A stretch of 64,000 nucleotides of DNA, taken from an uncultured Pseudomonadales bacterium. GTDB lineage: Bacteria; Pseudomonadota; Gammaproteobacteria; Pseudomonadales; Pseudohongiellaceae. A program made the position numbers and the translations under genes. The stretch spans positions 598,881 to 662,880 of the forward strand of contig CAMYOK010000002.1 in assembly GCA_947259995.1 (NCBI GenBank). The letters run 5' to 3'. The notes below the pieces were generated by a model that saw only the letters and a program-made list of their open reading frames with translations, was not told the origin of the DNA and searched no databases. Below are positions 1 through 64,000 of the stretch, piece by piece. Every line of letters starts with the position of its first letter. Positions within the stretch are counted from its first letter, which is position 1.

Positions 1-2
1 TA

Positions 3-830
3 CGCGCGCAGAAAAAACTCGTCGCCCTAGAAACCGAAACGGGTTTAAGTGTTTCTGAGATTAAAGAGATCAACCGTAATATGTCGATCGGCGAAGCAAA
101 GTCTCGCCGTGCGAAGAAAGAGATGGTTGAAGCTAACTTGCGTCTCGTAATCTCTATCGCTAAGAAATACACCAACCGTGGTTTGCAATTCTTGGATCTC
201 ATCCAAGAAGGCAACATCGGCTTGATGAAAGCCGTCGACAAATTCGAATACCGTCGCGGTTATAAGTTCTCAACTTATGCGACGTGGTGGATTCGTCAGG
301 CGATTACCCGCTCTATCGCTGACCAAGCGCGCACGATTCGTATTCCAGTTCACATGATCGAAACGATCAACAAACTGAACCGAATCTCACGACAAATGGT
401 CCACGAAAAAGGCCGCGAGCCAACGCCAGAAGAACTCGGCGAGCGCATGGACATGACTGAGGACAAAGTACGTCGTGTTCTAAAAATCGCGAAAGAACCG
501 ATCTCCATGGAAACACCTATTGGTGATGATGAAGATTCACACCTAGGGGATTTCATAGAAGACTCTACGGTCGATTCACCTGTCGATTCATCGATCGATG
601 AAGGCCTGCGTGAAGCAACGAAAGATGTCCTTTCAAGCCTCACAGCACGCGAAGCGAAAGTGTTAAGAATGCGCTTTGGTATTGACATGAATACAGACCA
701 CACACTGGAAGAGGTCGGCAAACAGTTCGACGTGACCCGTGAGCGTATTCGTCAGATCGAAGCCAAAGCTTTGCGCAAGCTTCGTCACCCAACACGCTCA
801 GATCATTTGCGTAGCTTCTTAGACGAGTAA
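3..830 (+). CDS. rpoD: RNA polymerase sigma factor RpoD, C-terminal part (5' end cut by window)
   Basis: This is the primary sigma factor, which directs RNA polymerase to housekeeping promoters. The reading frame is open from base 3, so the gene begins outside the window; the ATG at 81 is internal. Region 2 is nearly identical to the gammaproteobacterial consensus ([27 protein letters not shown]), followed by region 3 ([20 protein letters not shown]) and the region 4.2 helix-turn-helix ([20 protein letters not shown]). The protein ends in RSFLDE, as expected for full C-termini. It is followed within 25 bases by a strong hairpin terminator. Identification is very secure and gives the best taxonomic signal in the window (Gammaproteobacteria). 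Confidence 0.98.
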
Positions 831-844
831 CTATCGTCTTGCAT

Positions 845-888
845 AAAAAAAGCCCCGAGCGTCTATTGATGCTCGGGGCTTTTTTTTA
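845..888. terminator. Bidirectional intrinsic terminator between rpoD and the M20 peptidase gene
   Basis: A perfect 10-bp stem, AGCCCCGAGC (851-860) and GCTCGGGGCT (871-880), encloses a 10-base loop. It is flanked by an A-run at 845-850 and a T-run at 880-887, so it can terminate transcription from both sides. It lies between convergent genes ending at 830 (+) and 895 (-). Confidence 0.93.
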
Positions 889-894
889 TGCTCT

Positions 895-2250
895 TTATAG
901 ACGCTGCATAAGCGGTGGGCTAACGCCTTCGACTCCCACAAGCCCTAACATCATTAAGAATGCCATCTGCGGGCCTAGGTGCGAATCCACTGGGCTATAC
1001 CACTCCTCTGGCGAATGGGCGCCGCCACTTTGGCCACCCCCTCCTATAGTGATCGCAGGAATCCCCATGGACATGGGAATATTCGAATCGGTGCTGGAAG
1101 TGCGCAATTCTTGGATTGGCGAACCTACTGCCTCGTAGGCTAACGCAGCCACCTGCACTAAGGGATTGGAAGCTCCAGTACTGCCAACAGGGCGATCGCC
1201 TATCAAACGGAAATTCACCGTAATTTCACCGTTGTTCCAGCGTGCGTTTTCTTCAGCAACCGCCTGTGCGGTTACCTCTTTCACACGCGCCTCTAACTTC
1301 GCTAACTCACCCGCATCGTTAGAGCGCATATCCAGTTGAAACACCGCATCAGCCGCGATGGAGTTCACCGATGTGCCCCCATCGACCATTCCGACGGTGA
1401 AGGTAGTCTTGGGCGACGAAGGCACCTCTAGATCGCCGATTTTAGTGATCGCCCGCCCCATTGCATGAATAGCACTGACCAATCCGAAGGCACTAAAGGA
1501 GTGGCCGCCAGGTCCGGTAAACTCCACGGCAAAACGCCGGCTCCCAGTAGCCCCCGTCGTAATACGAGTGAGCCCAGAGCCATCGATAGAGACGAAACCA
1601 TCGATATCAGGATGATCACGGAAGATCGCTTTAATCCCACGCAAATCTCCAGGGCCCTCCTCGCCCACATTCCCAACAAACATAATGTCGCCAACCGTTT
1701 CAATACCGCTACTATTAAAAGCGTCGATCAGTGTTAACAAAACCGTTAAGCCGCGCCCATCGTCACCAATGCCTGGTGCGTAATATCGGTCATCACGCAT
1801 CTCCACCCTCACATCGGTCTCTAGAGGAAATACCGTATCGAGATGTGCCGCAATGACGAACAGAGGCCCATCACCGCTGCCCGCTCGCAAACCAATCACA
1901 TTGCCTTCACTATCGATATAGGCGTCTTCGATCCCCCTGCTTTGCATCTGATCTAGATAATACTCAGCACGCTTCTGCTCCAAGAAGGGAGGTGCCGGAA
2001 TTTCTGTCAGCCGCACTTGCTCGGCAAGTGTCTCAGGCTCGCTCACTTGGATATCATTGAGAGTGCTTTGCACTCGCGTATCAGAACTGATGGCAGCAAA
2101 GACGCTGGCTAGCGAATCATCGACAGGGATAAGTGGTTGTGCTTGTAGCGAAGTCGAGCTGAGTAACGCAGCGGCACAATAGGCCAACACGCTGCGCTCG
2201 CAAAATTTGGATGTTCGAAAAAAATTTAGGACGACATTGCTTACAAACAT
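895..2250 (-). CDS. Secreted M20-family metallopeptidase
   Basis: A 451-residue exported peptidase of the M20/M28-like di-zinc family (peptidase T/ArgE/CPG2 type). It has a hydrophobic N-terminal signal region ending near ...SSTSLQAQP. The metal-site motifs appear in the expected order: AAHLDT (His), GIGDDGRG (bridging Asp), VGEEG (catalytic and ligand Glu), SIDGSG (Asp), and GGAHSPEEWYS near the C-terminus (His). The dimerisation-domain motif GPGGHSF is also present. The ATG at 2250 is preceded by GAGG at a good distance. It is monocistronic, convergent with rpoD. Substrate (di/tripeptide or acylated amino acid) cannot be told from sequence. Confidence 0.88.
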   Translation of the reverse strand: MFVSNVVLNFFRTSKFCERSVLAYCAAALLSSTSLQAQPLIPVDDSLASVFAAISSDTRVQSTLNDIQVSEPETLAEQVRLTEIPAPPFLEQKRAEYYLDQMQSRGIEDAYIDSEGNVIGLRAGSGDGPLFVIAAHLDTVFPLETDVRVEMRDDRYYAPGIGDDGRGLTVLLTLIDAFNSSGIETVGDIMFVGNVGEEGPGDLRGIKAIFRDHPDIDGFVSIDGSGLTRITTGATGSRRFAVEFTGPGGHSFSAFGLVSAIHAMGRAITKIGDLEVPSSPKTTFTVGMVDGGTSVNSIAADAVFQLDMRSNDAGELAKLEARVKEVTAQAVAEENARWNNGEITVNFRLIGDRPVGSTGASNPLVQVAALAYEAVGSPIQELRTSSTDSNIPMSMGIPAITIGGGGQSGGAHSPEEWYSPVDSHLGPQMAFLMMLGLVGVEGVSPPLMQRL

Positions 2251-2692
2251 TTCACTACCTCATCTATTTGCAGCACGGGTTGCTGGCATGCATTTCAATT
2301 ACCGCATCACTTGCGCTGCGGGCGCTCGCCTTCGAAGACTACCGTACAGGCGTTCAATAAGACTAACACAGAGAAAAACGAAAACAATTTAAACACTGCC
2401 CATACTCCCTAACGGTTCGAGCCACGCGCGAGCGACGCTAGCAAATGCACAGCAACCCCTTATAGCTGGGGATCTTTATGAGAGCGCGAAACGCTAGATA
2501 GAGCCCTATTCCCAAGGCCAAGCCCTATTGCCGCAACATTCCAAGAGCCTGCGATCATGCTGTGACAATTGCTTACGATTTAAGCCGTATTTCATTGGGT
2601 TAAAAGACTGAATTCATGGTATTTTCCGGCGCGACCACGGAGGTCGCTTTCAAGCTCCCAATGATACCCTTATAAAAAAGGCGGAGATTCAC
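2251..2692. other. Intergenic region between divergent M20 peptidase and DUF5916 genes
   Basis: No convincing gene is seen in these 442 bases. The region must hold two divergent promoters. A small hairpin, GCGACC (2631-2636) with GGTCGC (2642-2647), sits about 45 bases before the DUF5916 start and may be in its leader. TATAAA at 2670-2675 lies directly in front of the ribosome-binding site and is probably too close to be a -10 box. Confidence 0.5.
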
Positions 2693-4981
2693 ATGCGTTT
2701 TCTCACACTAATCCCTGCATTCGCAGCAGTACTGCTTAGCAGTGTATTTGCCTCGTTCACGATGGCAGCGGACGGCCCGGCAGCCAATATCTCAATCCCG
2801 CAGATCCGTCAGGAGCCCACACTTGCTGATTTCGCTGGCATGACCCCTGCAACAGCCGTTGCGCGCCAAATGACTAAGATCGACGGTTTTGTACAGCGCG
2901 AACCTATTGATGGCGCAGCAGCGACCCAAAAAACCGAAGTGTATATTGGCTACGATCAAACAAACTTCTACGCCGTGTTTTTGGCCTTTGATACAAACCC
3001 ATCGCTTATCCGCGCCAATCTCGCCTCACGCGAGAACATCGACGGCGACGACAGTGTCGAGATCACCCTAGATACATTCAACGACCAACGTACCGCTTAT
3101 ACGTTCCGCGTAACGCCTTTGGGCATGCAGTGGGATGCGCGCTGGACCGAAGGCTTCTCTAACCGCGCTGGCTTCGATACGACATGGGAAGCCGTCTGGG
3201 ATAGCGAAGGCGAACGCACCGATCAAGGCTATATGGCCAGCATCACAGTGCCATTGCGTGGTCTACGCTTCCCAGCCAATGACGAGCAACTATGGCGCGT
3301 ACAGGTAGGCCGCCAGATTCCTCGCTTGAGTGAAGAAAGCTTCTGGCCACCCTATTCGATCGAAGTAGACGGTCGCTTGAACCAGACTGCTCTACTGTCT
3401 GGCATTCGCAACGTCTCCCCAGGCAATAACACACAGATTACACCGTTCGTTTTTGCTCGACATGTTGATGCATTGGACAACCGCGCCATTGGCGGCCCCA
3501 AGTTTCAAAGCGACTCTGAGTATGATATTGGGCTCGACGCCAAGTTCGTATTCAACGATTCATGGGTACTCGACCTCACTCTCAACCCAGACTTTTCACA
3601 AGTCGAATCGGACGAGCCACAGGTCACCGTGAACGAGCGTTTCGAAGTGCAATACCCTGAGCGTCGCCCGTTCTTTGTAGAGAACGCCGACTTCTTTGCG
3701 ACTGACTCTATTTTGCTTTTCACCCGTCGCATTATCGACCCAGAAGGCGGCTTGCGCTTTACTGGCCGAAGCGGCCCTTGGGGTGTGGGCACCATGTTGA
3801 TGAACGACGAAGCTCCTGGGCTTAACCGCGAAGCCGGCGACCCCCTACAAGGCGAAAAGGCGACGATCGGCGTACTCCGGGTATTCCGCGATATCGCAGG
3901 CCAAGACCGAGTAGGTTTCACGCTGACCGACCGCGAGCTAGTCGATGGCTACAATATGGTGGGCAGTATTGATGGCAAATTCCGCTTCAACCAAAACTGG
4001 GTGACCAACCTTGAGTACATCACTACAGAAACGGAGCCAACTTTCGGTGGCCGCACAATCAATGGGGATCAACGCAATATTCGTGTTGACCGAGTTGGCC
4101 GCACGTTCAATACGCATTTCCATTTTGTCGATACCGATAAAGACTACCGTGCGCAACTTGGCTTTCAAAACCGCTATTTCAAATCGGATATCTCTGGGGT
4201 GCATTGGCGCAGCAGCTTGAATTACTTCCCAGAAAACTCATCAATCACTAGCTGGTCGCCAGCGGCGATGTTGGTGTACCAAGACGACCAAGAAGGCGTG
4301 AAGGTGTACTCGGAAGTTTCGCCATCGGTGACTTGGAACTTTGCTACGAGCGATATTACTGTCGGGGCCTCTGAGGTGACAGAAGTCCTCCGTCCACAAG
4401 ACTTCAATGGCTTGATGCAAACGACTCCTTACGACTATGGCAACTTCAGCATCAGCTATAGCAACTCGATGCTGAGTTCGCTCACACTGGATGCCAGCTA
4501 CCGCCAAGGCGATGCACTCAACCTAGTCCCCAAAGCGGGTTTCTTGCCCTCAGTGGCAGACACGAGCCGTGCAGACGTCACGCTATTGTGGCGTCCGATC
4601 GAGCGTCTACGTATCGACAACTCATTCGTGCGCACCGACTTAGAAAGCAAACGCGGTGGCAAAGTGTTTACTAACGACATCTTGCGCAGCAGCTGGAATT
4701 ACCAGTTCACACGTGAGATGTCTTTGCGCTTTATCGCGCAATACGAAGACACCGAAGCAGGCCCGAACACGCGCCTTGTTGATGATAAGAATATGAACTT
4801 CGATATCTTATTGCGCTATGTCCTGAACCCATGGTCAGCACTTTATATTGGTTACAACACCAATCAGAGCAATTTCGATATTATCGAAACTGAAGGCGTG
4901 CGCGAAGTGGTGAACACCGATGAGCTAAAGCGCGACGGCAGCCAGTTCTTCGTGAAGTTCTCGTATATGTTCCAACGCTAA
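2693..4981 (+). CDS. CBM9-like / DUF5916 outer-membrane protein
   Basis: A 762-residue exported protein. A signal peptide (hydrophobic stretch ending ...[10 protein letters not shown]) is followed by a carbohydrate-binding family 9-like beta-sandwich in roughly residues 40-230 ([25 protein letters not shown]). A long DUF5916 region to the C-terminus carries [12 protein letters not shown] and FTRRI, typical of this family, and ends in repeated amphipathic strands and an aromatic residue (FSYMFQR), suggesting a beta-barrel. Family members are often found near TonB receptors and peptidases, but the role is unknown. The start has a strong AAGGCGGAG site. It is followed by its own terminator. Confidence 0.85.
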
Positions 4982-4986
4982 AACGC

Positions 4987-5027
4987 AAAAAGCGATGGCC
5001 CCAGCTTCACGGGAGCATCGCTTTTTT
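4987..5027 (+). terminator. Intrinsic terminator after the DUF5916 gene
   Basis: Stem AAAAGCGATG (4987-4996) pairs with CATCGCTTTT (5016-5025) and runs into a T-tract. It starts six bases after the stop codon. Confidence 0.85.
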
Positions 5028-5038
5028 AGAAAAACCAA

Positions 5039-5080
5039 ATGCAAGCGCTGCAGCTTTTACTGCGCCGCTTGCATTTTTTT
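5039..5080. terminator. Second hairpin terminator overlapping the iorB-like stop codon
   Basis: Stem ATGCAAGCG (5039-5047) pairs perfectly with CGCTTGCAT (5066-5074). A T-run (5074-5080) follows on the plus strand, and the minus-strand side has T-rich sequence after the hairpin. The T-run overlaps the minus-strand stop codon at 5079-5081, so it probably serves the iorB-like gene and backs up the previous terminator. Confidence 0.8.
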
Positions 5081-7244
5081 ACGCCAGCTTTAAAGGCAAA
5101 CGGTTAAAGGGTTTGCCTGTGGCTGCCGTCAAGGCATTGGCCACCGCTGGAGCTATCGGGGGCGTGCCTGGCTCACCGACACCGCTAGGGGCATTGTTTG
5201 AAGCCAGAATATGCACTTCAACTTCAGGCATACTGTTCATGCGCAGCACACGGTAGTTGTGGAAGTTAGTCTGATCCACTTTCCCATCGGTGAGCGTTAA
5301 CTCATCCTCAAGGGCTGCCGACAAACCGTAGGCGATGCCGCCCTCAACTTGTGCGCGCACGATGTCTGGGTTCACAGCCACACCACAATCGATGGCTGCG
5401 ACCACACGCTCAACTTTAAAGCGATCACCGTCTACAGACACATCCACGATCTCAGCGACCGTCGAGCCGAAAGAAGAATGCACGGCGACGCCGCGCCCCC
5501 AGCCTTCCGGCAACTCCTTAGTGCCCCATTGCGCTTTTTCGGCGGCCAGTTTTAGTACCGCCGTCTCACGCGGGTTGTTCTCTAGCAATGCTAGGCGATA
5601 GGCCACTGGGTCTTGCCCTGCTTTGCGCGCTAGTGAATCGATGAACACCTCCTTACTGAAGGCTGTATGGGTATTGCCCACGGAACGCCACCACTGTACG
5701 GGCACGCCTGTCTCAGTTGTATGCAGTTCGACCTGACGCTGTTCGACGTGATAAGGCAATTCAACCAGCCCTTCAAGCGAGGTTAGATCGATGCCGCCGA
5801 CAATCGTCTCTTCCATGAAGGTGCCCTTCATGATGGACTGGCCCGCCACACGTACTTGCATCGCGTTCGGCAAGCCATCGCTGCCTAGCGCTGCAGAAAG
5901 CTTGTGCACATACGCCGGGCGGTAATAACCGCCTTGCATATCGTCTTCCCGTGACCAGACTAACTTCACCGGCACACCTTGTACTTCTTTCGCGATGCGC
6001 GCCGCTTCCATCACATAGTCAGACTGCGGGTTAGCACGTCGACCGAAACCACCACCGGCAAATACCGTGTTAATCACCACATCGCTCGGCTGCGCGCCAA
6101 TCAAAGCCGCCACTGCTGCTTGGTCGCCTGTAGGGCTTTGACAACCATACCAAAGCTGCGCCTTGTTGCCATCGACTTGCGCGACGCAGTTCACCGGCTC
6201 CATTTGCGCGTGGGCAAGATAAGGGAACTCGAATACCGTTTCCACAACATCGCTAGCCGCCGCCAAGGTGCCACCTACATCACCTTCTGATTCAGCCACC
6301 AATCCTGGTGTTTCCACTAATGCGCGGTACTCTTGGAGGATCTGCGCGCTGCCACGGGTCTCCGCTTGCGCTTCATCCCATTCTAATACTAGGGCATTGC
6401 GGCCCTTGGTCGCCGTCCAATAATCTTTTGCGACCACGGCAACACCGCTATCGATTGCAAAGACTTGCGATACCCCATCGATTGCTAACGCGGCACTGCC
6501 ATCGAATGACTTCAGCTTCGCGCCAAAACGCGGTGCGTGCGCCACAACAGCGGTGAGCATGCCTGGCAATTTGATATCTTGCGTGTAAATAGCCGTGCCG
6601 TCTTGCTTGCCGCTGTCTTTGCGCGTTGCTGCGGCTTTGCCGATAAACTTAAAATCAGCCGGTGACTTCAATGTTAATGAGTCTGCCGCCGGCGCACTGA
6701 GCGCCGATGCTGCAATCGCCAACTCGCCAAAGCTAGCTTTGTGATTGCCATGGCTAAGCTCGCCATTGCTCACTTGAATCTGTGTCGCCGGCACACCCCA
6801 TTGCTGCGCTGCCGCCGTGACTAACATCGCACGGGCCGCCGCACCTGCCTGACGCATCTGCATATAGCTGTTGGCCATACCCGTACTGCCGCCCGTGCCC
6901 TGCATGCCCATGAACAGATTGGCATATTTGCCCACATCTGCTGGAGCGTGCTCACACACGACCTGCTCCCAAGCCGCATCCATCTCGTCGGCGACACAGG
7001 TCGCCAAACCGGTGTAGATTCCTTGCCCCATCTCCAAATGTTTAATCAACACGCGGACTTGGTTATCAGGGGAAATACTGACGAAGGCATTAAACTCAAG
7101 ATTCGAATCGACTGCCCCTTGCGCTTGCACGCCACTAAGGTTTACGCCCAGCATCAAGCCAGCGCTAGTGCCAGCGGCAACTTTTAAGAACCCGCGACGA
7201 CTAAGTGTGGCAGCATTTTTAGGCTGAAATCGTTGTAAGTTCAT
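5079..7244 (-). CDS. Molybdopterin-binding subunit of an isoquinoline 1-oxidoreductase-type hydroxylase
   Basis: A 721-residue large subunit of the xanthine dehydrogenase superfamily, IorB/CoxL-like, which hydroxylates N-heterocycles or aldehydes with water at a molybdenum centre. A twin-arginine signal ([11 protein letters not shown], residues 15-25) indicates export of the folded enzyme to the periplasm, as is usual for IorB. Family motifs include [10 protein letters not shown] (cofactor binding) and GVGEPGTPP near the C-terminus, which contains the expected catalytic Glu. The ATG overlaps the stop codon of the upstream (2Fe-2S) subunit gene by one base (TAATG), so the pair is translationally coupled. 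No FAD subunit is present, as in iorAB; a cytochrome presumably accepts electrons. The substrate is unknown. Confidence 0.88.
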
Positions 7245-7720
7245 TAGGCATTCCCTCCAACATTTTTCATATCTTTGGCAGCCATTTTGATCCCTGCTTT
7301 AATGCGCGAGTAAGTGCCGCAACGGCAGATATTGCCAGACATAGCGGCATCGATGTCAGCATCGCTTGGGTCTGGGTTTTGTGTCAGCAACGCCGAAGCG
7401 GACATGACTTGACCGGACTGGCAGTATCCGCACTGAGGTACTTGCAGCTCTACCCATGCCTGTTGCACGGCACGGCTCTGTGGGCTTTCTAGGCCTTCGA
7501 TTGTCGTAATATTTTTGCCTTGCGCCGCCTCTACAGTCAACACACAGGTACGAGTCGCCACGCCGTCTACATGCATCGTGCAAGCGCCGCATTGGGCTAA
7601 ACCACAGCCGAACTTCGTTCCGGTGAAATTAAGATGGTCGCGAACAAACCACAGTAGCGGCATATCGCCATCGACATCCACCTCATGAGTGGTGCCGTTA
7701 ATTGTTAATGAATAAGCCAT
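7244..7720 (-). CDS. (2Fe-2S) small subunit of the iorAB-type hydroxylase
   Basis: A 158-residue iron-sulfur subunit that passes electrons from the molybdenum subunit. Both clusters are intact. The plant-ferredoxin-type cluster is bound by C39, C44, C47 and C59 ([11 protein letters not shown]), and the second cluster by C97, C100, C132 and C134 (CGYCQSG and ICRCG). The length is normal for IorA. There is no signal peptide; it is expected to leave the cell with its Tat-targeted partner. The start has a strong GGAGG-type site. It is the first gene of a two-gene operon, divergent from the antiporter gene. Confidence 0.92.
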
Positions 7721-7900
7721 GAGCCCTCCGATTGATTAGGACGCTTGTGTTTTTAGAATTTCGATTTGCTTATTATTTTTGATCTCGAGTAATGCGTCGA
7801 AGTAATGATTCTGTCGCTAGGATACGGTAAAAACACCTAGACGGACTATTCTACAGTAGTATTTCTCGAGCGCTCGCTTTTTCTAAGCCCCCCTCGTTTT

Positions 7901-7917
7901 ATGACTAGTACTGTCAT
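7901..7917. promoter_or_regulatory. Candidate operator palindrome between iorA-like and antiporter genes
   Basis: Arms ATGAC (7901-7905) and GTCAT (7913-7917) surround TAGTACT, whose AGTACT core is itself palindromic. It sits in the 257-base divergent intergenic region about 60 bases before the antiporter start. A second perfect palindrome, CGAGCGCTCG, lies at 7867-7876. Regulator binding is inferred from symmetry only. Confidence 0.35.
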
Positions 7918-7977
7918 GGTTCTAGTGTCAAAATTTACCCTAACACCCACTACTGCTCACCCGCAGGAGTCGACACC

Positions 7978-9834
7978 TTGACTGACACCCTCTTTTTAAC
8001 TTTTATTTTCCTATTTGCTGGCGTTATAGCCGTGCCTATCGCCTCGCGCTTTAAGCTTGGCTCGGTGCTCGGCTATTTACTGGCAGGTGTGGCGATTAGT
8101 CCACTGCTCAGCTTGCTCAGTGTCGACGTGATCTCCTTACAACACATTGCTGAGTTCGGCGTCGTCATGATGCTCTTTCTTGTTGGTTTAGAGTTGGAAC
8201 CACGCATGCTGTGGCAAATGCGTATGCGCCTGCTTGGCCTGGGCGGCCTGCAAGTCTTGCTCTGCGCACTATTAGTGATGGGTATCGCCATGGCGCTAGG
8301 GCAGACGTGGTCGGTCGCACTGGCCATAGGCTTAGTGCTATCGCTTTCATCCACGGCTATCGTCCTGCAAACCCTTAATGAAAAAGGCTTGATGCAATCA
8401 GACGGCGGCAAAGGCGCATTCTCGGTGCTCTTATTTCAGGACATCGCCGTCATCCCGATGCTCGCCTTACTCCCACTATTAGCGATCTCTGCTGCACAGC
8501 CCGAGGTCGTACCTCATGCCGATGCAGCGCACACGGCCGGCATGAGCCTTGTTGACGGCCTCAACGGCTGGCAAACCGCGCTCGTCACTCTCGGCGCTAT
8601 CGCCGCCGTGATCCTCGCAGGAGAGCGCCTGACCGGCCCGCTATTCCGCTTCATCGCAACAGCGCAATTGCGCGAGCTGTTTACCGCCAGCGCGCTGATG
8701 ATTGTCGTGAGTATCGCCTTGTTGATGTCTTTGGTCGGCTTATCCCCAGCCCTCGGCACATTCATAGCCGGTGTTGTTTTGGCCACTAGTGAATATCGCC
8801 ATGAATTGGAGTCTGATATCGGCCCCTTCAAGGGCTTGCTCCTAGGCCTGTTTTTTATGACGGTCGGGGCAGGTATTAATTTCGAATTACTGTCGCAGAA
8901 CTTTGCCGTCATCTTAGGCTTGAGCCTTGGTCTGATTGTATTGAAAGTCCTCGTGCTTTTATTAGTGGGGCGTTTCTTTGATTTGCGTGGTGCCAATCTT
9001 TGGCTCGTTGCACTGAGCCTTGCGCAAGCTGGAGAGTTCGGCTTTGTGCTGCTGTCATTCACAGTGGGCATCAATGTCATCCCTACCGAGACTGCAGACC
9101 AATTACTGTTAGTCGTGGCTCTTTCGATGCTGCTTACGCCGTTACTGTTCATTATTTACGAACGCTTCATCGCACCTCGTTATGAGCTCAGCAATGAGCG
9201 CGATGCCGACACCATCGACGAAAAATGCAAAGTACTGATCGCCGGGCACGGCCGAGTGGGCGGCATAGTCAATCGCATGCTGCGTGGCGCAGGCTTCTCC
9301 ACTACGGTGATCGACTACAGCGCGTCAAACCTTGAGATGCTGCGCGCCTACAATATTAAGGTCTATTACGGCGACGCCACACGCCCAGACTTGCTGCACG
9401 CCGCAGGGATCGACGAGGCCTCTATCATGGTCATTGCCATCGACAACAAAGAGGCAATCACCGAACTAGCCCGCTATGTGGTGGCTACCCACCCCCATGT
9501 GCACGTTGTGGCGCGCGCGGTCGACCGACACCATGTCTATGACCTGTGGGCGGTAGGTTGTCGCGATATTATTCGCGAAACCTTCGACAGCTCGTTGCGA
9601 ACCGCACGTTCCGCTCTGCATGCCTTGGGCCTAACACCAGAGGAAGCCATGAAAGTCTCGCATACCTTCGAGACAATCGACCGTCAGTATATGCGCGAGA
9701 TGGCCGACCTGTATAAACCTGACGTGCCTAGCCACCAGAACCAAGCCTATGTGAAAAAGGTTCTGGAGCTCAACGAAGAATGGGGGCGGCAATTGCAGGC
9801 AAAACACAATGAGCCTGAGCAAGGCAGCGAATAG
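7978..9834 (+). CDS. CPA2-family cation:proton antiporter with TrkA-N domain (KefB/KefC-like)
   Basis: A 618-residue inner-membrane transporter. About twelve hydrophobic segments fill residues 1-395, with the family motifs GYLLAGV, FLVGLELEP, SLSSTAIVLQ and LLGLFFMTVGAG. A cytoplasmic RCK/TrkA-N domain follows from about residue 410 (VLIAGHGRVGGIVNRML, a nucleotide-binding glycine motif, then YYGDATRP). This is the architecture of potassium efflux systems such as KefB/KefC/YbaL. The start is TTG at 7978, supported by AGGAG eight bases upstream; no ATG fits. The gene ends one base before the convergent ald stop. Glutathione gating cannot be asserted. Confidence 0.88.
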   Translation: MTDTLFLTFIFLFAGVIAVPIASRFKLGSVLGYLLAGVAISPLLSLLSVDVISLQHIAEFGVVMMLFLVGLELEPRMLWQMRMRLLGLGGLQVLLCALLVMGIAMALGQTWSVALAIGLVLSLSSTAIVLQTLNEKGLMQSDGGKGAFSVLLFQDIAVIPMLALLPLLAISAAQPEVVPHADAAHTAGMSLVDGLNGWQTALVTLGAIAAVILAGERLTGPLFRFIATAQLRELFTASALMIVVSIALLMSLVGLSPALGTFIAGVVLATSEYRHELESDIGPFKGLLLGLFFMTVGAGINFELLSQNFAVILGLSLGLIVLKVLVLLLVGRFFDLRGANLWLVALSLAQAGEFGFVLLSFTVGINVIPTETADQLLLVVALSMLLTPLLFIIYERFIAPRYELSNERDADTIDEKCKVLIAGHGRVGGIVNRMLRGAGFSTTVIDYSASNLEMLRAYNIKVYYGDATRPDLLHAAGIDEASIMVIAIDNKEAITELARYVVATHPHVHVVARAVDRHHVYDLWAVGCRDIIRETFDSSLRTARSALHALGLTPEEAMKVSHTFETIDRQYMREMADLYKPDVPSHQNQAYVKKVLELNEEWGRQLQAKHNEPEQGSE

Positions 9835-9835
9835 A

Positions 9836-10951
9836 TTAGGCTAACGCCACCTCGGCAGACACATAGTCGTACCCGAGAGCTGATGCCACATTCGGTTCGG
9901 TGACCTTGCCTTGATGTATATTGAGCCCATTGCGAAGATGGGGATCATCGCTCATCGCTTGCACCAAGCCTTTATCAGCCAAGGCCGCGACAAAGGGCAA
10001 GGTCGCGTTCGCCAAACCCACGGTAGAAGTACGCGCGACCGCCCCGGGCATATTCGCCACACAATAATGAATAACCCCGTCCACGATAAAGGTCGGGTTC
10101 TCATGGCTTGTCACGCGGCTTGTTTCAAAACAACCGCCTTGATCAATGGCCACGTCCACCATCACCGAGCCAGGTCGCATTCCTTTGAGCATTGCACGCC
10201 GCACCAATTTAGGTGCAGTAGCACCAGGAATCAGCACCGCGCCAATGACTAAGTCCGAAGTTTTCAAGTGATGCTCGATTACGGCCTCGGTCGAGTACTG
10301 GGTCACGACCTTTGGCCCATACTGTTCATCAAGCTGACGCAGGCGCCGCAGTGAGCGGTCGACAATAGTGACCTGCGCCCCCATCCCCACCGCCATCTGC
10401 GCCGCATTGGAACCCACGACACCGCCGCCAATGATCAACACATTGGCAGGCGCCACTCCCGGCACCCCGCCGAGCAAGACGCCGCTGCCACCACGCACAC
10501 TCTCTAGCCAGTACGCGCCTTCCTGCACGGCCAAGCGCCCTGCCACCTCGCTCATCGGCGTGAGTAAGGGCAAACTATTGAAGCCATCGGTGACCGTTTC
10601 GAACGCCACGCACGATGCCCCAGAGGCCAGCAAGGCTTTGGTTTGCTCTGGGTCTGGCGCCAGATGCAAATACGCAAACAGCATTTGCCCCGGCCGCAGC
10701 ATCTTACACTCATCGGGCTGCGGCTCTTTGACCTTCACTACAAGTTCAGCCTCCGCGAAAACTGCCTGAGCGTCACTTACCAGCTGCGCGCCTGCGTGCT
10801 CATAATCGGCATCACTAAAGCCTGCATGCACCCCAGCCCCGCTCTGAATCAACACCCTATGCTTGCGCGCGCACAGCTCCTGCACACCCGCTGGAGTCAG
10901 TGCGACGCGATACTCATGGTTTTTAATTTCCTTCGGTACTCCGATTAACAT
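9836..10951 (-). CDS. ald: Alanine dehydrogenase
   Basis: This 371-residue enzyme is exactly the usual length for NAD-dependent L-alanine dehydrogenase, which interconverts alanine and pyruvate plus ammonia. It starts MLIGVPKEIKNHEYRVALTP, the canonical N-terminus, and has the substrate-site regions VKVKEPQ and FAYLHLA and the Rossmann motif IIGGGVVGSNAAQMA. DVAIDQGGCFET and TVGLANATLPF are typical of the C-terminal half. The gene converges with the antiporter gene with a single base between stop codons and no terminator in that gap, so some transcript overlap is likely. Confidence 0.95.
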   Translation of the reverse strand: MLIGVPKEIKNHEYRVALTPAGVQELCARKHRVLIQSGAGVHAGFSDADYEHAGAQLVSDAQAVFAEAELVVKVKEPQPDECKMLRPGQMLFAYLHLAPDPEQTKALLASGASCVAFETVTDGFNSLPLLTPMSEVAGRLAVQEGAYWLESVRGGSGVLLGGVPGVAPANVLIIGGGVVGSNAAQMAVGMGAQVTIVDRSLRRLRQLDEQYGPKVVTQYSTEAVIEHHLKTSDLVIGAVLIPGATAPKLVRRAMLKGMRPGSVMVDVAIDQGGCFETSRVTSHENPTFIVDGVIHYCVANMPGAVARTSTVGLANATLPFVAALADKGLVQAMSDDPHLRNGLNIHQGKVTEPNVASALGYDYVSAEVALA

Positions 10952-11178
10952 AAGGCCACTCCATCAATGCGAATAAACGAATGCAGACTATCTTATGCTC
11001 CTATTTGCTAGCACGATAGGGGGTGGATACTGGCGCCAATAGCGACCGTTAGTAGCAGTAGAGGACTATAGACACCCATTTTGATGTATTTTTTAGGAAT
11101 TTAGGGGAGTTTTGCAGCGCAAGAAAAACAGATAAGCGAAGAATTCGCGTGGCGCTAGCGCATTGCGCGCCATCGCTT

Positions 11179-11184
11179 TATAAT
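11179..11184 (+). promoter_or_regulatory. -10 box of the tRNA promoter
   Basis: A perfect TATAAT lies 26 bases before the tRNA. It is followed by a GC-rich discriminator (ACGCGGCCCC), as in stringently controlled stable-RNA promoters. No good -35 box is seen at 16-18 bases. The upstream DNA instead holds a GCGCTAGCGC palindrome (11152-11161) inside a longer inverted repeat (TGGCGC 11150-11155, GCGCCA 11167-11172). Confidence 0.65.
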
Positions 11185-11209
11185 ACGCGGCCCCTATGGG
11201 GCAGCTGCA

Positions 11210-11286
11210 GGGCCTATAACTCAGTTGGTTAGAGTAGCGGACTCATAATCCGTTTGTCCCAGGTTCGAGTCCTGGTGGGCCCACCA
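11210..11286 (+). tRNA. tRNA with CAU anticodon, probably tRNA-Ile2 (AUA-reading)
   Basis: A full 77-base cloverleaf with encoded CCA. The acceptor stem is GGGCCTA/TGGGCCC, the D stem ACTC/GAGT, the anticodon stem GCGGA/TCCGT with loop CTCATAA (anticodon CAT at 11244-11246), and the T arm CCAGG/CCTGG with TTCGAGT. CAU could be elongator Met or lysidine-modified Ile2. The C4-G69 and C5-G68 pairs are known positive determinants for TilS on tRNA-Ile2, which favours Ile2. Its 3' end borders accessory DNA. Confidence 0.9.
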
Positions 11287-11298
11287 CTTCCTTCGCTT
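11285..11298 (+). repeat. Candidate left attachment repeat at the tRNA 3' end
   Basis: CACTTCCTTCGCTT begins at the last two bases of the tRNA CCA and is repeated exactly at 24938-24951, beyond the pel operon. Allowing one gap and one mismatch the match extends through TTGNTCA, and CTAG follows shortly after in both copies. Together they would bracket about 13.7 kb. No integrase gene is present, so an attachment-site role is inferred. Confidence 0.45.
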
Positions 11299-11341
11299 TG
11301 CTCAGTCGCGCTAGACCTCACCGGACTATCCCAGCCAAAAA

Positions 11342-11623
11342 TCACAGATTTTTGTCGTTACACGGCGCGCAAAGCTCACGCTTTGCAAAACACGCTTGTT
11401 TCACCCTGGTGGGCCTTGATGCATTGATTTGAACTTGCGCATACCTCGGGCCGAACTTGTTGTACCAGAGGCGAATGGACTCATAGCTGACAGTCACGCC
11501 CCGTTCGGCCAATAGATCTTCGATAGCCCGGTGGCTTAGGTTAAAGCGATGATAGAGCCATTTGGCATATTGAATGAATTCAGGTGGAAAACGATGGCGT
11601 TTGTAGGTATTTTGCTTATTCAT
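11342..11623 (-). pseudogene. Truncated IS6-family transposase (N-terminal fragment)
   Basis: The first ~57 of 93 residues (RHRFPPEFIQYAKWLYHRF, LSHRAIEDLLAERGVTVS, SIRLWYNKFGPRYA) match the N-terminal helix-turn-helix region of IS6/IS26-like transposases. Complete proteins are about 230-240 residues with a DDE catalytic domain; here that domain is missing. After the alanine coded near 11453 the sequence is unrelated to the family, so the frame reads into foreign DNA that includes a tRNA-derived fragment. No terminal inverted repeats were recognised. It is a remnant of past mobile-element activity between the tRNA and the pel operon. Confidence 0.75.
11405..11415 (+). repeat. Partial copy of the tRNA 3' end
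   Basis: CCTGGTGGGCC is identical to the tRNA T-arm/acceptor junction at 11271-11281. It sits right at the broken end of the IS6 fragment. An 11-base match can arise by chance, but its position 124 bases behind the tRNA suggests an old integration or excision scar. Confidence 0.35.
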
Positions 11624-11718
11624 GCTCCAAATTCTGACAGACTGGGAGTTAGCTTCTCAGTACTAAGCTGAGGCTTGTAATTATCAACCACGTCACCTGC
11701 TCTAAAAAAGCTATATCT

Positions 11719-14502
11719 TTGTTTGTCGTGCTATTTATGATGCTCGCGGCAGCACCCACTCAAGCGCAAGGAACGCCATCTTCGATAGCGTTTTACTATG
11801 GTCCGGTTGACTCTGTCCGTGAATTATTGAGCTATGACCGGGTGGTAGTCTCCCCGACACAAATTACCGACAGGCAAATTTCTCAGCTGCATGCAGCCAA
11901 TATTCAGGTCTTTGCTTATCTCAGCATTGGCGAATGGGACAATAGTCTCGGGGCGGTTCCAGCTAACAGCACTATACTGACGCAAAACACCGACTGGAAT
12001 GCCTCCGTTATGGATCTCGGGGATTCCGACTGGCGCAGCTATTTATTAAGCCAAGCGCAGATACTGCACTCTGAAGGTTTCGATGGCCTTTTTTTGGACA
12101 CTCTGGACAGCTACACGCTCGCTGGGTTGTCAGCTCCTAATTTAGCCACGCAACAAACCGCCCTGATAGAAATCTTAAACGCACTAGTCCAGAGTGAGCA
12201 GAGCGACGCGAGTGTCGAGCTGATTCTCAATAGAGGGTTTGAACTAATCAACAGACTGGCCTTCAAGCCCCAAGCGGTCGTTGCTGAAAGTATGACCCAT
12301 GGCTATAACGCGGCCGTTGACAGCTATTTCACGCGCACCATGGAGGACACTCAATGGGTCAGTGACCGTCTCAAAGAGGTTCAGGAAGAAGGGATCGAAG
12401 CCATCGTCATTGACTATCTGCCATCGCATCGACATCAGGATCGAATTGACGCAGCAAAAGATCTGGTCGAACTTGGTTTCACCCCCTATCTCTCCAACGG
12501 TTTGCTGACGGATATGGGCGTATCCACCGTCTACCCGGTGCCGCGACGTGTTCTTGTTTTCTACAACGGAGACGAGTATCTAAAGAAATTGTCACTTTGC
12601 CATCGTTTTCTTGCCGCACTAATTGAGTACAAAGGATACGTCCCCGAGTGCTTTGATGTTAACGAAATAGATACGCTGCTTTTTGATCGCGCCAAATACG
12701 CAGGTGTCGTGTACTGGTTGTCGCAAAGCAACTATTACAGCACTGCCCTGACCAGATTCATAGAGAGCGCTCTGCAGGCGCAAAATTTTTACTCGCTATT
12801 CATCGGAGAGTTACCTGAAAGCAGAAGCTTGCTGGAAAGACTTCATCTGCAAGCGGCTGGCAATTATCAGGGTAAGCTCAGTTCGAACCTGAGCCAGCTC
12901 GGTTACCCGATGCCGACTTCAAGCCTTAATGTCGTGCCCCGTTTCGTGCTTGCCCCCAACGCAGAAACTGCTGAGGTATCTGTTAACGTTGAAATTACCG
13001 ACGCCCAAGGTGATTCAGGCATCGGCTCCATGGAGACGTCATGGGGCGGCGTAGTGACAGAAGCACTCACCGTTCAGGAGATGATGGGCGATCGCTTACG
13101 TTGGAGCCTAGATCCCTTCGAACATGTGTTGCCGTTACTGCGTTTACCAGAAATCCCGGTGCCTGATGTGACTACAGAGTCAGGAAACCGTATCCTGACC
13201 GCGCATATTGACGGCGATGGTTTCCCTTCGATGACATACACTAGTGAGGGAATTTTTGCCGGAGAGTCAGTACTGAAGGAGGTCCTGCAACGGTACGACC
13301 TCCCCCATACCGTTTCCATTATCGAGGCTGAAATTGCACCACACGGATTATATCCCCAGTTTTCGACACAGCTGGAAACTATTGCCAGAAATATTTTTAG
13401 TCTCAACCATGTTGAGATCGCCTCTCACACCTATAGCCATCCTTTTTTTTGGGATGACCGAGTAGCACCAGAGCAGAGACAATATGGTGACTCTCTCGAT
13501 ATTCCTGGGTACGAAATAGATTTTGACCGCGAAGTGTTTGGTAGCGTCGAGTACATTGAACGCGAGCTGATACCCTCGGGTAGCGAAAAGAAGATTAAGG
13601 TTTTCTTATGGTCAGGCAATGCCAACCCTACATCAGATATAATCGAGAAACCAGAAGAGCTAGGCATCTATAATGTTAACGGAGGCAATACCTTTGTCGT
13701 CAACGGCAACTTCTCGATCGCACAAGTCTCCCCCCATCTAAACTGGCACCCTACAGCCGTTCAAGTGTATGCACCCCTGACGAACGAAAACCTGTTTACC
13801 GAACTGTGGACTGATAACTTCAATGGCTTCTCACGTGCTATCGAAAGCTTTCAATTACTGGGCGAGCCACGCAGACTGAAACCCATTAGCATTTACTATC
13901 ACATGTATTCTGGGGTATATCCTTCTTCCATTCGTGCGCTGCATCAGGTTTATGACTGGGCAATCAGTCAGCCGGTTACCCCTATGTTTTTGAGCGAATA
14001 TGCTGCTAGAGCAAGCGCACTATATGAGACTGGGCTGGCAAAAGGCATTCACCACAATATAGCTGACAATAACTGGGAAGTTATCAGCACTGGAGTTCGC
14101 AGCCTGCGCATCAACAACAACATGAGCCCAGCAGCTGACAGTATCGGGATAGCTGGCATGAGTGCTGGACCGGATGGTAACTACCTAGCATTGTCTGGCA
14201 CTCGCGCTACGTTGAGCCTACTTCAGGACGATCTGTTACCTGCGTTCGGAGGCAGGCCCTATCTTCAATCAGCTAATGGCATCATTCACGACTGGCATTG
14301 GGATGGCGAGAACTTGCTCATTGAAGTGGAAAGTTACATGCCACTACAGATGTCGATCGAACAGGCCAGTAATTGCCAACTTATTCAGCCTGTTGCCCAG
14401 ATCCAGAACCGTCGTTCAGATACTGTGATGAGCATAGCAAGCACTCATTCCGGCCGACACCGCTTGCATCTCCAGTGCGTACAAGAAAGTAAAGAGCCAT
14501 GA
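11719..14502 (+). CDS. pelA: Pel polysaccharide hydrolase/deacetylase PelA
   Basis: A periplasmic two-enzyme protein that trims and deacetylates the Pel polymer during export. The 927 residues compare with about 948 in Pseudomonas aeruginosa. The N-terminal GH114-type hydrolase has YLSIGEWDNS and FDGLFLDTLDSY, and E190 in VVAES is the likely catalytic acid. The deacetylase has D498 and D500 (HIDGDGF) and H570 and H574 (SHTYSH), spaced as in the known enzyme. The start is uncertain. No ATG fits: the first candidate is TTG at 11719, with a weak site. The open frame reads further upstream (SKKAIS directly before it), which would make a better signal peptide but only with a rare start such as ATT at 11680, behind GAGG. 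It overlaps pelB by ATGA. Confidence 0.93.
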   Translation: MFVVLFMMLAAAPTQAQGTPSSIAFYYGPVDSVRELLSYDRVVVSPTQITDRQISQLHAANIQVFAYLSIGEWDNSLGAVPANSTILTQNTDWNASVMDLGDSDWRSYLLSQAQILHSEGFDGLFLDTLDSYTLAGLSAPNLATQQTALIEILNALVQSEQSDASVELILNRGFELINRLAFKPQAVVAESMTHGYNAAVDSYFTRTMEDTQWVSDRLKEVQEEGIEAIVIDYLPSHRHQDRIDAAKDLVELGFTPYLSNGLLTDMGVSTVYPVPRRVLVFYNGDEYLKKLSLCHRFLAALIEYKGYVPECFDVNEIDTLLFDRAKYAGVVYWLSQSNYYSTALTRFIESALQAQNFYSLFIGELPESRSLLERLHLQAAGNYQGKLSSNLSQLGYPMPTSSLNVVPRFVLAPNAETAEVSVNVEITDAQGDSGIGSMETSWGGVVTEALTVQEMMGDRLRWSLDPFEHVLPLLRLPEIPVPDVTTESGNRILTAHIDGDGFPSMTYTSEGIFAGESVLKEVLQRYDLPHTVSIIEAEIAPHGLYPQFSTQLETIARNIFSLNHVEIASHTYSHPFFWDDRVAPEQRQYGDSLDIPGYEIDFDREVFGSVEYIERELIPSGSEKKIKVFLWSGNANPTSDIIEKPEELGIYNVNGGNTFVVNGNFSIAQVSPHLNWHPTAVQVYAPLTNENLFTELWTDNFNGFSRAIESFQLLGEPRRLKPISIYYHMYSGVYPSSIRALHQVYDWAISQPVTPMFLSEYAARASALYETGLAKGIHHNIADNNWEVISTGVRSLRINNNMSPAADSIGIAGMSAGPDGNYLALSGTRATLSLLQDDLLPAFGGRPYLQSANGIIHDWHWDGENLLIEVESYMPLQMSIEQASNCQLIQPVAQIQNRRSDTVMSIASTHSGRHRLHLQCVQESKEP

Positions 14503-17500
14503 GCAAAAGCGCGACAAAGCCGAAGTTCAAACTAAACCCACAACGTGACCGCGAGGTATTCCTCAACCGCCGCGCTATTATTGCGCTTACCGTTTCGACC
14601 GTAACACTGCTAACACTATTACAACCTAACCGTGAGCTTTTGCTTAATATGCTTGACGATGCCAACGACCCAACAGTCGCACTGGCGTTTTTGAATGTAT
14701 TACGCGATGGAGATGAGCCCGCAGCACAGCTGGATTACCTGATTGCCAAACAATATGTTAAGCGCAATGATTTTGAAGAAGCCGTGGCACTCATTGAACC
14801 CGCAGACAGATTTCAACAAACACCTTATCGCCAACAGATCAACGAGCTATACACTCGCAGCCTTTGGCAGCTGGCAACACTGAGCGCAGGCGAAACGGCG
14901 CAGTCCGCAATCGCCAAGCTTCACACCTTCTTATCCCAAAACTTGGCAAGCTTTAGCGATGATGAGCTGAGCCTATTTGCACAATATGCGTTACAGACAG
15001 GCTCACCTGTACTGGCCTATCAACTCAATGTCCGCAATCTGAATACTAGTGAAAATGAGCTGCTTACATTGGCTCGACAAGCAGGACTATCGGACGCAGC
15101 GTATCGACACGCATTACAGATCTATCGCGATGACCCGACATTCGAACACGTAGAGCAGGTGTTGGCCGTTGCCCAACAGAATGCTTTATGGGATGAAGGT
15201 ATTGCACTGGCTGAGCAACATGCCGCCGGCAGCTGCGACGAGAATTGCCTGCAGAGTTTGATTAATTTTCTCGTCTCCGCTAATGCTGGCGCTAGCGCTG
15301 CCGAGCTTGCTGATACCAAAGCGCAGACAAGCACTTCCCCCGATGACTGGCTACAAGCCACTGAACGCGCCTTGGCCATTGGCGAGTTGGACAATGCCAC
15401 ACTTTGGTTGGAGAGGGTCGTCGCTGAAAATGCAACACTTCGCAGCACCCATCAATCTCAGCTCGTTGACCTTTATGTGGGTGTGCAGCGTTTCGATGAC
15501 GCTCTAGCGCTCATGCAGGAATTCATTGGGCCCGAGGACTCTCCCGAGTTGATCAGATATGTGATTCGGGTGGCTTTTGCGGCGATCAATATTGAAGCAT
15601 TGGAAGAGTACCTCTACGCCCTGGCTACACAAGGGGTTGCCACTCTGGCTGAGATCAGACAATGGATTTCGTTTGCAGACAGATTAAACGGCGCCGCCTA
15701 CGTTGCACAAGCGCTGTTCGCCATCCTCAATGCTGAAACCGCCAATACTCTACTCGAAGAGGCCGACCTGCGCTTGATTGAAGTAGAGCTCGCTCGCTTC
15801 TACAATTTTGTGGGTGATCAGCAAGGCACTGTTGCACTCTGGCGCTCCCGTCACCCAGACAACATCCTGAACGTGCAAGAACCCTATTCTTTTGTAGAGC
15901 TTAACGAATTCATCCAAGCCTTTGTTGATCTTCGCGAGCCGGAAACGGCCCTGGAAATCGCAGCCAATTTTCTAAGAATTTCTGATCTGGATGACAATCA
16001 ATTAGCCGACATCCAAAGCCTAGCCTACTTTAACGGCGACCGGGAAATGTTAAGACAAATTCAGGAAATCCAACTTGCGCGTAGTACAAGTTCGATAGAC
16101 CCGTTCTTGGTAATTGCCACTCACGATAATACACAAAGCGCTGAAAGAGAGTTGCTGTGGAACTACTACGATCTGTTTAATCAAAATCGAGCGGCTGCCT
16201 TAGCTCAGTTAAGCAACTCCGCCCAGATCATCCTGGATTCCATGCTGCAAGGGGCAATCATCGATCAAGACAATGATGGAATTGCACGCATCAAAGATCA
16301 GCTATCTCAATATCCAGAACATCAGTCTGTCGAAATGCTGGAATTAAGACTAAGAATTGCAAATTATGAGATGGACAACCAAACATCCCGGCAGCTACTG
16401 CAACAACTCATTTCAATTCGCCCTAGCGAACAACGATATCAGGAGGATGCTGTATGGATCGCGATAGCGCTTCAGGACGAGGTTTGGTTACAACAGCTTT
16501 ATCAACAGTTATTCGCAAGCGCAATCAATAATGTTGACCTGGCACCAATGATGGCCTATGCGGCACAAGCCCTTGAAAACACGCTTCACGCACAATATTG
16601 GTATCAAAAACTAAGCCAATCGGGTCAGGCCAGTGCTGCAGATCTGCTCAGCTATGCCACTTTACTTCAGAACAGCGGCGACGAAGCATTATCACAAGCC
16701 CTGCGCTGGCAGGTAGTCAGCACTATGGCCGATGAATTACAAGATCAGCTTAATGGCGATATCAGTTACCGCTCGCTGCTTTCTATATTCGTGGGCCCTG
16801 CCCATGCCTCGGAAAGACTATCAGTCGCTCTAGCGCAAGGCGTGACAGCTGAGGAGATCAACAGTATTTTATTTACGCAGTCACGTAATGGACTGCAACA
16901 GCTGGCCTATTGGCAAACCATAGGCGTCTTACAAAACGAACAGCTGAGTGAGACCGTCCAATTGGCTTTGGCATTGGCGCGCAAGGATGAGCATAGCGTT
17001 CGCACGCTGGCTCTGCAGGGCCAGACCCTCACCGATTTGGAGCGCACGTCAGCACTTACGCAGATAGATGAGCGAACGCTAGCATGGCAGTATGGCGAAC
17101 AATCGTTAAACCCCAGTTTGCCCAACAATGAATTGGCACCATTACAACGATTGCTGGCCAACGAACACTGGCATAGAAGCCACGGCTGGTCTTATGCTTT
17201 CGCAGGCACACCTAGTTACGGCCTGGGTGGGTCCGAGCTGGAATATTACCGGCCTTTGTTGCAGGGGCAAATGCAGATTAATTATTCGGAAGATCAGGCC
17301 GAACAAACTTCGTTTCTCAATGAGGACTACTCATCGAAAATGCTGCTTGTAGGTTGGCAGAATCCGATTGAGAATTACCAACTAGGCTTGCAAAATCGTC
17401 ACGGTAAAAGTCATGCCAGTATTCAGCTTGAAAAACAATGGCAGGCAGGCCCGTGGTTAACTCCCACTGCAGATTTTTTCTGGAATATACCTGCAACGCA

Positions 17501-18077
17501 GAGTGAGAACCTAGCCCTCGCTGGTCGGCAGTCCGGCATTCAACTAGGTAGCTCTTGGCAGCTGACAAGTCGAACCAACATTAATGCCAATATTCAGGCA
17601 CGACAATTTAGGACAGATTTCTCCGAGAAAATCGGTGATAGCAGGCAGCTCTCACTGCGCATAAGCGATACCTTGCAGAGAGTGCCTACGTGGCAACCCT
17701 ATCTGCAGTATGACCTACAGGTCAATAGTATCGCTTCGGGCGAGCTAACTCGCCTTATGGAGCGCAGTGATGTTCCTAGCCTAATTACCGCCGATGCGTT
17801 TTTGTCGAACAAGTTTCATCGTTTAGCGCTAGGCCAGCGTGTTTCTCATGGCACAATAGGCAGACAGGGCCCTGACGTTAAAGGGGCAAGGTATCTGCTA
17901 GACACAAGCATAGGATATAACTTCGAGTTAGAAGAGCCTGACCTCAACGTTAGCTTTGGATTAGGAATAAGAGTGTTCGGTGGCGACGAACTATCTATCA
18001 CAGGAAGCTGGCAGAATGCGGACATCAATGGTCAAACCAGCACTCAATTTAACATAAAATATTTTTTGGATTTTTAA
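14499..18077 (+). CDS. pelB: Pel outer-membrane export porin with TPR scaffold, PelB
   Basis: A 1192-residue protein, practically the length of P. aeruginosa PelB. One hydrophobic helix near residues 25-45 (RRAIIALTVSTVTLLTLL) anchors the N-terminus in the inner membrane. Residues ~60-850 are helical, TPR-like repeats that reach through the periplasm and hold PelA. The last ~300 residues are rich in alternating strands and end in aromatic YFLDF, as expected for an outer-membrane beta-barrel. Its ATG overlaps the pelA stop codon (ATGA), so translation is coupled. pelC follows after 43 bases. Confidence 0.93.
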   Translation: MSKSATKPKFKLNPQRDREVFLNRRAIIALTVSTVTLLTLLQPNRELLLNMLDDANDPTVALAFLNVLRDGDEPAAQLDYLIAKQYVKRNDFEEAVALIEPADRFQQTPYRQQINELYTRSLWQLATLSAGETAQSAIAKLHTFLSQNLASFSDDELSLFAQYALQTGSPVLAYQLNVRNLNTSENELLTLARQAGLSDAAYRHALQIYRDDPTFEHVEQVLAVAQQNALWDEGIALAEQHAAGSCDENCLQSLINFLVSANAGASAAELADTKAQTSTSPDDWLQATERALAIGELDNATLWLERVVAENATLRSTHQSQLVDLYVGVQRFDDALALMQEFIGPEDSPELIRYVIRVAFAAINIEALEEYLYALATQGVATLAEIRQWISFADRLNGAAYVAQALFAILNAETANTLLEEADLRLIEVELARFYNFVGDQQGTVALWRSRHPDNILNVQEPYSFVELNEFIQAFVDLREPETALEIAANFLRISDLDDNQLADIQSLAYFNGDREMLRQIQEIQLARSTSSIDPFLVIATHDNTQSAERELLWNYYDLFNQNRAAALAQLSNSAQIILDSMLQGAIIDQDNDGIARIKDQLSQYPEHQSVEMLELRLRIANYEMDNQTSRQLLQQLISIRPSEQRYQEDAVWIAIALQDEVWLQQLYQQLFASAINNVDLAPMMAYAAQALENTLHAQYWYQKLSQSGQASAADLLSYATLLQNSGDEALSQALRWQVVSTMADELQDQLNGDISYRSLLSIFVGPAHASERLSVALAQGVTAEEINSILFTQSRNGLQQLAYWQTIGVLQNEQLSETVQLALALARKDEHSVRTLALQGQTLTDLERTSALTQIDERTLAWQYGEQSLNPSLPNNELAPLQRLLANEHWHRSHGWSYAFAGTPSYGLGGSELEYYRPLLQGQMQINYSEDQAEQTSFLNEDYSSKMLLVGWQNPIENYQLGLQNRHGKSHASIQLEKQWQAGPWLTPTADFFWNIPATQSENLALAGRQSGIQLGSSWQLTSRTNINANIQARQFRTDFSEKIGDSRQLSLRISDTLQRVPTWQPYLQYDLQVNSIASGELTRLMERSDVPSLITADAFLSNKFHRLALGQRVSHGTIGRQGPDVKGARYLLDTSIGYNFELEEPDLNVSFGLGIRVFGGDELSITGSWQNADINGQTSTQFNIKYFLDF

Positions 18078-18120
18078 CAGACGGGCCTATTCAGGCTAGC
18101 AAAGGCTGTGGAGCGCAACT

Positions 18121-18669
18121 ATGACGAGCAAGAATAAAGCAATGGTTCAGCTAAAAGCTGTAAATCAATTGATAATGGGATTCCTACTGATCACACTCGT
18201 AGGTTGCGGCACTACTGTCAGCGAAAGCACTGCAGTGCTAGATCAATCTAGAACGTTGTACATCATGCCTTTCGCTAATCAGTCCAATATGCCTATGGCA
18301 CAATCTCAAGTAGAAGAGCTTGTTGCTTCTGTATTATCTGCGCAAGGCTTCACAGTGCAAGTCTACCCAAAGGACCGTATCAGTGATGTGCAAGCAAGCC
18401 TGGAGCCGGAACGACGAGGGGAAGAGGCCAGAGTTTGGCTATCTCAACAGCCAACTGGGTACATTGTCCAAGGCGCCGTTCATGAGTGGCAGTATAAATT
18501 CGGCTTAGATGGTGAGCCCGCGGTTGGCTTGACACTGACTGTCAGCGATATGAACCAGGCAGAATTATGGCGTGGCTCAACGTCTCGCAGTGGTTGGGGG
18601 CGAGAGTCAATTACCCGGATGGGCATTAAAGCGATTAGCGAGATCACGGAAGAAATAAACTGGCGATAA
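18121..18669 (+). CDS. pelC: Pel outer-membrane lipoprotein PelC
   Basis: A 182-residue lipoprotein that in the characterised system forms a ring under the PelB porin. The N-terminus has a signal with lipobox LVGC (LITLVGCGTT), giving an acylated cysteine near residue 29. The mature part starts with the typical LYIMPFANQSN strand and contains WLSQQPTGYIVQGAVHEW. It is slightly longer than the ~172-residue P. aeruginosa protein. GGAG precedes the ATG at a good distance. Its place between pelB and pelD agrees with the usual gene order. Confidence 0.9.
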   Translation: MTSKNKAMVQLKAVNQLIMGFLLITLVGCGTTVSESTAVLDQSRTLYIMPFANQSNMPMAQSQVEELVASVLSAQGFTVQVYPKDRISDVQASLEPERRGEEARVWLSQQPTGYIVQGAVHEWQYKFGLDGEPAVGLTLTVSDMNQAELWRGSTSRSGWGRESITRMGIKAISEITEEINWR

Positions 18670-18706
18670 AGCACTTTCACGCAATCAGGCTGCAAGCAAA
18701 GACCCT

Positions 18707-20029
18707 ATGAAATTTAGAGCAATAACCAAAGAAATAGTGCTCGGCACGCAAAATGGAGTGATTAGCTTTATTGAACTCTTGCTTGTTACCGGCCTTGCAG
18801 TGCTAGCCTGGCGTTACCAAAGCACAGTCACCTATGAGTCCGCCACAGGCTATTTCTTTTGGCCAGCACTAGGCCCAGTCCTTCTTGCGTTACGCTATGG
18901 CTTTGGACGAGGGCTAATCGGCCTACTTTTGGCAATCATTTCGGTCCAGGGGCTAAACACTTTTTTGGGCGAGTCAATTGAGATAAGTATTGCAGTGATT
19001 CTAGGAGCCGCATTGTTGACCATGCTCACTGGAGAATTTCGTGATAGCTGGCACGTCGTCAATCAGCGTCTCACCTTAGACCAGGAGTTCACCAACAGCA
19101 GATTGGAAATGTTTACCCAAAGCTATCATTTGTTAAAAGTATCCCATGATCAGCTTGAACAGAGACAGGCTGGCCAGCAGATGAGTTTACGCACGGCTGT
19201 TCAGGAGATCGGCGAGCTCAGATCAAGCAATGACAAATTTTCGCTAGAAGTCGCGGAGAGAACACTCGCTGTTCTTAGTAAAGTGATAACTGTTTATCAG
19301 GCAGGGTTTTTCGAATACACAGTTGATGGCATCTCACCTGTCGCCCTCGCGCAGGTTGGCAACGAGACAGAGATTGTAGCGAATGACCCTATGCTGCGTG
19401 ATGCCATTGAAAATAAAATCACTGTTGGCGCTAAGGACTTATCCGAAACCGGTGATGCTACCAGCCCCTACCGTATCAACAAGCTAGCGTATCAACTGGT
19501 TGTGCCTTTGGTTGATGTGATGGGCAATATCAAAGCCATTATTGTCGCGCCACAAGTTCGATTCATTCAATTAACACAAGGTAATATTGCCATAGTTCAT
19601 TTGCTGGCTAGCTATATTGCTAATCTGGTATCTACTGAGGTTACGACTCCCAAGCTACAGCCAGGGCAGCGAGAATTATTTCTGCAGTACCTGTCCAGTC
19701 AGAATAACTACTTCAAGCATTTTAGACTAGACAGTTCATTGGTTGTGTTCTCAGACTTGAGTCAGGACCAGAGTGTTGACCTTGATCATATAGCTGATTT
19801 TGGTCGAGGCGCAGACACATACTGGCTAACTATGGATAAGAAAAAAAGAAAGGCTTTATTTGTATTAATGCCAATTACGAGCTCGCTTGAAGCAGAGCGC
19901 TATATCAATCGAATCAGCAAGATACTCGTACAAAAATCGGATATTTCGAACCATGATTTTGAAATAATTGGTCCGCTGTATATCAACAAACAGGGTGAAC
20001 AAATTCAAACCTTACTTAACGCATTTTGA
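18707..20029 (+). CDS. pelD: c-di-GMP receptor PelD
   Basis: A 440-residue inner-membrane protein that switches on Pel synthesis when c-di-GMP binds. It has hydrophobic segments in roughly residues 15-110, a coiled stretch, a GAF-like domain (about 175-310) and a degenerate GGDEF domain. The inhibitory-site motif RGAD gives R367 and D370, and R402 lies exactly 35 residues on. These are the residue types and even the numbers known to bind c-di-GMP in P. aeruginosa PelD. No GGDEF signature is present, so it is a receptor and not a cyclase. The ribosome-binding site is weak. The stop is eight bases before the pelE start chosen here. Confidence 0.94.
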   Translation: MKFRAITKEIVLGTQNGVISFIELLLVTGLAVLAWRYQSTVTYESATGYFFWPALGPVLLALRYGFGRGLIGLLLAIISVQGLNTFLGESIEISIAVILGAALLTMLTGEFRDSWHVVNQRLTLDQEFTNSRLEMFTQSYHLLKVSHDQLEQRQAGQQMSLRTAVQEIGELRSSNDKFSLEVAERTLAVLSKVITVYQAGFFEYTVDGISPVALAQVGNETEIVANDPMLRDAIENKITVGAKDLSETGDATSPYRINKLAYQLVVPLVDVMGNIKAIIVAPQVRFIQLTQGNIAIVHLLASYIANLVSTEVTTPKLQPGQRELFLQYLSSQNNYFKHFRLDSSLVVFSDLSQDQSVDLDHIADFGRGADTYWLTMDKKKRKALFVLMPITSSLEAERYINRISKILVQKSDISNHDFEIIGPLYINKQGEQIQTLLNAF

Positions 20030-20036
20030 GCCTTCA

Positions 20037-21017
20037 GTGAAGACCTTACTGATTCTGATTGCAGTGATCGCAGAGACTCTCAGTATCTATGGGCAGGCAA
20101 CTGGCATATGGTCGAACTGGACTTGGTATTGGTTGTTGCACGCCCTGGCGGCAGGCACCTACACCTGTGCCTGCTTAATGTTGCTGCCCGAAGAGTACAA
20201 GCGTCCTATCGCTCAATCTGTACTGTTTATTACTGTGATCGCCTTCGGCATTCCAGTGGCGGGCATGATCGGCTTAACCATGCTCTATGTTGTACTTGTC
20301 AACTGGCCTAAAAAATCAAACCCTATAATCTGGAGGAGAGCCGACCACATTGAGTTGCCAGCTGATACACAAGACATTTCAACCTCAATGTTTGGTGCCG
20401 GAGCACTGAAAGATATTTTACTCTATCACCCTGACCCAGAGCGCAGGCTCGACGCTGTCAAAGCCTGCCGCTATATCCCTAACCGTGAAGCCATCCCGTT
20501 GTTTCGGCTGGCAGTGACTGATAAAGAGGACGATATTCGACTATTTGCGTTCTCATGTATCGACAATATAGATAACAATCTAACTGAAAAAATAGGCAAT
20601 CTCAGGCTCAAACTTGAAAAGTCGGAATCTACATCAATGCTGATCCATTTAGGTGAACTTTATTGGGAGTTCTATTACTTAGGTCTCAGTGATGGCGCGA
20701 TCACCAAGACTTACCTCGATTTCGCCCAGATTTATTTTGAAAAAGCTGCCAATAAAGAGCCTCGAGGACAAGTTTATATCAAACTAGGCCGAGTCCATCT
20801 GGCACAGAATAATCTGCATGAAGCCGAAAAGTGTTTTCAACGCGCCATAGAGCTGGGCATTCTTGAGGAGAAGGTTTCCCTGTATCTTGCAGAGATAGCA
20901 TTTCGAAGAAAGGAGTATTTCAGGATTGCGCAACTTTTGCGCGTCATTGACGAAAACCTCGATGGCGAACACAGTGAAGAGATACAGGAGTACTGGTGTG
21001 AGCAGCCATCAAAGTGA
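20037..21017 (+). CDS. pelE: Pel inner-membrane TPR protein PelE
   Basis: I place the start at GTG 20037 (VKTLLILIAVIAE). This gives 326 residues, close to the ~329 of P. aeruginosa PelE, and lies just behind the pelD stop; a longer frame from 19968 would overlap pelD and has no family match in its extra residues. Two or three transmembrane helices occupy the first ~85 residues. The cytoplasmic remainder includes HEAT-like (DAVKACRYIPNREAIPLFRLA) and TPR-like helices (YIKLGRVHLAQNNLHEAEKCFQRAIELG). It belongs to the PelDEFG synthase complex. Its 3' end overlaps the pelF start. Confidence 0.88.
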   Translation: MKTLLILIAVIAETLSIYGQATGIWSNWTWYWLLHALAAGTYTCACLMLLPEEYKRPIAQSVLFITVIAFGIPVAGMIGLTMLYVVLVNWPKKSNPIIWRRADHIELPADTQDISTSMFGAGALKDILLYHPDPERRLDAVKACRYIPNREAIPLFRLAVTDKEDDIRLFAFSCIDNIDNNLTEKIGNLRLKLEKSESTSMLIHLGELYWEFYYLGLSDGAITKTYLDFAQIYFEKAANKEPRGQVYIKLGRVHLAQNNLHEAEKCFQRAIELGILEEKVSLYLAEIAFRRKEYFRIAQLLRVIDENLDGEHSEEIQEYWCEQPSK

Positions 21018-22509
21018 TATTTGTATGATGCTTGAAGGCACGTATCCCTATGTGCGAGGGGGTGTTTCTAGTTGGGTACATCAGCTCATTCAAGGCATGC
21101 CGCATCTTAGGTTTTATCTAGTATTCATTGGCGGTACACGTGATGCATTCGGCGACCCTTACTATGAACTCCCGAGCAATGTAGTAGGCATAGAGACACA
21201 TTATATTATGGAGCCAGAAGCCTCCATGAGACCGAGTGTGCGCAAGGTGAAACATGAGACAATTTCCCAGTGGTATGGTGTGTTAGCGCATTTTTTCGAT
21301 TCCAACGAACCTCTCTCTGAAAAAGATCTGGATTTCGTTTTGGCCGACCTTGCCAAAACAAACGGATTCAGCCGAAAAGACTTTTTATTTAGCGAGCAAT
21401 CATGGCAAGTATTGATCCAACTCTATGATGAGTATGCGTCGAATCAGTCGTTCATTGATTTTTTCTGGACCTTTAGAAATATTTACAGCCCGTTATTCAA
21501 ACTGGTGGAAATTGCCCGAGAGATTCCCGCAACACGAGTAGTACATAGCATATCTACAGGCTTTGCCGGTTTTCTGGGTGCTTTAACGAAGCACCACCAG
21601 AAAATTCCTTACTTGTTAAGTGAGCACGGCATTTATACCAAAGAACGAAAAATCGACTTGAGCCAAGCAGAATGGATCAAAGAACGGCACAACCCCCTCG
21701 ACAACAGCATGCACCGCAGCAACGAGCAAACCAGGTTAATGTGGATTACTTTTTTTGAACAACTCGGCCAAACTAGCTATGCATCTGCTGAGAGAATTAC
21801 AGCACTGTACGAGGGCAACCGACTCAGACAAGTCAAAGATGGTGCACCGGCCGAGCGCACACTAGTGATTGTCAACGGCATCAAACTTAGCAGATTCAAT
21901 GATGCCTATAAATTAAGACCCAACACCCCACCCAAAATAGCAGCTCTAGTTGGCCGTGTTGTTCCAATCAAAGACATTAAGACATTTATTCGCGCAATTG
22001 CAGTGTGTTGTAGCGAAGATCCTGAGATTCAAGGATGGATAGTCGGCCCCACTGAAGAAGATAAAGAATATTTTCACGAATGCGAGATGCTGGTTAAAAG
22101 CCTCAATATGGAGAACAACATCCAGTTCCTTGGCATGTGTAATGTTGTTGAGATTTTTCCTCAAATAGGGGTATCGGTTCTATCATCTATCAGCGAAGCG
22201 CAACCACTTGTCCTACTGGAAGCAATGGCCTGCGGCATACCTTGCATCGCCACTAATGTCGGTGCCAGTGCAGAGATTATTCATGGCATGACGGAAGAAG
22301 ACCGTGAACTAGGCTCGTGCGGATGGATTACCGACATCGCATCACCTGATAAAATCGCTGATGCCGTCAAACAAACATTTCATCCAAACACCGCATGGGA
22401 AAAGCTGGGTGATAATGGGCGAGCGCGCGTTATAAAATATTATCAGGAAGAAACGATGTTTGAGCAATTCGGAGCACAATATAAGGAGTTAATCTCGTGG
22501 CAGGGATAG
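20998..22509 (+). CDS. pelF: Pel glycosyltransferase PelF
   Basis: A cytoplasmic GT4-family transferase that polymerises the Pel chain from UDP-sugars. The start is GTG at 20998, with AGGAG seven bases before it. It gives 503 residues (P. aeruginosa about 507) and places the conserved ICMMLEGTYPYVRGGVSSWV at the N-terminus; the upstream ATG in this frame lies inside pelE. The EX7E motif of GT4 retaining enzymes is present (E-AQPLVLL-E), with VGRVVPIKDI and GIPCIATNVG typical of the nucleotide-binding half. It overlaps pelE by 20 bases and pelG by 13, showing tight coupling. Confidence 0.94.
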   Translation: MSSHQSDICMMLEGTYPYVRGGVSSWVHQLIQGMPHLRFYLVFIGGTRDAFGDPYYELPSNVVGIETHYIMEPEASMRPSVRKVKHETISQWYGVLAHFFDSNEPLSEKDLDFVLADLAKTNGFSRKDFLFSEQSWQVLIQLYDEYASNQSFIDFFWTFRNIYSPLFKLVEIAREIPATRVVHSISTGFAGFLGALTKHHQKIPYLLSEHGIYTKERKIDLSQAEWIKERHNPLDNSMHRSNEQTRLMWITFFEQLGQTSYASAERITALYEGNRLRQVKDGAPAERTLVIVNGIKLSRFNDAYKLRPNTPPKIAALVGRVVPIKDIKTFIRAIAVCCSEDPEIQGWIVGPTEEDKEYFHECEMLVKSLNMENNIQFLGMCNVVEIFPQIGVSVLSSISEAQPLVLLEAMACGIPCIATNVGASAEIIHGMTEEDRELGSCGWITDIASPDKIADAVKQTFHPNTAWEKLGDNGRARVIKYYQEETMFEQFGAQYKELISWQG

Positions 22510-23867
22510 GATTTGAGCTACGAAAAATTCTGAAGAAAAACACCCTCTTCTCTTACCTAGAAGCCTATGGTCTTGCTGCGATCATTGGTTCTGGGCCCTG
22601 GGCTTTGTCTATTCTTGCCTTACTTCTGATTGGCATCATAAGCATCGGTCGAATATTTCCAACAGATCTGATTATTCAGTTCCTTGTCATGGTGACCTAC
22701 CTGATGGCTGCCTCTCTCATTCTAAGCGGCTTCTTCCAGCTAATGCTGACTCGCTTCATTTCAGACATGATTTTTCAGAAGGCAGAAATTGACATCGTAC
22801 CCAACCTCGTAGGCTGCATGCTAGTGATGTCTTTATCGACTTTTACTGCTGGCTTTCTTATCAGCATTGCAACCGAACTGGACAGGAGCGTTGAGATCAC
22901 CATGGTCAGCGGACTTGTGGTGCTGAGTAATTTATGGATAGTTATTGTATTCCTGAGCGGAATGAAGCAGTACTACAAGATCATGTTAACTCTTGCTGCC
23001 GGCTATACCCTCATGGTGTGTGCCTCGCTGCTATTCCCAAGCAATGGGCTGTTAGGTCTATTGCTGATATTTGTTGGTTCACAAGCCATTATTGCTTTTA
23101 CATTGCTTATATTTGTATTCAGAGAATTTAAGTTCAAAAGACTTGTACTGTTCGGATTTCTGAACAGGAAAAAAGCCTTTTACTCGCTTGCATTCTGTGG
23201 CCTTTTTTATAATCTTGGCGTGTGGGTAGACAAGTTCGTTTTCTGGTTCCATTCCGATGTCTCGTTTAACGTGATCTCTATCTTTCGAGCTTCTTACATC
23301 TACGATCTACCCATTTTTATTGCCTACCTAGCAATCATCCCCGGCATGGCCGTTTTTCTACTTCACATGGAAACCGATTTCGCTGAATCAAACGGGAAAT
23401 TTTACGATGCTGTACGCACGGGGAGCTCACTCGATAATATATTCATGCACAAAGACAAGATGGTGGTCGATGCGAGAAACAGTCTCTATCAAATTTTCAA
23501 GGTTCAGGGCATTACACTTGCGCTACTGCTACTTTGGAGCGACGAGATACTAGTGGTTCTAGGTATAGATCTGGCATACCTGCATCTACTTTACGTTGAC
23601 CTGGTCGGCGTTTCCTTGCAGGTCCTGTTAATGGCACTTCTAAATGTATTATTTTACCTTGATAAACGCTATTTCTCGTTATTCCTAATTTCCATGATGA
23701 TGATAATGAATTTCGGATTGAGCTGGTTATCGGTGCAATTGGGACCTCAGTTTTATGGCTATGGATTTGCCGTCTCCATGCTGGTATCAACACTAATCGG
23801 TATTGCTTTTTTGAATAGAAAATTTGCCCAGCTAGAGTACGAAACTTTCATGCTACAGCGCTCATAA
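22497..23867 (+). CDS. pelG: Pel inner-membrane transporter PelG
   Basis: A 456-residue polytopic protein, identical in length to P. aeruginosa PelG, with about twelve hydrophobic helices and the conserved start [12 protein letters not shown]. It is related to MOP-superfamily flippases and forms the membrane channel of the synthase with PelD and PelE. The start is GTG at 22497, eight bases after AAGGAG and inside the end of pel[10 protein letters not shown] and [16 protein letters not shown] are typical of the family. Confidence 0.93.
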
Positions 23868-23877
23868 AGGAAATATT

Positions 23878-24885
23878 ATGATACTAGTTACAGGTGGGGC
23901 CGGATATATCGGATCACATACCGTTGTCGAGCTTCTTGAGGAAGAAAGCGCGGTTATTGTCTATGACAACATGTCCAATAGCTCGGAAAAGAGTTTGGAG
24001 CGAGTTACCGAGATTACGGGTAAGAATGTTCCTTTTGTGTTGGGCGATGTACTGGATGAAAAGAAATTATCGTCTGTCTTTTCTGAGTTCAATATTACAG
24101 CCGTTATTCATTTTGCAGGCCTGAAGGAAATTGCAGAGAGTGTAGTCAACCCACTGCGCTATTATGAGAACAATGTTTATGGCACACAGGTTCTACTTCG
24201 TGTCATGGCAGCCCATAATGTAAAGCGCTTGATTTTCTCCTCGTCGGCCACCGTCTATGGCGACCCTGCAGAAACGCCAATTCGTGAAGATTTCCCCACG
24301 GGGGCTACGACTAATGCTTATGGCACCAGTAAGTATATGGTCGAAAGAATCCTTGCGGATGTCTGCCGATCAGACGCTTCTTGGTCAATCATCTCTTTAC
24401 GTTATTTTAATCCTGTCGGCGCGCATTCATCGGGGCTTATTGGCGAGAACCCCAGCAAAGTACCCGCGAATCTTTTACCCTATATCACTCAGGTCGCGGT
24501 TGGGCGCCTGAAAGAGTTAAAAGTATTTGGCAATGATTATCCGACGCATGATGGCACTGGAGTCAGAGACTACATACATGTGGTAGATCTAGCTTTAGGG
24601 CATTTAAAAGCCCTAAATCAGATGAGCAGCACAACGGGATATCAAGTATTTAATCTTGGCACGGGAGAAAAGTATTCAGTGCTAGATATGATAAAAGCGT
24701 TTGAAAAAGCAAGCGGTAAAACTATTCCCTATCGAATCGAAGCTAGAAGACCTGGGGACATAGCTGAGTGTTATGCAGACCCCGCTCTTGCAAAGAAAGT
24801 CCTCGGCTGGTCGGCGCAACGCGGTATCGACGCCATGATGAAAGATGCTTGGAATTGGCAAAGTCGCAATCCAAACGGCTTTTAG
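23878..24885 (+). CDS. galE: UDP-hexose 4-epimerase, PelX-like (predicted UDP-GlcNAc/UDP-GalNAc activity)
   Basis: A 335-residue short-chain dehydrogenase-fold epimerase, close to GalE over its whole length. The Rossmann motif is [10 protein letters not shown], the catalytic residues are S123 (SSSATVYG), Y148 and K152 (YGTSK), and the substrate region is RYFNPVGAH. The gatekeeper position that is Tyr299 in E. coli GalE is Cys298 here (AECYAD), as in the human enzyme that also accepts N-acetylated sugars. It starts 10 bases after pelG behind AAAGGA, so it belongs to the pel operon. I infer that it supplies UDP-GalNAc for Pel, like PelX of other pel clusters. No clear terminator follows. Confidence 0.92.
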
Positions 24886-24937
24886 ACACTATCATTTCTC
24901 AGTAGATTGTAAAGGGTCTCTCAACACTAAACTTCAA

Positions 24938-24951
24938 CACTTCCTTCGCTT
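24938..24951 (+). repeat. Candidate right attachment repeat after the pel operon
   Basis: An exact second copy of the 14-base CACTTCCTTCGCTT found at the tRNA CCA end (11285-11298), in the same orientation and 52 bases after galE. The next bases (GATCACTAG) also resemble the tRNA-side flank when gaps are allowed. The surrounding 169-base gap contains no gene. Confidence 0.45.
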
Positions 24952-25054
24952 GATCACTAGCCTTCTCCTACCCTCCCGCTGATATTCATAAATATTCTAG
25001 TTGTATTCCTCGTATTCACAGCCTAAGTTCTAGTCAAACACAGCGGAGTTAGTA

Positions 25055-25660
25055 ATGAGATTTGGTGACTTTATAAAAGCAAGGCGCAATGAGTTAGCTT
25101 GGACCCAACCTGAGGCGGCAACCCGTATTGAGATAGAACAGTCCTATTTGTCCAAGTTAGAAAATGGACACTCTATCCCTTCAGATGATGTTTTTGCTCG
25201 ACTATGCCAGGTGTACGAGATCGAGATACCACAGCTTTATCAGCAACTGGATAGTGCCGGGCTTGAAAGCTTGATGGCAATAGAGCAGATCCGCACAATT
25301 GCCGCTGTGAAACACTCATCAAAGCACTCTGAGGCCGCGCGCTACAGGCTATTGGGCGTTATAGCTTTTGGCCTTGGCGGGATGCTGCTGGGGATAGCGC
25401 AGGTTGCTCCATTTGAGGAGAACCACTATATCTACCAAACAGGCGAATTCGGGAGCAGTACTGCAGAACAACGGTCACAACCCGATTTTCGTGGGCCAGT
25501 TTTTGTCGAGAGCACTGACGGTGAAGAGAAGACCTGGCAATTAATCGGCGGCGAGCTAGTAGCCCAAAATGCATGGGCACGTTGGTTGATGGTGCCAGGC
25601 TTAGGGCTGCTATTCGGCGGTGCTGCAAGCTTTGCAAATGGCTGGAGACGACGACAATGA
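25055..25660 (+). CDS. Membrane-bound XRE-family transcriptional regulator
   Basis: A 201-residue protein with a Cro/CI-type helix-turn-helix at residues 5-60 (LAWTQPEAATRIEIEQSYLSKLENG). A first transmembrane helix lies near residues 97-117 (RLLGVIAFGLGGMLLGIAQ), followed by a periplasmic loop of about 55 residues and a second helix near 175-195. The layout suggests a regulator that senses a periplasmic or membrane signal directly. GGAG precedes the ATG. Its stop overlaps the start of the following beta-lactamase-fold gene (ATGA), so the two are coexpressed and likely functionally linked. The ligand is unknown. Confidence 0.8.
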   Translation: MRFGDFIKARRNELAWTQPEAATRIEIEQSYLSKLENGHSIPSDDVFARLCQVYEIEIPQLYQQLDSAGLESLMAIEQIRTIAAVKHSSKHSEAARYRLLGVIAFGLGGMLLGIAQVAPFEENHYIYQTGEFGSSTAEQRSQPDFRGPVFVESTDGEEKTWQLIGGELVAQNAWARWLMVPGLGLLFGGAASFANGWRRRQ

Positions 25661-26865
25661 GCATAACCCTTAGGTCAAATTTTCTTGCAACCTCACTGAT
25701 GCTTGCGACCTTTTCAACGTGGTCACCGGTCACAGCAGCCTCTGAAAGCGGCCGCACTAATGACTCCGCAATGCGTGGCGCAGCGCTAGATAGTTATGTC
25801 GAAAAACTCATGGCTCGCGAGAACGTAAAAGGCTTCGCGCTAGCTGTGATCGAGGATGATCAGATCACGCATCTTGAAAGCTATGGCTACCGGAATGTCG
25901 AGCAATCCTTGTCGCTTGAAACTGACACCATCATGTATGGTGCCTCCCTTACCAAGGCCGCATTCTCTTATATGGTTCTGCAATTGGTCGATGAAGGCGT
26001 CATCGAGCTTGACCAGTCTATCGCCGATTTATTGCCAAAACCGTTGCCGCAATACCCGGACTGGGCAAGCCTAGAAGGGGACGATGAGTGGCGATTGCTT
26101 ACGCCACGGATAATTTTATCCCACTCTAGCGGCCTTCATAATCTGCGCTTTCTAGAGCCAGATAGTGATCTGAAGTTTCATTTTATGCCTGGAAGCGAAT
26201 ACGCTTATTCGGGTGAAGGGTTCTATCTTCTGCAGACCGTGCTTGAAGAGGGCCTGGGGCTCAATGTCAAAGCCGAGATGCAGCGGCGTATCTTTGACAG
26301 TTTTACTATGCCTGATACAGATATGCAGTGGCGGCCCGAATGGGCTGATAATTTGGCAGATGGTTACGCGATGGATAATAGCTACGAACCCCATGACGAG
26401 CGTAGCTACGTCAGTGCGGCAGGGTCCATGGATACTACCATCGCGGACCAGGCGGCTATGTGGCAAGGCATGATGGCAGGAAAAGGCCTGTCGCGCGAAA
26501 TGCGCAGCGAGTGGACGCACAGCCAACTCGCCATCAACACCGCTCAAAAATTCCCAACCATTGAACTGCATTCAACACGAGATCCGCGCGGGCCGGACAT
26601 TAGCCTATCCGCAGGTATAGGTGTTGAAACGTGGCAAGGACCCGACGGCCGAGCTTTTGCAAAAGGCGGGCACAATGATTGGACTGGCAATCTGGTAATC
26701 TGTCAGGAAGAACACAATCGTTGTATTGTCATGTTGGCAAACAGTGTTCGAGCGGAAATCATTTTCCCTGAGATTACAAAAGCTGTATTCGGCGATGTCG
26801 GCTACCCATGGTGGTGGACCTATCCGAACTTGCACGGCACACCTATTGAGCTACCAGTTAAGTAG
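25657..26865 (+). CDS. Secreted serine hydrolase of the class C beta-lactamase / DD-peptidase fold
   Basis: The ATG at 25657 overlaps the stop of the XRE gene and gives 402 residues with a signal peptide (LATSLMLATFSTWSPVTA); an earlier start would lie inside the upstream gene. The SxxK motif is S97-L-T-K100 (YGASLTK), and LSHSSGLHN follows. A YSG sequence (YAYSGEGF) stands where class C enzymes have YxN, so a true beta-lactamase activity is doubtful. GGHNDWTGN near the C-terminus may provide the third-box HxG element. It could be an esterase, a D-amino-peptidase or a carboxypeptidase. Coupling to a membrane regulator hints at an envelope-stress role. Confidence 0.78.
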   Translation: MSITLRSNFLATSLMLATFSTWSPVTAASESGRTNDSAMRGAALDSYVEKLMARENVKGFALAVIEDDQITHLESYGYRNVEQSLSLETDTIMYGASLTKAAFSYMVLQLVDEGVIELDQSIADLLPKPLPQYPDWASLEGDDEWRLLTPRIILSHSSGLHNLRFLEPDSDLKFHFMPGSEYAYSGEGFYLLQTVLEEGLGLNVKAEMQRRIFDSFTMPDTDMQWRPEWADNLADGYAMDNSYEPHDERSYVSAAGSMDTTIADQAAMWQGMMAGKGLSREMRSEWTHSQLAINTAQKFPTIELHSTRDPRGPDISLSAGIGVETWQGPDGRAFAKGGHNDWTGNLVICQEEHNRCIVMLANSVRAEIIFPEITKAVFGDVGYPWWWTYPNLHGTPIELPVK

Positions 26866-26980
26866 ACAAGTTTTTCTCAGATCAGGCGTTAACTAGGCAG
26901 TACCTGCAGGAATAGTAATCAGAGCGCGATGGAGATATATTGGTGCTAAGTCAGTGATACATCACAGATAGGAGGGCATC

Positions 26981-27613
26981 ATGACAACAAGGTTTTCGAT
27001 GCGCGTCTTGGCCCTTTTCAGCGCCATGGCTAGCATGTTGGTCAGTGCTTCAACACACGCGCAGCCTGCCGCTCCTCTTACTATTATTGATGGTGATTAT
27101 GCTGAGCAATGCTCCATGGCGGCGCGCAATCCGCAAGGGGCGTCCGGGGTTATATTCACCGGATCGCGAGCGAGCATTTCGCCCATAAGGATATGTACGC
27201 TAGCAATACAGCAGGGTAGTGAAGCAGCGAATCGGGCCGCGAGCTATAACAATCGCGGTGTACTGCACTTTGCGGCGGCCAACTTTGATGATGCAATGGC
27301 CGATTTCACCGAGGCCGTGCATCTGAAGGACACGCTGACCTTCGCGCACATCAATCGGGGCAATATCTTTAACCTGCGTGAACAGTGGGCGCAGGCCATC
27401 AGCGCCTTCGATCGTGCTATTGAACTAGGTGTTCAGTCCAGTGAGGAACGTGAGGTACGTGAATTGGCGAGGGCTCATTTCAACAGGGGTATCGCCCACG
27501 AAAACCTGGAACAGCTTCGCGAAGCCTATCTCGATTACCTCAAAGCATCGGAACTGGCACCCGAATGGGAGGAGCCGCGCCGGGAGTTGGAGCGCTTCGA
27601 AGTTGTCAGGTGA
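26981..27613 (+). CDS. Exported TPR-repeat protein
   Basis: A 210-residue protein with a signal peptide (LALFSAMASMLVSASTHAQP) and a strong GGAGG site. After about 55 residues containing two cysteines come at least three tetratricopeptide repeats (SYNNRGVLHFAAANFDDAMADFTEA, AHINRGNIFNLREQWAQAISAF, AHFNRGIAHENLEQLREAYLDY). TPRs are protein-binding scaffolds; the partner is unknown. It stands alone between the hydrolase and the M24 peptidase. Confidence 0.8.
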   Translation: MTTRFSMRVLALFSAMASMLVSASTHAQPAAPLTIIDGDYAEQCSMAARNPQGASGVIFTGSRASISPIRICTLAIQQGSEAANRAASYNNRGVLHFAAANFDDAMADFTEAVHLKDTLTFAHINRGNIFNLREQWAQAISAFDRAIELGVQSSEEREVRELARAHFNRGIAHENLEQLREAYLDYLKASELAPEWEEPRRELERFEVVR

Positions 27614-27705
27614 TGAATCGTGGATACTGACAAGTTAACTCTCCAAGACTCTACCTTTTCCTTCTCTATAAACCCCTAGTGTCATCTACAAAAACGGGAT
27701 TTTTA

Positions 27706-29079
27706 ATGAAATTGTCCATGCCTTTAAGCACTCTGATTCTCACGCTTGTGTTCGCCGCCCCCCTGCACGCGCAGGCACCTATTAACGTGCCAGCATCTAG
27801 CCCCGCTCGCGTACATGCGCTGCCGACCCTAAGAGAGCAGGCGGTCGAGCAGCAGGCCTGGCTTGAGGCACGGCTTAATCGCGTGTTACCAGGGCTAATG
27901 GCTGAGTACGGCGTGGATATGTGGATACTGTCGATGCGCGAGTACGCCGAGGACCCAGTGTTCTGGTCGATCACATCGCCCACTACCTTTGCAGCGCGTC
28001 GCCGCTCCATCTATGTAATGACGCTGCAGCCAGACGGCAGCGTCGAACGGCTCGCGCTCGGCGGTAGCAGTCAGGGCGGGATGTTTGAAGCCTTCCGCTC
28101 AAGCCGGCCCGCGCCAACCCAAGATACCGGCGAACTGGTTGGTAACGAACAGTGGCGACTGCTGCGTGAATTGATCGAGGATCGCGACCCAAGCAATATT
28201 GCTCTTAATATCGATTCAGCATGGGCGTTTTCGGATGGTCTACACGCCGGTGAGCGTGAAGTACTCGAAGAGGCGCTTGGCCCATATGGTGAGCGTGTGG
28301 TGCGCGAGCCACGCTTGGCGTTGAATTACATTGCCCTGCGCCTGCCCAAGATGATGCCACGCTACCGCAAGATCATGGAGACTGTGCACGCCGTCATCTC
28401 ACAAGCTTTCTCTAACGCGGTGATCACGCCTGGTGAAACCACTACCGAAGATGTGATCTGGTGGATGCGCCAGCGCGTGCAGGAGTTAGGTTATCAGGTG
28501 TGGTTCCAACCCTCGGTGGATGTGTCACGCCAAGGCGAGGGTCGCATCAGCGGCGACACCGTCATACAGCCTGGTGACCTATTGTGGACAGACTTTGGTG
28601 TGGTAGCTATGAACCTGCACACCGATACACAACATCTTGGCTACGTGTTGAAACCGGGCGAGACGCAAGCGCCAGTCGGACTACAGCAATGCATCGCTGA
28701 TTCCAATCGCATGCAAGAGCTATTGCTAGAAGAGATGGAGCCTGGTCGCACAGGTAATGAGATTCTCGCAGCGACGCTAGCGCGCGTAAGCGGCGAGGGT
28801 ATCACCGGCACAGTGTACACTCATCCCATCGGTGATCACGGCCACGGTGCTGGGCCATTGATCGGGCGCTGGGATGGACAGGAAGGCGTACCCATTCGCG
28901 GCGACGAAGTGCTATTAGCATCGACCTGGCACTCTATCGAACTGCAGGCGACTAGGAATATTCCCGAGTGGGGCGGAGAACCGGCGAACTGCAGGCAGGA
29001 AGAGGAGGCTTATCTGGATGCTGACGGCGAGCGGCATTGGGTGTTTCGCCGCCAAACAGAGTTTCATTTGGTTTGGTAA
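27706..29079 (+). CDS. Secreted M24-family metallopeptidase (Xaa-Pro aminopeptidase-like)
   Basis: I use ATG 27706, which gives a clean signal peptide (LSTLILTLVFAAPLHAQ) and 457 residues; the longer frame from GTG 27679 has no ribosome-binding site. An N-terminal creatinase-like domain is followed by the pita-bread M24 domain. Candidate metal ligands are in WTDFGVVAMNLHTD (two Asp), HPIGDHGHGAG (His), WHSIELQ (Glu) and a final Glu in the C-terminal region. Members cleave X-Pro bonds or act on related amides. No operon partner is evident. Confidence 0.8.
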   Translation: MKLSMPLSTLILTLVFAAPLHAQAPINVPASSPARVHALPTLREQAVEQQAWLEARLNRVLPGLMAEYGVDMWILSMREYAEDPVFWSITSPTTFAARRRSIYVMTLQPDGSVERLALGGSSQGGMFEAFRSSRPAPTQDTGELVGNEQWRLLRELIEDRDPSNIALNIDSAWAFSDGLHAGEREVLEEALGPYGERVVREPRLALNYIALRLPKMMPRYRKIMETVHAVISQAFSNAVITPGETTTEDVIWWMRQRVQELGYQVWFQPSVDVSRQGEGRISGDTVIQPGDLLWTDFGVVAMNLHTDTQHLGYVLKPGETQAPVGLQQCIADSNRMQELLLEEMEPGRTGNEILAATLARVSGEGITGTVYTHPIGDHGHGAGPLIGRWDGQEGVPIRGDEVLLASTWHSIELQATRNIPEWGGEPANCRQEEEAYLDADGERHWVFRRQTEFHLVW

Positions 29080-29126
29080 TTCAATAGGGGTATCGACAAG
29101 TTAATCGCTATAAATCGACTCATTGT

Positions 29127-29645
29127 CTAGGAGGGATAAATAATTACAGAGCAAAGAAATACAGAGCTCAGCCAGAGAACGACTGTATAAAGCACCCGAT
29201 AAGAGACCAAATTTGATCGATAGACAAACACGGTCATAAGCACCAAATTCAAAGCAATGACCGCATAAAATGACAACGAGCTACCTTCCACTTTGAATAT
29301 CGATAGTGCAACTGTTGTGAAAAATATTGTTATTACGCTCCAAAAACTAAGCAAATTCAGATTCAGTGACAACACAGCCTTCCAGTCATCGGCTGTATAA
29401 AATATTCTTGTTAGAATTGTCCACACCAACAACAACACTACCATTGACACACTCACCTCAGTCATTCCGACATGTCTCATTGTAGGAATAAAAGTCAGAA
29501 ATGGAGTTGTGATGAGGACGTTGATGATCAATCCAAATGCTTGCGCCGGTGTTTGAATTTTTGCAGTATCTCGAAAATCCAGCAGCAGCACTTGCTCATA
29601 GGCTTTGAGCAATTCTAAAAGGCGTTTCTTTAATTCAAGTGCCAT
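29127..29645 (-). CDS. Conserved-looking inner-membrane protein of unknown function
   Basis: A 172-residue protein with a charged amphipathic N-terminus (residues 1-35) and about five hydrophobic helices to the end. I do not recognise the family; the layout resembles small Yip1-like membrane proteins, but this is not established. It lies 19 bases behind the secreted protein gene at 29665-30387 and probably forms a two-gene operon with it. No Shine-Dalgarno sequence is obvious at its start. Confidence 0.6.
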   Translation of the reverse strand: MALELKKRLLELLKAYEQVLLLDFRDTAKIQTPAQAFGLIINVLITTPFLTFIPTMRHVGMTEVSVSMVVLLLVWTILTRIFYTADDWKAVLSLNLNLLSFWSVITIFFTTVALSIFKVEGSSLSFYAVIALNLVLMTVFVYRSNLVSYRVLYTVVLWLSSVFLCSVIIYPS

Positions 29646-29664
29646 GAGAGTAAGCCAACCTATT

Positions 29665-30387
29665 TCACCGAGCCATGATTGAATCTGAATTTACGAAGTA
29701 AAATTTCAATACCTGCACACTGGGATTATTGCTCAGCGTTCCGCTAAACGAAGTAGTAACACTGAATACCTCACCTTGCTGAGGATAATTAGAATCTACT
29801 CGAATCCAAGACATTTGCGGCCTGCCGCCTTTTACTCGAAGCAGTCGTTCTGAAGCAATCGAATCTTGATTGGAATGCAGTTGTGCAATTCTGCCAACAA
29901 AACTATGTGACCTCTCGTTAGTGCTCCATAAAGCGGTATCGTGCCAACCAAAATATGGCCCGTAATCCGACAGCCCGGCATTCAGCTCATTTACATTGCT
30001 TAGATGAAATCTGAGGTAGCTATCCTTAGTAATCAAACCGGATGAAACCCAATTACCACGCCACCGGAACCATGGCGTCGACGTATTTCTAAACAGACTG
30101 ACTGGCTGATTCTCTATATATGCAGTGCGGACAAATAAAATTTGGTTTTGGCTTTCTGCGTAAGCTGGCACGCCAACATAAAAGTATATTTCACCGTCAT
30201 TGCGAGGCAATGGATATGGCGTATTTTCAGTGTTGGGTGAAAAATATTGCCAACTCCCGTTGACTGGAACGGCAATCTGATTGGTGTATTCAGCCAATCT
30301 TTCCGGTTGTGCGTAGGTGTAGCGGCCTATAGATAGTAGAACAAGAATTGCAAAGTAAGTGCTAAGATTTTTGTTGAAAGAGCTCAT
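29665..30387 (-). CDS. Secreted protein of unknown function
   Basis: A 240-residue protein with a signal peptide (TYFAILVLLSIGRYTYAQP). The mature part is rich in aromatics (SWQYFSPN, WFRWRGNW, YFGWHDTALW) and beta-strand-like, and I recognise no domain. The ATG is preceded by GGGAGGA. It is the first gene of a probable operon with the membrane protein that follows, and both may work at the cell surface. Confidence 0.6.
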   Translation of the reverse strand: MSSFNKNLSTYFAILVLLSIGRYTYAQPERLAEYTNQIAVPVNGSWQYFSPNTENTPYPLPRNDGEIYFYVGVPAYAESQNQILFVRTAYIENQPVSLFRNTSTPWFRWRGNWVSSGLITKDSYLRFHLSNVNELNAGLSDYGPYFGWHDTALWSTNERSHSFVGRIAQLHSNQDSIASERLLRVKGGRPQMSWIRVDSNYPQQGEVFSVTTSFSGTLSNNPSVQVLKFYFVNSDSIMAR

Positions 30388-31036
30388 ACGATCCTCCCTC
30401 AGTTCTTATTGTTAACACACCCTTACTAGCATACTGACGGTGTTTTATCAATACACCCCTCAAGATCTACAACCTACTTACTAGCATCCTCTGACTGCGG
30501 GAGCTTACCTGCAAGCGCCCCCTCGCCCCAGCAAGTAGCTACCTGCTTAAACTCACGTTATAACATATCACCTTCTAATTCAGTTGCCATACCTGGACCG
30601 ATAACTGCTCAGACTAACTCTCAGACCCCTCAATCTGGAGCTAAAGAGACTATCGTCACAGGAGATCGCATCGCGCCATGGCAGCGCTTTTACTCTCACT
30701 CGAGCTGGCTGATCAAATTTGGTTATTGAATGGCAAAGGTTCCCACTAGCAAGGAAAGGCGAAAGTCTCTCTCCGCCCGGGCTCTCTTGGGCACGCGCAT
30801 TCAAACCAACACATAAGAAAACTCACTACCATTAGCTTCTTGAACACTTGCAAGACACCTGCAATTAAACACGGTGAATATCAATATATGGAATTACCAG
30901 CGGCAGATACTAACTTACTAAGGAGCATTGTTGCCCCAAAGCTACGACTATTGCTCCACCTGCATGCAGAACCTATACTGGGGCCACAATAACAAGACGG
31001 TTTCATCAATTGCGTATTGAAAAATGAGAGGCAGCA
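30388..31036. other. Long gene-poor stretch with short repeats
   Basis: No supported gene is seen in 649 bases; a 74-residue minus-strand frame at 30580-30804 looks random in composition. CTTACTAGCAT occurs at 30422-30432 and again at 30477-30487. An 18-base near-palindrome with one mismatch lies at 30530-30547 (AGCAAGTAG/CTACCTGCT). The stretch may be decayed DNA. Confidence 0.45.
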
Positions 31037-31219
31037 ATGGATTTTCAAGTCACAGGCATACTAGGGTTTATTTGGCTTTGCATCGTTATTTGGGCAATTA
31101 TTAAGGTGGCCGGAAGTACTGCAGGCGGTTTGGCCAAACTGATTTGGATTCTTTTGCTGTTGTTTGTGCCTGTATTCGGTTTTATCGTTTGGTTCCTTTT
31201 TGGGCCAAAAGCACCTTAG
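31037..31219 (+). CDS. Small membrane protein with PLDc_N domain
   Basis: A 60-residue protein with two transmembrane helices. The second ends in LLFVPVFGFIVWFLFGPK, the signature of the phospholipase D-nuclease N-terminal (PLDc_N) domain that precedes cardiolipin synthases and also occurs as free small proteins. GAGAGG lies upstream of the ATG. There is no phospholipase domain next to it, so it is either a stand-alone member or all that is left of a larger gene. Confidence 0.75.
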   Translation: MDFQVTGILGFIWLCIVIWAIIKVAGSTAGGLAKLIWILLLLFVPVFGFIVWFLFGPKAP

Positions 31220-31459
31220 AGTCAAAATTTGCACTTCCCCCGGTATCAAACCGCTCGCACGCTTTGATCGACGCGATCGATCAGTTCGCTAAAGACAGTG
31301 GTCAATCAAGGCGGTTACTATTGTCCCTCCGTACTACCAGAGGCAACACACAAAATCCCTGGGCTCTATTTCGTGGGGCTAGATGATTTGGTGTCCCGAA
31401 ACACCTTCATCGAAGGCGTATTCACCACCAATCGTCGCGCTGGTGCACGTTGGGCCTAA
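31220..31459 (+). pseudogene. Probable remnant of a flavin/NAD(P)-type oxidoreductase C-terminus
   Basis: The frame ending at TAA 31457-31459 reads PEATHKIPGLYFVGLDD and then FIEGVFTTNRRAGARWA, which resembles the C-terminal end of FAD-dependent oxidoreductases. A stop lies just upstream in that frame, while the +1 frame before it reads HALIDAIDQFAKDSGQ, as if a frameshift had occurred near 31305. No start codon or ribosome-binding site is visible. I interpret it as a broken gene; the family assignment is tentative. Confidence 0.35.
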
Positions 31460-31481
31460 GTAGAGGAAAAAGGCGTTGGCC

Positions 31482-31661
31482 ATGGGCTATAAACCCTTGC
31501 TGCCAGTGACAGAAGATATGGGCATCAAGGGCAACATCATCACTCATGAATTCGTGGCGGCTAACCATGTTGACGTTAAGATAGAAGAAACCTCATGGCT
31601 AATCTCCGAACGGTTTGCCGATGCGTGCCAGGCGCTAGTTACTAAAGAGCGTGAGATGTGA
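31482..31661 (+). CDS. Short ORF of unknown function, possibly a gene fragment
   Basis: From ATG 31482 (or TTG 31476) 59 residues can be read, with GAGGAAAAAGG upstream. The amino-acid composition looks protein-like (FVAANHVDVKIEETSWLISERF), but I recognise no family. It directly follows the oxidoreductase remnant and may be part of the same decay zone. From here to 31912 no further gene is seen. Confidence 0.3.
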   Translation: MGYKPLLPVTEDMGIKGNIITHEFVAANHVDVKIEETSWLISERFADACQALVTKEREM

Positions 31662-31912
31662 ACCATTTCCTAATGACACACAGTTTTTCTTGAACTATTT
31701 AGTTGCGACCACTAGATGCAGCGTTTATAACCGTATTTATTAGTAACATCCGCACTACACATTCTAAGAAACAGAGGAAGTACAACTTTACTATAACACC
31801 TTCAAACTCTTAGCAAATGCTCTGTCTGCAGAAACCTTCTTGCAAGCAAACGCGATAACTAGCGAGATCTCTCTAGGTCTTGTAAAGCTAAATTTGAACG
31901 CCCCACAATTTT

Positions 31913-33643
31913 TTATGACAGGCGACTCAGCAATTTGCTTTGTAGAGAACAATCTTGTGCTAACCACGAAAAACTATAGCGCCCTTTACTACTGCGATGC
32001 CAAAACGAAAATTCTTTGGCAGGCAGCGCTCTAGATATGAGAAAGCCTTGCGCGAAGTCACACCCAGCATTTCGTAAGTAGATCAGAGTCTCTTCGTCCT
32101 CTACTCCCTCTGCCACCACTTTATAATTGAGTTTGTGTGCAAGCTCAATACTCGCGTCGACGATATGCTTGTTAGCTTCGTTGCTGCCCAGATCACCAAC
32201 AAATGACTGATCTATTTTTAGTAATGAAACAGGCAGTTTCTGTAGGTATTGCAGAGACGAATACCCTGTTCCGAAGTCGTCAATAGAGAGGGTGATACCT
32301 AGCTTTGCAAGTCTCGACAAAACCACTATGGCACCCTCTATGTCATTCATCAACGAATTTTCAGTAAGCTCTAACTCAAGACTCTCTCCAGTCAGACCGT
32401 GCTTTGCCAGAAGTGACCTTACTTGATATACGAAACTTGGCTGTGCCAGATTTTGAACAGAGATATTCACTGCCACTTTTATATCAATTCCACCTTTTTT
32501 AAACGATACTACCTCCTGTAATGATCTATCAATGGCGAATGCTGTTAGCTCTCCAATTAAAGTACTGCGCTCGGCCCTGGGAATAAACTTCACAGGAGGT
32601 ATATACCCAATCCTTGGATGATGCCACCTCATCAACGCTTCTGCATGTAGTATAGCGCCTGAATCCAATTCAATTTTTGGTTGAAAATGCATTTGCAAAT
32701 GCCCCTTGTGCAAGGCTTCATTCAAATCCCCTAATAGACGCAAATTCTCAGCAACTATTTCATCACTTTTTTTAGAAAGAAGAATAATTCGGGAAACCCT
32801 ATCAGTTTCAGCACGTAATGCAGCAGCTACTGCTCTTTGGATATAATACTCAGGTCGATTCAATATCTTGCTAAATTTTGCGCCACCAGTAAAAATATCC
32901 CCATGTAAGAGTAGCTTATTGCAGAAAAATGGATCTAGAAATATTTTTCGCAGCTTTCCGCAAAGGTAATCCAATTCTTGTTCTTTCTTTCCACGTAATA
33001 GAATTCCTAACTGATCAGGTCGAATCCGATAAACTACGCAGCCCAATGGAGCTTCTAGCTTAAACCTCTCGGACATCTGCAGGATGATTTTATCTAATGA
33101 CGACAAGCCAAAATGGCTCACTATTTCTTGAGCATTGGACAAATAGATCACTACGATACAGTGAGAAAAGGAACCTTTTTCACTCTCTTCAATAACCTTG
33201 AGCCGAGCTAGCTCTTCCTCTAATGCTGCATAATTTGACAACCCAGTAGCTCTATCAAGCTTCGCTTCCTTACGCTGAACTTTTATATTTCTTCTAATTG
33301 CATCGCTTGTCAGACCAACAACTATGCCGATCAAAGTATAGAACCCTGATCGGTAAAGCCAATGATACATTGCTTGAGGCTCTGCATTAACGAGATCTAA
33401 TGGGATAAAAGGCCCGATCATTAAGCCTCCAACAAGCGCCGTGAGCACCCCGCCCTTGCAACCAAAAATCACCGATGCTATGACTATTGGCAAGTACATC
33501 GCATTTGCAAAGACAAAGGTAGGCCCTGTGCTTAGCACTAAAAAATACACACTGACTAAGAGCGCAACAATGACTAGCACTGAAACCGCTCGCACACTAC
33601 GCCTATTTGATTCGATTGCACAGAGTAATTTTGTAGCGGCCAT
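31913..33643 (-). CDS. Membrane-bound c-di-GMP phosphodiesterase (degenerate GGDEF, intact EAL)
   Basis: A 576-residue protein with four or five N-terminal transmembrane helices (residues 18-125, MASE-like), a GGDEF-type domain (about 130-290) and an EAL domain (about 305-560). The GGDEF signature position reads PDQLG (209-213), so cyclase activity is not expected. The EAL domain keeps E335-A-L337, AVNIS, ELTE, DDFGTGYSSL, KIDQSF, EGVED and QGF, which supports hydrolysis of c-di-GMP. It is divergent from a LysR gene that may control it. Being about 8 kb from the pel operon, it is a candidate negative regulator of PelD, although this is inference. Confidence 0.9.
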   Translation of the reverse strand: MAATKLLCAIESNRRSVRAVSVLVIVALLVSVYFLVLSTGPTFVFANAMYLPIVIASVIFGCKGGVLTALVGGLMIGPFIPLDLVNAEPQAMYHWLYRSGFYTLIGIVVGLTSDAIRRNIKVQRKEAKLDRATGLSNYAALEEELARLKVIEESEKGSFSHCIVVIYLSNAQEIVSHFGLSSLDKIILQMSERFKLEAPLGCVVYRIRPDQLGILLRGKKEQELDYLCGKLRKIFLDPFFCNKLLLHGDIFTGGAKFSKILNRPEYYIQRAVAAALRAETDRVSRIILLSKKSDEIVAENLRLLGDLNEALHKGHLQMHFQPKIELDSGAILHAEALMRWHHPRIGYIPPVKFIPRAERSTLIGELTAFAIDRSLQEVVSFKKGGIDIKVAVNISVQNLAQPSFVYQVRSLLAKHGLTGESLELELTENSLMNDIEGAIVVLSRLAKLGITLSIDDFGTGYSSLQYLQKLPVSLLKIDQSFVGDLGSNEANKHIVDASIELAHKLNYKVVAEGVEDEETLIYLRNAGCDFAQGFLISRALPAKEFSFWHRSSKGRYSFSWLAQDCSLQSKLLSRLS

Positions 33644-33928
33644 CCTTATGAATTCCTTTCAATTCCCCTATCGCCAAATTGCATAATCCAATCAATAGCC
33701 ACACAAATATTTCGTAGTCAAATATCTAAAAATAACAACTTTGAGCGATATCAACTTCGAACTTTCATGATTAATTGCTAGCCCAGTCAATACAATTGAC
33801 GGAGGGTAACTGCGATGTTTACAACTATTGCCATTTGCAACATATTACGAGTATCGTGGGCACTCTACTAACAAATACAGCCACGATAAATATCTATTTT
33901 CGCAATTATAGTTACGGTATTAGGGATA

Positions 33929-34825
33929 ATGAACAAATACATGGAAATGAAGACCTTCTGCGCTGTGGTCGAGAACGGCAGTTTTATAAAAGCTTCTGAA
34001 GCCTTATCATTATCGAAAACCGCGACATCGAGATATATTTCCGATTTAGAAGCTAGGCTTAATGTTCAACTCCTATTTCGATCAACCCGACGTATTTCCC
34101 TTACAGAAAGTGGTGAAATTTTTTATTCAAAATGCCGACGACTTTTATTTGAAATACATGAAGCAGAGAGCGAGGCTGTTTCCAACAGTGCCGAGCACAA
34201 TAGCAAAATACGCATAAATGCCCCCGTGAGTCTTGGAATGAAATATTTAGCTAAAACTTGGGGGCTTTTTTATAAGAAGAATCCAGATATTACTCTTGAT
34301 GTTATTCTTTCGAATCGCTTACCTGACTTAGACGACAATGATTTTGATCTCGCTATACGTATCGGGTGCCCCCCAAAGTCTACTTACTCAACTATAAAGT
34401 TGTTCACAACTCACTTAGTCTTATGCGCATCTCCGGACTATTTGAATCAACGAGGAATTCCTGGCACACCAAGAGAGCTAACCTCTCATGACACGATTAG
34501 TTCTAGTTATTGGCTCACCGGTAATGAATGGGTATTCAATGGAATAAAAGGCTCACTACCGGTCACCATCAATCCTTGGATACAGAGTAACAATAGCGAT
34601 ACTTGTGTGTCGTTGGCTTTAGGGGGCCATGGTGTTATTTGGCAACCTGAATTCATGGTAGCCTCAGAAATTTCAAGAGGTGAGTTGATACAGCTACTAC
34701 CCGAATACAGCAATATTGATATCGGGGTATACGCATTGCTTCCCAAAAAAAGACACACGTCGGAGAACACAAAAACTCTTTTGGATTTCTTAACTGAAGA
34801 CTTGAAAAACACGGCGACTGCTTGA
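33929..34825 (+). CDS. LysR-family transcriptional regulator
   Basis: A 298-residue regulator with the typical N-terminal winged helix (MKTFCAVVENGSFIKASEALSLSKTATSRYISDLEARL) and FRSTRRISLTESG linker. The effector-binding domain belongs to the CrgA/DmlR-like group (INAPVSLGMKYLAK, DLAIRIG). ATG 33929 is used, with AGGG very close; in-frame ATGs four and six codons later are possible. It is transcribed away from the EAL phosphodiesterase gene across 285 bases, the usual layout for a LysR regulator and its target. Confidence 0.9.
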   Translation: MNKYMEMKTFCAVVENGSFIKASEALSLSKTATSRYISDLEARLNVQLLFRSTRRISLTESGEIFYSKCRRLLFEIHEAESEAVSNSAEHNSKIRINAPVSLGMKYLAKTWGLFYKKNPDITLDVILSNRLPDLDDNDFDLAIRIGCPPKSTYSTIKLFTTHLVLCASPDYLNQRGIPGTPRELTSHDTISSSYWLTGNEWVFNGIKGSLPVTINPWIQSNNSDTCVSLALGGHGVIWQPEFMVASEISRGELIQLLPEYSNIDIGVYALLPKKRHTSENTKTLLDFLTEDLKNTATA

Positions 34826-35142
34826 CTGGGTCGAGGTGCGATTATTCTCTACGACGTGTTAGTTAGCGTAATTGAGCAGTATAAGCACAAGAATCTTTTG
34901 AGCTAATACAGGCGAAAAAACTCAGTTTCTTGGCTTTTTTCCTCTTTAACAAATCTCCCTAAAGCGCCGCAAACATTATACTTTTAATATCAAGACGTTA
35001 GAGGAATCTAACTAGTCAATTATGAGAGCTTATTTTGAAGCTACTTCCATGACTGCTACAGCCTTCCTAAAAACCTTAGCCAACACCTCACCCTGCAAGT
35101 CATAATAAACCCAACACCTAAACAGCTCGAAGGACTACTTGA
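34826..35142. other. Intergenic region between LysR and MscS genes
   Basis: No gene is seen in 317 bases. An A-run and a T-run around 34918-34940 (GAAAAAA...TTTTTTC) could form a weak AT-only hairpin that ends the lysR transcript, but it lacks a GC stem. The remainder is AT-rich and should contain the mscS promoter. Confidence 0.4.
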
Positions 35143-35994
35143 ATGAATGAAGACATCCAAGCATCAATAACAGATTTCACTGTTCCAGACACTGTCTGGA
35201 GCCTGCTCATTAGTACGGCCTTGCTGATCATTGGCGGCTTGGTAATTCGAGCTCTTATCGCGCGGTTCATTAAGCGCCAAGTCGACTCCCCAGACCTTCG
35301 CCGACGCTGGTTGGTGCAATCACGCAATGGCCTACTATTGCTGATGATCTTGGGGCTTGTACTAATCTGGGGTGAAGAGCTGCGTACCTTGGCCTTGTCA
35401 ATTGTGGCCATCGCGGTGGCTTTCGTGGTCGCCACTAAAGAACTGATCATGTGTATCACTGGCTCCATCCTCAAGGCCGGCGCAGGCTCATTTAGTATCG
35501 GCGACAGAATTCAAATCAAAGACTTCCGCGGTGATGTAATAGACCAAAACTTGCTGGCCACCACCATTCTAGAAGTAGGCCCTGGCAAACTGACACACCA
35601 ACGCACAGGTCGCATGGCGGTGATTCCTAACGCGTTATTTGTCTCTGAGCCAGTGATCAATGAAAGCTTTACTCACGACTACGTGCTGCACGTGTTCACC
35701 GTGCCTTTTAAGCGCGACGATGATTGGCGTGGGGCGCAAAAAGCGATTGTGGATGCGGCTAATAAACAATGTGCACCTTTCTTGGAGGAGGTCCGGCGTT
35801 ATATGAATCGTCTCAGTTCATCACGGGGCCTAGAGCCGCCTTCGGTAGCCCCCAGAGTGACGATGCAGGTGCCTGTTGCGGGCGAGGTCCACTTGATCGT
35901 GCGGGTTCCGACTAAATCTGGCCAACGCGGCGGTATTGAGCAAGCCATCATGGCCGAGGTCTTCAAGGACAACGACTATCTCCCCAAAGCCTAA
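35143..35994 (+). CDS. MscS-family mechanosensitive channel
   Basis: A 283-residue inner-membrane channel of the small-conductance type that releases solutes on osmotic downshock. Transmembrane helices lie at about residues 18-40, 67-82 and 85-115, the last being the pore-lining helix, followed by the beta domain (GAGSFSIGDRIQIKDFRGDVID) and IPNALFVSEPVINES. The C-terminal domain is short. AAGGA lies upstream of the ATG. It stands alone. Confidence 0.85.
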   Translation: MNEDIQASITDFTVPDTVWSLLISTALLIIGGLVIRALIARFIKRQVDSPDLRRRWLVQSRNGLLLLMILGLVLIWGEELRTLALSIVAIAVAFVVATKELIMCITGSILKAGAGSFSIGDRIQIKDFRGDVIDQNLLATTILEVGPGKLTHQRTGRMAVIPNALFVSEPVINESFTHDYVLHVFTVPFKRDDDWRGAQKAIVDAANKQCAPFLEEVRRYMNRLSSSRGLEPPSVAPRVTMQVPVAGEVHLIVRVPTKSGQRGGIEQAIMAEVFKDNDYLPKA

Positions 35995-36003
35995 CGCACC
36001 TCA

Positions 36004-36333
36004 CTAATTCGAAACGATCAAGTAATCTGACCCCTTGATTTTTTTACTTAGTTTGTGATTGAGACTGAATTCACAGGATCGGTATAGAAACTCTCGCGCC
36101 AACAGAACGCTCTCGCTGCGCCCGCCTAGTGCAACTGCGCCTACTGAGTGCCCATCACTAATATTCTCTGAGCCAGCACTCAGAGGCACTTGCAATGACA
36201 TTTTTCTGCTACTGGTTTTCACCGCATCAGGAGCGGGAGACATACAGAATTTCTGAGCAAAACTCTCCTCAATAACAACAACAAGGATGTAACTATGTGG
36301 CAAACTATTTGGTCGACCATTGCTTTTAGGCAA
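36004..36333 (-). CDS. Possible truncated secreted protein (orphan C-terminal region)
   Basis: A 109-residue frame from TTG 36333, with no good ribosome-binding site. The second half (KFCMSPAPDAVKT, SVGAVALGGRSESVLLAREF, LYRSCEFSLN) resembles the C-terminus of small exported proteins I have seen in gammaproteobacteria, but the N-terminal signal sequence is missing. It is likely a gene fragment rather than an intact gene. The rest of the 415-base gap up to 36409 carries the start region of the DUF885 gene. Confidence 0.35.
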   Translation of the reverse strand: MPKSNGRPNSLPHSYILVVVIEESFAQKFCMSPAPDAVKTSSRKMSLQVPLSAGSENISDGHSVGAVALGGRSESVLLAREFLYRSCEFSLNHKLSKKIKGSDYLIVSN

Positions 36334-36409
36334 GCGAACGGCGCAAGTGCAGATTGATTTTCAATTGCAGAGTATGATGACTGCTAATTCATTCAACAGG
36401 AGTAAGCCC

Positions 36410-38263
36410 ATGCGTTGGCTAAACACGCTTGTCATATTGTTGCTGTTTGCAGCTTGTAGTGAGCCGCAAACGCCTCCCACTCCAGCGCAAGAACTAGCAC
36501 CAACCCAAGCCAATGTAATAAGCGAAACCGAGCAGCTCAATGCTTGGCTAGATGGGCAATACGAAGAACAACTTCAGTTCAGCCCACAGACCCGTACACG
36601 TCTTGGTGACAAAACTGATTATGATCAGTTAAACGACTACACCCTAGCGGGGCAGCTCAGCGGGTTAGAGTGGCTGCGCAGTAGTGTCAGCACCATGCAG
36701 CAAGAGTTCGACTACGCTGCGCTAAATGAAGACGGCAAACTCTCCTACGATATGTGGGCTTATGGCCTTGAACAGGCCGAGAGCCGAGTCCCCTACTTGA
36801 ACCACGGCTACATCTTTGGGCGCGGCGGTCCACACGCGAGCATCCCAAGCTTCTTAATAAGCTATCAATCCTTGGACTCAGAAGAGGATGTACAGGCTTA
36901 CCTCTCGCGCCTAGGTGAGATTGATCGAGTCTTTAACGAGTTGTTAGACCGCTCGAAGCAAGCCTCTGCAAACGGTATTCGGCAACCGCGCTTCGCCTAT
37001 GATTTCGCCTTGGCAGAAATCCAGCGCGTCACGGCAGGTGTGCCATTTAACACGAGCGATGACTCTCCTAACTCTCCACTTTGGGTTGACCTACAAACCA
37101 AAATACAAACCTTAGTGGACGATGAAGTATTGAATGCCGATAGCGCGCAAGCTTATTTGTCTGAAGCGCAAACTATACTCGCCAACGAGGTACTTCAGGC
37201 CTATGCGGAAGTGGCGCAGTGGTTAGAACAAGACCGTGAGTTTGCCTCCGCCTCCTCGCAAGGAGCCTGGGCTCTTCCAAATGGCGAAGAATATTACAAT
37301 CATCGTTTAAAATTGATGACGACCTTGGAGTTATCCGCTGACGAGATTCATGAAATTGGCCTTGCGGAAGTCGCGCGGCTGCGTCGCGAAATGAACGAGA
37401 TAAAAGAGCAAGTCGGTTTTGCGCAAAGCCTACAAGACTTTTTTGTTTTCACTCGCGAAGACCCGCAGTTTTATTACCCCAATACTGAGCAAGGACGGCA
37501 AGAGTATCTCGACGTCAACAATGAGTATCTGGATTTTATCGACGCAAAGCTGCCCGAGTATTTCGGTCTATTACCCAAGGCCTCGCTCATTGTGAGCCGA
37601 GTCGAGTCTTTTAGGGAGCAAGCAGGAGCGGCGCAGCACTACCGCGCAGGCGCACCGGATGGCTCTAGGCCTGGCGTGTTCTATTCACACATGTCTGACA
37701 TGTCAACACTGGCAAAATTTCAGATCGAAGATATCGCCTACCATGAAGGCAATCCGGGCCACCATATGCAGATTTCCATTCAACAGGAACTGACAGACGT
37801 GCCGCGCTTCCGCACGCAGTATCGCACCACTGCTTACACAGAGGGCTGGGGTTTGTATGCAGAATGGTTAGCGAAAGAGATGGGCGGTTTTGAGGACCCT
37901 TATTCGGATTTCGGCAGGTTAGCAGGAGAGATCTGGCGAGCTGTGCGCTTAGTCGTTGATACCGGTATACACGCCAAACAATGGTCTGAGCAGCAGGCAG
38001 TACAATATTTCCTCGACAATACCCCGATCCCAGAAGGCGCCGTGATATCTGAGGTGCAACGCTATTTCGCCAACCCAGGTCAGGCTACAGCTTACAAGAT
38101 TGGCATGATGGCCTTTCAGGAAGCCCGCGCTAACGCCGAGGCCGCACTTGGAGATGATTTCGATATTCGTACCTTCCATGACATCGTACTGGGCGCTGGG
38201 GCCGTACCGATTCCCATGATGCATGCTCGCGTGCAGCGCTGGATTGACGAATCGATGCAATAG
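36410..38263 (+). CDS. DUF885-family lipoprotein
   Basis: The start is ATG 36410, behind AGGAG; it gives a lipoprotein signal with lipobox LFAAC and 617 residues, whereas the longer frame from 36320 has no function upstream of the signal. The DUF885 domain fills the mature protein. The signature YHEGNPGHHMQ resembles a metallopeptidase zinc motif, and YTEGWGLYAEWL follows about 40 residues later as in the family. These are thought to be zinc-dependent peptidases anchored in the envelope; substrates are unknown. Confidence 0.87.
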   Translation: MRWLNTLVILLLFAACSEPQTPPTPAQELAPTQANVISETEQLNAWLDGQYEEQLQFSPQTRTRLGDKTDYDQLNDYTLAGQLSGLEWLRSSVSTMQQEFDYAALNEDGKLSYDMWAYGLEQAESRVPYLNHGYIFGRGGPHASIPSFLISYQSLDSEEDVQAYLSRLGEIDRVFNELLDRSKQASANGIRQPRFAYDFALAEIQRVTAGVPFNTSDDSPNSPLWVDLQTKIQTLVDDEVLNADSAQAYLSEAQTILANEVLQAYAEVAQWLEQDREFASASSQGAWALPNGEEYYNHRLKLMTTLELSADEIHEIGLAEVARLRREMNEIKEQVGFAQSLQDFFVFTREDPQFYYPNTEQGRQEYLDVNNEYLDFIDAKLPEYFGLLPKASLIVSRVESFREQAGAAQHYRAGAPDGSRPGVFYSHMSDMSTLAKFQIEDIAYHEGNPGHHMQISIQQELTDVPRFRTQYRTTAYTEGWGLYAEWLAKEMGGFEDPYSDFGRLAGEIWRAVRLVVDTGIHAKQWSEQQAVQYFLDNTPIPEGAVISEVQRYFANPGQATAYKIGMMAFQEARANAEAALGDDFDIRTFHDIVLGAGAVPIPMMHARVQRWIDESMQ

Positions 38264-38367
38264 CGACAGAGGTTTGCAGCAAGATACAATTTCGCGCGAA
38301 AATATGGGAAAGTGTACGCCGTAAGCAAACGGATTCGCCGATAGTTTAAACTCTTTAGGAAAACGCT

Positions 38368-38826
38368 ATGTCTCTATGCAATTCTCGCAATATTCTCTTA
38401 ATCGGTCTTTTGGCCGCACTGGCCGCATGCACCCCTGCTGAACAGGATGCTGGCGCTAGCGAAGAGATGCCTGCCGAAGTCGAATCACTTGAAGGTAGCC
38501 GTTGGCAATTGGCCCAATTGACGGTGCTTGGCGGTCACATTTTCGAGCCAGACGACCCAAGCAAGTATGACCTCTACTTTAGAAGTGGAGACCGTTTAAC
38601 CGGCTCCTCAGACTGCAACGATATTCAAGGCTCGTGGTTTCAAGAAGGCGAAACAATGCGTTTCGAACCCTTTAGGGTCACACGAGCCCTATGCGCGCCT
38701 GGCTCCCTGCATAACAATTTGATGCTGTATATGATGAGCGTAAATGGCTATAGACTAGAGGGCGACCACCTCATTCTAACCACACCAACCGAAGGAGTTG
38801 CGATCGAATACGCCCCTTTGAAATAA
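38368..38826 (+). CDS. META-domain lipoprotein
   Basis: A 152-residue protein with lipobox LAAC (residues 18-21). The mature part has the META/HslJ-type pattern: LEGSRWQLAQL at the start, then DCNDIQGSWFQEGETMRFEPFRVTRALC. META proteins are small beta-rich envelope proteins of unclear function, sometimes linked to stress or motility. It is 104 bases behind the DUF885 gene and may be cotranscribed. Confidence 0.75.
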   Translation: MSLCNSRNILLIGLLAALAACTPAEQDAGASEEMPAEVESLEGSRWQLAQLTVLGGHIFEPDDPSKYDLYFRSGDRLTGSSDCNDIQGSWFQEGETMRFEPFRVTRALCAPGSLHNNLMLYMMSVNGYRLEGDHLILTTPTEGVAIEYAPLK

Positions 38827-38852
38827 GCAATCGTACTGCAATCCCCTCCCAG

Positions 38853-38897
38853 ATCTAGCGTTGCAACACCTCAAGGAAAAGGCGTGCAACGTTAGAT
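38853..38897. repeat. 13-bp hairpin between convergent genes
   Basis: ATCTAGCGTTGCA (38853-38865) pairs with TGCAACGTTAGAT (38885-38897) through one G-U pair on the plus-strand RNA, with a 19-base loop. It lies between the META gene and the convergent GMC gene. No T-tract follows, so factor-independent termination is doubtful. Confidence 0.5.
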
Positions 38898-38932
38898 TAG
38901 TCTAGTGCTATCAGAGTCATATGTATATTTTT

Positions 38933-40639
38933 TCAAGTAACTATTGAGTCCCAATGTGCAATCAAATGATCAATGGTACGCCAAGCCAATGCTTGAGCCG
39001 TTAAAGTAGGGTTACGGGCACCACTTGTCCCCATTACAGATGCGCCAAGAATACCAAGGTTAGTCACTTCATGAGCAAAACCGAATCGATTTGTAACGTT
39101 GTTGGCAGAATTATCTCCCATTCGAGTACCACCGTATGCATGAGTTGACGTCCCCATAGTAGACCCCAGCCCAGCTCTTACAATATCAGTCGCTCCTGCG
39201 GCTCTATACCACTCTTCCATACGATCTTGAGTAAACGCAGCAATTTTTAGCTCATTCTCTCTATAGCGCGCAGTAATGCGAATCACTGGCAAGCCAATTG
39301 AATCCTTTACATCTGGGTCAAGATCTAGATAGTTTGTATCATATGGTAAAGTAGTCTTCTGTATATAGGACACATTTGAACGGTCAGCATTTTCCATAAT
39401 AAATGCTTTCCACCGGCTACCCCAAGTAGGCGCTTTCCCAAATGTATTCATCTTGGCAGCAGCAATAGGTTTTCTGTCTGTATGAACCCATAAATTGCCT
39501 CCTCCGATGAAATCTAGATCACTATGATCAAAATTATCATCAGCCCACTCGTCAATTGCCACTCCTTGCGCTGGCAACCCGTACCAGTTATTCAAATTTT
39601 TTGGGAATAGTGCGAAAACTGGAGCACCTTGATGGTGACTAAAGTAATGTCTTCCTACTTGGCCTGCGTTATTCGCAAGCCCATTAGGAAACTCTTCGGA
39701 TTTAGACAGTAGAAGCAAACGTGTATTTTCATAAGTATGGCTAGCAAGTAAAACGACATCTGCCGGTTGGAAGAAAGTTTGTCCGCCCTTTATGTAAGTC
39801 ACACCGGTTGCCCTGCCGTTTGCATCGTTTTCTATCTTCAGAACCCGAGCATGTGTCGTAACAGTGAGGAGACCAGTCTTTACGGCCTCTGGAATAGTAG
39901 TAACTGCCGTCGACCCTTTAGCACTTACATGGCATCCTCCTCTATCACAGAAGCCGTGATAGAAACAACCTGGACGCTGGCCATATACCTCAGAGTTTAT
40001 TGCTGCAGGCGCTTGAAAAGGATGCCACCCCAAGCTTTTCGCCGCTTCGCTCATCATGTCTGTAAAGCCAGAGCCACGCAATCCTGGCATAGGATAGTCA
40101 CGGGCTCGCACAGCTTCAAACTTACTCCCCAATTTATTAAGCTTTCCTTTCACGTTACCTGCGTACCCTGATACCCCAATTGCATATTCTACGAGTTCAT
40201 AGTACGGCTCCAGATCCGTGTAAGAAATTGGCCAATCCTCCACAGTTGAGTCCTTGGGAATCCTTTCAACACCATATCGTCGAGTAGTTTCACTCACCAT
40301 TTGAAAATCCCAAGGGCTAAGTCGCCAGCTTTGTGCCCAATAATGCAAGCTAGTACCTCCTACAGCGTTCATCATAGGATGACCCGAACCTTGTGTTGCT
40401 ACACTGTTTTCATCCGGACGAACCGTAGGGATTTCTTGCTTAGCTTTACTTACCGATTGCGGCCAATCTCTAATATTATTACGCAGCTCATCAGGCGCAA
40501 AATCTCGCGTTGTAAGCCAGCTGCCCGCCTCTAAACCAACTACTTTTATACCAGCATTCACAAGAGGCAATACTGCCACACCACCAACTGCACCGAGTCC
40601 GATAACGACCACCGATGTCTTCTGTAGTTCAACTGCCAT
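38933..40639 (-). CDS. GMC-type FAD oxidoreductase (gluconate 2-dehydrogenase alpha-like)
   Basis: The start is ATG 40639 behind GGTGGGGG, giving 568 residues; GTG 40651 is an alternative. The FAD motif GLGAVGGVAVLPLVNAG sits at the N-terminus with GLEAG, and GTSLHYWAQSWRLSP, HAYGGTRMG and NPTLTAQALAWR are typical of GMC enzymes working with a small Tat-exported subunit. Such pairs oxidise sugars or other alcohols to carbonyls in the periplasm. No own signal peptide is seen; co-export with the adjacent Tat subunit is likely. The start overlaps the end of that gene by 11 bases. The substrate is unknown. It is last in the TonB receptor operon. Confidence 0.88.
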   Translation of the reverse strand: MAVELQKTSVVVIGLGAVGGVAVLPLVNAGIKVVGLEAGSWLTTRDFAPDELRNNIRDWPQSVSKAKQEIPTVRPDENSVATQGSGHPMMNAVGGTSLHYWAQSWRLSPWDFQMVSETTRRYGVERIPKDSTVEDWPISYTDLEPYYELVEYAIGVSGYAGNVKGKLNKLGSKFEAVRARDYPMPGLRGSGFTDMMSEAAKSLGWHPFQAPAAINSEVYGQRPGCFYHGFCDRGGCHVSAKGSTAVTTIPEAVKTGLLTVTTHARVLKIENDANGRATGVTYIKGGQTFFQPADVVLLASHTYENTRLLLLSKSEEFPNGLANNAGQVGRHYFSHHQGAPVFALFPKNLNNWYGLPAQGVAIDEWADDNFDHSDLDFIGGGNLWVHTDRKPIAAAKMNTFGKAPTWGSRWKAFIMENADRSNVSYIQKTTLPYDTNYLDLDPDVKDSIGLPVIRITARYRENELKIAAFTQDRMEEWYRAAGATDIVRAGLGSTMGTSTHAYGGTRMGDNSANNVTNRFGFAHEVTNLGILGASVMGTSGARNPTLTAQALAWRTIDHLIAHWDSIVT

Positions 40640-41369
40640 GTTCGCCCCCACCTACAGAAGTAGATACTTCTCGTGCAGGGTCTTTTGTGTATGGGGGCAT
40701 ATCATAAGCGGACTGACGGCTAGGTGATAAATCTGCGCCCATCCTCACATCTTCAGGTGTAGACCCCATACGTACACCTGGATAGCCCAGCATATCCCAG
40801 CCTATAAAGTCTCGGTTTCCACCATAGTATGGATCGCTGAATGCTCCTTCGATAGTATGGTTTCTTATCAAGGAAAAAAAGCTGCCACTAATACCTGAGA
40901 ATATAGATCCGGTTTGCATTGCATTTAGAATGTAATCCTGCTCGTCAGCACTGAGATTTTGGAAAGAGTTCGACTTTGTTGCATGGCAGTACATATCAAG
41001 CGCTTCGACAGCCGATGCATAGGTTTCGCGGAGATTGGCCTGCGGCCCCGCAAGTACCTTATCTATGAAATGAACTACTCTCGCTTCGTGTGCTCCTGGG
41101 CCATTTTCATCTGATGGCAAAATTCTCGACACGATCGCATCCAACACCTCGCTTTCCTTTGCCGTCAATGTTTCAAACGCCTCCCTCACAGAAATCTTCT
41201 CAACAACTGGAGCTGTAACTTGCTCCGCTGAAGCTATGTTTACAACTGAGTTCGCACCGACCCCAGCAACACTTGCACCAACACAAGCTGCTTGTTTGAT
41301 CAAATTACGTCTAGACTGAGAAACAACTTCATCTTCATTGCCCAAATTACTAATATATTTTTGAGACAT
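40629..41369 (-). CDS. Gluconate 2-dehydrogenase subunit 3-like Tat protein
   Basis: A 246-residue partner of the GMC enzyme. A twin-arginine signal (SRRNLIKQAACVGASVAG, from residue 19) is followed by the subunit 3 fold (LTAKESEVLDAIVSRILPSDENGPGAHEA, near residues 70-97). YYGGNRDFIGWDMLGYPG is a typical C-terminal motif. The role is to chaperone and export the flavin subunit and link it to an electron acceptor. There is no cytochrome subunit beside it; the c-heme of the upstream copper-monooxygenase-like protein is a possible acceptor. Confidence 0.87.
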   Translation of the reverse strand: MSQKYISNLGNEDEVVSQSRRNLIKQAACVGASVAGVGANSVVNIASAEQVTAPVVEKISVREAFETLTAKESEVLDAIVSRILPSDENGPGAHEARVVHFIDKVLAGPQANLRETYASAVEALDMYCHATKSNSFQNLSADEQDYILNAMQTGSIFSGISGSFFSLIRNHTIEGAFSDPYYGGNRDFIGWDMLGYPGVRMGSTPEDVRMGADLSPSRQSAYDMPPYTKDPAREVSTSVGGGEHGS

Positions 41370-41460
41370 TTTTTGTCCTCGAATTATTTCTTATTATTTT
41401 GATCTATCAAAAAGGTCTTCTCCTTCTCGTTAGCGGCTCCACTTAGTACGAGAAAGATCA

Positions 41461-41495
41461 CAGTGCCAGAGAACACCCTTTGCTCTCAAGCACTG
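41461..41495 (-). repeat. Intercistronic hairpin before the subunit 3 gene
   Basis: CAGTGC (41461-41466) pairs with GCACTG (41490-41495), and an inner AGAGA/TCTC pairing continues the stem. It lies in the 144-base gap between 41514 and 41369 without a T-tract, so it may affect mRNA processing rather than end transcription. Confidence 0.4.
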
Positions 41496-41513
41496 CGCCA
41501 TTTGAGATTCAAC

Positions 41514-42458
41514 CTATGATCCATTTACTTCAATTGTCACAAACTGATCGTGGTACAAGCCACCATCATCTGCCCGTCCCATCAACACATAGCTTCCAGG
41601 CTCTTTAAATGTAACTTCTGTTTCATATATTCCATCTTCAGGTACTTCTGGAGGAACCCAGTACAAACTCCATGGAGAGTTGTTTGAAGGACGTGTATCT
41701 TCCCAAACCTTTATCTGGTCTGGGCTGAAATGCACGGACTTTCCATCCACCGTTTCTGGCGCTCGATAAACTATCCATGACATATGAAGTCCATTGACCT
41801 TATTCACGGTAGAAATCATTGGAGCACGTGTTATGCGCTCCCATTCCGACTTAGGACTTCTTTCAGATGGCCCCCGTCTTGTTTTTGGATACCCATCATC
41901 CTCAACCTTTGCCACTAGCCTTATTGGCTCCCCAATACGAGCGTAACGTGTAGTTCCCTCCATGACTGTCAATGTAGGGTATTGATTCATATCTCCATCG
42001 GCCGAGCCAGCAGCCCCTCCAAACGCACCGGTTTCCGCTTGAATTAGATCTTTGTTAATTACAAAATCTGGTATTAAAGTTGCGTATGCTTTCCTAACCT
42101 CCCCATTAGGTGACTCTAAAGTCCAAATCAACTCACCATCTTCACCAAAATCTGCAGGAACATTGACAGTGAAAACAAATCTATTTCTTCTCGGTTGAAA
42201 AAACGTCGGCTGACCTCGATCCTGCACACCTGGAGAAAAGTAATTTTTTTCACCTACAGGTATGTTTGGCATTTCCTCCCAGTTCTCATTGTGATACCCA
42301 AAATAAAGATCAAACGTGCCATCTGGCATTTGCTCCCAACCTTCGTAGGCAACTTCAATATGTTGCCCAGAACTATAGTTATTTTGAGCTGTAACGTTAA
42401 ATCCTGCTGTAACAAAAATTAACCCAACTATAAATGCGCTCACTTTACATCTTTTCAT
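41514..42458 (-). CDS. Secreted protein of unknown function in the copper-monooxygenase operon
   Basis: A 314-residue protein with a signal peptide (VSAFIVGLIFVTAGFNVTAQ). The mature part is beta-rich, with VAYEGWEQMPDGTFDLYFGYHNENWEE near the N-terminus and EDGIYETEVTFKEPGSYVLMGRADDGG near the C-terminus, suggesting immunoglobulin-like folds. I do not recognise a named family. Its ATG overlaps the stop of the upstream copper/heme gene by four bases (ATGA), so the two are made together and may interact. Confidence 0.7.
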   Translation of the reverse strand: MKRCKVSAFIVGLIFVTAGFNVTAQNNYSSGQHIEVAYEGWEQMPDGTFDLYFGYHNENWEEMPNIPVGEKNYFSPGVQDRGQPTFFQPRRNRFVFTVNVPADFGEDGELIWTLESPNGEVRKAYATLIPDFVINKDLIQAETGAFGGAAGSADGDMNQYPTLTVMEGTTRYARIGEPIRLVAKVEDDGYPKTRRGPSERSPKSEWERITRAPMISTVNKVNGLHMSWIVYRAPETVDGKSVHFSPDQIKVWEDTRPSNNSPWSLYWVPPEVPEDGIYETEVTFKEPGSYVLMGRADDGGLYHDQFVTIEVNGS

Positions 42459-43897
42459 TTTTTCACTTCCCAGTATTTTATTTCAGCAGGTGTCATGCTT
42501 TCTTTATCCGCCTCAGTCAGCACGAGTGGATTCACAATTGGCATCATGCAAAGGGGACAGCCTGGAACACTATCGTTTTTACTCAAATTCAACATCTCTC
42601 TTCTAGCAGCCATCTCCTCAAAAAATTGGTCGTCAGTCATTTCTAATTGAATACCGAGATCAATAAACATATTCGTGACCGATCGATTTCCCGCTCCTTG
42701 CCAGTTTCGCGGATCTGGCACACTGGGATTGGCCTGAGAGTTATCCATATACGCAGTCGCGTGTAGGATCGTTCCTGCTGGTAATAACGGCTGGGAATGG
42801 TCATCATAGGTATAGTTAATTACCCAATTGTGGTCATAACCAACACAAGATAGGGTTTCTATATTTGCCCCCCAAATTGCTTCCAAACACATTCGTGCGC
42901 CCGGCCCATGCAAGTGAGGCTCAAATGCTGTAATTTTAGTTGGCTTTTTGAGCACAGCATAAGAATGTAGCTCGGTATCCTTGCTTCCTCCAGGGATGCT
43001 CATATTAATGCCATCACCGAGAGAAACACGTGAAATATCATACTCTGGCTCATAACCTTTGGGATGCAAATAGAACCCAATTTCGATAAACGCAGTAGTA
43101 TCAACCCCATTTGAATGTAAATGGATAGTATTGTTACTCACTGCTCGCGCATTCGCAGGTAGAAGCCTGCCAGCTTTAGGATCGAAAATATCCGGCATAC
43201 GGCCAAGCTCATGAATCGGCATATTAACCAGTGAATCTTCGATAGGGTTTCCATCGCCATCAAAGCTCTGAACAGCCCATTGCATGTGATGAACTATAAA
43301 TTGTCCGCCTACGCTGGTAGATATTTCACTACGATCCACATCATTGACTTCTCGAACCTCTACACTACGTATATATCGATCTTCATCTACAGGTATTTCA
43401 ATATCTGGAATCACTCCCCACCAGTCTGGCTGACCGGCCTTCATCACAATTGGAGCGCTACGAACGACGATATCAGGCGCGCCTCCTCTCCACACCGGCC
43501 CATCTTCAAAGGTAAGTGCCTCAGGGGCATCTTGAGGGTTGCCTCTTGGCGCTCCATTTTCCACCCATTCCGCAATCATTGCGATTTGCTCTTCCGAAAG
43601 TGACGGATTACTTTTGTAGTCCTGAATACCATTGTCTCGTTCGATATAGTAAGGCGGCATCGCCCCTGCTTTATCTTTCAACCCTGTCTTGTACATAATT
43701 AGGCCAGCGAATGGAGAAACCTCTTCAAAACTAACTAAAGGCATAGGGCCAGCACCTCCGACCCTATGACAGTTAACACACTTCTCTTGAATTATAGGTT
43801 GTATATCTTTGTGAAAAGTAAGATCTGTATCAGCAGACAAAAAACTGGAGAAAAGAAACCCAGAAAAAAGTACTGCTACTTGTTTAAGTATATTCAT
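42455..43897 (-). CDS. Secreted c-heme / type II copper monooxygenase-like fusion protein
   Basis: Start ATG 43897 is supported by a GAGGTG site and gives a signal peptide; a longer frame from 43963 adds 22 residues before it. The mature N-terminus has one c-type heme site (C40-V-N-C43-H44). The rest resembles the peptidylglycine/dopamine monooxygenase fold: H203-H204-M (HHMQW) and H261 (IHLHSNG) would form the first copper site, and H328, H330 (EPHLHG) and M410 (TNMFI) the second. Bacterial homologues with this heme-copper layout exist, but few have known substrates. CPLC near the C-terminus is an extra cysteine pair. I infer hydroxylation of a substrate in the periplasm, with electrons through the heme. 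Confidence 0.78.
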   Translation of the reverse strand: MNILKQVAVLFSGFLFSSFLSADTDLTFHKDIQPIIQEKCVNCHRVGGAGPMPLVSFEEVSPFAGLIMYKTGLKDKAGAMPPYYIERDNGIQDYKSNPSLSEEQIAMIAEWVENGAPRGNPQDAPEALTFEDGPVWRGGAPDIVVRSAPIVMKAGQPDWWGVIPDIEIPVDEDRYIRSVEVREVNDVDRSEISTSVGGQFIVHHMQWAVQSFDGDGNPIEDSLVNMPIHELGRMPDIFDPKAGRLLPANARAVSNNTIHLHSNGVDTTAFIEIGFYLHPKGYEPEYDISRVSLGDGINMSIPGGSKDTELHSYAVLKKPTKITAFEPHLHGPGARMCLEAIWGANIETLSCVGYDHNWVINYTYDDHSQPLLPAGTILHATAYMDNSQANPSVPDPRNWQGAGNRSVTNMFIDLGIQLEMTDDQFFEEMAARREMLNLSKNDSVPGCPLCMMPIVNPLVLTEADKESMTPAEIKYWEVKK

Positions 43898-44089
43898 TTC
43901 AGCACACCTCATTACCTCTAAATTTGTTTTATTCCTAAATATTTTTCCCACTGCAGAGCTCATCTGAACCTCCTGCGAATAGAATTAGTAACTACATTTC
44001 CCCCTATAAAACCAATATCCATATCGACAACCATTTTTGACATTTTCAGTCGAATTATAATTTTGAAATTTCACAACCCGATAGTTGCA

Positions 44090-44129
44090 GCGCATACCTA
44101 AGGTCACCTAGCTGACCCTAGGCATGCGC
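44090..44129 (-). repeat. Strong 17-bp intercistronic hairpin after the TonB receptor gene
   Basis: The arms are GCGCATACCTAAGGTCA (44090-44106) and TGACCCTAGGCATGCGC (44113-44129), as written on the plus strand. In minus-strand RNA all 17 pairs form, two of them as G-U wobbles. In plus-strand RNA these two would be A-C mismatches. It starts 18 bases after the receptor stop codon and has no T-tract behind it. Confidence 0.7.
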
Positions 44130-44147
44130 TACGCGCCCTAGTACATA

Positions 44148-47090
44148 CTAGAACCCTGGAGCCCAATCTACGGACATGTAAAACTGACGACCCCACGGAA
44201 CAGAAAGACGAGTTTCGAAACCACCTAAAACTCCCAGTCGTTGCGGTCGCTTATCGAACACATTACTTACACCAAAACTAAGATTAAATTCGCTATCAAA
44301 GTACTGATCTAATAACAGGCCATAGCGTGCATTGACAATATGCTCCCCTTTAATGTTGCGAGGTGTTCCTATAGCACCGCCTGGACGTATATCTGCGTAG
44401 TAATCGAACACCTTCGCATCAAACTCTATGTCGTGCCAATAACTAGCAGAGACCGATGCGCTTTGATTTCCGCGATACCAACTAAGTCGTAAGTTCGCTT
44501 TTAGCTCAGGAAGGGGCGGAACAATATCAGTGGCATCGTTTTGTTTGCCTAGTGCATCAATGACGCCTCCATTCAAGCCTTCATACCTGTAATCTGTATA
44601 GTATGTCGCCTGTAAGTTAGCGCTAAACGTACCCAAATCATTCGTGTCGAATGTATACGTTATATTGCTATCAAAAAGATCGATCCAGACCGAACTAATG
44701 TTGGCCGCTTGTCGATACACCTTCTTGACTTCGCCAGTTGGAAAGCGGTCAATTTTGTTAGAACCCGGGCCTGCTGGAGGTAAACTTGCTAGCCATGCAT
44801 CAGCCGCATTGCGTGTCGCTGAACCTGGCGTAGAATCATAGCTATCAACGGATGAACCAATCGCGGAAAGCATCTGCTTAAACTGATGATCAACGGTATC
44901 AACATAGGACAATGACAATATTCTGTCCTCGTATTCGATTTCTTGGTAATCAACCGAGAAGGTTAAGCCATCTAGAAAATTTTCAGGCTCCCATGTAAAT
45001 CCTACATTTTGTATCACCGAACTTTCCGGCTGTAGCGATGGGTTTCCAGAAGAACAAGATATACCTCCAGCAAGATTTGTCCCGGTAATTTCATCTCGAC
45101 CAGTGTACGTTTCAGCACAGCTTTGGTCTGGAATAAACGGGCGCGCATCGAACGGAGTGGGTGCGAGAAAACTTTCCCCCCAAGACCCACGTATTGCTAA
45201 AGTGGGCAGTGCCTCCCAACGTAGCGACACTTTTGGAGTTGTCGCCTTCAAGCCAAAAGTCTTGAAGCTTTCATGGCGAACAGCTACTTGCATATCTAGC
45301 GTCTCTAGAATTGGAACTTGAAGCTCTGTGAATACTGCATTCACCTCTGAACGATAAGTCTCATCTTCGGGTACAGGTGAAAGATAGGAGGAACCGTTAT
45401 ATTGAATTCCGGGATGCTCCGTCATATTCGGATCAGCAAACCTGCGAACCCAAAGATCTCGATATTGATAACCTGCTGCTAACTGCACCACACCTGTAGG
45501 CAGATCAAACAGCTCACCACTAACTACTGATTCCAATACTTCCATTTCCTCTTCTTCAGAAACGTGTCCAGATTCATACACCCAGAGCCAGTCAGTCAGC
45601 TCTTGTGAATTGTCTGTTACTCCTTGCACAAAATACGGTGATCTGGGGTCTGCAGAACCAAAAGGGTTGAAGTATTCATTGCCATTTGGTCCACCCTTAC
45701 CAGCGAGAGCGAGTTGGAGTTTTCCGGTATGTATATAGTTGCGGTCTGACATCTGCATAGAAGTCTGGTGTGAGTAGGTTGTATAGCCTGTCCAGCTACC
45801 AACTATGTCGTAGTCCCCAGTAAATACTGCTCTATTAAGAGATTCGCGATTGTTTCTTAGATAATCACCAGCATCCGTTAAAATTGATGGCTTATGCGTA
45901 TACCCGAGAGCAAACACATGCCAAGACCATGGCACCACATCGAATCCGTAGGGGTTAGCTGGGTGATCAGCACGAATCAAGGCGACGTCTCTATCATTCC
46001 CTCCGTTCGAAGACACAGGAAGACCGCGACCATTCCTAGCATTGTAGTTATTCAATAATGTCGCAGAGAGTCGCAACCAATCTGTTGCGTCAAGACTGAT
46101 GTTGTTATACAAGCTATAATCTTCAGAAGCTGGTCCATATGGATTGTGAATACTCCACTCATAAGCACATTGTCCCGACGCCAATTGATGTCCTGCCGGC
46201 ATTGCGCCAGCACCTTGCCCATGCTGAGGAAATCCTCCATTAAAAGTTTCACAACTTGGATCAGTAAGTATATCTCCAGTTAAAGATCCGCCATGGTGAC
46301 CGTACATATTAATTCCATCGCTTGCTCCGAGCACCTGCTTGAAGGACCCAGGGTTTCCTGAAGGAGCGGTGGTAGCAGAAAAATCCATTTCTCTTGACCG
46401 CTCGTACATCATTAAATCTGTTCTTTTTCTGAATTCGAATGCTCCAGTATAATTTATGCCGTTATCAAAATTTACGCCCCACATCGCCGCGTTAGTAAAA
46501 TCTTCCATGGCTCCATCTTCTGTGCGCTGGTAGTAACTACGCGCTTTGAATCCTTGAAAATCCTTTTCGAGAAGCACATTCACCACACCTGCTACAGCGT
46601 CGGATCCATATGTTGCTGACCCTCCGTCCAAAACTACTTCAAGACGGCTGATTGCAATCTCTGGCACATTTCTGTTCATGTTAGATATCAAAGAGCGCTG
46701 TCCATCTATCAGCATCAAGGTTGAATTGCCACCTAAGCCCCGTAGGTTGAAACTCGCCCCAACTCCGGACTGCCCACCAGGGGCCAAAACATTTTTTACA
46801 ATGTCTGCCGCCTGCGTGTATGTCATATCACGTATATACTGCGAGATATTTGGGGCACCAGATTCCTGAAGATCCTCCTGCGTTACCGTGTCGACTGGAG
46901 AATTCTGGGCAAATGCGCTATTTCGAATATAGGACCCAGTTACAACTACTTCCTCTACATCTGTATCTTGCTGTGCAGACACCAAAGTTGGTATTGCTAA
47001 TGAAGTGACAATACAGAGCTTAATTAGGTTTCGGAGCTTCCCTAGAGGACTCATAGAAACCGACAAGGGAAAGACACTTATTATTTTCAT
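44148..47090 (-). CDS. TonB-dependent outer-membrane receptor
   Basis: A 980-residue receptor for active uptake of an unknown substrate. A signal peptide (LIKLCIVTSLAIPTLVSAQQ) is followed by the TonB box/plug start (VEEVVVTGSYIR), the plug domain with LRGLGGNSTLMLIDGQR and LDGGSATYGSDAVAGVVNVLLEK split around residues 110-170, and a 22-strand barrel ending in an aromatic C-terminus (VDWAPGF). Siderophore-specific features are not recognisable; this plug type is common in carbohydrate and aromatic or peptide uptake receptors. ATG 47090 has GGGAG 12 bases upstream; ATG 47054 is possible. It is probably first in the operon with the copper/heme and GMC genes. Confidence 0.93.
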   Translation of the reverse strand: MKIISVFPLSVSMSPLGKLRNLIKLCIVTSLAIPTLVSAQQDTDVEEVVVTGSYIRNSAFAQNSPVDTVTQEDLQESGAPNISQYIRDMTYTQAADIVKNVLAPGGQSGVGASFNLRGLGGNSTLMLIDGQRSLISNMNRNVPEIAISRLEVVLDGGSATYGSDAVAGVVNVLLEKDFQGFKARSYYQRTEDGAMEDFTNAAMWGVNFDNGINYTGAFEFRKRTDLMMYERSREMDFSATTAPSGNPGSFKQVLGASDGINMYGHHGGSLTGDILTDPSCETFNGGFPQHGQGAGAMPAGHQLASGQCAYEWSIHNPYGPASEDYSLYNNISLDATDWLRLSATLLNNYNARNGRGLPVSSNGGNDRDVALIRADHPANPYGFDVVPWSWHVFALGYTHKPSILTDAGDYLRNNRESLNRAVFTGDYDIVGSWTGYTTYSHQTSMQMSDRNYIHTGKLQLALAGKGGPNGNEYFNPFGSADPRSPYFVQGVTDNSQELTDWLWVYESGHVSEEEEMEVLESVVSGELFDLPTGVVQLAAGYQYRDLWVRRFADPNMTEHPGIQYNGSSYLSPVPEDETYRSEVNAVFTELQVPILETLDMQVAVRHESFKTFGLKATTPKVSLRWEALPTLAIRGSWGESFLAPTPFDARPFIPDQSCAETYTGRDEITGTNLAGGISCSSGNPSLQPESSVIQNVGFTWEPENFLDGLTFSVDYQEIEYEDRILSLSYVDTVDHQFKQMLSAIGSSVDSYDSTPGSATRNAADAWLASLPPAGPGSNKIDRFPTGEVKKVYRQAANISSVWIDLFDSNITYTFDTNDLGTFSANLQATYYTDYRYEGLNGGVIDALGKQNDATDIVPPLPELKANLRLSWYRGNQSASVSASYWHDIEFDAKVFDYYADIRPGGAIGTPRNIKGEHIVNARYGLLLDQYFDSEFNLSFGVSNVFDKRPQRLGVLGGFETRLSVPWGRQFYMSVDWAPGF

Positions 47091-47210
47091 ACTGTTTCAC
47101 ACTCCCGATCATTATTATTGTATTTAGATATTTAACGAGGAGATCATATCAATGCGAGAGCGGCCGAACGTGTAGATACTGAGATACCTTGTCCAGATAA
47201 CAAACTATTT

Positions 47211-47232
47211 AGTTCGAATTTCAAAGTTCGAA
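47211..47232. promoter_or_regulatory. Candidate operator: AGTTCGAA direct repeat upstream of the TonB receptor
   Basis: AGTTCGAA occurs at 47211-47218 and 47225-47232, six bases apart, about 120-140 bases before the receptor start. The TTCGAA core is palindromic. The 14-base centre-to-centre spacing is not a full helical turn. AraC-type regulators often bind direct repeats and the neighbouring gene encodes one, so binding is plausible but untested. Confidence 0.35.
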
Positions 47233-47438
47233 GTTTTGGGGGAGATTCGAGTATCAGCATCCAAGCAATGGAGTATTGAGCGCAAAGTACGCTCTATCTG
47301 ATTATTGTGAATTATGAAATTAGGACAACATACCCAGCTTTTAGGACGTAATCAGAAGAGTTGTATGTGAGGATTAAACCACCAACCCAGTGGGGTTAAG
47401 GTGAGTGTCATTATCTTTGGAGCATTAACTCCAGTTGT

Positions 47439-47475
47439 CACCTTGGAGACATGAAGTCTCCAAGGTGCTTTTTTT
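47439..47475 (+). terminator. Plus-strand intrinsic terminator without an assigned gene
   Basis: A perfect 12-bp stem, CACCTTGGAGAC (47439-47450) and GTCTCCAAGGTG (47456-47467), has a 5-base loop and is followed by C and seven T residues. Its orientation is plus, while both neighbouring genes are on the minus strand, and the minus side lacks a T-tract. The 383-base gap (47091-47473) shows no plus-strand protein gene. Confidence 0.8.
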
Positions 47476-48628
47476 ACCATACTTTATTTGGTTCCCGAGG
47501 TGCGACCTGCTCAGGTTCAGCCTCTCGGAAGCTCTGAACTGTCCTTGGCGCTCTTGAGAGAGTTCGATATTCTTTCGGCGTAATACCGTGCTTATCTTTA
47601 AATGCCTTATGGAAAGAAGATAGAGAGGTATACCCAGTGTCCATACCGATACTAAAAATAGAGTCATCCGAAGTAACCAACAGTTCTTCAGCTTCTTTTA
47701 TCCGGTATTTATTTAAAAAATGGCTAAAATTGTTGTATTTTAAAACTCGATTTATGACAGATCTCAACCGATATTCTTGAATCCCCAAGTTTTCTGCCAG
47801 CTGACCTATAGTCAACCCGTTCTTACGATAAGGCTTCTCGCGGCCCATGAATTCTAGCAACTTGTCTTTCACTGCAAAGTCTTTAGGGTCTATTACATTC
47901 TGAGTATTTGGATTCAAAGAATTATTAGAAAACGACTTCGGCGATATCTCTGCGTTAAACCCATTGATTCTAAAAAGCATAAGATTCACCGCAAGAATAG
48001 AAGGGAATATAAATACATTCCGAACTACTTTGACAGCCTCCCCCGTTTCATAGAGCGACTCGAAACCCATATTCACAAACACATCAAAGGATACATCAAT
48101 GCAGACCCAGAGCCAGAAAGTACCCAAAGTAGCAACGAATAGCACTCTCAAACTTCTACGAGATTCAATTAAGTCTTGCCTATATTCCAGCACGGCTAGA
48201 ACTAAAGTATGTATATAAATTCCAATATTAATAATTTGAGGAACAATATGAAAAACTATATAGATCCCTAAATTAGATAAAAGATCTGGATTAGTAAGGT
48301 AGAAAGACTGACCTACCGCTTTCAGAAGAAAATATGTAGCACATATACCCCAAGCGTAAAGTGGCACTCTATCTTCGTGATGAAACAGAACAAACGCCAT
48401 TATCCAGATAACGCCTGGTATTAGATATGTAACTCTCCCTAGGAAGAAGCGCATCCATGTTACTTCTGAAGGGCCTGTCAAAATTACATATAGGTATACT
48501 ACCGTACTCAATGAGAACACTAATAGTAATTTCCCTATATAAGAGTGTCTTTGAAATATGAATACTGCAATTGCTAGAAAAAATGCTTGAGAGATTGATA
48601 AAAGCAAGGCTATTTCTGATATTTGCAT
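47474..48628 (-). CDS. AraC-family regulator with seven-helix membrane domain
   Basis: A 384-residue protein. Residues 1-225 contain about seven transmembrane helices. Residues ~260-365 form the AraC DNA-binding domain with two helix-turn-helix motifs (LTIGQLAENLGIQEYRLRSVINRVL and SIFSIGMDTGYTSLSSFHKAFKDKHGITPKEYR). A charged tail follows. Membrane AraC proteins of this kind usually control a neighbouring transport or catabolic locus; here the TonB receptor operon lies downstream on the same strand and copC-like genes are divergent. It has an own start region with no overlap to other genes. Confidence 0.88.
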   Translation of the reverse strand: MQISEIALLLSISQAFFLAIAVFIFQRHSYIGKLLLVFSLSTVVYLYVILTGPSEVTWMRFFLGRVTYLIPGVIWIMAFVLFHHEDRVPLYAWGICATYFLLKAVGQSFYLTNPDLLSNLGIYIVFHIVPQIINIGIYIHTLVLAVLEYRQDLIESRRSLRVLFVATLGTFWLWVCIDVSFDVFVNMGFESLYETGEAVKVVRNVFIFPSILAVNLMLFRINGFNAEISPKSFSNNSLNPNTQNVIDPKDFAVKDKLLEFMGREKPYRKNGLTIGQLAENLGIQEYRLRSVINRVLKYNNFSHFLNKYRIKEAEELLVTSDDSIFSIGMDTGYTSLSSFHKAFKDKHGITPKEYRTLSRAPRTVQSFREAEPEQVAPREPNKVW

Positions 48629-48999
48629 ACGGACTCCAAGAACGTAAATCTATTAATTATTATTTTTCTATTTTAGACCTTGATACCTAAGACACTCCCT
48701 TCTTGTATCAATTAATGTTGTCCACCCCCATAGCTTATAAAATCAACTTTTCAACATCGCACTAAATATACCGATTTCTCCTAGTGTTATCAGCATTTCG
48801 CAAATACACGGCGACCTTTTAAATAGAGAACAATGTATCAATTTTAAAAACAACACTAAGTATTTACGATGCAGTGTTTTACTTCAAACTTTCTCCGCTA
48901 TATTAACGAGCAACCTTATTGACTACTTTACAACATTTAACTGCGTATGATTGACGATTAAACATACGTAGCTTTTGCTTTTCTTATAACTAAAACTAT
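48629..48999. promoter_or_regulatory. AT-rich divergent regulatory region with repeated TGTATCAATT
   Basis: No gene is seen in these 371 bases between the AraC gene and the copC-like gene. TGTATCAATT occurs at 48704-48713 and 48834-48843. The inverse TTGATAC is at 48680-48686, giving a 7-bp inverted repeat with GTATCAA at 48705-48711. These are candidate regulator sites. I could not settle on a -35/-10 pair. Confidence 0.4.
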
Positions 49000-49464
49000 A
49001 TGAAATCACATAATATACTAAATTCTTTGTTAGCTCTGATCATTCTAGTTCTATGCAGTGACGCAATTGCGCAGCATTCCCACGGCAGACGAAATACCAT
49101 TGAATTAGAATATGAATCTAACCCAACTCATGACGAAGTACTAAAGACCTCTCCCGAAGATATATTGCTTAGATTCAACGACTACGTTCGGCTAGTTAAA
49201 TTGACGCTAAGCGCAGAAGACACTTTAAACGTACCTATAGATTTCGAGTTTTCCAATAGTTATAGCAAGGTATTCATACAAGAACTTCCAAAGCTAAGGC
49301 AGGCAGCCTACTACACCGTTGAATGGGCTGCGTTGAATCCAGAGAACATCATTGTTTATGGGTTTTTCTGTTTCTCCTTCGGCCCGGACGCTCGTGTTCC
49401 CACGACGATAATAAACGCTAGAAATTTTCCAGATAATCCAATTCAGAGAGAAAATCCTTTCTAG
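49000..49464 (+). CDS. CopC-like exported protein with degenerate copper site
   Basis: A 154-residue protein with a signal peptide (SLLALIILVLCSDAIAQ). The mature part has the CopC pattern: H near the N-terminus, LKTSPEDILLRFNDYVRLVKLTL, and a final Greek-key strand (YGFFCFSFG). The usual Asp-Gly-His copper(II) motif before the last strand is replaced by PENI, so the classical site is incomplete. The HSHG sequence just after the cleavage point might bind copper instead. No Shine-Dalgarno sequence is visible before the ATG. Its closeness to a copper monooxygenase-like operon suggests a copper-handling role (inference). Confidence 0.65.
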   Translation: MKSHNILNSLLALIILVLCSDAIAQHSHGRRNTIELEYESNPTHDEVLKTSPEDILLRFNDYVRLVKLTLSAEDTLNVPIDFEFSNSYSKVFIQELPKLRQAAYYTVEWAALNPENIIVYGFFCFSFGPDARVPTTIINARNFPDNPIQRENPF

Positions 49465-49537
49465 CCAGAATATGGCTCGATTCAATAGTAACAACTGACG
49501 CATAACTACTATCAACACTAGTAAAGGAGATACAACA

Positions 49538-50122
49538 ATGCACTCAGATAAATGCTGTAAATTCATCCAATCCATCCAAAAGTGGAGTATGTTATTACTA
49601 ATCTGTTTGAGTTTTTCTTTAACCGCTCAGAACAACATAAGTATATCCAGCAACGCTTTCGAGCATAATAGCGATATCCCTTACCAGTATTCAGCATATG
49701 GAGACAATGTGTCACCCGACATCAGCTGGGACAACTTACCAGTGAACACAGTTGAATTAGCCTTAATATTGGAAGATCCAATCGTTGATATGCCCCAGCC
49801 TTTCGTACACTGGGTAGCCTACAACATACCTGTTACTGCCAGCGGCCTCCCGGCTGGGCTCCCAACTGATACTGAAGTTGCTGGACATTCCGAACTAGAA
49901 GGAATGATTAATGGACTCAACGGAACAAACAGATCTGGTTACTTTGGCCCCCGTCCACCAGCAGATGGCAAAGTACACAAATACCATTTCACGATCTACG
50001 CTCTTGGGTCTAAACTTAACCTTCCTCACGGACTGACGAAAGAGACGCTTCTAAACGCGATAGAAGGACACGTATTAGCATCTGGTACGCTAACAGGTAA
50101 CTACGAGCAGCAAACAGACTAA
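49538..50122 (+). CDS. YbhB/YbcL-family PEBP protein, exported
   Basis: A 194-residue protein of the phosphatidylethanolamine-binding-like fold. After a signal peptide (WSMLLLICLSFSLTAQ) come the family motifs PYQYSAYGDNVSPDISW, LILEDPIVDMPQPFVHWVAYNIP and GYFGPRPPADGKVHKYHFTIYAL, which form the anion-binding pocket. Function in bacteria is mostly unknown. AAAGGAG lies at a good distance before the ATG. It follows the copC-like gene by 73 bases and is probably cotranscribed. Confidence 0.88.
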   Translation: MHSDKCCKFIQSIQKWSMLLLICLSFSLTAQNNISISSNAFEHNSDIPYQYSAYGDNVSPDISWDNLPVNTVELALILEDPIVDMPQPFVHWVAYNIPVTASGLPAGLPTDTEVAGHSELEGMINGLNGTNRSGYFGPRPPADGKVHKYHFTIYALGSKLNLPHGLTKETLLNAIEGHVLASGTLTGNYEQQTD

Positions 50123-50467
50123 GGCCGACCTACTGATATGGTCAGCATACAGATTGACAATAGGCTGTCTTTGTTTAGGGTTTAATTCCATAGAGGTTAC
50201 AAATTGACGAGTTTGGTTTTCCATGTTCGACTACTAAAGTGAATGATTACCTCTCGTCAATTGCTCTAAATAACTACTTTTGTGAGACAGGAACTTCCTT
50301 TCGAGTATTTTTGTCCGAGAACTAGGGAACATTTGCCCTGTAATCCCGGTCTTAAAATCGCAATTAATAACAATTCTTACCAAAAATGTTAGGATATTCC
50401 TAGCCAATAAATACGCTGATTTGGGCTCGGCCTAGATGAATTTAAACCAAGAATAAGGAGATAGTGT
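50123..50467. other. Intergenic region with a 10-bp perfect inverted repeat
   Basis: No gene is seen in 345 bases. AATTGACGAG (50202-50211) and CTCGTCAATT (50253-50262) are perfect inverted copies separated by 41 bases. They could form a long stem-loop, a looped operator or the ends of a tiny decayed insertion. The sugar dehydrogenase promoter must lie in this stretch. Confidence 0.5.
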
Positions 50468-51634
50468 ATGTTTCGTCCATTACTGCTGGGAGCTTTAGCC
50501 CTAGGCCTTAGCCTCAGCGCAGGCATTTCGCAGGCTCAGGATGATGTCCAAAAGTCTGCGCTACATGATTTCCGCGTCGTCACTGTCGCCGATGGTCTTG
50601 AAGTCCCTTGGTCTATGGCCTGGCTTCCAGGTGGTGACATGCTCGTGACCGAGAGAATCGGCAGATTGCGTATAATTCGCGACGGCATGTTATTAGATGA
50701 AGCGGTACCCGGCGTTCCAGAAGTATTCACTACTGGCGGGCAAGCGGGCCTCTTCGATGTTCTTCCGCACCCTGACTTTTCCGATAATCAGTATCTGTAC
50801 CTGAGTTTTGCTAAACCTCTCGAAGATCTCGGCACCTCTACGACGGCAGTAGTACGAGGGCGCTTCGTCAATGATCGCTTAGAAGATGTAGAAGAGATCT
50901 TCGCTGCCGATGCTAGCGGTGCTGGCCACTACGGCGGCAAGCTCGCATTCGATCAGCAAGGCTATTTATTTCTGACTCTAGGGGATCGCATGGCACCCCC
51001 CAATGGCGATCTTCGTGCTCACCCAGCACAAGACCTTTCCAATCATCACGGTGTGATCGTGCGCCTAAATGACGACGGCAGCGTTCCTTCAGATAACCCT
51101 TACGTTGGCCAATCAGGCATCAAACCAGAGACTTGGAGCTATGGTCACCGTAGCCCACAAGGGCTAGCCTTCGATCCAGGCACGGGCAATATGTGGATGA
51201 CTGAACACGGCCCCCAAGGCGGCGACGAGCTCAACCTGATCACCCCCGCCAAGAACTACGGCTGGCCAGTCATAGGGCGCGGCGTCAATTACGGCCCAGG
51301 CACACCGATTCACGAGGCAATCACTCTAGAAGGCATGGAACAACCCAAACGCTTCTGGGTACCTTCAATCGCGACCTCAGGCCTGATGTTCTACACCGGT
51401 TCACGCTTCCCATTATGGAACGGCAATATCTTTGCTGGTGGGCTTGCAGGTGAGCAACTCGCGCGTATCACTCTCAGCGCAGACGGCACCGAAGTCATGT
51501 TTGAAGAGACCCTTCTCCCCTATATTGGCCGCATCCGCGATGTGCGCCAGGGACCGGACGGTTACATCTATGTAGCAATCGAGGATCGTTCACGTGCACC
51601 AACGCCTATCGTGCGCTTAGAGCCAGCCAACTAA
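50468..51634 (+). CDS. PQQ-dependent aldose sugar dehydrogenase
   Basis: A 388-residue periplasmic six-bladed propeller of the soluble glucose dehydrogenase/Asd (YliI) family, which oxidises aldoses with PQQ. It has a signal peptide (LLGALALGLSLSAGISQAQ). Family motifs are LEVPWSMAWLPGGDMLVTERIGRLR, GAGHYGGKLAFD, YGHRSPQGLAFDPGTG and TEHGPQGGDELNLI; the His residues in these are expected at the PQQ site. AAGGAG precedes the ATG. It is monocistronic with a strong terminator. No PQQ biosynthesis genes are in the window. Confidence 0.9.
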   Translation: MFRPLLLGALALGLSLSAGISQAQDDVQKSALHDFRVVTVADGLEVPWSMAWLPGGDMLVTERIGRLRIIRDGMLLDEAVPGVPEVFTTGGQAGLFDVLPHPDFSDNQYLYLSFAKPLEDLGTSTTAVVRGRFVNDRLEDVEEIFAADASGAGHYGGKLAFDQQGYLFLTLGDRMAPPNGDLRAHPAQDLSNHHGVIVRLNDDGSVPSDNPYVGQSGIKPETWSYGHRSPQGLAFDPGTGNMWMTEHGPQGGDELNLITPAKNYGWPVIGRGVNYGPGTPIHEAITLEGMEQPKRFWVPSIATSGLMFYTGSRFPLWNGNIFAGGLAGEQLARITLSADGTEVMFEETLLPYIGRIRDVRQGPDGYIYVAIEDRSRAPTPIVRLEPAN

Positions 51635-51650
51635 GATAAATCGTGTTACA

Positions 51651-51677
51651 AAAAAAGGGGCTTTTTAGCCCCTTTTT
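51651..51677. terminator. Bidirectional terminator between the sugar dehydrogenase and glycosyltransferase genes
   Basis: GGGGCT (51657-51662) pairs with AGCCCC (51667-51672) around a four-T loop, with A-run 51651-51656 and T-run 51673-51677. It can serve both convergent genes. Confidence 0.9.
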
Positions 51678-51718
51678 CAATTTAATAACATTGCAATGAA
51701 GCAATAAAAGCATTGCCT

Positions 51719-52528
51719 TCAAATATGCGGGTTGCGCGCAACCGCACTAAGGCTCCCTGATTGCGTTTGTTTTAAATGTTGCAGCTCCCATAACTTTGCA
51801 TACTTCATAAAATCGTAAAACGCGATGGTGACGCTACCGTTCAATCCCTCATAACCACCGAGGCAGAACCCTTTTAAAATATAATGCTGAACAAAAGATA
51901 AAGGGAAGATGAAAAGCAAAACTAGAAAATGAGCGCGCCGCCCTTTCTCAAACTTGTCCATCGCCTTAAGCTGACTATAACGATTAAGTTTAGCCACCAG
52001 CTCGTCCAGACTCATATCCTGGTGATGCAATATCGCCGCGTTGCTACGCCGCACACGCCCTGAGATGCTGATGCGCTCGTGCACACGGCGCGGCTCATAA
52101 TGCCCTTTGTGTTTGCGAAAGAATCGAATCAGCCGATTATCTTTAGTGAAATACGAGGTGCGACGCCCCCACCGATAAACAATACGACGCGCCTCTAAGG
52201 CATCGCTATGATTAAGCGCCATTGTCGTTAGCATTTCATCGATGAATTCCTCGCTGAGCTCTTCATCAGCATCGATATTAAGCACCCAGTCGCAGCGACA
52301 TAAAGAAAGTGCGTAGGCTTTTTGTTCGCTGAAGCTAACCCAGTTGCGATGGTAGAATTTCACATTGGCATAGTCACCTGCAATTGCTGCCGTCTTGTCT
52401 GTACTACCACAGTCGACGACGATAACCTCCTCAAACCGGCTCAGTTGATTCAGTAGCGCCGCTATTTTGTCAGCCTCATTTAGCGTGATGATATAAACAC
52501 TTACCGGTATTTTTATTTTATCAATCAT
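51719..52528 (-). CDS. Family 2 glycosyltransferase, WaaE/KdtX-like
   Basis: A 269-residue GT2 enzyme. The nucleotide-sugar fold starts at VSVYIITLNEADKIAALL, followed by VVDCGSTDKT and the metal-binding IDADEEL; HYEPRRVHERI continues the family pattern. The C-terminus has a hydrophobic stretch (FLVLLFIFPLSFVQHYILKG) for membrane attachment. Homologues such as WaaE add glucose to the LPS inner core, so a role in lipopolysaccharide assembly is likely, but no other LPS genes are adjacent. It stands alone between two terminators. Confidence 0.82.
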   Translation of the reverse strand: MIDKIKIPVSVYIITLNEADKIAALLNQLSRFEEVIVVDCGSTDKTAAIAGDYANVKFYHRNWVSFSEQKAYALSLCRCDWVLNIDADEELSEEFIDEMLTTMALNHSDALEARRIVYRWGRRTSYFTKDNRLIRFFRKHKGHYEPRRVHERISISGRVRRSNAAILHHQDMSLDELVAKLNRYSQLKAMDKFEKGRRAHFLVLLFIFPLSFVQHYILKGFCLGGYEGLNGSVTIAFYDFMKYAKLWELQHLKQTQSGSLSAVARNPHI

Positions 52529-52601
52529 CCGGAACTCCCTAAGAGTTACTCATGGCATAGCGTTTGGGCAAAGCCGAGGCATGCTCGTCCTCCAAACGAA
52601 A

Positions 52602-52622
52602 AAGAGGCCCGCAGGGGGCCTC
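52602..52622 (-). terminator. Terminator of the second TonB receptor gene
   Basis: GAGGCCC (52604-52610) and GGGCCTC (52616-52622) form a 7-bp GC-rich stem. On the minus strand the hairpin is followed by a run of T residues (complement of AAAA at 52600-52603), 30 bases after the receptor stop. Confidence 0.8.
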
Positions 52623-52651
52623 TATTCCTTGCTTTGCAATTTCTTTTTAGT

Positions 52652-55615
52652 TTAGAAATCGTAAACCAAACGAGCATAGATCGAGCGACCCATTGGGTCT
52701 TGTAACTCACCAATCACACCAGCAAAGTCTGGAGTACGCTGGGCCTGGCGATCGAACAAGTTACGAGAACCAACACTCACACCCATTTCGCCACCATACA
52801 AGCTGATGCCACGATAAGTGTACGCTAGGTCAAAGTCAGTCCATGCCTTTATCTGACCACCAACGATGGTTGGGTTAGGGTTAGTATTTGCGAATAGCGC
52901 AACAATCCCTGTGTAGTTGGTGCCATCCCAATCAACCTCGTCGACATAATGCACCGTGCCTGTCACTGCATGATTACCCAAAGTCCAACCTAAACGCAGG
53001 TTGGCTTTGATGTCAGGCACAGCAGGGGCAGTCGCTGTAAGCAAATTGGTTGAGCCAGTACCATCAACAACTGGACCATCCTCTGTGTCTTGGAACAAGA
53101 ACTCATCCATAATGGTGGCTTGCAAGTTAAGACGCAGATTACCCCAATCGCCCAAGCTTATGCGGTAATTACCTTGTACATCATAGGCCGTCACCTTAAC
53201 ACTTTGCGCGTTAACACTGCCTGGCGCTGAAACCTGCAAGATAGTGCCAAGGTCATTCGGATCACGAATGATGTCTGGGTTACTTAAACCGCTAGCAAGC
53301 CATGCTCTGAGTTGATCCTCAGATGGACGCCCAGCAGCACCGACACCATTCCCTGTGAAACCAGACCATTCTTTGAATGCCGCGAAGTCATTATTCATGA
53401 CCGTCTGGCCTGAAATTCCGACGATGCGGTTTTTAAAGTCTGTTTCATTCCAAGTCACAGAGACATCGAAATCACCGAATGCTATATCAAAGCCAAGCTG
53501 TTTCGATGTTGATGTTTCATTCTCTAGATCAGGGTTGCCACCCGAACAGGCCGTAGTGAACGCTGAGAAAGGTGAGAATCGATCCGTCACCGTGGACAAA
53601 CCACAGCTCACAGGGTCAAGAAGATCCGTGAGAGACGGCGCGATAAAGGCGTCGCCCGTTGTGGCTCGAAGGTTCAACCAATCCGTTGGGGCCCATGACA
53701 CACCGAACTTGGGATCAGTAGACTTTTGACCCGTGCTGAAATCCTCGTGACGAGCGGCGATTTCGACTTCTAGGTTCTGCAATACTGGCACAGCCAACTC
53801 GAAGAAGTAGGCGTTCACGTCTCGACTACCTGTGGTAATCGTTTCAGGGAATGGGCTACCGATCCATGTATCACCGCGAATCTCAATGATAGATGGCGTG
53901 TTGGTGTATTTGTCTTCACGCAACTGATAACCAACCGCAGCACCGATTGGCCCACCAGGGAGCTCAAAACCACCCAGCGGGATCTCACCATTCAAAACGA
54001 TGTCGACAGTTTTGAGCCAGGTCTCTTCCATTTCCTTAGCACGGCCGGCAATAGCCTCCATCACATGGATAGAGTTGTTGTCGGCTTCGTTTACTACGAA
54101 GAATGGGTTATAACAAGCGTCACGATCGTTGATCACATCACAACGCACGCCTTGCTTCATGGCTTCGATGTCGAAGTTCTGCGTTGACGCGTAACGCCAT
54201 CTCTGGGTGCTCTGACCGTAGGCTGCCATGCCCTCCCAGCCTTCAATAAACGGCACTCTAAAGTCTGCCTGCAATACAACGCGGCTATTGAAATCTACGC
54301 TGCCTGCAAGGTTGTCTCCATCAGGCGAAGTTCCTGCGCCACGAGTGTGAGTCTTGTTAATCGGGCGAAGGGTTCGCGCTCTAACGTCCTCATGCAGTAG
54401 GACGCCGTTATCGGTAGTGCCAGAGACAAGATAGTCCATCAAACCATCGTTGTTTAGATCTTGTGTGCCACGATCAGGAATTCCGTCGCCATTGGCATCG
54501 AAACCATAGAGCTGCTGGCCTGCCGAGTTCGTCGCAAGGAAGGGGTTGCCGGGTAGCTCACCACGCAAGGCTCCTAGCTCTGCAATTCGTGAGTTTCCAG
54601 GGTTGGACGTAGACGTGTAGGTCATCTGCGCCATGCGCGATCTGAACCCTTGCAAACTAAGAGTTAAATCCTCGTTGACATCCCAAGTGGCGTTTGCAAA
54701 CAAAGAGCCAGTATCCGTTGGTTCTCTATAGCTACGAGTATCACCAAAGTCGAAGAAGCAAGTAGAGCCAACGAGCATACCGTAGGGATTGTTGACTTCA
54801 TTGGCTTTGTAGGACTGACGTTCAGAAGCTGGTGCACAGTTAGGGTCTGGTCTGTTAGTTGAGGCACCCGTGTATTGACCATTCTCGTCACGCACTGGAG
54901 CAACATAGTTACCGGGAGAGTTCGATGAATAGTTCAAACCAGCTTGGGCTAAGTAGGGACGCTCATCCCAACCAAGACGACTGTTAGAACGATACTGCCC
55001 TGCAAGCACGACATCGATGTCACCTACTTCGCCACCCCATAGCATTTGCACCGAGTGTTCGTCATAGTCGCCACGCGAATCCTGCTCACCATAGGTCTCG
55101 ATCTTAAGACCTTCATAAGATTTATAAGGCACGAAGTTGACAACCCCTGCCACGGCCTCGTTGCCGTAAAGTGCCGCCGCGCCATCAGCCACAATATCAA
55201 GACGTTGAATGGCGATTGTGGGGATCATCACGTTGACGTTCTCATCGGCCACGCGCTTACCATCAAGCAAGGTCAAAGTAGAACGAGGGCCAAGACCGCG
55301 CAAATCAATTGATGAGTTGGCTGAACTTGTACCCTGAATAGTATTGGTAATTGAAGACGATGGACCGCCCACGAACGACATGTTCTGGATGACTTCACCG
55401 ATATTGAGAGTGCCTTCGTCGACCAAGTCGTCAGCGCTTAACTGAGTTACTTGCGAGGCCTGTGTGAAACCTTCACTACGACGAATATAAGAGCCAGTAA
55501 CTACAACCTCTTCCACTTCATCCTGCTGAGCATAGCTTGGACCTGCCAGCGGTATCAATGACAAGGAAATAGCCGTGTACAGCAGACTACGTTTTTGTGG
55601 GACTTTAAAGCGCAT
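52652..55615 (-). CDS. TonB-dependent outer-membrane receptor (second)
   Basis: A 987-residue receptor. The signal peptide ends ...LAGPSYAQQ and is followed by VEEVVVTGSYIRRSEGF, the plug with SSIDLRGLGPRSTLTLLDGKR and VADGAAALYGNEAVAGVVNFVPYK, and a barrel ending YARLVYDF. A calcium-like loop (FDANGDGIPDRGTQDLNNDGLMD) occurs in an extracellular part, which is unusual but known for such receptors. Substrate is unknown. It is monocistronic; the adjacent glycosyltransferase and the 159-residue protein are separated from it by terminator or gap. It shares plug style with the receptor at 44-47 kb without being a close copy. Confidence 0.92.
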   Translation of the reverse strand: MRFKVPQKRSLLYTAISLSLIPLAGPSYAQQDEVEEVVVTGSYIRRSEGFTQASQVTQLSADDLVDEGTLNIGEVIQNMSFVGGPSSSITNTIQGTSSANSSIDLRGLGPRSTLTLLDGKRVADENVNVMIPTIAIQRLDIVADGAAALYGNEAVAGVVNFVPYKSYEGLKIETYGEQDSRGDYDEHSVQMLWGGEVGDIDVVLAGQYRSNSRLGWDERPYLAQAGLNYSSNSPGNYVAPVRDENGQYTGASTNRPDPNCAPASERQSYKANEVNNPYGMLVGSTCFFDFGDTRSYREPTDTGSLFANATWDVNEDLTLSLQGFRSRMAQMTYTSTSNPGNSRIAELGALRGELPGNPFLATNSAGQQLYGFDANGDGIPDRGTQDLNNDGLMDYLVSGTTDNGVLLHEDVRARTLRPINKTHTRGAGTSPDGDNLAGSVDFNSRVVLQADFRVPFIEGWEGMAAYGQSTQRWRYASTQNFDIEAMKQGVRCDVINDRDACYNPFFVVNEADNNSIHVMEAIAGRAKEMEETWLKTVDIVLNGEIPLGGFELPGGPIGAAVGYQLREDKYTNTPSIIEIRGDTWIGSPFPETITTGSRDVNAYFFELAVPVLQNLEVEIAARHEDFSTGQKSTDPKFGVSWAPTDWLNLRATTGDAFIAPSLTDLLDPVSCGLSTVTDRFSPFSAFTTACSGGNPDLENETSTSKQLGFDIAFGDFDVSVTWNETDFKNRIVGISGQTVMNNDFAAFKEWSGFTGNGVGAAGRPSEDQLRAWLASGLSNPDIIRDPNDLGTILQVSAPGSVNAQSVKVTAYDVQGNYRISLGDWGNLRLNLQATIMDEFLFQDTEDGPVVDGTGSTNLLTATAPAVPDIKANLRLGWTLGNHAVTGTVHYVDEVDWDGTNYTGIVALFANTNPNPTIVGGQIKAWTDFDLAYTYRGISLYGGEMGVSVGSRNLFDRQAQRTPDFAGVIGELQDPMGRSIYARLVYDF

Positions 55616-55888
55616 ATTTCTCTCCTAATTTATTTTTTTTATAGCAGAGTTCGCGAAATAATACGGCGACGAGCTTAATCCAATAATTACTTAGATGTCT
55701 AAGTTCTTGAACTTAAACCCGTCATTATCTGGAACGCCAAGGATAGTGTATTAAGATTTTTCATTTTGCAATAGTCTGAAACAATTGCTTACATTTATGA
55801 AATTAGGAGTGGCACCAAGATCCAGAGAAAGAGGCCAGACTGGCCATAAGAAGGGAGATTTTTATAGGAAAATCAATAAGGTTTGATG

Positions 55889-56368
55889 CTATTGATCAAG
55901 CTCTTCCAGGCGCTCTCGCAACATCTTTAAAACCTGATTTAGCTCACGAAAATAGTCATTTGCCCTCAACTGCTCGTTCATTTTTGCGGTGAGTTGCTCT
56001 AGTTTAGCGTCTAACTCTTTAAGTAAGGCGTCAGGACTCAGTAGCTCATCCGCGCCAATCCTATAGTCATTGGCATTATTCGCACGATGCTTCGTTACAA
56101 ATAGTGGCTCACAAGCGAGTTGCGAAATATTCGAACCAGTTGGGGTATATTTGCGACATTCGATATCAAACTCATCGTCGTCATTGAGAGAGTTGAACAC
56201 ACGATGAAATTCCGTTTGGATCCTATCGATCTGCGCTCGTAACTCGGGCACACTTAGATCATCGATTATTATTTGTTCCTGCTCGACACTATAGGCACTA
56301 GGGGCTGCCGTTAACGTCATTAACCCGCTTATAAAAAATCCAGCAACAAGCATTCGATGTGTGTTCAT
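55889..56368 (-). CDS. Exported coiled-coil protein of unknown function
   Basis: A 159-residue protein with a signal peptide (VAGFFISGLMTLTAAPSAYS). Two heptad-rich stretches, residues 35-60 (VPELRAQIDRIQTEFHRVFN) and 110-159, are predicted to form coiled coils. A central loop has two cysteines about 20 residues apart (IECRKYTP and LACEPL), likely a disulfide. I do not recognise the family. It stands alone. Confidence 0.65.
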   Translation of the reverse strand: MNTHRMLVAGFFISGLMTLTAAPSAYSVEQEQIIIDDLSVPELRAQIDRIQTEFHRVFNSLNDDDEFDIECRKYTPTGSNISQLACEPLFVTKHRANNANDYRIGADELLSPDALLKELDAKLEQLTAKMNEQLRANDYFRELNQVLKMLRERLEELDQ

Positions 56369-56595
56369 CTGCCTTGCCCTCTTCTGGGATTTTCTTAATT
56401 TTTGCCGTTACGGCCCTCCATATTGCGCCTAAACGTTTCCTGTGGGAACAGTCATTGACCCTATTTTTCCGACACTTCACCTTGAGAGAGCTCAAAAAAA
56501 ACAAACCCCTTAATTAAGGACGCTGGACTCAAGCCCGCTTGAAAGCTATCTTCTAACCCAATAACAACTAGATCTTTTAATAAAAGGAACGTTTC

Positions 56596-57189
56596 TTGGA
56601 AATCATTCCACAAGCACTATTCCCTAGCATCGTCTGGACAACTCTGTTTGACGACCGCGTAGCATTTAACACTAAATTGTTGGATTTGGCCCAGCGCTTA
56701 CGCGATAGCGAACCACGCGGAGTTATCAACTCGAATGTGAAAGGCTGGCAAAGCCCCAATAATTTGCAGAACTTGCCCGAGTTCGAGGATATAAATCGCA
56801 GAATCCTGCAGGTTTGTCAGCGCATTGCGGAATCTCAGCACTTCAAAGCAAATCACCACTTTCGTTTACAAGCCTGGCTCAATATTAGCCCTCCAGGCGC
56901 ATCAAACCAGATCCATCACCACGCCAACTGCCACTTCAGCGGCGTTTATTATATAAGCCTCAAAGCGCCGGAGTGTGGGAGCCTCTTTTTTAGAGACCCG
57001 CGCGTGGCCTCCAGGATGATGACCTACCCTATCGAGAAACCAACAGATTTCACGAGTTCAGAGATACAGATGCGCCCTGAAGAGGGCAGACTCTATGTCT
57101 TCCCAGGGTGGCTGGAGCATGGAGTAGAGGAAAACAAGAGCGACCAGGACCGTATCGGCATTAGCTTCAATGTGCTTGCAACGCCTTGA
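56596..57189 (+). CDS. Putative 2OG-Fe(II) oxygenase
   Basis: A 197-residue protein of the small 2-oxoglutarate/Fe(II) family that includes TIGR02466. The double-stranded beta-helix motifs are WLNISPPGASNQIHHHANCHFSGVYYI (first metal His), then FPGWLEHGVEENKSDQDRIGISFN (distal His and the Arg that binds 2-oxoglutarate). The second ligand, usually Asp, is Asn in HAN here, as in relatives with HxN-like variations; this lowers certainty about catalysis. The start is TTG 56596 with AAAGGA seven bases before it. It precedes the repeat protein gene by 140 bases and may hydroxylate a protein or small molecule. Confidence 0.75.
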   Translation: MEIIPQALFPSIVWTTLFDDRVAFNTKLLDLAQRLRDSEPRGVINSNVKGWQSPNNLQNLPEFEDINRRILQVCQRIAESQHFKANHHFRLQAWLNISPPGASNQIHHHANCHFSGVYYISLKAPECGSLFFRDPRVASRMMTYPIEKPTDFTSSEIQMRPEEGRLYVFPGWLEHGVEENKSDQDRIGISFNVLATP

Positions 57190-57329
57190 AACAGCCCCAC
57201 AGATCTCATAGGGTTTTTGACTAATACAGCTCAATATTTGATCATCTGAATAAATATTGTTAATTTAACACTCTACCCCACCTCTGGCTTAACGCCCCCA
57301 AATTTGCGCACGCATTTAAGGATACTGTC

Positions 57330-60300
57330 ATGCCAAAAAAAGAAAAACTAAATGGCGATAAAGGCACTACTAACGATCTACTTACAATCGAGGGCAACAC
57401 CTCCGTAAGCGTGAAAGCCGGTAAAGGCGACGACCTAATCATCGACCAAGGTGGCGCTGATGATAAAGTACGAGGCAATGATGGTAACGACACTGTCGCC
57501 TTTTATTACACTGGCAATGAAAGCGGATCGAACGACTACGATGCTGACAAAGGTGATGACACCTTAGAAGTGCATTTCACCCGTGACCAATGGATGCAAT
57601 TAAACCCTTATATTCAAACTGATCTTGACGCATTTTTATCACACTTATCAAGTGGCACTAAAAAGGCCTATGAGTTTCAGAGTGTCGGTATCGAAGCAGG
57701 GGAATTTGAGCAGGTCCGACTCTTTGTTGATGGCGATGAGCTCGCCCCAGAAGACGATATCGTTATCGCCAATGATGACAGTGCGCTACTTGATGAGAAC
57801 ACTTCGATAAGTGGCAGTGTTCTACTCAATGACATTGTCCCAGATCTTGTACGCCGCGTTGATTTGCAAGGCCCTAATGTACAGCGCGGGAGTTTGCTAC
57901 TTGACAGCGATGGTAGCTACCAATTTATCACTGGCAATGATTTTGAAGAACTCGCTAAAGACGAAATCGCAAACCTCCAGTTTAGTTATTTAGTCACTGA
58001 CGCTACTGGCGATACCGATAGCGCAACGATGACCATTAGTATAAATGGGCAGAACGATGCGCCACTGCTTGCCAGCACAACAGCCGACATCATCGAAGAT
58101 GGGCCAAGCGTTGCAATAGACCTTGCGAACCTTGGCAGTGATATCGACAGCGATGATGATGGCACGACCTTAACCTATACTATTTCAGGAGCACCGACAG
58201 AGGGTGTCGTCAGCATTGCAAATACCACACTTTTTGTTCAAGGCGGCGATGACTTTCAGTACCTCGCGATTGGAGAAACTAAAGAAATAACAATTGAGAT
58301 CACCGCGGCAGACCGACATGGCGCTACGGCTAGCAAACCCTTTATAGTCACGGTGACAGGCTCTAACGATCTACCGGTATTAACAGCAGACAACGCCGAT
58401 GTGGTAGAGGATGCTAGCGTCACGATTGATGTATTGGCGAACGATAGCGATGTTGATGCTAGCGACTCCCTGCACATAATCTCGACTGCGGGGGCAGTGA
58501 ACGGCAGCGTGTCTCTAATCGATGGTTCTGAGTTGGTCAACGATACCTTGCTATATACACCCAATGCAGACTTTAGTGGTGTAGACACATTTGAATATAC
58601 CGTTAGCGACGGTAATGGTGGAATAGTCACACAAACAGCAAGCGTTAATGTTGCCGCTAGAGCGGATGCGCCAATCGTTTCACATCAACTAATTGCTGGT
58701 GCAACAGCAATGCAATTCACCATGCGAGTCTCTGCAATACAAACCGACTTGGATGGCTCTGAAGTCATTGACCGAATTGAATTGCAAGCGGTGGACGGCA
58801 ACGGCAATGCACTCGATCTCAGCCCCTACGTCGACAAAGTCGTTTGGAGTCCAAGCCAGGCAAGTGGCAATGTGAGTGCAGACTTTAACTTCACCCTGCC
58901 TGCAGGCACTAGCAGTGACTTTGTAGTGACGGCGACCGCCGTATCGAAGGAACCTTCCAATGGCCACGAGGCCGCCAGTGCAACGAGTTTGAATGTTGAA
59001 GCCACGGGCAATTCTGCATCTAGCAGCTATACATTTAATGCGAATAATCAGAGCATCTGGGCCTCAGGAGACGCATTCAATTACAACACCGCGGTTAACA
59101 TCGGTGGCTCCATTGATGAGAGCGCCGAGTTTGGGGCGTCCGTGATTGGTCCAATTGATATTCGCGTCGCGGGCACTGGTGCTACAACCCATTTCTCGAC
59201 AGTCGTGCGCACCGAGGTAGATCTGGATATTGGCTTACAGAGCCGTTTCGGCATCCAAGGTGGTGACGTCGATGCAGTGCTAAACTACGATACGAATGTA
59301 ACATCGACATTTAATAAAACAACCGACACCTTAAGCATTCAAACACAAGCGAGCAACTTTTTACTTGGCAATGGATTCAATGCCACCACGCCGAACATAA
59401 GTTTCGAACAACTCCTAACGGACTTCGATTTGGACATGGGGTTCGCAATGTTCTTTTGGGGCTATCTGCACATCCATTACACAGCGGGAACCTCTCGCGT
59501 AGTGCATATGCCTGACATTAATGGCGGCCTGTCTATAGGTGCCCCAGTGGGGATAGATCTCGGAGGCCTTTTTGGGTCGGATGGCCTGAGCTTGGCGCGA
59601 TACGATGGTAATTCACTGCATTTACTTGAAGGGCTATACACGCAGAGTGAGTACTCCGGCACCAAAGAAGATGCTTGGGGCAATGAACTTTTCTCGTGGC
59701 TGTTAAACTCCCATCGATTCAATAACAGTTCTGATAGTGCAAATTGGGGGTACAACCAAGTCACCGGATCAGAAAGCCGAAATTTCGCTTCTATTCGTTT
59801 TGATTTGGACGGCATAGTCGCCCACATGCGCAACCAACCTAATCCTGTCCACCAAGAGTTTGATTTCATCGAGATCGGCCCGCTGTATGCGAATGCTGGG
59901 GCCGAGCTTGTTGATGTCGATTTAGTACTTTCCAGTGCCTATCGCCAGGACAATTTCCTACAGCCCGGGCAGCTAAATGGCACCGTAGTGTTTGAAGATG
60001 ACAGTCGCATCGATTTCCGTTTTGGCGACGAGATAAACATCGCCAATGCCTCTGCTCGAGATGCGAATGGTGATGGCAATATCGATTACTATTTCATCAT
60101 GAAGCCAGACGCTCAATTCCAGACAAACGCCTATATCGATATTAGTCTGCGCGACGAGGTGGACATTTTATCTGCCCATGTTGCGGGTGGTGTCGAAAAT
60201 TTTGGCGGGATCTCACTTAACGAAGGCCCCATCGAAGAATGGAATGGCACAATAATCAATCAGCACATCCCTATTCAATTGGTTGGAACAAGTTTTGGTT

Positions 60301-60341
60301 TAGATGTCGGAGCCGTGAACTCAGCAATGTGGGTTGTGTAG
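57330..60341 (+). CDS. Large RTX/VCBS repeat protein, probable surface or secreted adhesin-like protein
   Basis: A 1003-residue acidic protein. No N-terminal signal peptide is present. The start has RTX-like calcium nonapeptides (GKGDDLIIDQGGADDKVRGNDGNDT). Residues ~150-450 hold three VCBS/cadherin-like repeats (DENTSISGSVLLND, NGQNDAPLLA, DVLANDSDVDASDSLHI, FEYTVSDGNGG). The remaining ~500 residues are a unique region with no domain I recognise. RTX proteins without signal sequences are usually exported by type I secretion, but no such transporter is in the window. AAGGAT precedes the ATG. No terminator was seen after it. Confidence 0.75.
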   Translation: MPKKEKLNGDKGTTNDLLTIEGNTSVSVKAGKGDDLIIDQGGADDKVRGNDGNDTVAFYYTGNESGSNDYDADKGDDTLEVHFTRDQWMQLNPYIQTDLDAFLSHLSSGTKKAYEFQSVGIEAGEFEQVRLFVDGDELAPEDDIVIANDDSALLDENTSISGSVLLNDIVPDLVRRVDLQGPNVQRGSLLLDSDGSYQFITGNDFEELAKDEIANLQFSYLVTDATGDTDSATMTISINGQNDAPLLASTTADIIEDGPSVAIDLANLGSDIDSDDDGTTLTYTISGAPTEGVVSIANTTLFVQGGDDFQYLAIGETKEITIEITAADRHGATASKPFIVTVTGSNDLPVLTADNADVVEDASVTIDVLANDSDVDASDSLHIISTAGAVNGSVSLIDGSELVNDTLLYTPNADFSGVDTFEYTVSDGNGGIVTQTASVNVAARADAPIVSHQLIAGATAMQFTMRVSAIQTDLDGSEVIDRIELQAVDGNGNALDLSPYVDKVVWSPSQASGNVSADFNFTLPAGTSSDFVVTATAVSKEPSNGHEAASATSLNVEATGNSASSSYTFNANNQSIWASGDAFNYNTAVNIGGSIDESAEFGASVIGPIDIRVAGTGATTHFSTVVRTEVDLDIGLQSRFGIQGGDVDAVLNYDTNVTSTFNKTTDTLSIQTQASNFLLGNGFNATTPNISFEQLLTDFDLDMGFAMFFWGYLHIHYTAGTSRVVHMPDINGGLSIGAPVGIDLGGLFGSDGLSLARYDGNSLHLLEGLYTQSEYSGTKEDAWGNELFSWLLNSHRFNNSSDSANWGYNQVTGSESRNFASIRFDLDGIVAHMRNQPNPVHQEFDFIEIGPLYANAGAELVDVDLVLSSAYRQDNFLQPGQLNGTVVFEDDSRIDFRFGDEINIANASARDANGDGNIDYYFIMKPDAQFQTNAYIDISLRDEVDILSAHVAGGVENFGGISLNEGPIEEWNGTIINQHIPIQLVGTSFGLDVGAVNSAMWVV

Positions 60342-60378
60342 TTTCTTATTCCTAAATTCGGGCAGTACAGAAGCAAAC

Positions 60379-60903
60379 TCAGTCACTTACTTTCAGGCTG
60401 CCACTCGCAATGGCTAACTCGTAGCGCAATCTTGCGTTGTCCATATTGCGTTCGGTGTCTTGCAAAAAACTGGTTCGAACATCAAGACGACCATTGAGCA
60501 CCAACTGATTGCCAATGCGCACTGCTGTGCGGGGGTCACCACGAGCAGTTAAATTACCCACACTCATTCCTAGCGCACAATGCCCCCCGACAAAGGGCAG
60601 GTACTGATTATTGCCATTGTCTTGTGTTGCCGCTACAAAAGTCGCTTTATTGGCAGCGCTCGCAAAACACCAATCCACTCCCTTCGCACTGGCTTTGAAC
60701 TGTGAACAATTTGCTTCAACAATAGAGTGTTCGTCATAGGCAACAACGAGATCAAAGGCCACAAGCTCACCATCGATCACTCGCGAAAACCCGATGCCGT
60801 CAGTATTGATGATCGCATCTGGCACCTGTTGTGCCACTGCGCTTGCTGTTAGCACTACGCTCGCGAGCAATGCTGTAATACTCAGTGTTATTCTATTTTT
60901 CAT
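60379..60903 (-). CDS. Exported YHS-domain protein
   Basis: A 174-residue protein with a signal peptide (ITALLASVVLTASAVAQQ). The mature part fits the YHS-domain pattern seen in small exported proteins: a KGVDWCFASAANKATFVA strand-helix, then FVGGHCALGMSVGNLTARGDPRTAVRIGNQLVLNG, ending with a DTERNMDNA segment. The domain is thought to bind metals or heme-like ligands; the Cys and His in GGHCALG fit that. It lies 27 bases behind the Tat-exported DsrE-like gene and is probably cotranscribed with it. Confidence 0.78.
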   Translation of the reverse strand: MKNRITLSITALLASVVLTASAVAQQVPDAIINTDGIGFSRVIDGELVAFDLVVAYDEHSIVEANCSQFKASAKGVDWCFASAANKATFVAATQDNGNNQYLPFVGGHCALGMSVGNLTARGDPRTAVRIGNQLVLNGRLDVRTSFLQDTERNMDNARLRYELAIASGSLKVSD

Positions 60904-60930
60904 AAGGATGTTCCTTGTTAGTGTTGGAAA

Positions 60931-61599
60931 TTAGCCCGCGTATAACAGGCTGTAGCTGTATTCTTGCGAACGTGTGGCGGCCATAACACCTGCGGCAACA
61001 AAACGGCTTTCTGGGATCGCACCAGCGACGAGTTCGGCATTAATCTCATCAGCGGCCCCACCCGTGGCTGCTGCAATGGCGCGGGCGAATGATGCCGTTG
61101 CCTTGCTACAGATCACCACCTTCACTCCATTCGCACGCAAGTCTGCCAAAGTCGTTTGCCCGTTGGCCATACTGGCTGTATTCATTGGGTTCGTCCTAGG
61201 TGCCGGGTCCGCATTACGATCGAAAATCGCACCATATTTCTCCCATATGGCATCATCATAGGCATAGATGACCGAAGTATGGCGAAAACACACAATGAGA
61301 GCATAGTCGGACGCATTGCCGCCGTAGTCTATCTCATGGGCCTCAATGATATTCTTGGCATAGCGTACGGCGTTGGCTCCGCCTAAAGGAGTTGAGGAGT
61401 CAATGAATGCCCGATGACTCCCTGCTAACTCTCCCATCCATGCATCTTGGTTATGGCGCTTCGGGCTAAACCCAGCGCTTTGCGCTGTTGCTGGCGTCGA
61501 CACAGTCGCGGCACTTGCAGCAAGGCCAGCCACAGCGGCAACACTCATATTACTCAATAGAGCGCGACGGCCCACCTTCTTCACCTGTTCGTTTTCCAT
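60931..61599 (-). CDS. Tat-exported DsrE-like protein
   Basis: ATG 61599 is used (222 residues) because GGGAG stands six bases before it and it begins a compact Tat signal (KKVGRRALLSNMSVAAVAGLAA); a longer frame upstream adds twelve residues. The mature protein shows a Rossmann-like DsrE pattern: YALIVCFRHTSVIYAYDDAIWEKYG and later LRANGVKVVICSKATASF. DsrE-fold proteins carry sulfur or simply bind small molecules; the cysteine in VVICSK might be the reactive one. It stands 62 bases behind a SulP gene, on the same strand, with a YHS-domain gene after it. Confidence 0.65.
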   Translation of the reverse strand: MENEQVKKVGRRALLSNMSVAAVAGLAASAATVSTPATAQSAGFSPKRHNQDAWMGELAGSHRAFIDSSTPLGGANAVRYAKNIIEAHEIDYGGNASDYALIVCFRHTSVIYAYDDAIWEKYGAIFDRNADPAPRTNPMNTASMANGQTTLADLRANGVKVVICSKATASFARAIAAATGGAADEINAELVAGAIPESRFVAAGVMAATRSQEYSYSLLYAG

Positions 61600-61661
61600 A
61601 TGACTCTCCCATTCACGTTTATAGCCGTTAACCAATAGCAGCTAAGGATTTCATTCGATGC

Positions 61662-63233
61662 TTATATCAGAACAATTTCTATCGTATTTTTCGCGCCGAG
61701 CTTCTCAAGAAAGCGGCGTTGTTTCTCATTGATTATTAATGTCAAAGTATTGTCTTTACTCGCCATATTATTCGCTTCGCGATTGAAAAAATCGACAGCC
61801 GATTGGTCGATATGCGTGGTGTACTGCAGATCAACGGTAAGATTTTTCCCTGCCGCATTCTGAAACCGCTCAGTCAAATGTGATACCGAAGCATAAAACA
61901 ATGCGCCTTTTACTTTTAACACAGAGCCTGCATTGCTCTGCTCTTCTTTAATATCGAGCTGACTAATTCGAACGAGAAAAACGCTAACCGATAGAAAAAC
62001 AGCAATTTCGATTCCTATAGCAAGACCGAAAAACAATATGCCAATAAAGGTACACAGGTAAATCACTAGTTCAGAGCGCACCAAAGCATAATGGGTAATA
62101 TCTTGCCACTTGATCATATCCATACCCACAATGAACAAGGTTCCAGCCATTGCCGCCATCGGCATATAGGTCAATATCGGGCCTAAGAAAGTAATGAGTA
62201 TAAGAACAAAGACACCCGCCACAATCCCTGACAAGGGAGTCGTCGCACCAAGCCCCTGATTCACTTTAGTGCGATTAAAACTTCCTGAACCTGCAAACGC
62301 TGAAAAGAATGGAGCGAGAATACTGGACACCCCTTGAGCATACACCTCTTTGTCCAAATCGATATGCTGATCCGTTTCCATTTTCAACTCCCGCACAATC
62401 ACCAAAGACTGTGCCAATCCAATGAAAGCAATCGCAATGGCGTAGGGAATCAAATTCAAGCTAGTCATTAAGTACTCAATATTCACGGTAGGAATGGCAA
62501 AGGGCAGCCACTCCAAAGGCATGCGCCCTAAATATTCTAGCTCTGTCTGTGTTTGAGGCCAGATGAACGCAACTAGCAAACCACAGACATAGCCCGCACA
62601 CACCGCAATGATGATGAAATAGCGCGGCGAAAAACGCCTGCTGACATACCCTGCAACGATGGTACAAACGCCAATCGCTAGGCTATAGGGGTTCACCAGA
62701 GAACCCGCATCACTAACAATGACGTAAATTTTTTCATAGAAAAATGTCGTCCTAAATGTCGATAGATCTAAGATACTGTCCAGCGAAGCCATGATTATTA
62801 AGAATCCAGCTCCTGCCGAAATACCTGAAATGGCCGCAGGCGAAAGGTACTGGAAGACTCGCGCGCCTCTGAGCAACCAAAACAGCAACTGAATAATTCC
62901 GACCATCATGCATAGTAGAAACACATAATCGATGTAAATAGGACTGCCCCGCCCGGCTAATGGCAGCACCGCCGTTCCTATTAGAATTGCCACGGCGGTG
63001 TTCGGCCCGCTCATCATCGAAGACGACCCTAGCAAGCTACTAAACAAAGTCACAAATATGGCACAGTACAAACCATACTCTGGCTGCAAACCTGCCAAAT
63101 AGGCATAGGTAATGCCCTGCGGTATAACGAGTATGGCCCCGACGAATCCGGCAAATATTTCCGTGCGCCAATTGCTGAGCTTATGGCCCCACGCAAAAGA
63201 AGGCGTCGCTTCTTTGAGAAGTTTGGCAATCAA
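61662..63233 (-). CDS. SulP-family anion transporter with STAS domain
   Basis: A 523-residue inner-membrane transporter of the SulP/SLC26 family that carries sulfate, bicarbonate or similar anions. The N-terminal motif is IFAGFVGAILVIPQGITYAYLAGLQPEYGLY, followed by SSMMSGPNTAVA, about twelve helices, and a C-terminal STAS domain (about residues 430-523; VDLQYTTHIDQSAVDFF). The start is TTG at 63233, overlapping the stop codon of the upstream cytochrome gene (TTGA); the ribosome-binding site is weak, so translation probably depends on the upstream gene. This coupling to a TsdA-like cytochrome suggests a sulfur oxyanion as substrate. Confidence 0.87.
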   Translation of the reverse strand: MIAKLLKEATPSFAWGHKLSNWRTEIFAGFVGAILVIPQGITYAYLAGLQPEYGLYCAIFVTLFSSLLGSSSMMSGPNTAVAILIGTAVLPLAGRGSPIYIDYVFLLCMMVGIIQLLFWLLRGARVFQYLSPAAISGISAGAGFLIIMASLDSILDLSTFRTTFFYEKIYVIVSDAGSLVNPYSLAIGVCTIVAGYVSRRFSPRYFIIIAVCAGYVCGLLVAFIWPQTQTELEYLGRMPLEWLPFAIPTVNIEYLMTSLNLIPYAIAIAFIGLAQSLVIVRELKMETDQHIDLDKEVYAQGVSSILAPFFSAFAGSGSFNRTKVNQGLGATTPLSGIVAGVFVLILITFLGPILTYMPMAAMAGTLFIVGMDMIKWQDITHYALVRSELVIYLCTFIGILFFGLAIGIEIAVFLSVSVFLVRISQLDIKEEQSNAGSVLKVKGALFYASVSHLTERFQNAAGKNLTVDLQYTTHIDQSAVDFFNREANNMASKDNTLTLIINEKQRRFLEKLGAKNTIEIVLI

Positions 63234-64000
63234 TTGATTAAGTGTTCCAGTAATTTGAGAAACTTGCTGTCATTAGGATCAGCAGGCCGGTATTGCAAAT
63301 TAAGATAGGCCGACACATCGAGCGCCTGTTGATGACTTAGAGACTTAGCATTGCCCAATGGCATATTGGCCCAGATAAACCCAGCTGCCATTTGAATTCC
63401 ATTCATCCCCGCGCCCTTATTATACGAGTCGCTACCCCATACGGCGGGCATCTCACCTAGGCCTTCGCCTTGCTGTCCGTGACAGTTTGCACACTGTGCA
63501 AGGTACACGGCGCGCCCATTCGCCGGATTAGGGTCATACCCGGTATCGGGCAAGGTTGGCACTCCACGACCTTCAGGCTCCGCTCCTAACACCTGCCCCT
63601 GGGACAAATAGGTGACATAGGCAGCGATCGCCAATACTTCGGGTGCGTCCTCTGTCGGCATGATGCCGTCCATGCTATACAAGAAGCATTCACGAATGCG
63701 AAGTCCGATACCGTTGCGTTTGCCATTTTTGGCACGCCACTTTGGATACATCCCCGCCACATTCAATGGCAGAGCGTCATTTTGTGTGCCTGCTTGTAAG
63801 TGGCAATTGCTACAGTTTAGGCTATTGCCCACATATCGACTGGCATGTTCTTGTGTATTGGTAACGATCTCGTAGCCATAAACGACATTGGAGTAGTAGT
63901 CATCGAGGAAGGGTTCATTAAGAAGTTGCGCAATGCTCGGTTGGGCTTGCTGCGCATGGCTTGCGGAGAGGGCAAGAGAGAACAACACTCCACACCTAAT
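63230..64000 (-). CDS. Diheme cytochrome c, TsdA-like (5' end cut by window)
   Basis: About 256 residues are visible; the frame is open to the window end, so the true start, probably a few codons upstream with the rest of the signal peptide (LFSLALSASHAQQA), is missing. Two c-heme sites are seen, CSNCH and CANCH. The first is in a context very like thiosulfate dehydrogenase TsdA: LNCSNCHLQAGTQ, then RIRECFLYSMDG, where the Cys could be the unusual axial ligand. The second heme is followed by FIWANMPLG with a Met. TsdA oxidises thiosulfate to tetrathionate, or works in reverse. Assignment to another SoxA-like cytochrome is possible. Confidence 0.75.
   Translation of the reverse strand: MRCGVLFSLALSASHAQQAQPSIAQLLNEPFLDDYYSNVVYGYEIVTNTQEHASRYVGNSLNCSNCHLQAGTQNDALPLNVAGMYPKWRAKNGKRNGIGLRIRECFLYSMDGIMPTEDAPEVLAIAAYVTYLSQGQVLGAEPEGRGVPTLPDTGYDPNPANGRAVYLAQCANCHGQQGEGLGEMPAVWGSDSYNKGAGMNGIQMAAGFIWANMPLGNAKSLSHQQALDVSAYLNLQYRPADPNDSKFLKLLEHLIN

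Follow-up and report, generated by a model that had tools for sequence, protein, structure and literature searches.

A predicted heme c-copper monooxygenase paired with a secreted protein and multiplied in one bacterial family, beside a GMC dehydrogenase cassette

Genes and features of the locus

The locus lies in a stretch of 64,000 nucleotides (here called the window) from a genome of 3.46 Mb. Five genes on the minus strand encode a TonB-dependent receptor, a predicted heme c-copper monooxygenase (CuMO), a secreted protein of 314 residues (U314), a member of the gluconate 2-dehydrogenase subunit 3 family (Gdh3) and a GMC FAD dehydrogenase (GMC) (Table 1). All five were found as open frames where the first-pass annotation had placed them, and both the 11-base overlap of GMC with Gdh3 and the ATGA shared by U314 and CuMO (42455-42458) were seen in the sequence. 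The description of the genes as separated by short gaps or overlaps was right for these two junctions, but the gap between Gdh3 and U314 is 144 bases and that between CuMO and the TonB gene is 184 or 250 bases, depending on the start codon. The calls of GMC, Gluconate_2-dh3 and TonB barrel and Plug domains were each upheld over their cut-offs, as was the Tat signal of Gdh3. Since the sequence AGGAGG, a strong Shine-Dalgarno site, stands just 5' of the ATG at 43963, a CuMO of 502 residues appears as likely as one of 480.

Past the TonB gene, the upstream order within the window is the AraC-type regulator, the divergent CopC-like gene, the PEBP gene and a glucose/sorbosone dehydrogenase gene. 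Between the genes for AraC and TonB, the plus strand has a strong hairpin with a T-run (47439-47467), and another TonB receptor, which clusters with the first, is encoded at 52652-55615.

Table 1. Position of the genes in the window
Feature	Position	Strand	Remark
GMC FAD dehydrogenase	38933-40639	minus	GMC_oxred_N and C over cut-off
Gdh3 (gluconate 2-dehydrogenase subunit 3 family)	40629-41369	minus	Gluconate_2-dh3 104.7 bits, Tat signal
U314, secreted 314-residue protein	41514-42458	minus	no family match
CuMO, predicted heme c-copper monooxygenase, 480 residues	42455-43897	minus	longer frame starts at 43963
TonB-dependent receptor, 980 residues	44148-47090	minus	TonB barrel and Plug over cut-off
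AraC-type regulator	47474-48628	minus	six hydrophobic segments, then C-terminal HTH (Pfam and hydropathy)
CopC-like secreted protein	49000-49464	plus	divergent from the module; PF04234 29.9 bits, cut-off 23.3
PEBP (YbhB-like) protein	49538-50122	plus	family match

CuMO and its secreted partner

The fold of CuMO was recognised in a model predicted from 27 sequences, with a middling pLDDT of 72.6. This model has the two-domain fold of PHM (Foldseek E 1.5e-8; VIA Z 15.1, rmsd 3.9, 245 aligned), and the top 26 rows by Z were all PHM or dopamine beta-hydroxylase, the next row falling to 7.4. The window protein gave no match to the Pfam copper monooxygenase models at E 0.01, its family scan returned only cytochrome c matches, all sub-threshold, and a sequence search of solved structures gave no convincing relative (best E 0.28, a cytochrome c). 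The candidate ligands of CuH (His-His, His) are H203, H204 and H259, and those of CuM (His-X-His, Met) are H328, H330 and M410, paired with those of PHM through their order and spacing rather than by residue-level superposition. Each of the six was invariant in 27/27 aligned relatives and the copper domain of the model matches PHM, in agreement with the earlier remark that all six copper ligands are apparently present, M410 lying within a stretch of pLDDT below 50. We also considered H278 as the third CuH ligand and dropped it; H259 was chosen because it is His in 27/27 sequences (H278 in 25/27), corresponds to a His in the alignment with the long forms described below and gives the better PHM spacing. 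The heme c motif of the N-terminal domain (C40, C43, H44) was present in 26/27 aligned proteins, the remaining row being a gap, and M80 was conserved in 27/27.

M314 is a CuM ligand of PHM, and one PDB title among the structure matches of the CuMO model names an M314I mutant. According to a study of PHM, CuH is bound by H107, H108 and H172, and in the citrate form of a mutant copper is coordinated by H242 and H244 (PMC6123673). CuMO is predicted to be a PHM-type dicopper monooxygenase with an N-terminal heme c domain. It shares with PHM and dopamine beta-hydroxylase the two-domain beta fold (Z 15, on the model) and the order and spacing of the His-His, His, His-X-His and Met ligands, but identity is only 10-15%, and CuMO differs in its N-terminal heme c, its downstream partner U314, its bacterial origin, its strong expansion and the absence of a Pfam match at E 0.01.

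Longer relatives of 567-659 residues, which join redoxin, cytochrome c and copper monooxygenase parts, occur in the same bacterial family. Their heme c and copper domains are homologous to those of CuMO (hhalign probability 100, E 6.8e-56), whereas the redoxin domain, present in both of the two scanned, is extra. They were seen at L113 10810-14440 (two in tandem), L114, L112 11334-13037, L115 and L116 865-2616, with a split version in L111. The split copy reaches PF03712 over the cut-off (33.4 bits) and the long protein of L113 matches it below the cut-off; the split copper domain found no relative when searched against solved structures. Outside the family, with at most the four best candidates scored per genome, the copper domain was matched, by model positions, in 4/368 other genomes of the class and 1/397 other genomes of the phylum draw. 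All these matches lie in open frames of at least 627 codons, those of the class genomes being likened to the long forms by the copper domain match and not by the redoxin part. The remaining matches outside the family (34 class-draw and 54 phylum-draw genomes) cover the cytochrome part only.

U314 had no Pfam or NCBIfam match at E 0.01, and no convincing relative among solved structures by sequence (best E 1.1). Its model (pLDDT 74.5, again middling) gave many Ig-like domain matches at Z about 8; this likeness may be only a common arrangement, from which no function follows. A role as a His-based copper chaperone was considered and rejected, as no His stands among the invariant or nearly invariant columns.

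The two genes belong together as the conserved core unit. U314 was the next gene downstream on the same strand in 93 of 101 CuMO loci, a set made non-redundant over the C-terminal 250 residues of CuMO and with contig ends included; of the eight misses, four lie where a contig or locus stops, and four are real exceptions (the first copy of L127, L135, L157 and L168). In a second list from separate searches, made of the best 108 CuMO rows and the best 127 U314 rows of longer lists, U314 stood downstream of CuMO in 83/90. The median gap between the two genes was 11 bases; frame starts were set mechanically, and the most negative gap is an artefact of this. Furthermore, the distance matrices of the two proteins correlated with r 0.87 over 93 pairs (permutation maximum 0.21) and the nearest neighbour was the same for both in 63/93 pairs, which points to a pair that was mostly duplicated together.

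U314 is not only a subunit of CuMO, because 14 of the 15 U314 loci fetched from 29 unpaired rows hold no CuMO; the exception is L108, the view of L099 is limited by a contig edge, and some of the 29 rows have a weaker CuMO neighbour outside the list used. Of the 15 loci, 13 carry an AraC gene from the cluster of the window regulator, 6 a TonB gene and 7 a CopC-like gene. U314 may therefore have a role of its own, perhaps in sensing with membrane AraC proteins. These homologues (L096-L110) come from the same family, mostly with the AraC gene of the same cluster.

The module is lineage-restricted. U314 was found in 37/95 genomes of five genera, all in one family, and CuMO in 40/95 genomes of seven genera, the three additional ones among these 40 having much weaker matches. 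Among 369 genomes drawn from the class, with at most six best candidates scored per genome, U314 was found in its own genome and in 0/368 others. A plasmid search with CuMO gave no match. The best 80 named relatives of CuMO belong to Pseudohongiella, OM182, Gammaproteobacteria, Pseudomonadales, Proteobacteria and SAR86-labelled records, mostly metagenome-assembled genomes together with strain LSUCC0112. Within the family including Pseudohongiella and OM182 the pair is strongly expanded: CuMO match rows numbered 39 in G054, 29 in G048, 22 in G012, 21 in G042 and 16 in the genome of the window, these rows including distant and long forms and many copies without a checked U314 neighbour. In G054 (6.6 Mb), merging by eye reduced the 39 rows to about 33 places. 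We found no description of the CuMO-U314 module among the open-access papers listed in literature searches. A genomic survey covering Pseudohongiellaceae reports P450-type oxygenases in the HTCC2089/Pseudohongiellaceae group and regards gene annotation as challenging, and its main text does not contain the words copper and peptidylglycine (PMC8371827).

The GMC-Gdh3 cassette and other neighbours

The fructose dehydrogenase and FAD-glucose dehydrogenase complexes consist of a GMC large subunit, a Tat-exported small subunit and a cytochrome c subunit. The window GMC matched fructose dehydrogenase over its full length (E 1.2e-36), its closest solved relatives being the large subunits of fructose and glucose dehydrogenase, and it carries the GxGxxG motif for FAD and the pair His500/Asn543, which we take to be catalytic. 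Gdh3, which had no sequence match among solved chains at E 0.01, is encoded beside it with its Tat signal and would be its small subunit and export partner. The locus differs from the known complexes in having no separate heme c gene beside GMC, as CuMO and a frame at 63230-64000 are the only ones of at least 90 codons in the window with CxxCH. The latter, on the minus strand with two CxxCH motifs, is cut by the window end, lies far from the module and is possibly a c-type cytochrome.

GMC-Gdh3 lay within five genes of CuMO in only two of the 101 distinct loci, the window and L116, and the three GMC and three Gdh3 matches among 141 loci (2200 frames) came from the window and from L037 and L116, which represent one and the same contig. 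L116, from genome G011 of the same genus, carries the same gene set as the window with a CuMO 79% identical and, beside the module, a TonB relative 81% identical to the window receptor; that it does so argues that the set is more than chance. In G009, also of this genus, GMC-Gdh3-PEBP is followed at a contig edge by the end of U314 (84% identity over 58 residues), with CuMO not in view; these two genomes and the window were the only places where the CuMO module adjoined GMC-Gdh3. In G008, which has a CuMO orthologue 80% identical and a single Gdh3 match, CuMO-U314 and GMC-Gdh3-PEBP are on different contigs.

Elsewhere in the genus the cassette usually stood with a PEBP gene and away from CuMO. 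A Gdh3 homologue of at least 50% identity was present in 14/14 own-genus genomes searched, and GMC-Gdh3-PEBP without CuMO in view was seen in G004, G008 and a second copy of the own genome (spans of 16-19 kb), in G002 and G006 (3.7 kb) and in G013, where the view ends right after PEBP. The own second copy, with divergent PEBP, lies at L207 5548-8810 (contig C2, about 12.5-15.8 kb), with no CuMO in 19 kb. PEBP stands directly beside Gdh3-GMC in the other copies of the genus that were opened, whereas the CuMO module separates PEBP from Gdh3 in the window and is placed outside PEBP in L116. The window copies are the most diverged of nine, with GMC 76-79%, Gdh3 51-56% and PEBP 54-61% identical to the rest, while the other eight GMC copies are 84-98% identical among themselves. 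We read GMC-Gdh3 as a second unit that was recruited, or merely placed, beside the window copy of CuMO.

The first-pass interpretation was sustained in part, but the idea of one five-gene system was not supported as stated. CuMO-U314 recurs as a unit, and in the window it is adjoined by a TonB receptor and by an FAD dehydrogenase pair with a Tat signal; the proximity of GMC-Gdh3 to CuMO was confined to the few loci named. In the neighbourhood survey that the first-pass annotation had proposed, the GMC link failed outside one genus, and the CuMO-U314 link passed, within one family only and not in unrelated genomes.

Other neighbours were counted within five genes of CuMO, in single-linkage blastp clusters named from representatives (SURF1 and CopC by Pfam). 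A CopC-like cluster was near 43/101 CuMO loci, an AraC cluster near 20/101, and TonB receptors of the window's cluster near 16/101, or 17/101 including a second plug-bearing cluster, so that for most CuMO-U314 pairs neither cluster supplies a receptor within this distance. In addition, SURF1 was near 24/101 and a cluster which we take to be PNPase-like near 31/101; these neighbours show that several copies keep a conserved place in the chromosome, a point against an island devoted to catabolism alone. The window CopC-like protein is one of two PF04234 matches in its genome. It resembles CopC in exceeding the PF04234 cut-off, but the match is weak, no sequence relative was found among solved structures at 0.1, and 34/86 members of the cluster fit a pattern with a His-rich start (e.g. 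AQHSHG). Such a start, after the predicted signal peptide, was noted in the CopC-like proteins of L058 6004-6540, L116 2707-3174 and the window. The AraC regulator, of which 12 listed relatives have six to eight hydrophobic segments by the same crude count, is likely a membrane-bound one-component sensor.

Proposed role of the locus

We consider it fairly probable that the locus is composite, with CuMO-U314 as a periplasmic hydroxylase core, multiplied in the family, and GMC-Gdh3 as a separate cassette beside this copy. At its PHM-type dicopper site, CuMO would most likely introduce a single oxygen atom at a C-H bond of a small molecule. Its electrons would most likely come not from ascorbate but by way of the N-terminal heme c of the enzyme itself, and this heme could accept them from a periplasmic cytochrome c. 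U314 would most likely be a secreted partner which binds the enzyme or presents the substrate. For the window copy, the AraC regulator would provide control, the TonB receptor uptake and the CopC-like protein copper handling. GMC-Gdh3 would be a Tat-exported FDH-type dehydrogenase, a genus-wide cassette that came to adjoin the window copy, and it may oxidise the alcohol made by CuMO.

The arrangement had been proposed to be one dedicated two-step catabolic operon, in which a compound is taken up, hydroxylated by CuMO and then, as the new alcohol, oxidised by GMC-Gdh3. This is plausible, and we hold it only tentatively. The full set is kept in L116, the cassette meets the end of U314 in G009, the differing position of PEBP in the window and L116 indicates a neighbourhood that was reshaped but kept, and the divergence of the window GMC from the eight other copies fits a specialised enzyme. 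Against it stand the 2/101 loci, the separate contigs of G008, and a promoter-like site (10 of 12) in the gap before Gdh3, a sign of little weight since the region has 13 such sites and its shuffles 23.8. Alternatively, the CuMO module may have landed next to the cassette by chance in an ancestor, their proximity then being without functional significance; we judge this somewhat less likely than not. It agrees with the copies of GMC-Gdh3-PEBP without CuMO in G004, G008, the own second copy, G002 and G006, but the units have stayed side by side in two distinct arrangements, and the window copy is additional and diverged.

Two other explanations concern CuMO itself. If the CuMO-U314 copies served the cell's own envelope or respiration, in oxygen or copper handling, rather than catabolism, the recurrent housekeeping neighbours (SURF1, PNPase-like and CopC-like) would be expected; we think this unlikely, as diverse exogenous substrates would better account for the large copy numbers and for the TonB and AraC genes near other copies. 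Chemistry of the PHM-PAL kind, in which hydroxylation by CuMO at a carbon adjacent to nitrogen is followed by cleavage by a lyase (dealkylation or amidation), is very improbable. An NHL propeller cluster was near 8/101 CuMO loci (for example L139 14712-15785 and L157 7961-9031), and the PAL domain of PAM is found among solved structures related to the L139 protein (3fvz, E 2e-28), but other NHL propellers score higher than PAL and no NHL gene is present at the window locus.

The composite reading leaves the two-gene module as the principal result: lineage-restricted and strongly expanded, it is a new architecture in a known enzyme superfamily with a new partner family, and the five-gene pathway, as a local extension of it, is less supported. 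PHM-type copper hydroxylases are best known from animals. In this one bacterial family there are up to about 33 CuMO relatives per genome, among the four genomes counted, the closest ones nearly always with U314. If active, they would give a large capacity for C-H oxidation outside the cytoplasm, by a PHM-like enzyme perhaps free of the need for ascorbate. A bolder proposal, which we regard as a long shot, is that Pseudohongiellaceae and OM182 diversified heme-wired copper hydroxylases, each with its own U314, on different dissolved organics, and that the window copy formed a closed redox loop from the FDH-type dehydrogenase to the heme c of CuMO. In such a loop the electrons of alcohol oxidation would return to the hydroxylase, coupling hydroxylation with oxidation. 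The pair is also carried (L121) by LSUCC0112, a cultured strain placed by its authors close to the OM182 clade (PMC6606908), and is therefore open to testing.
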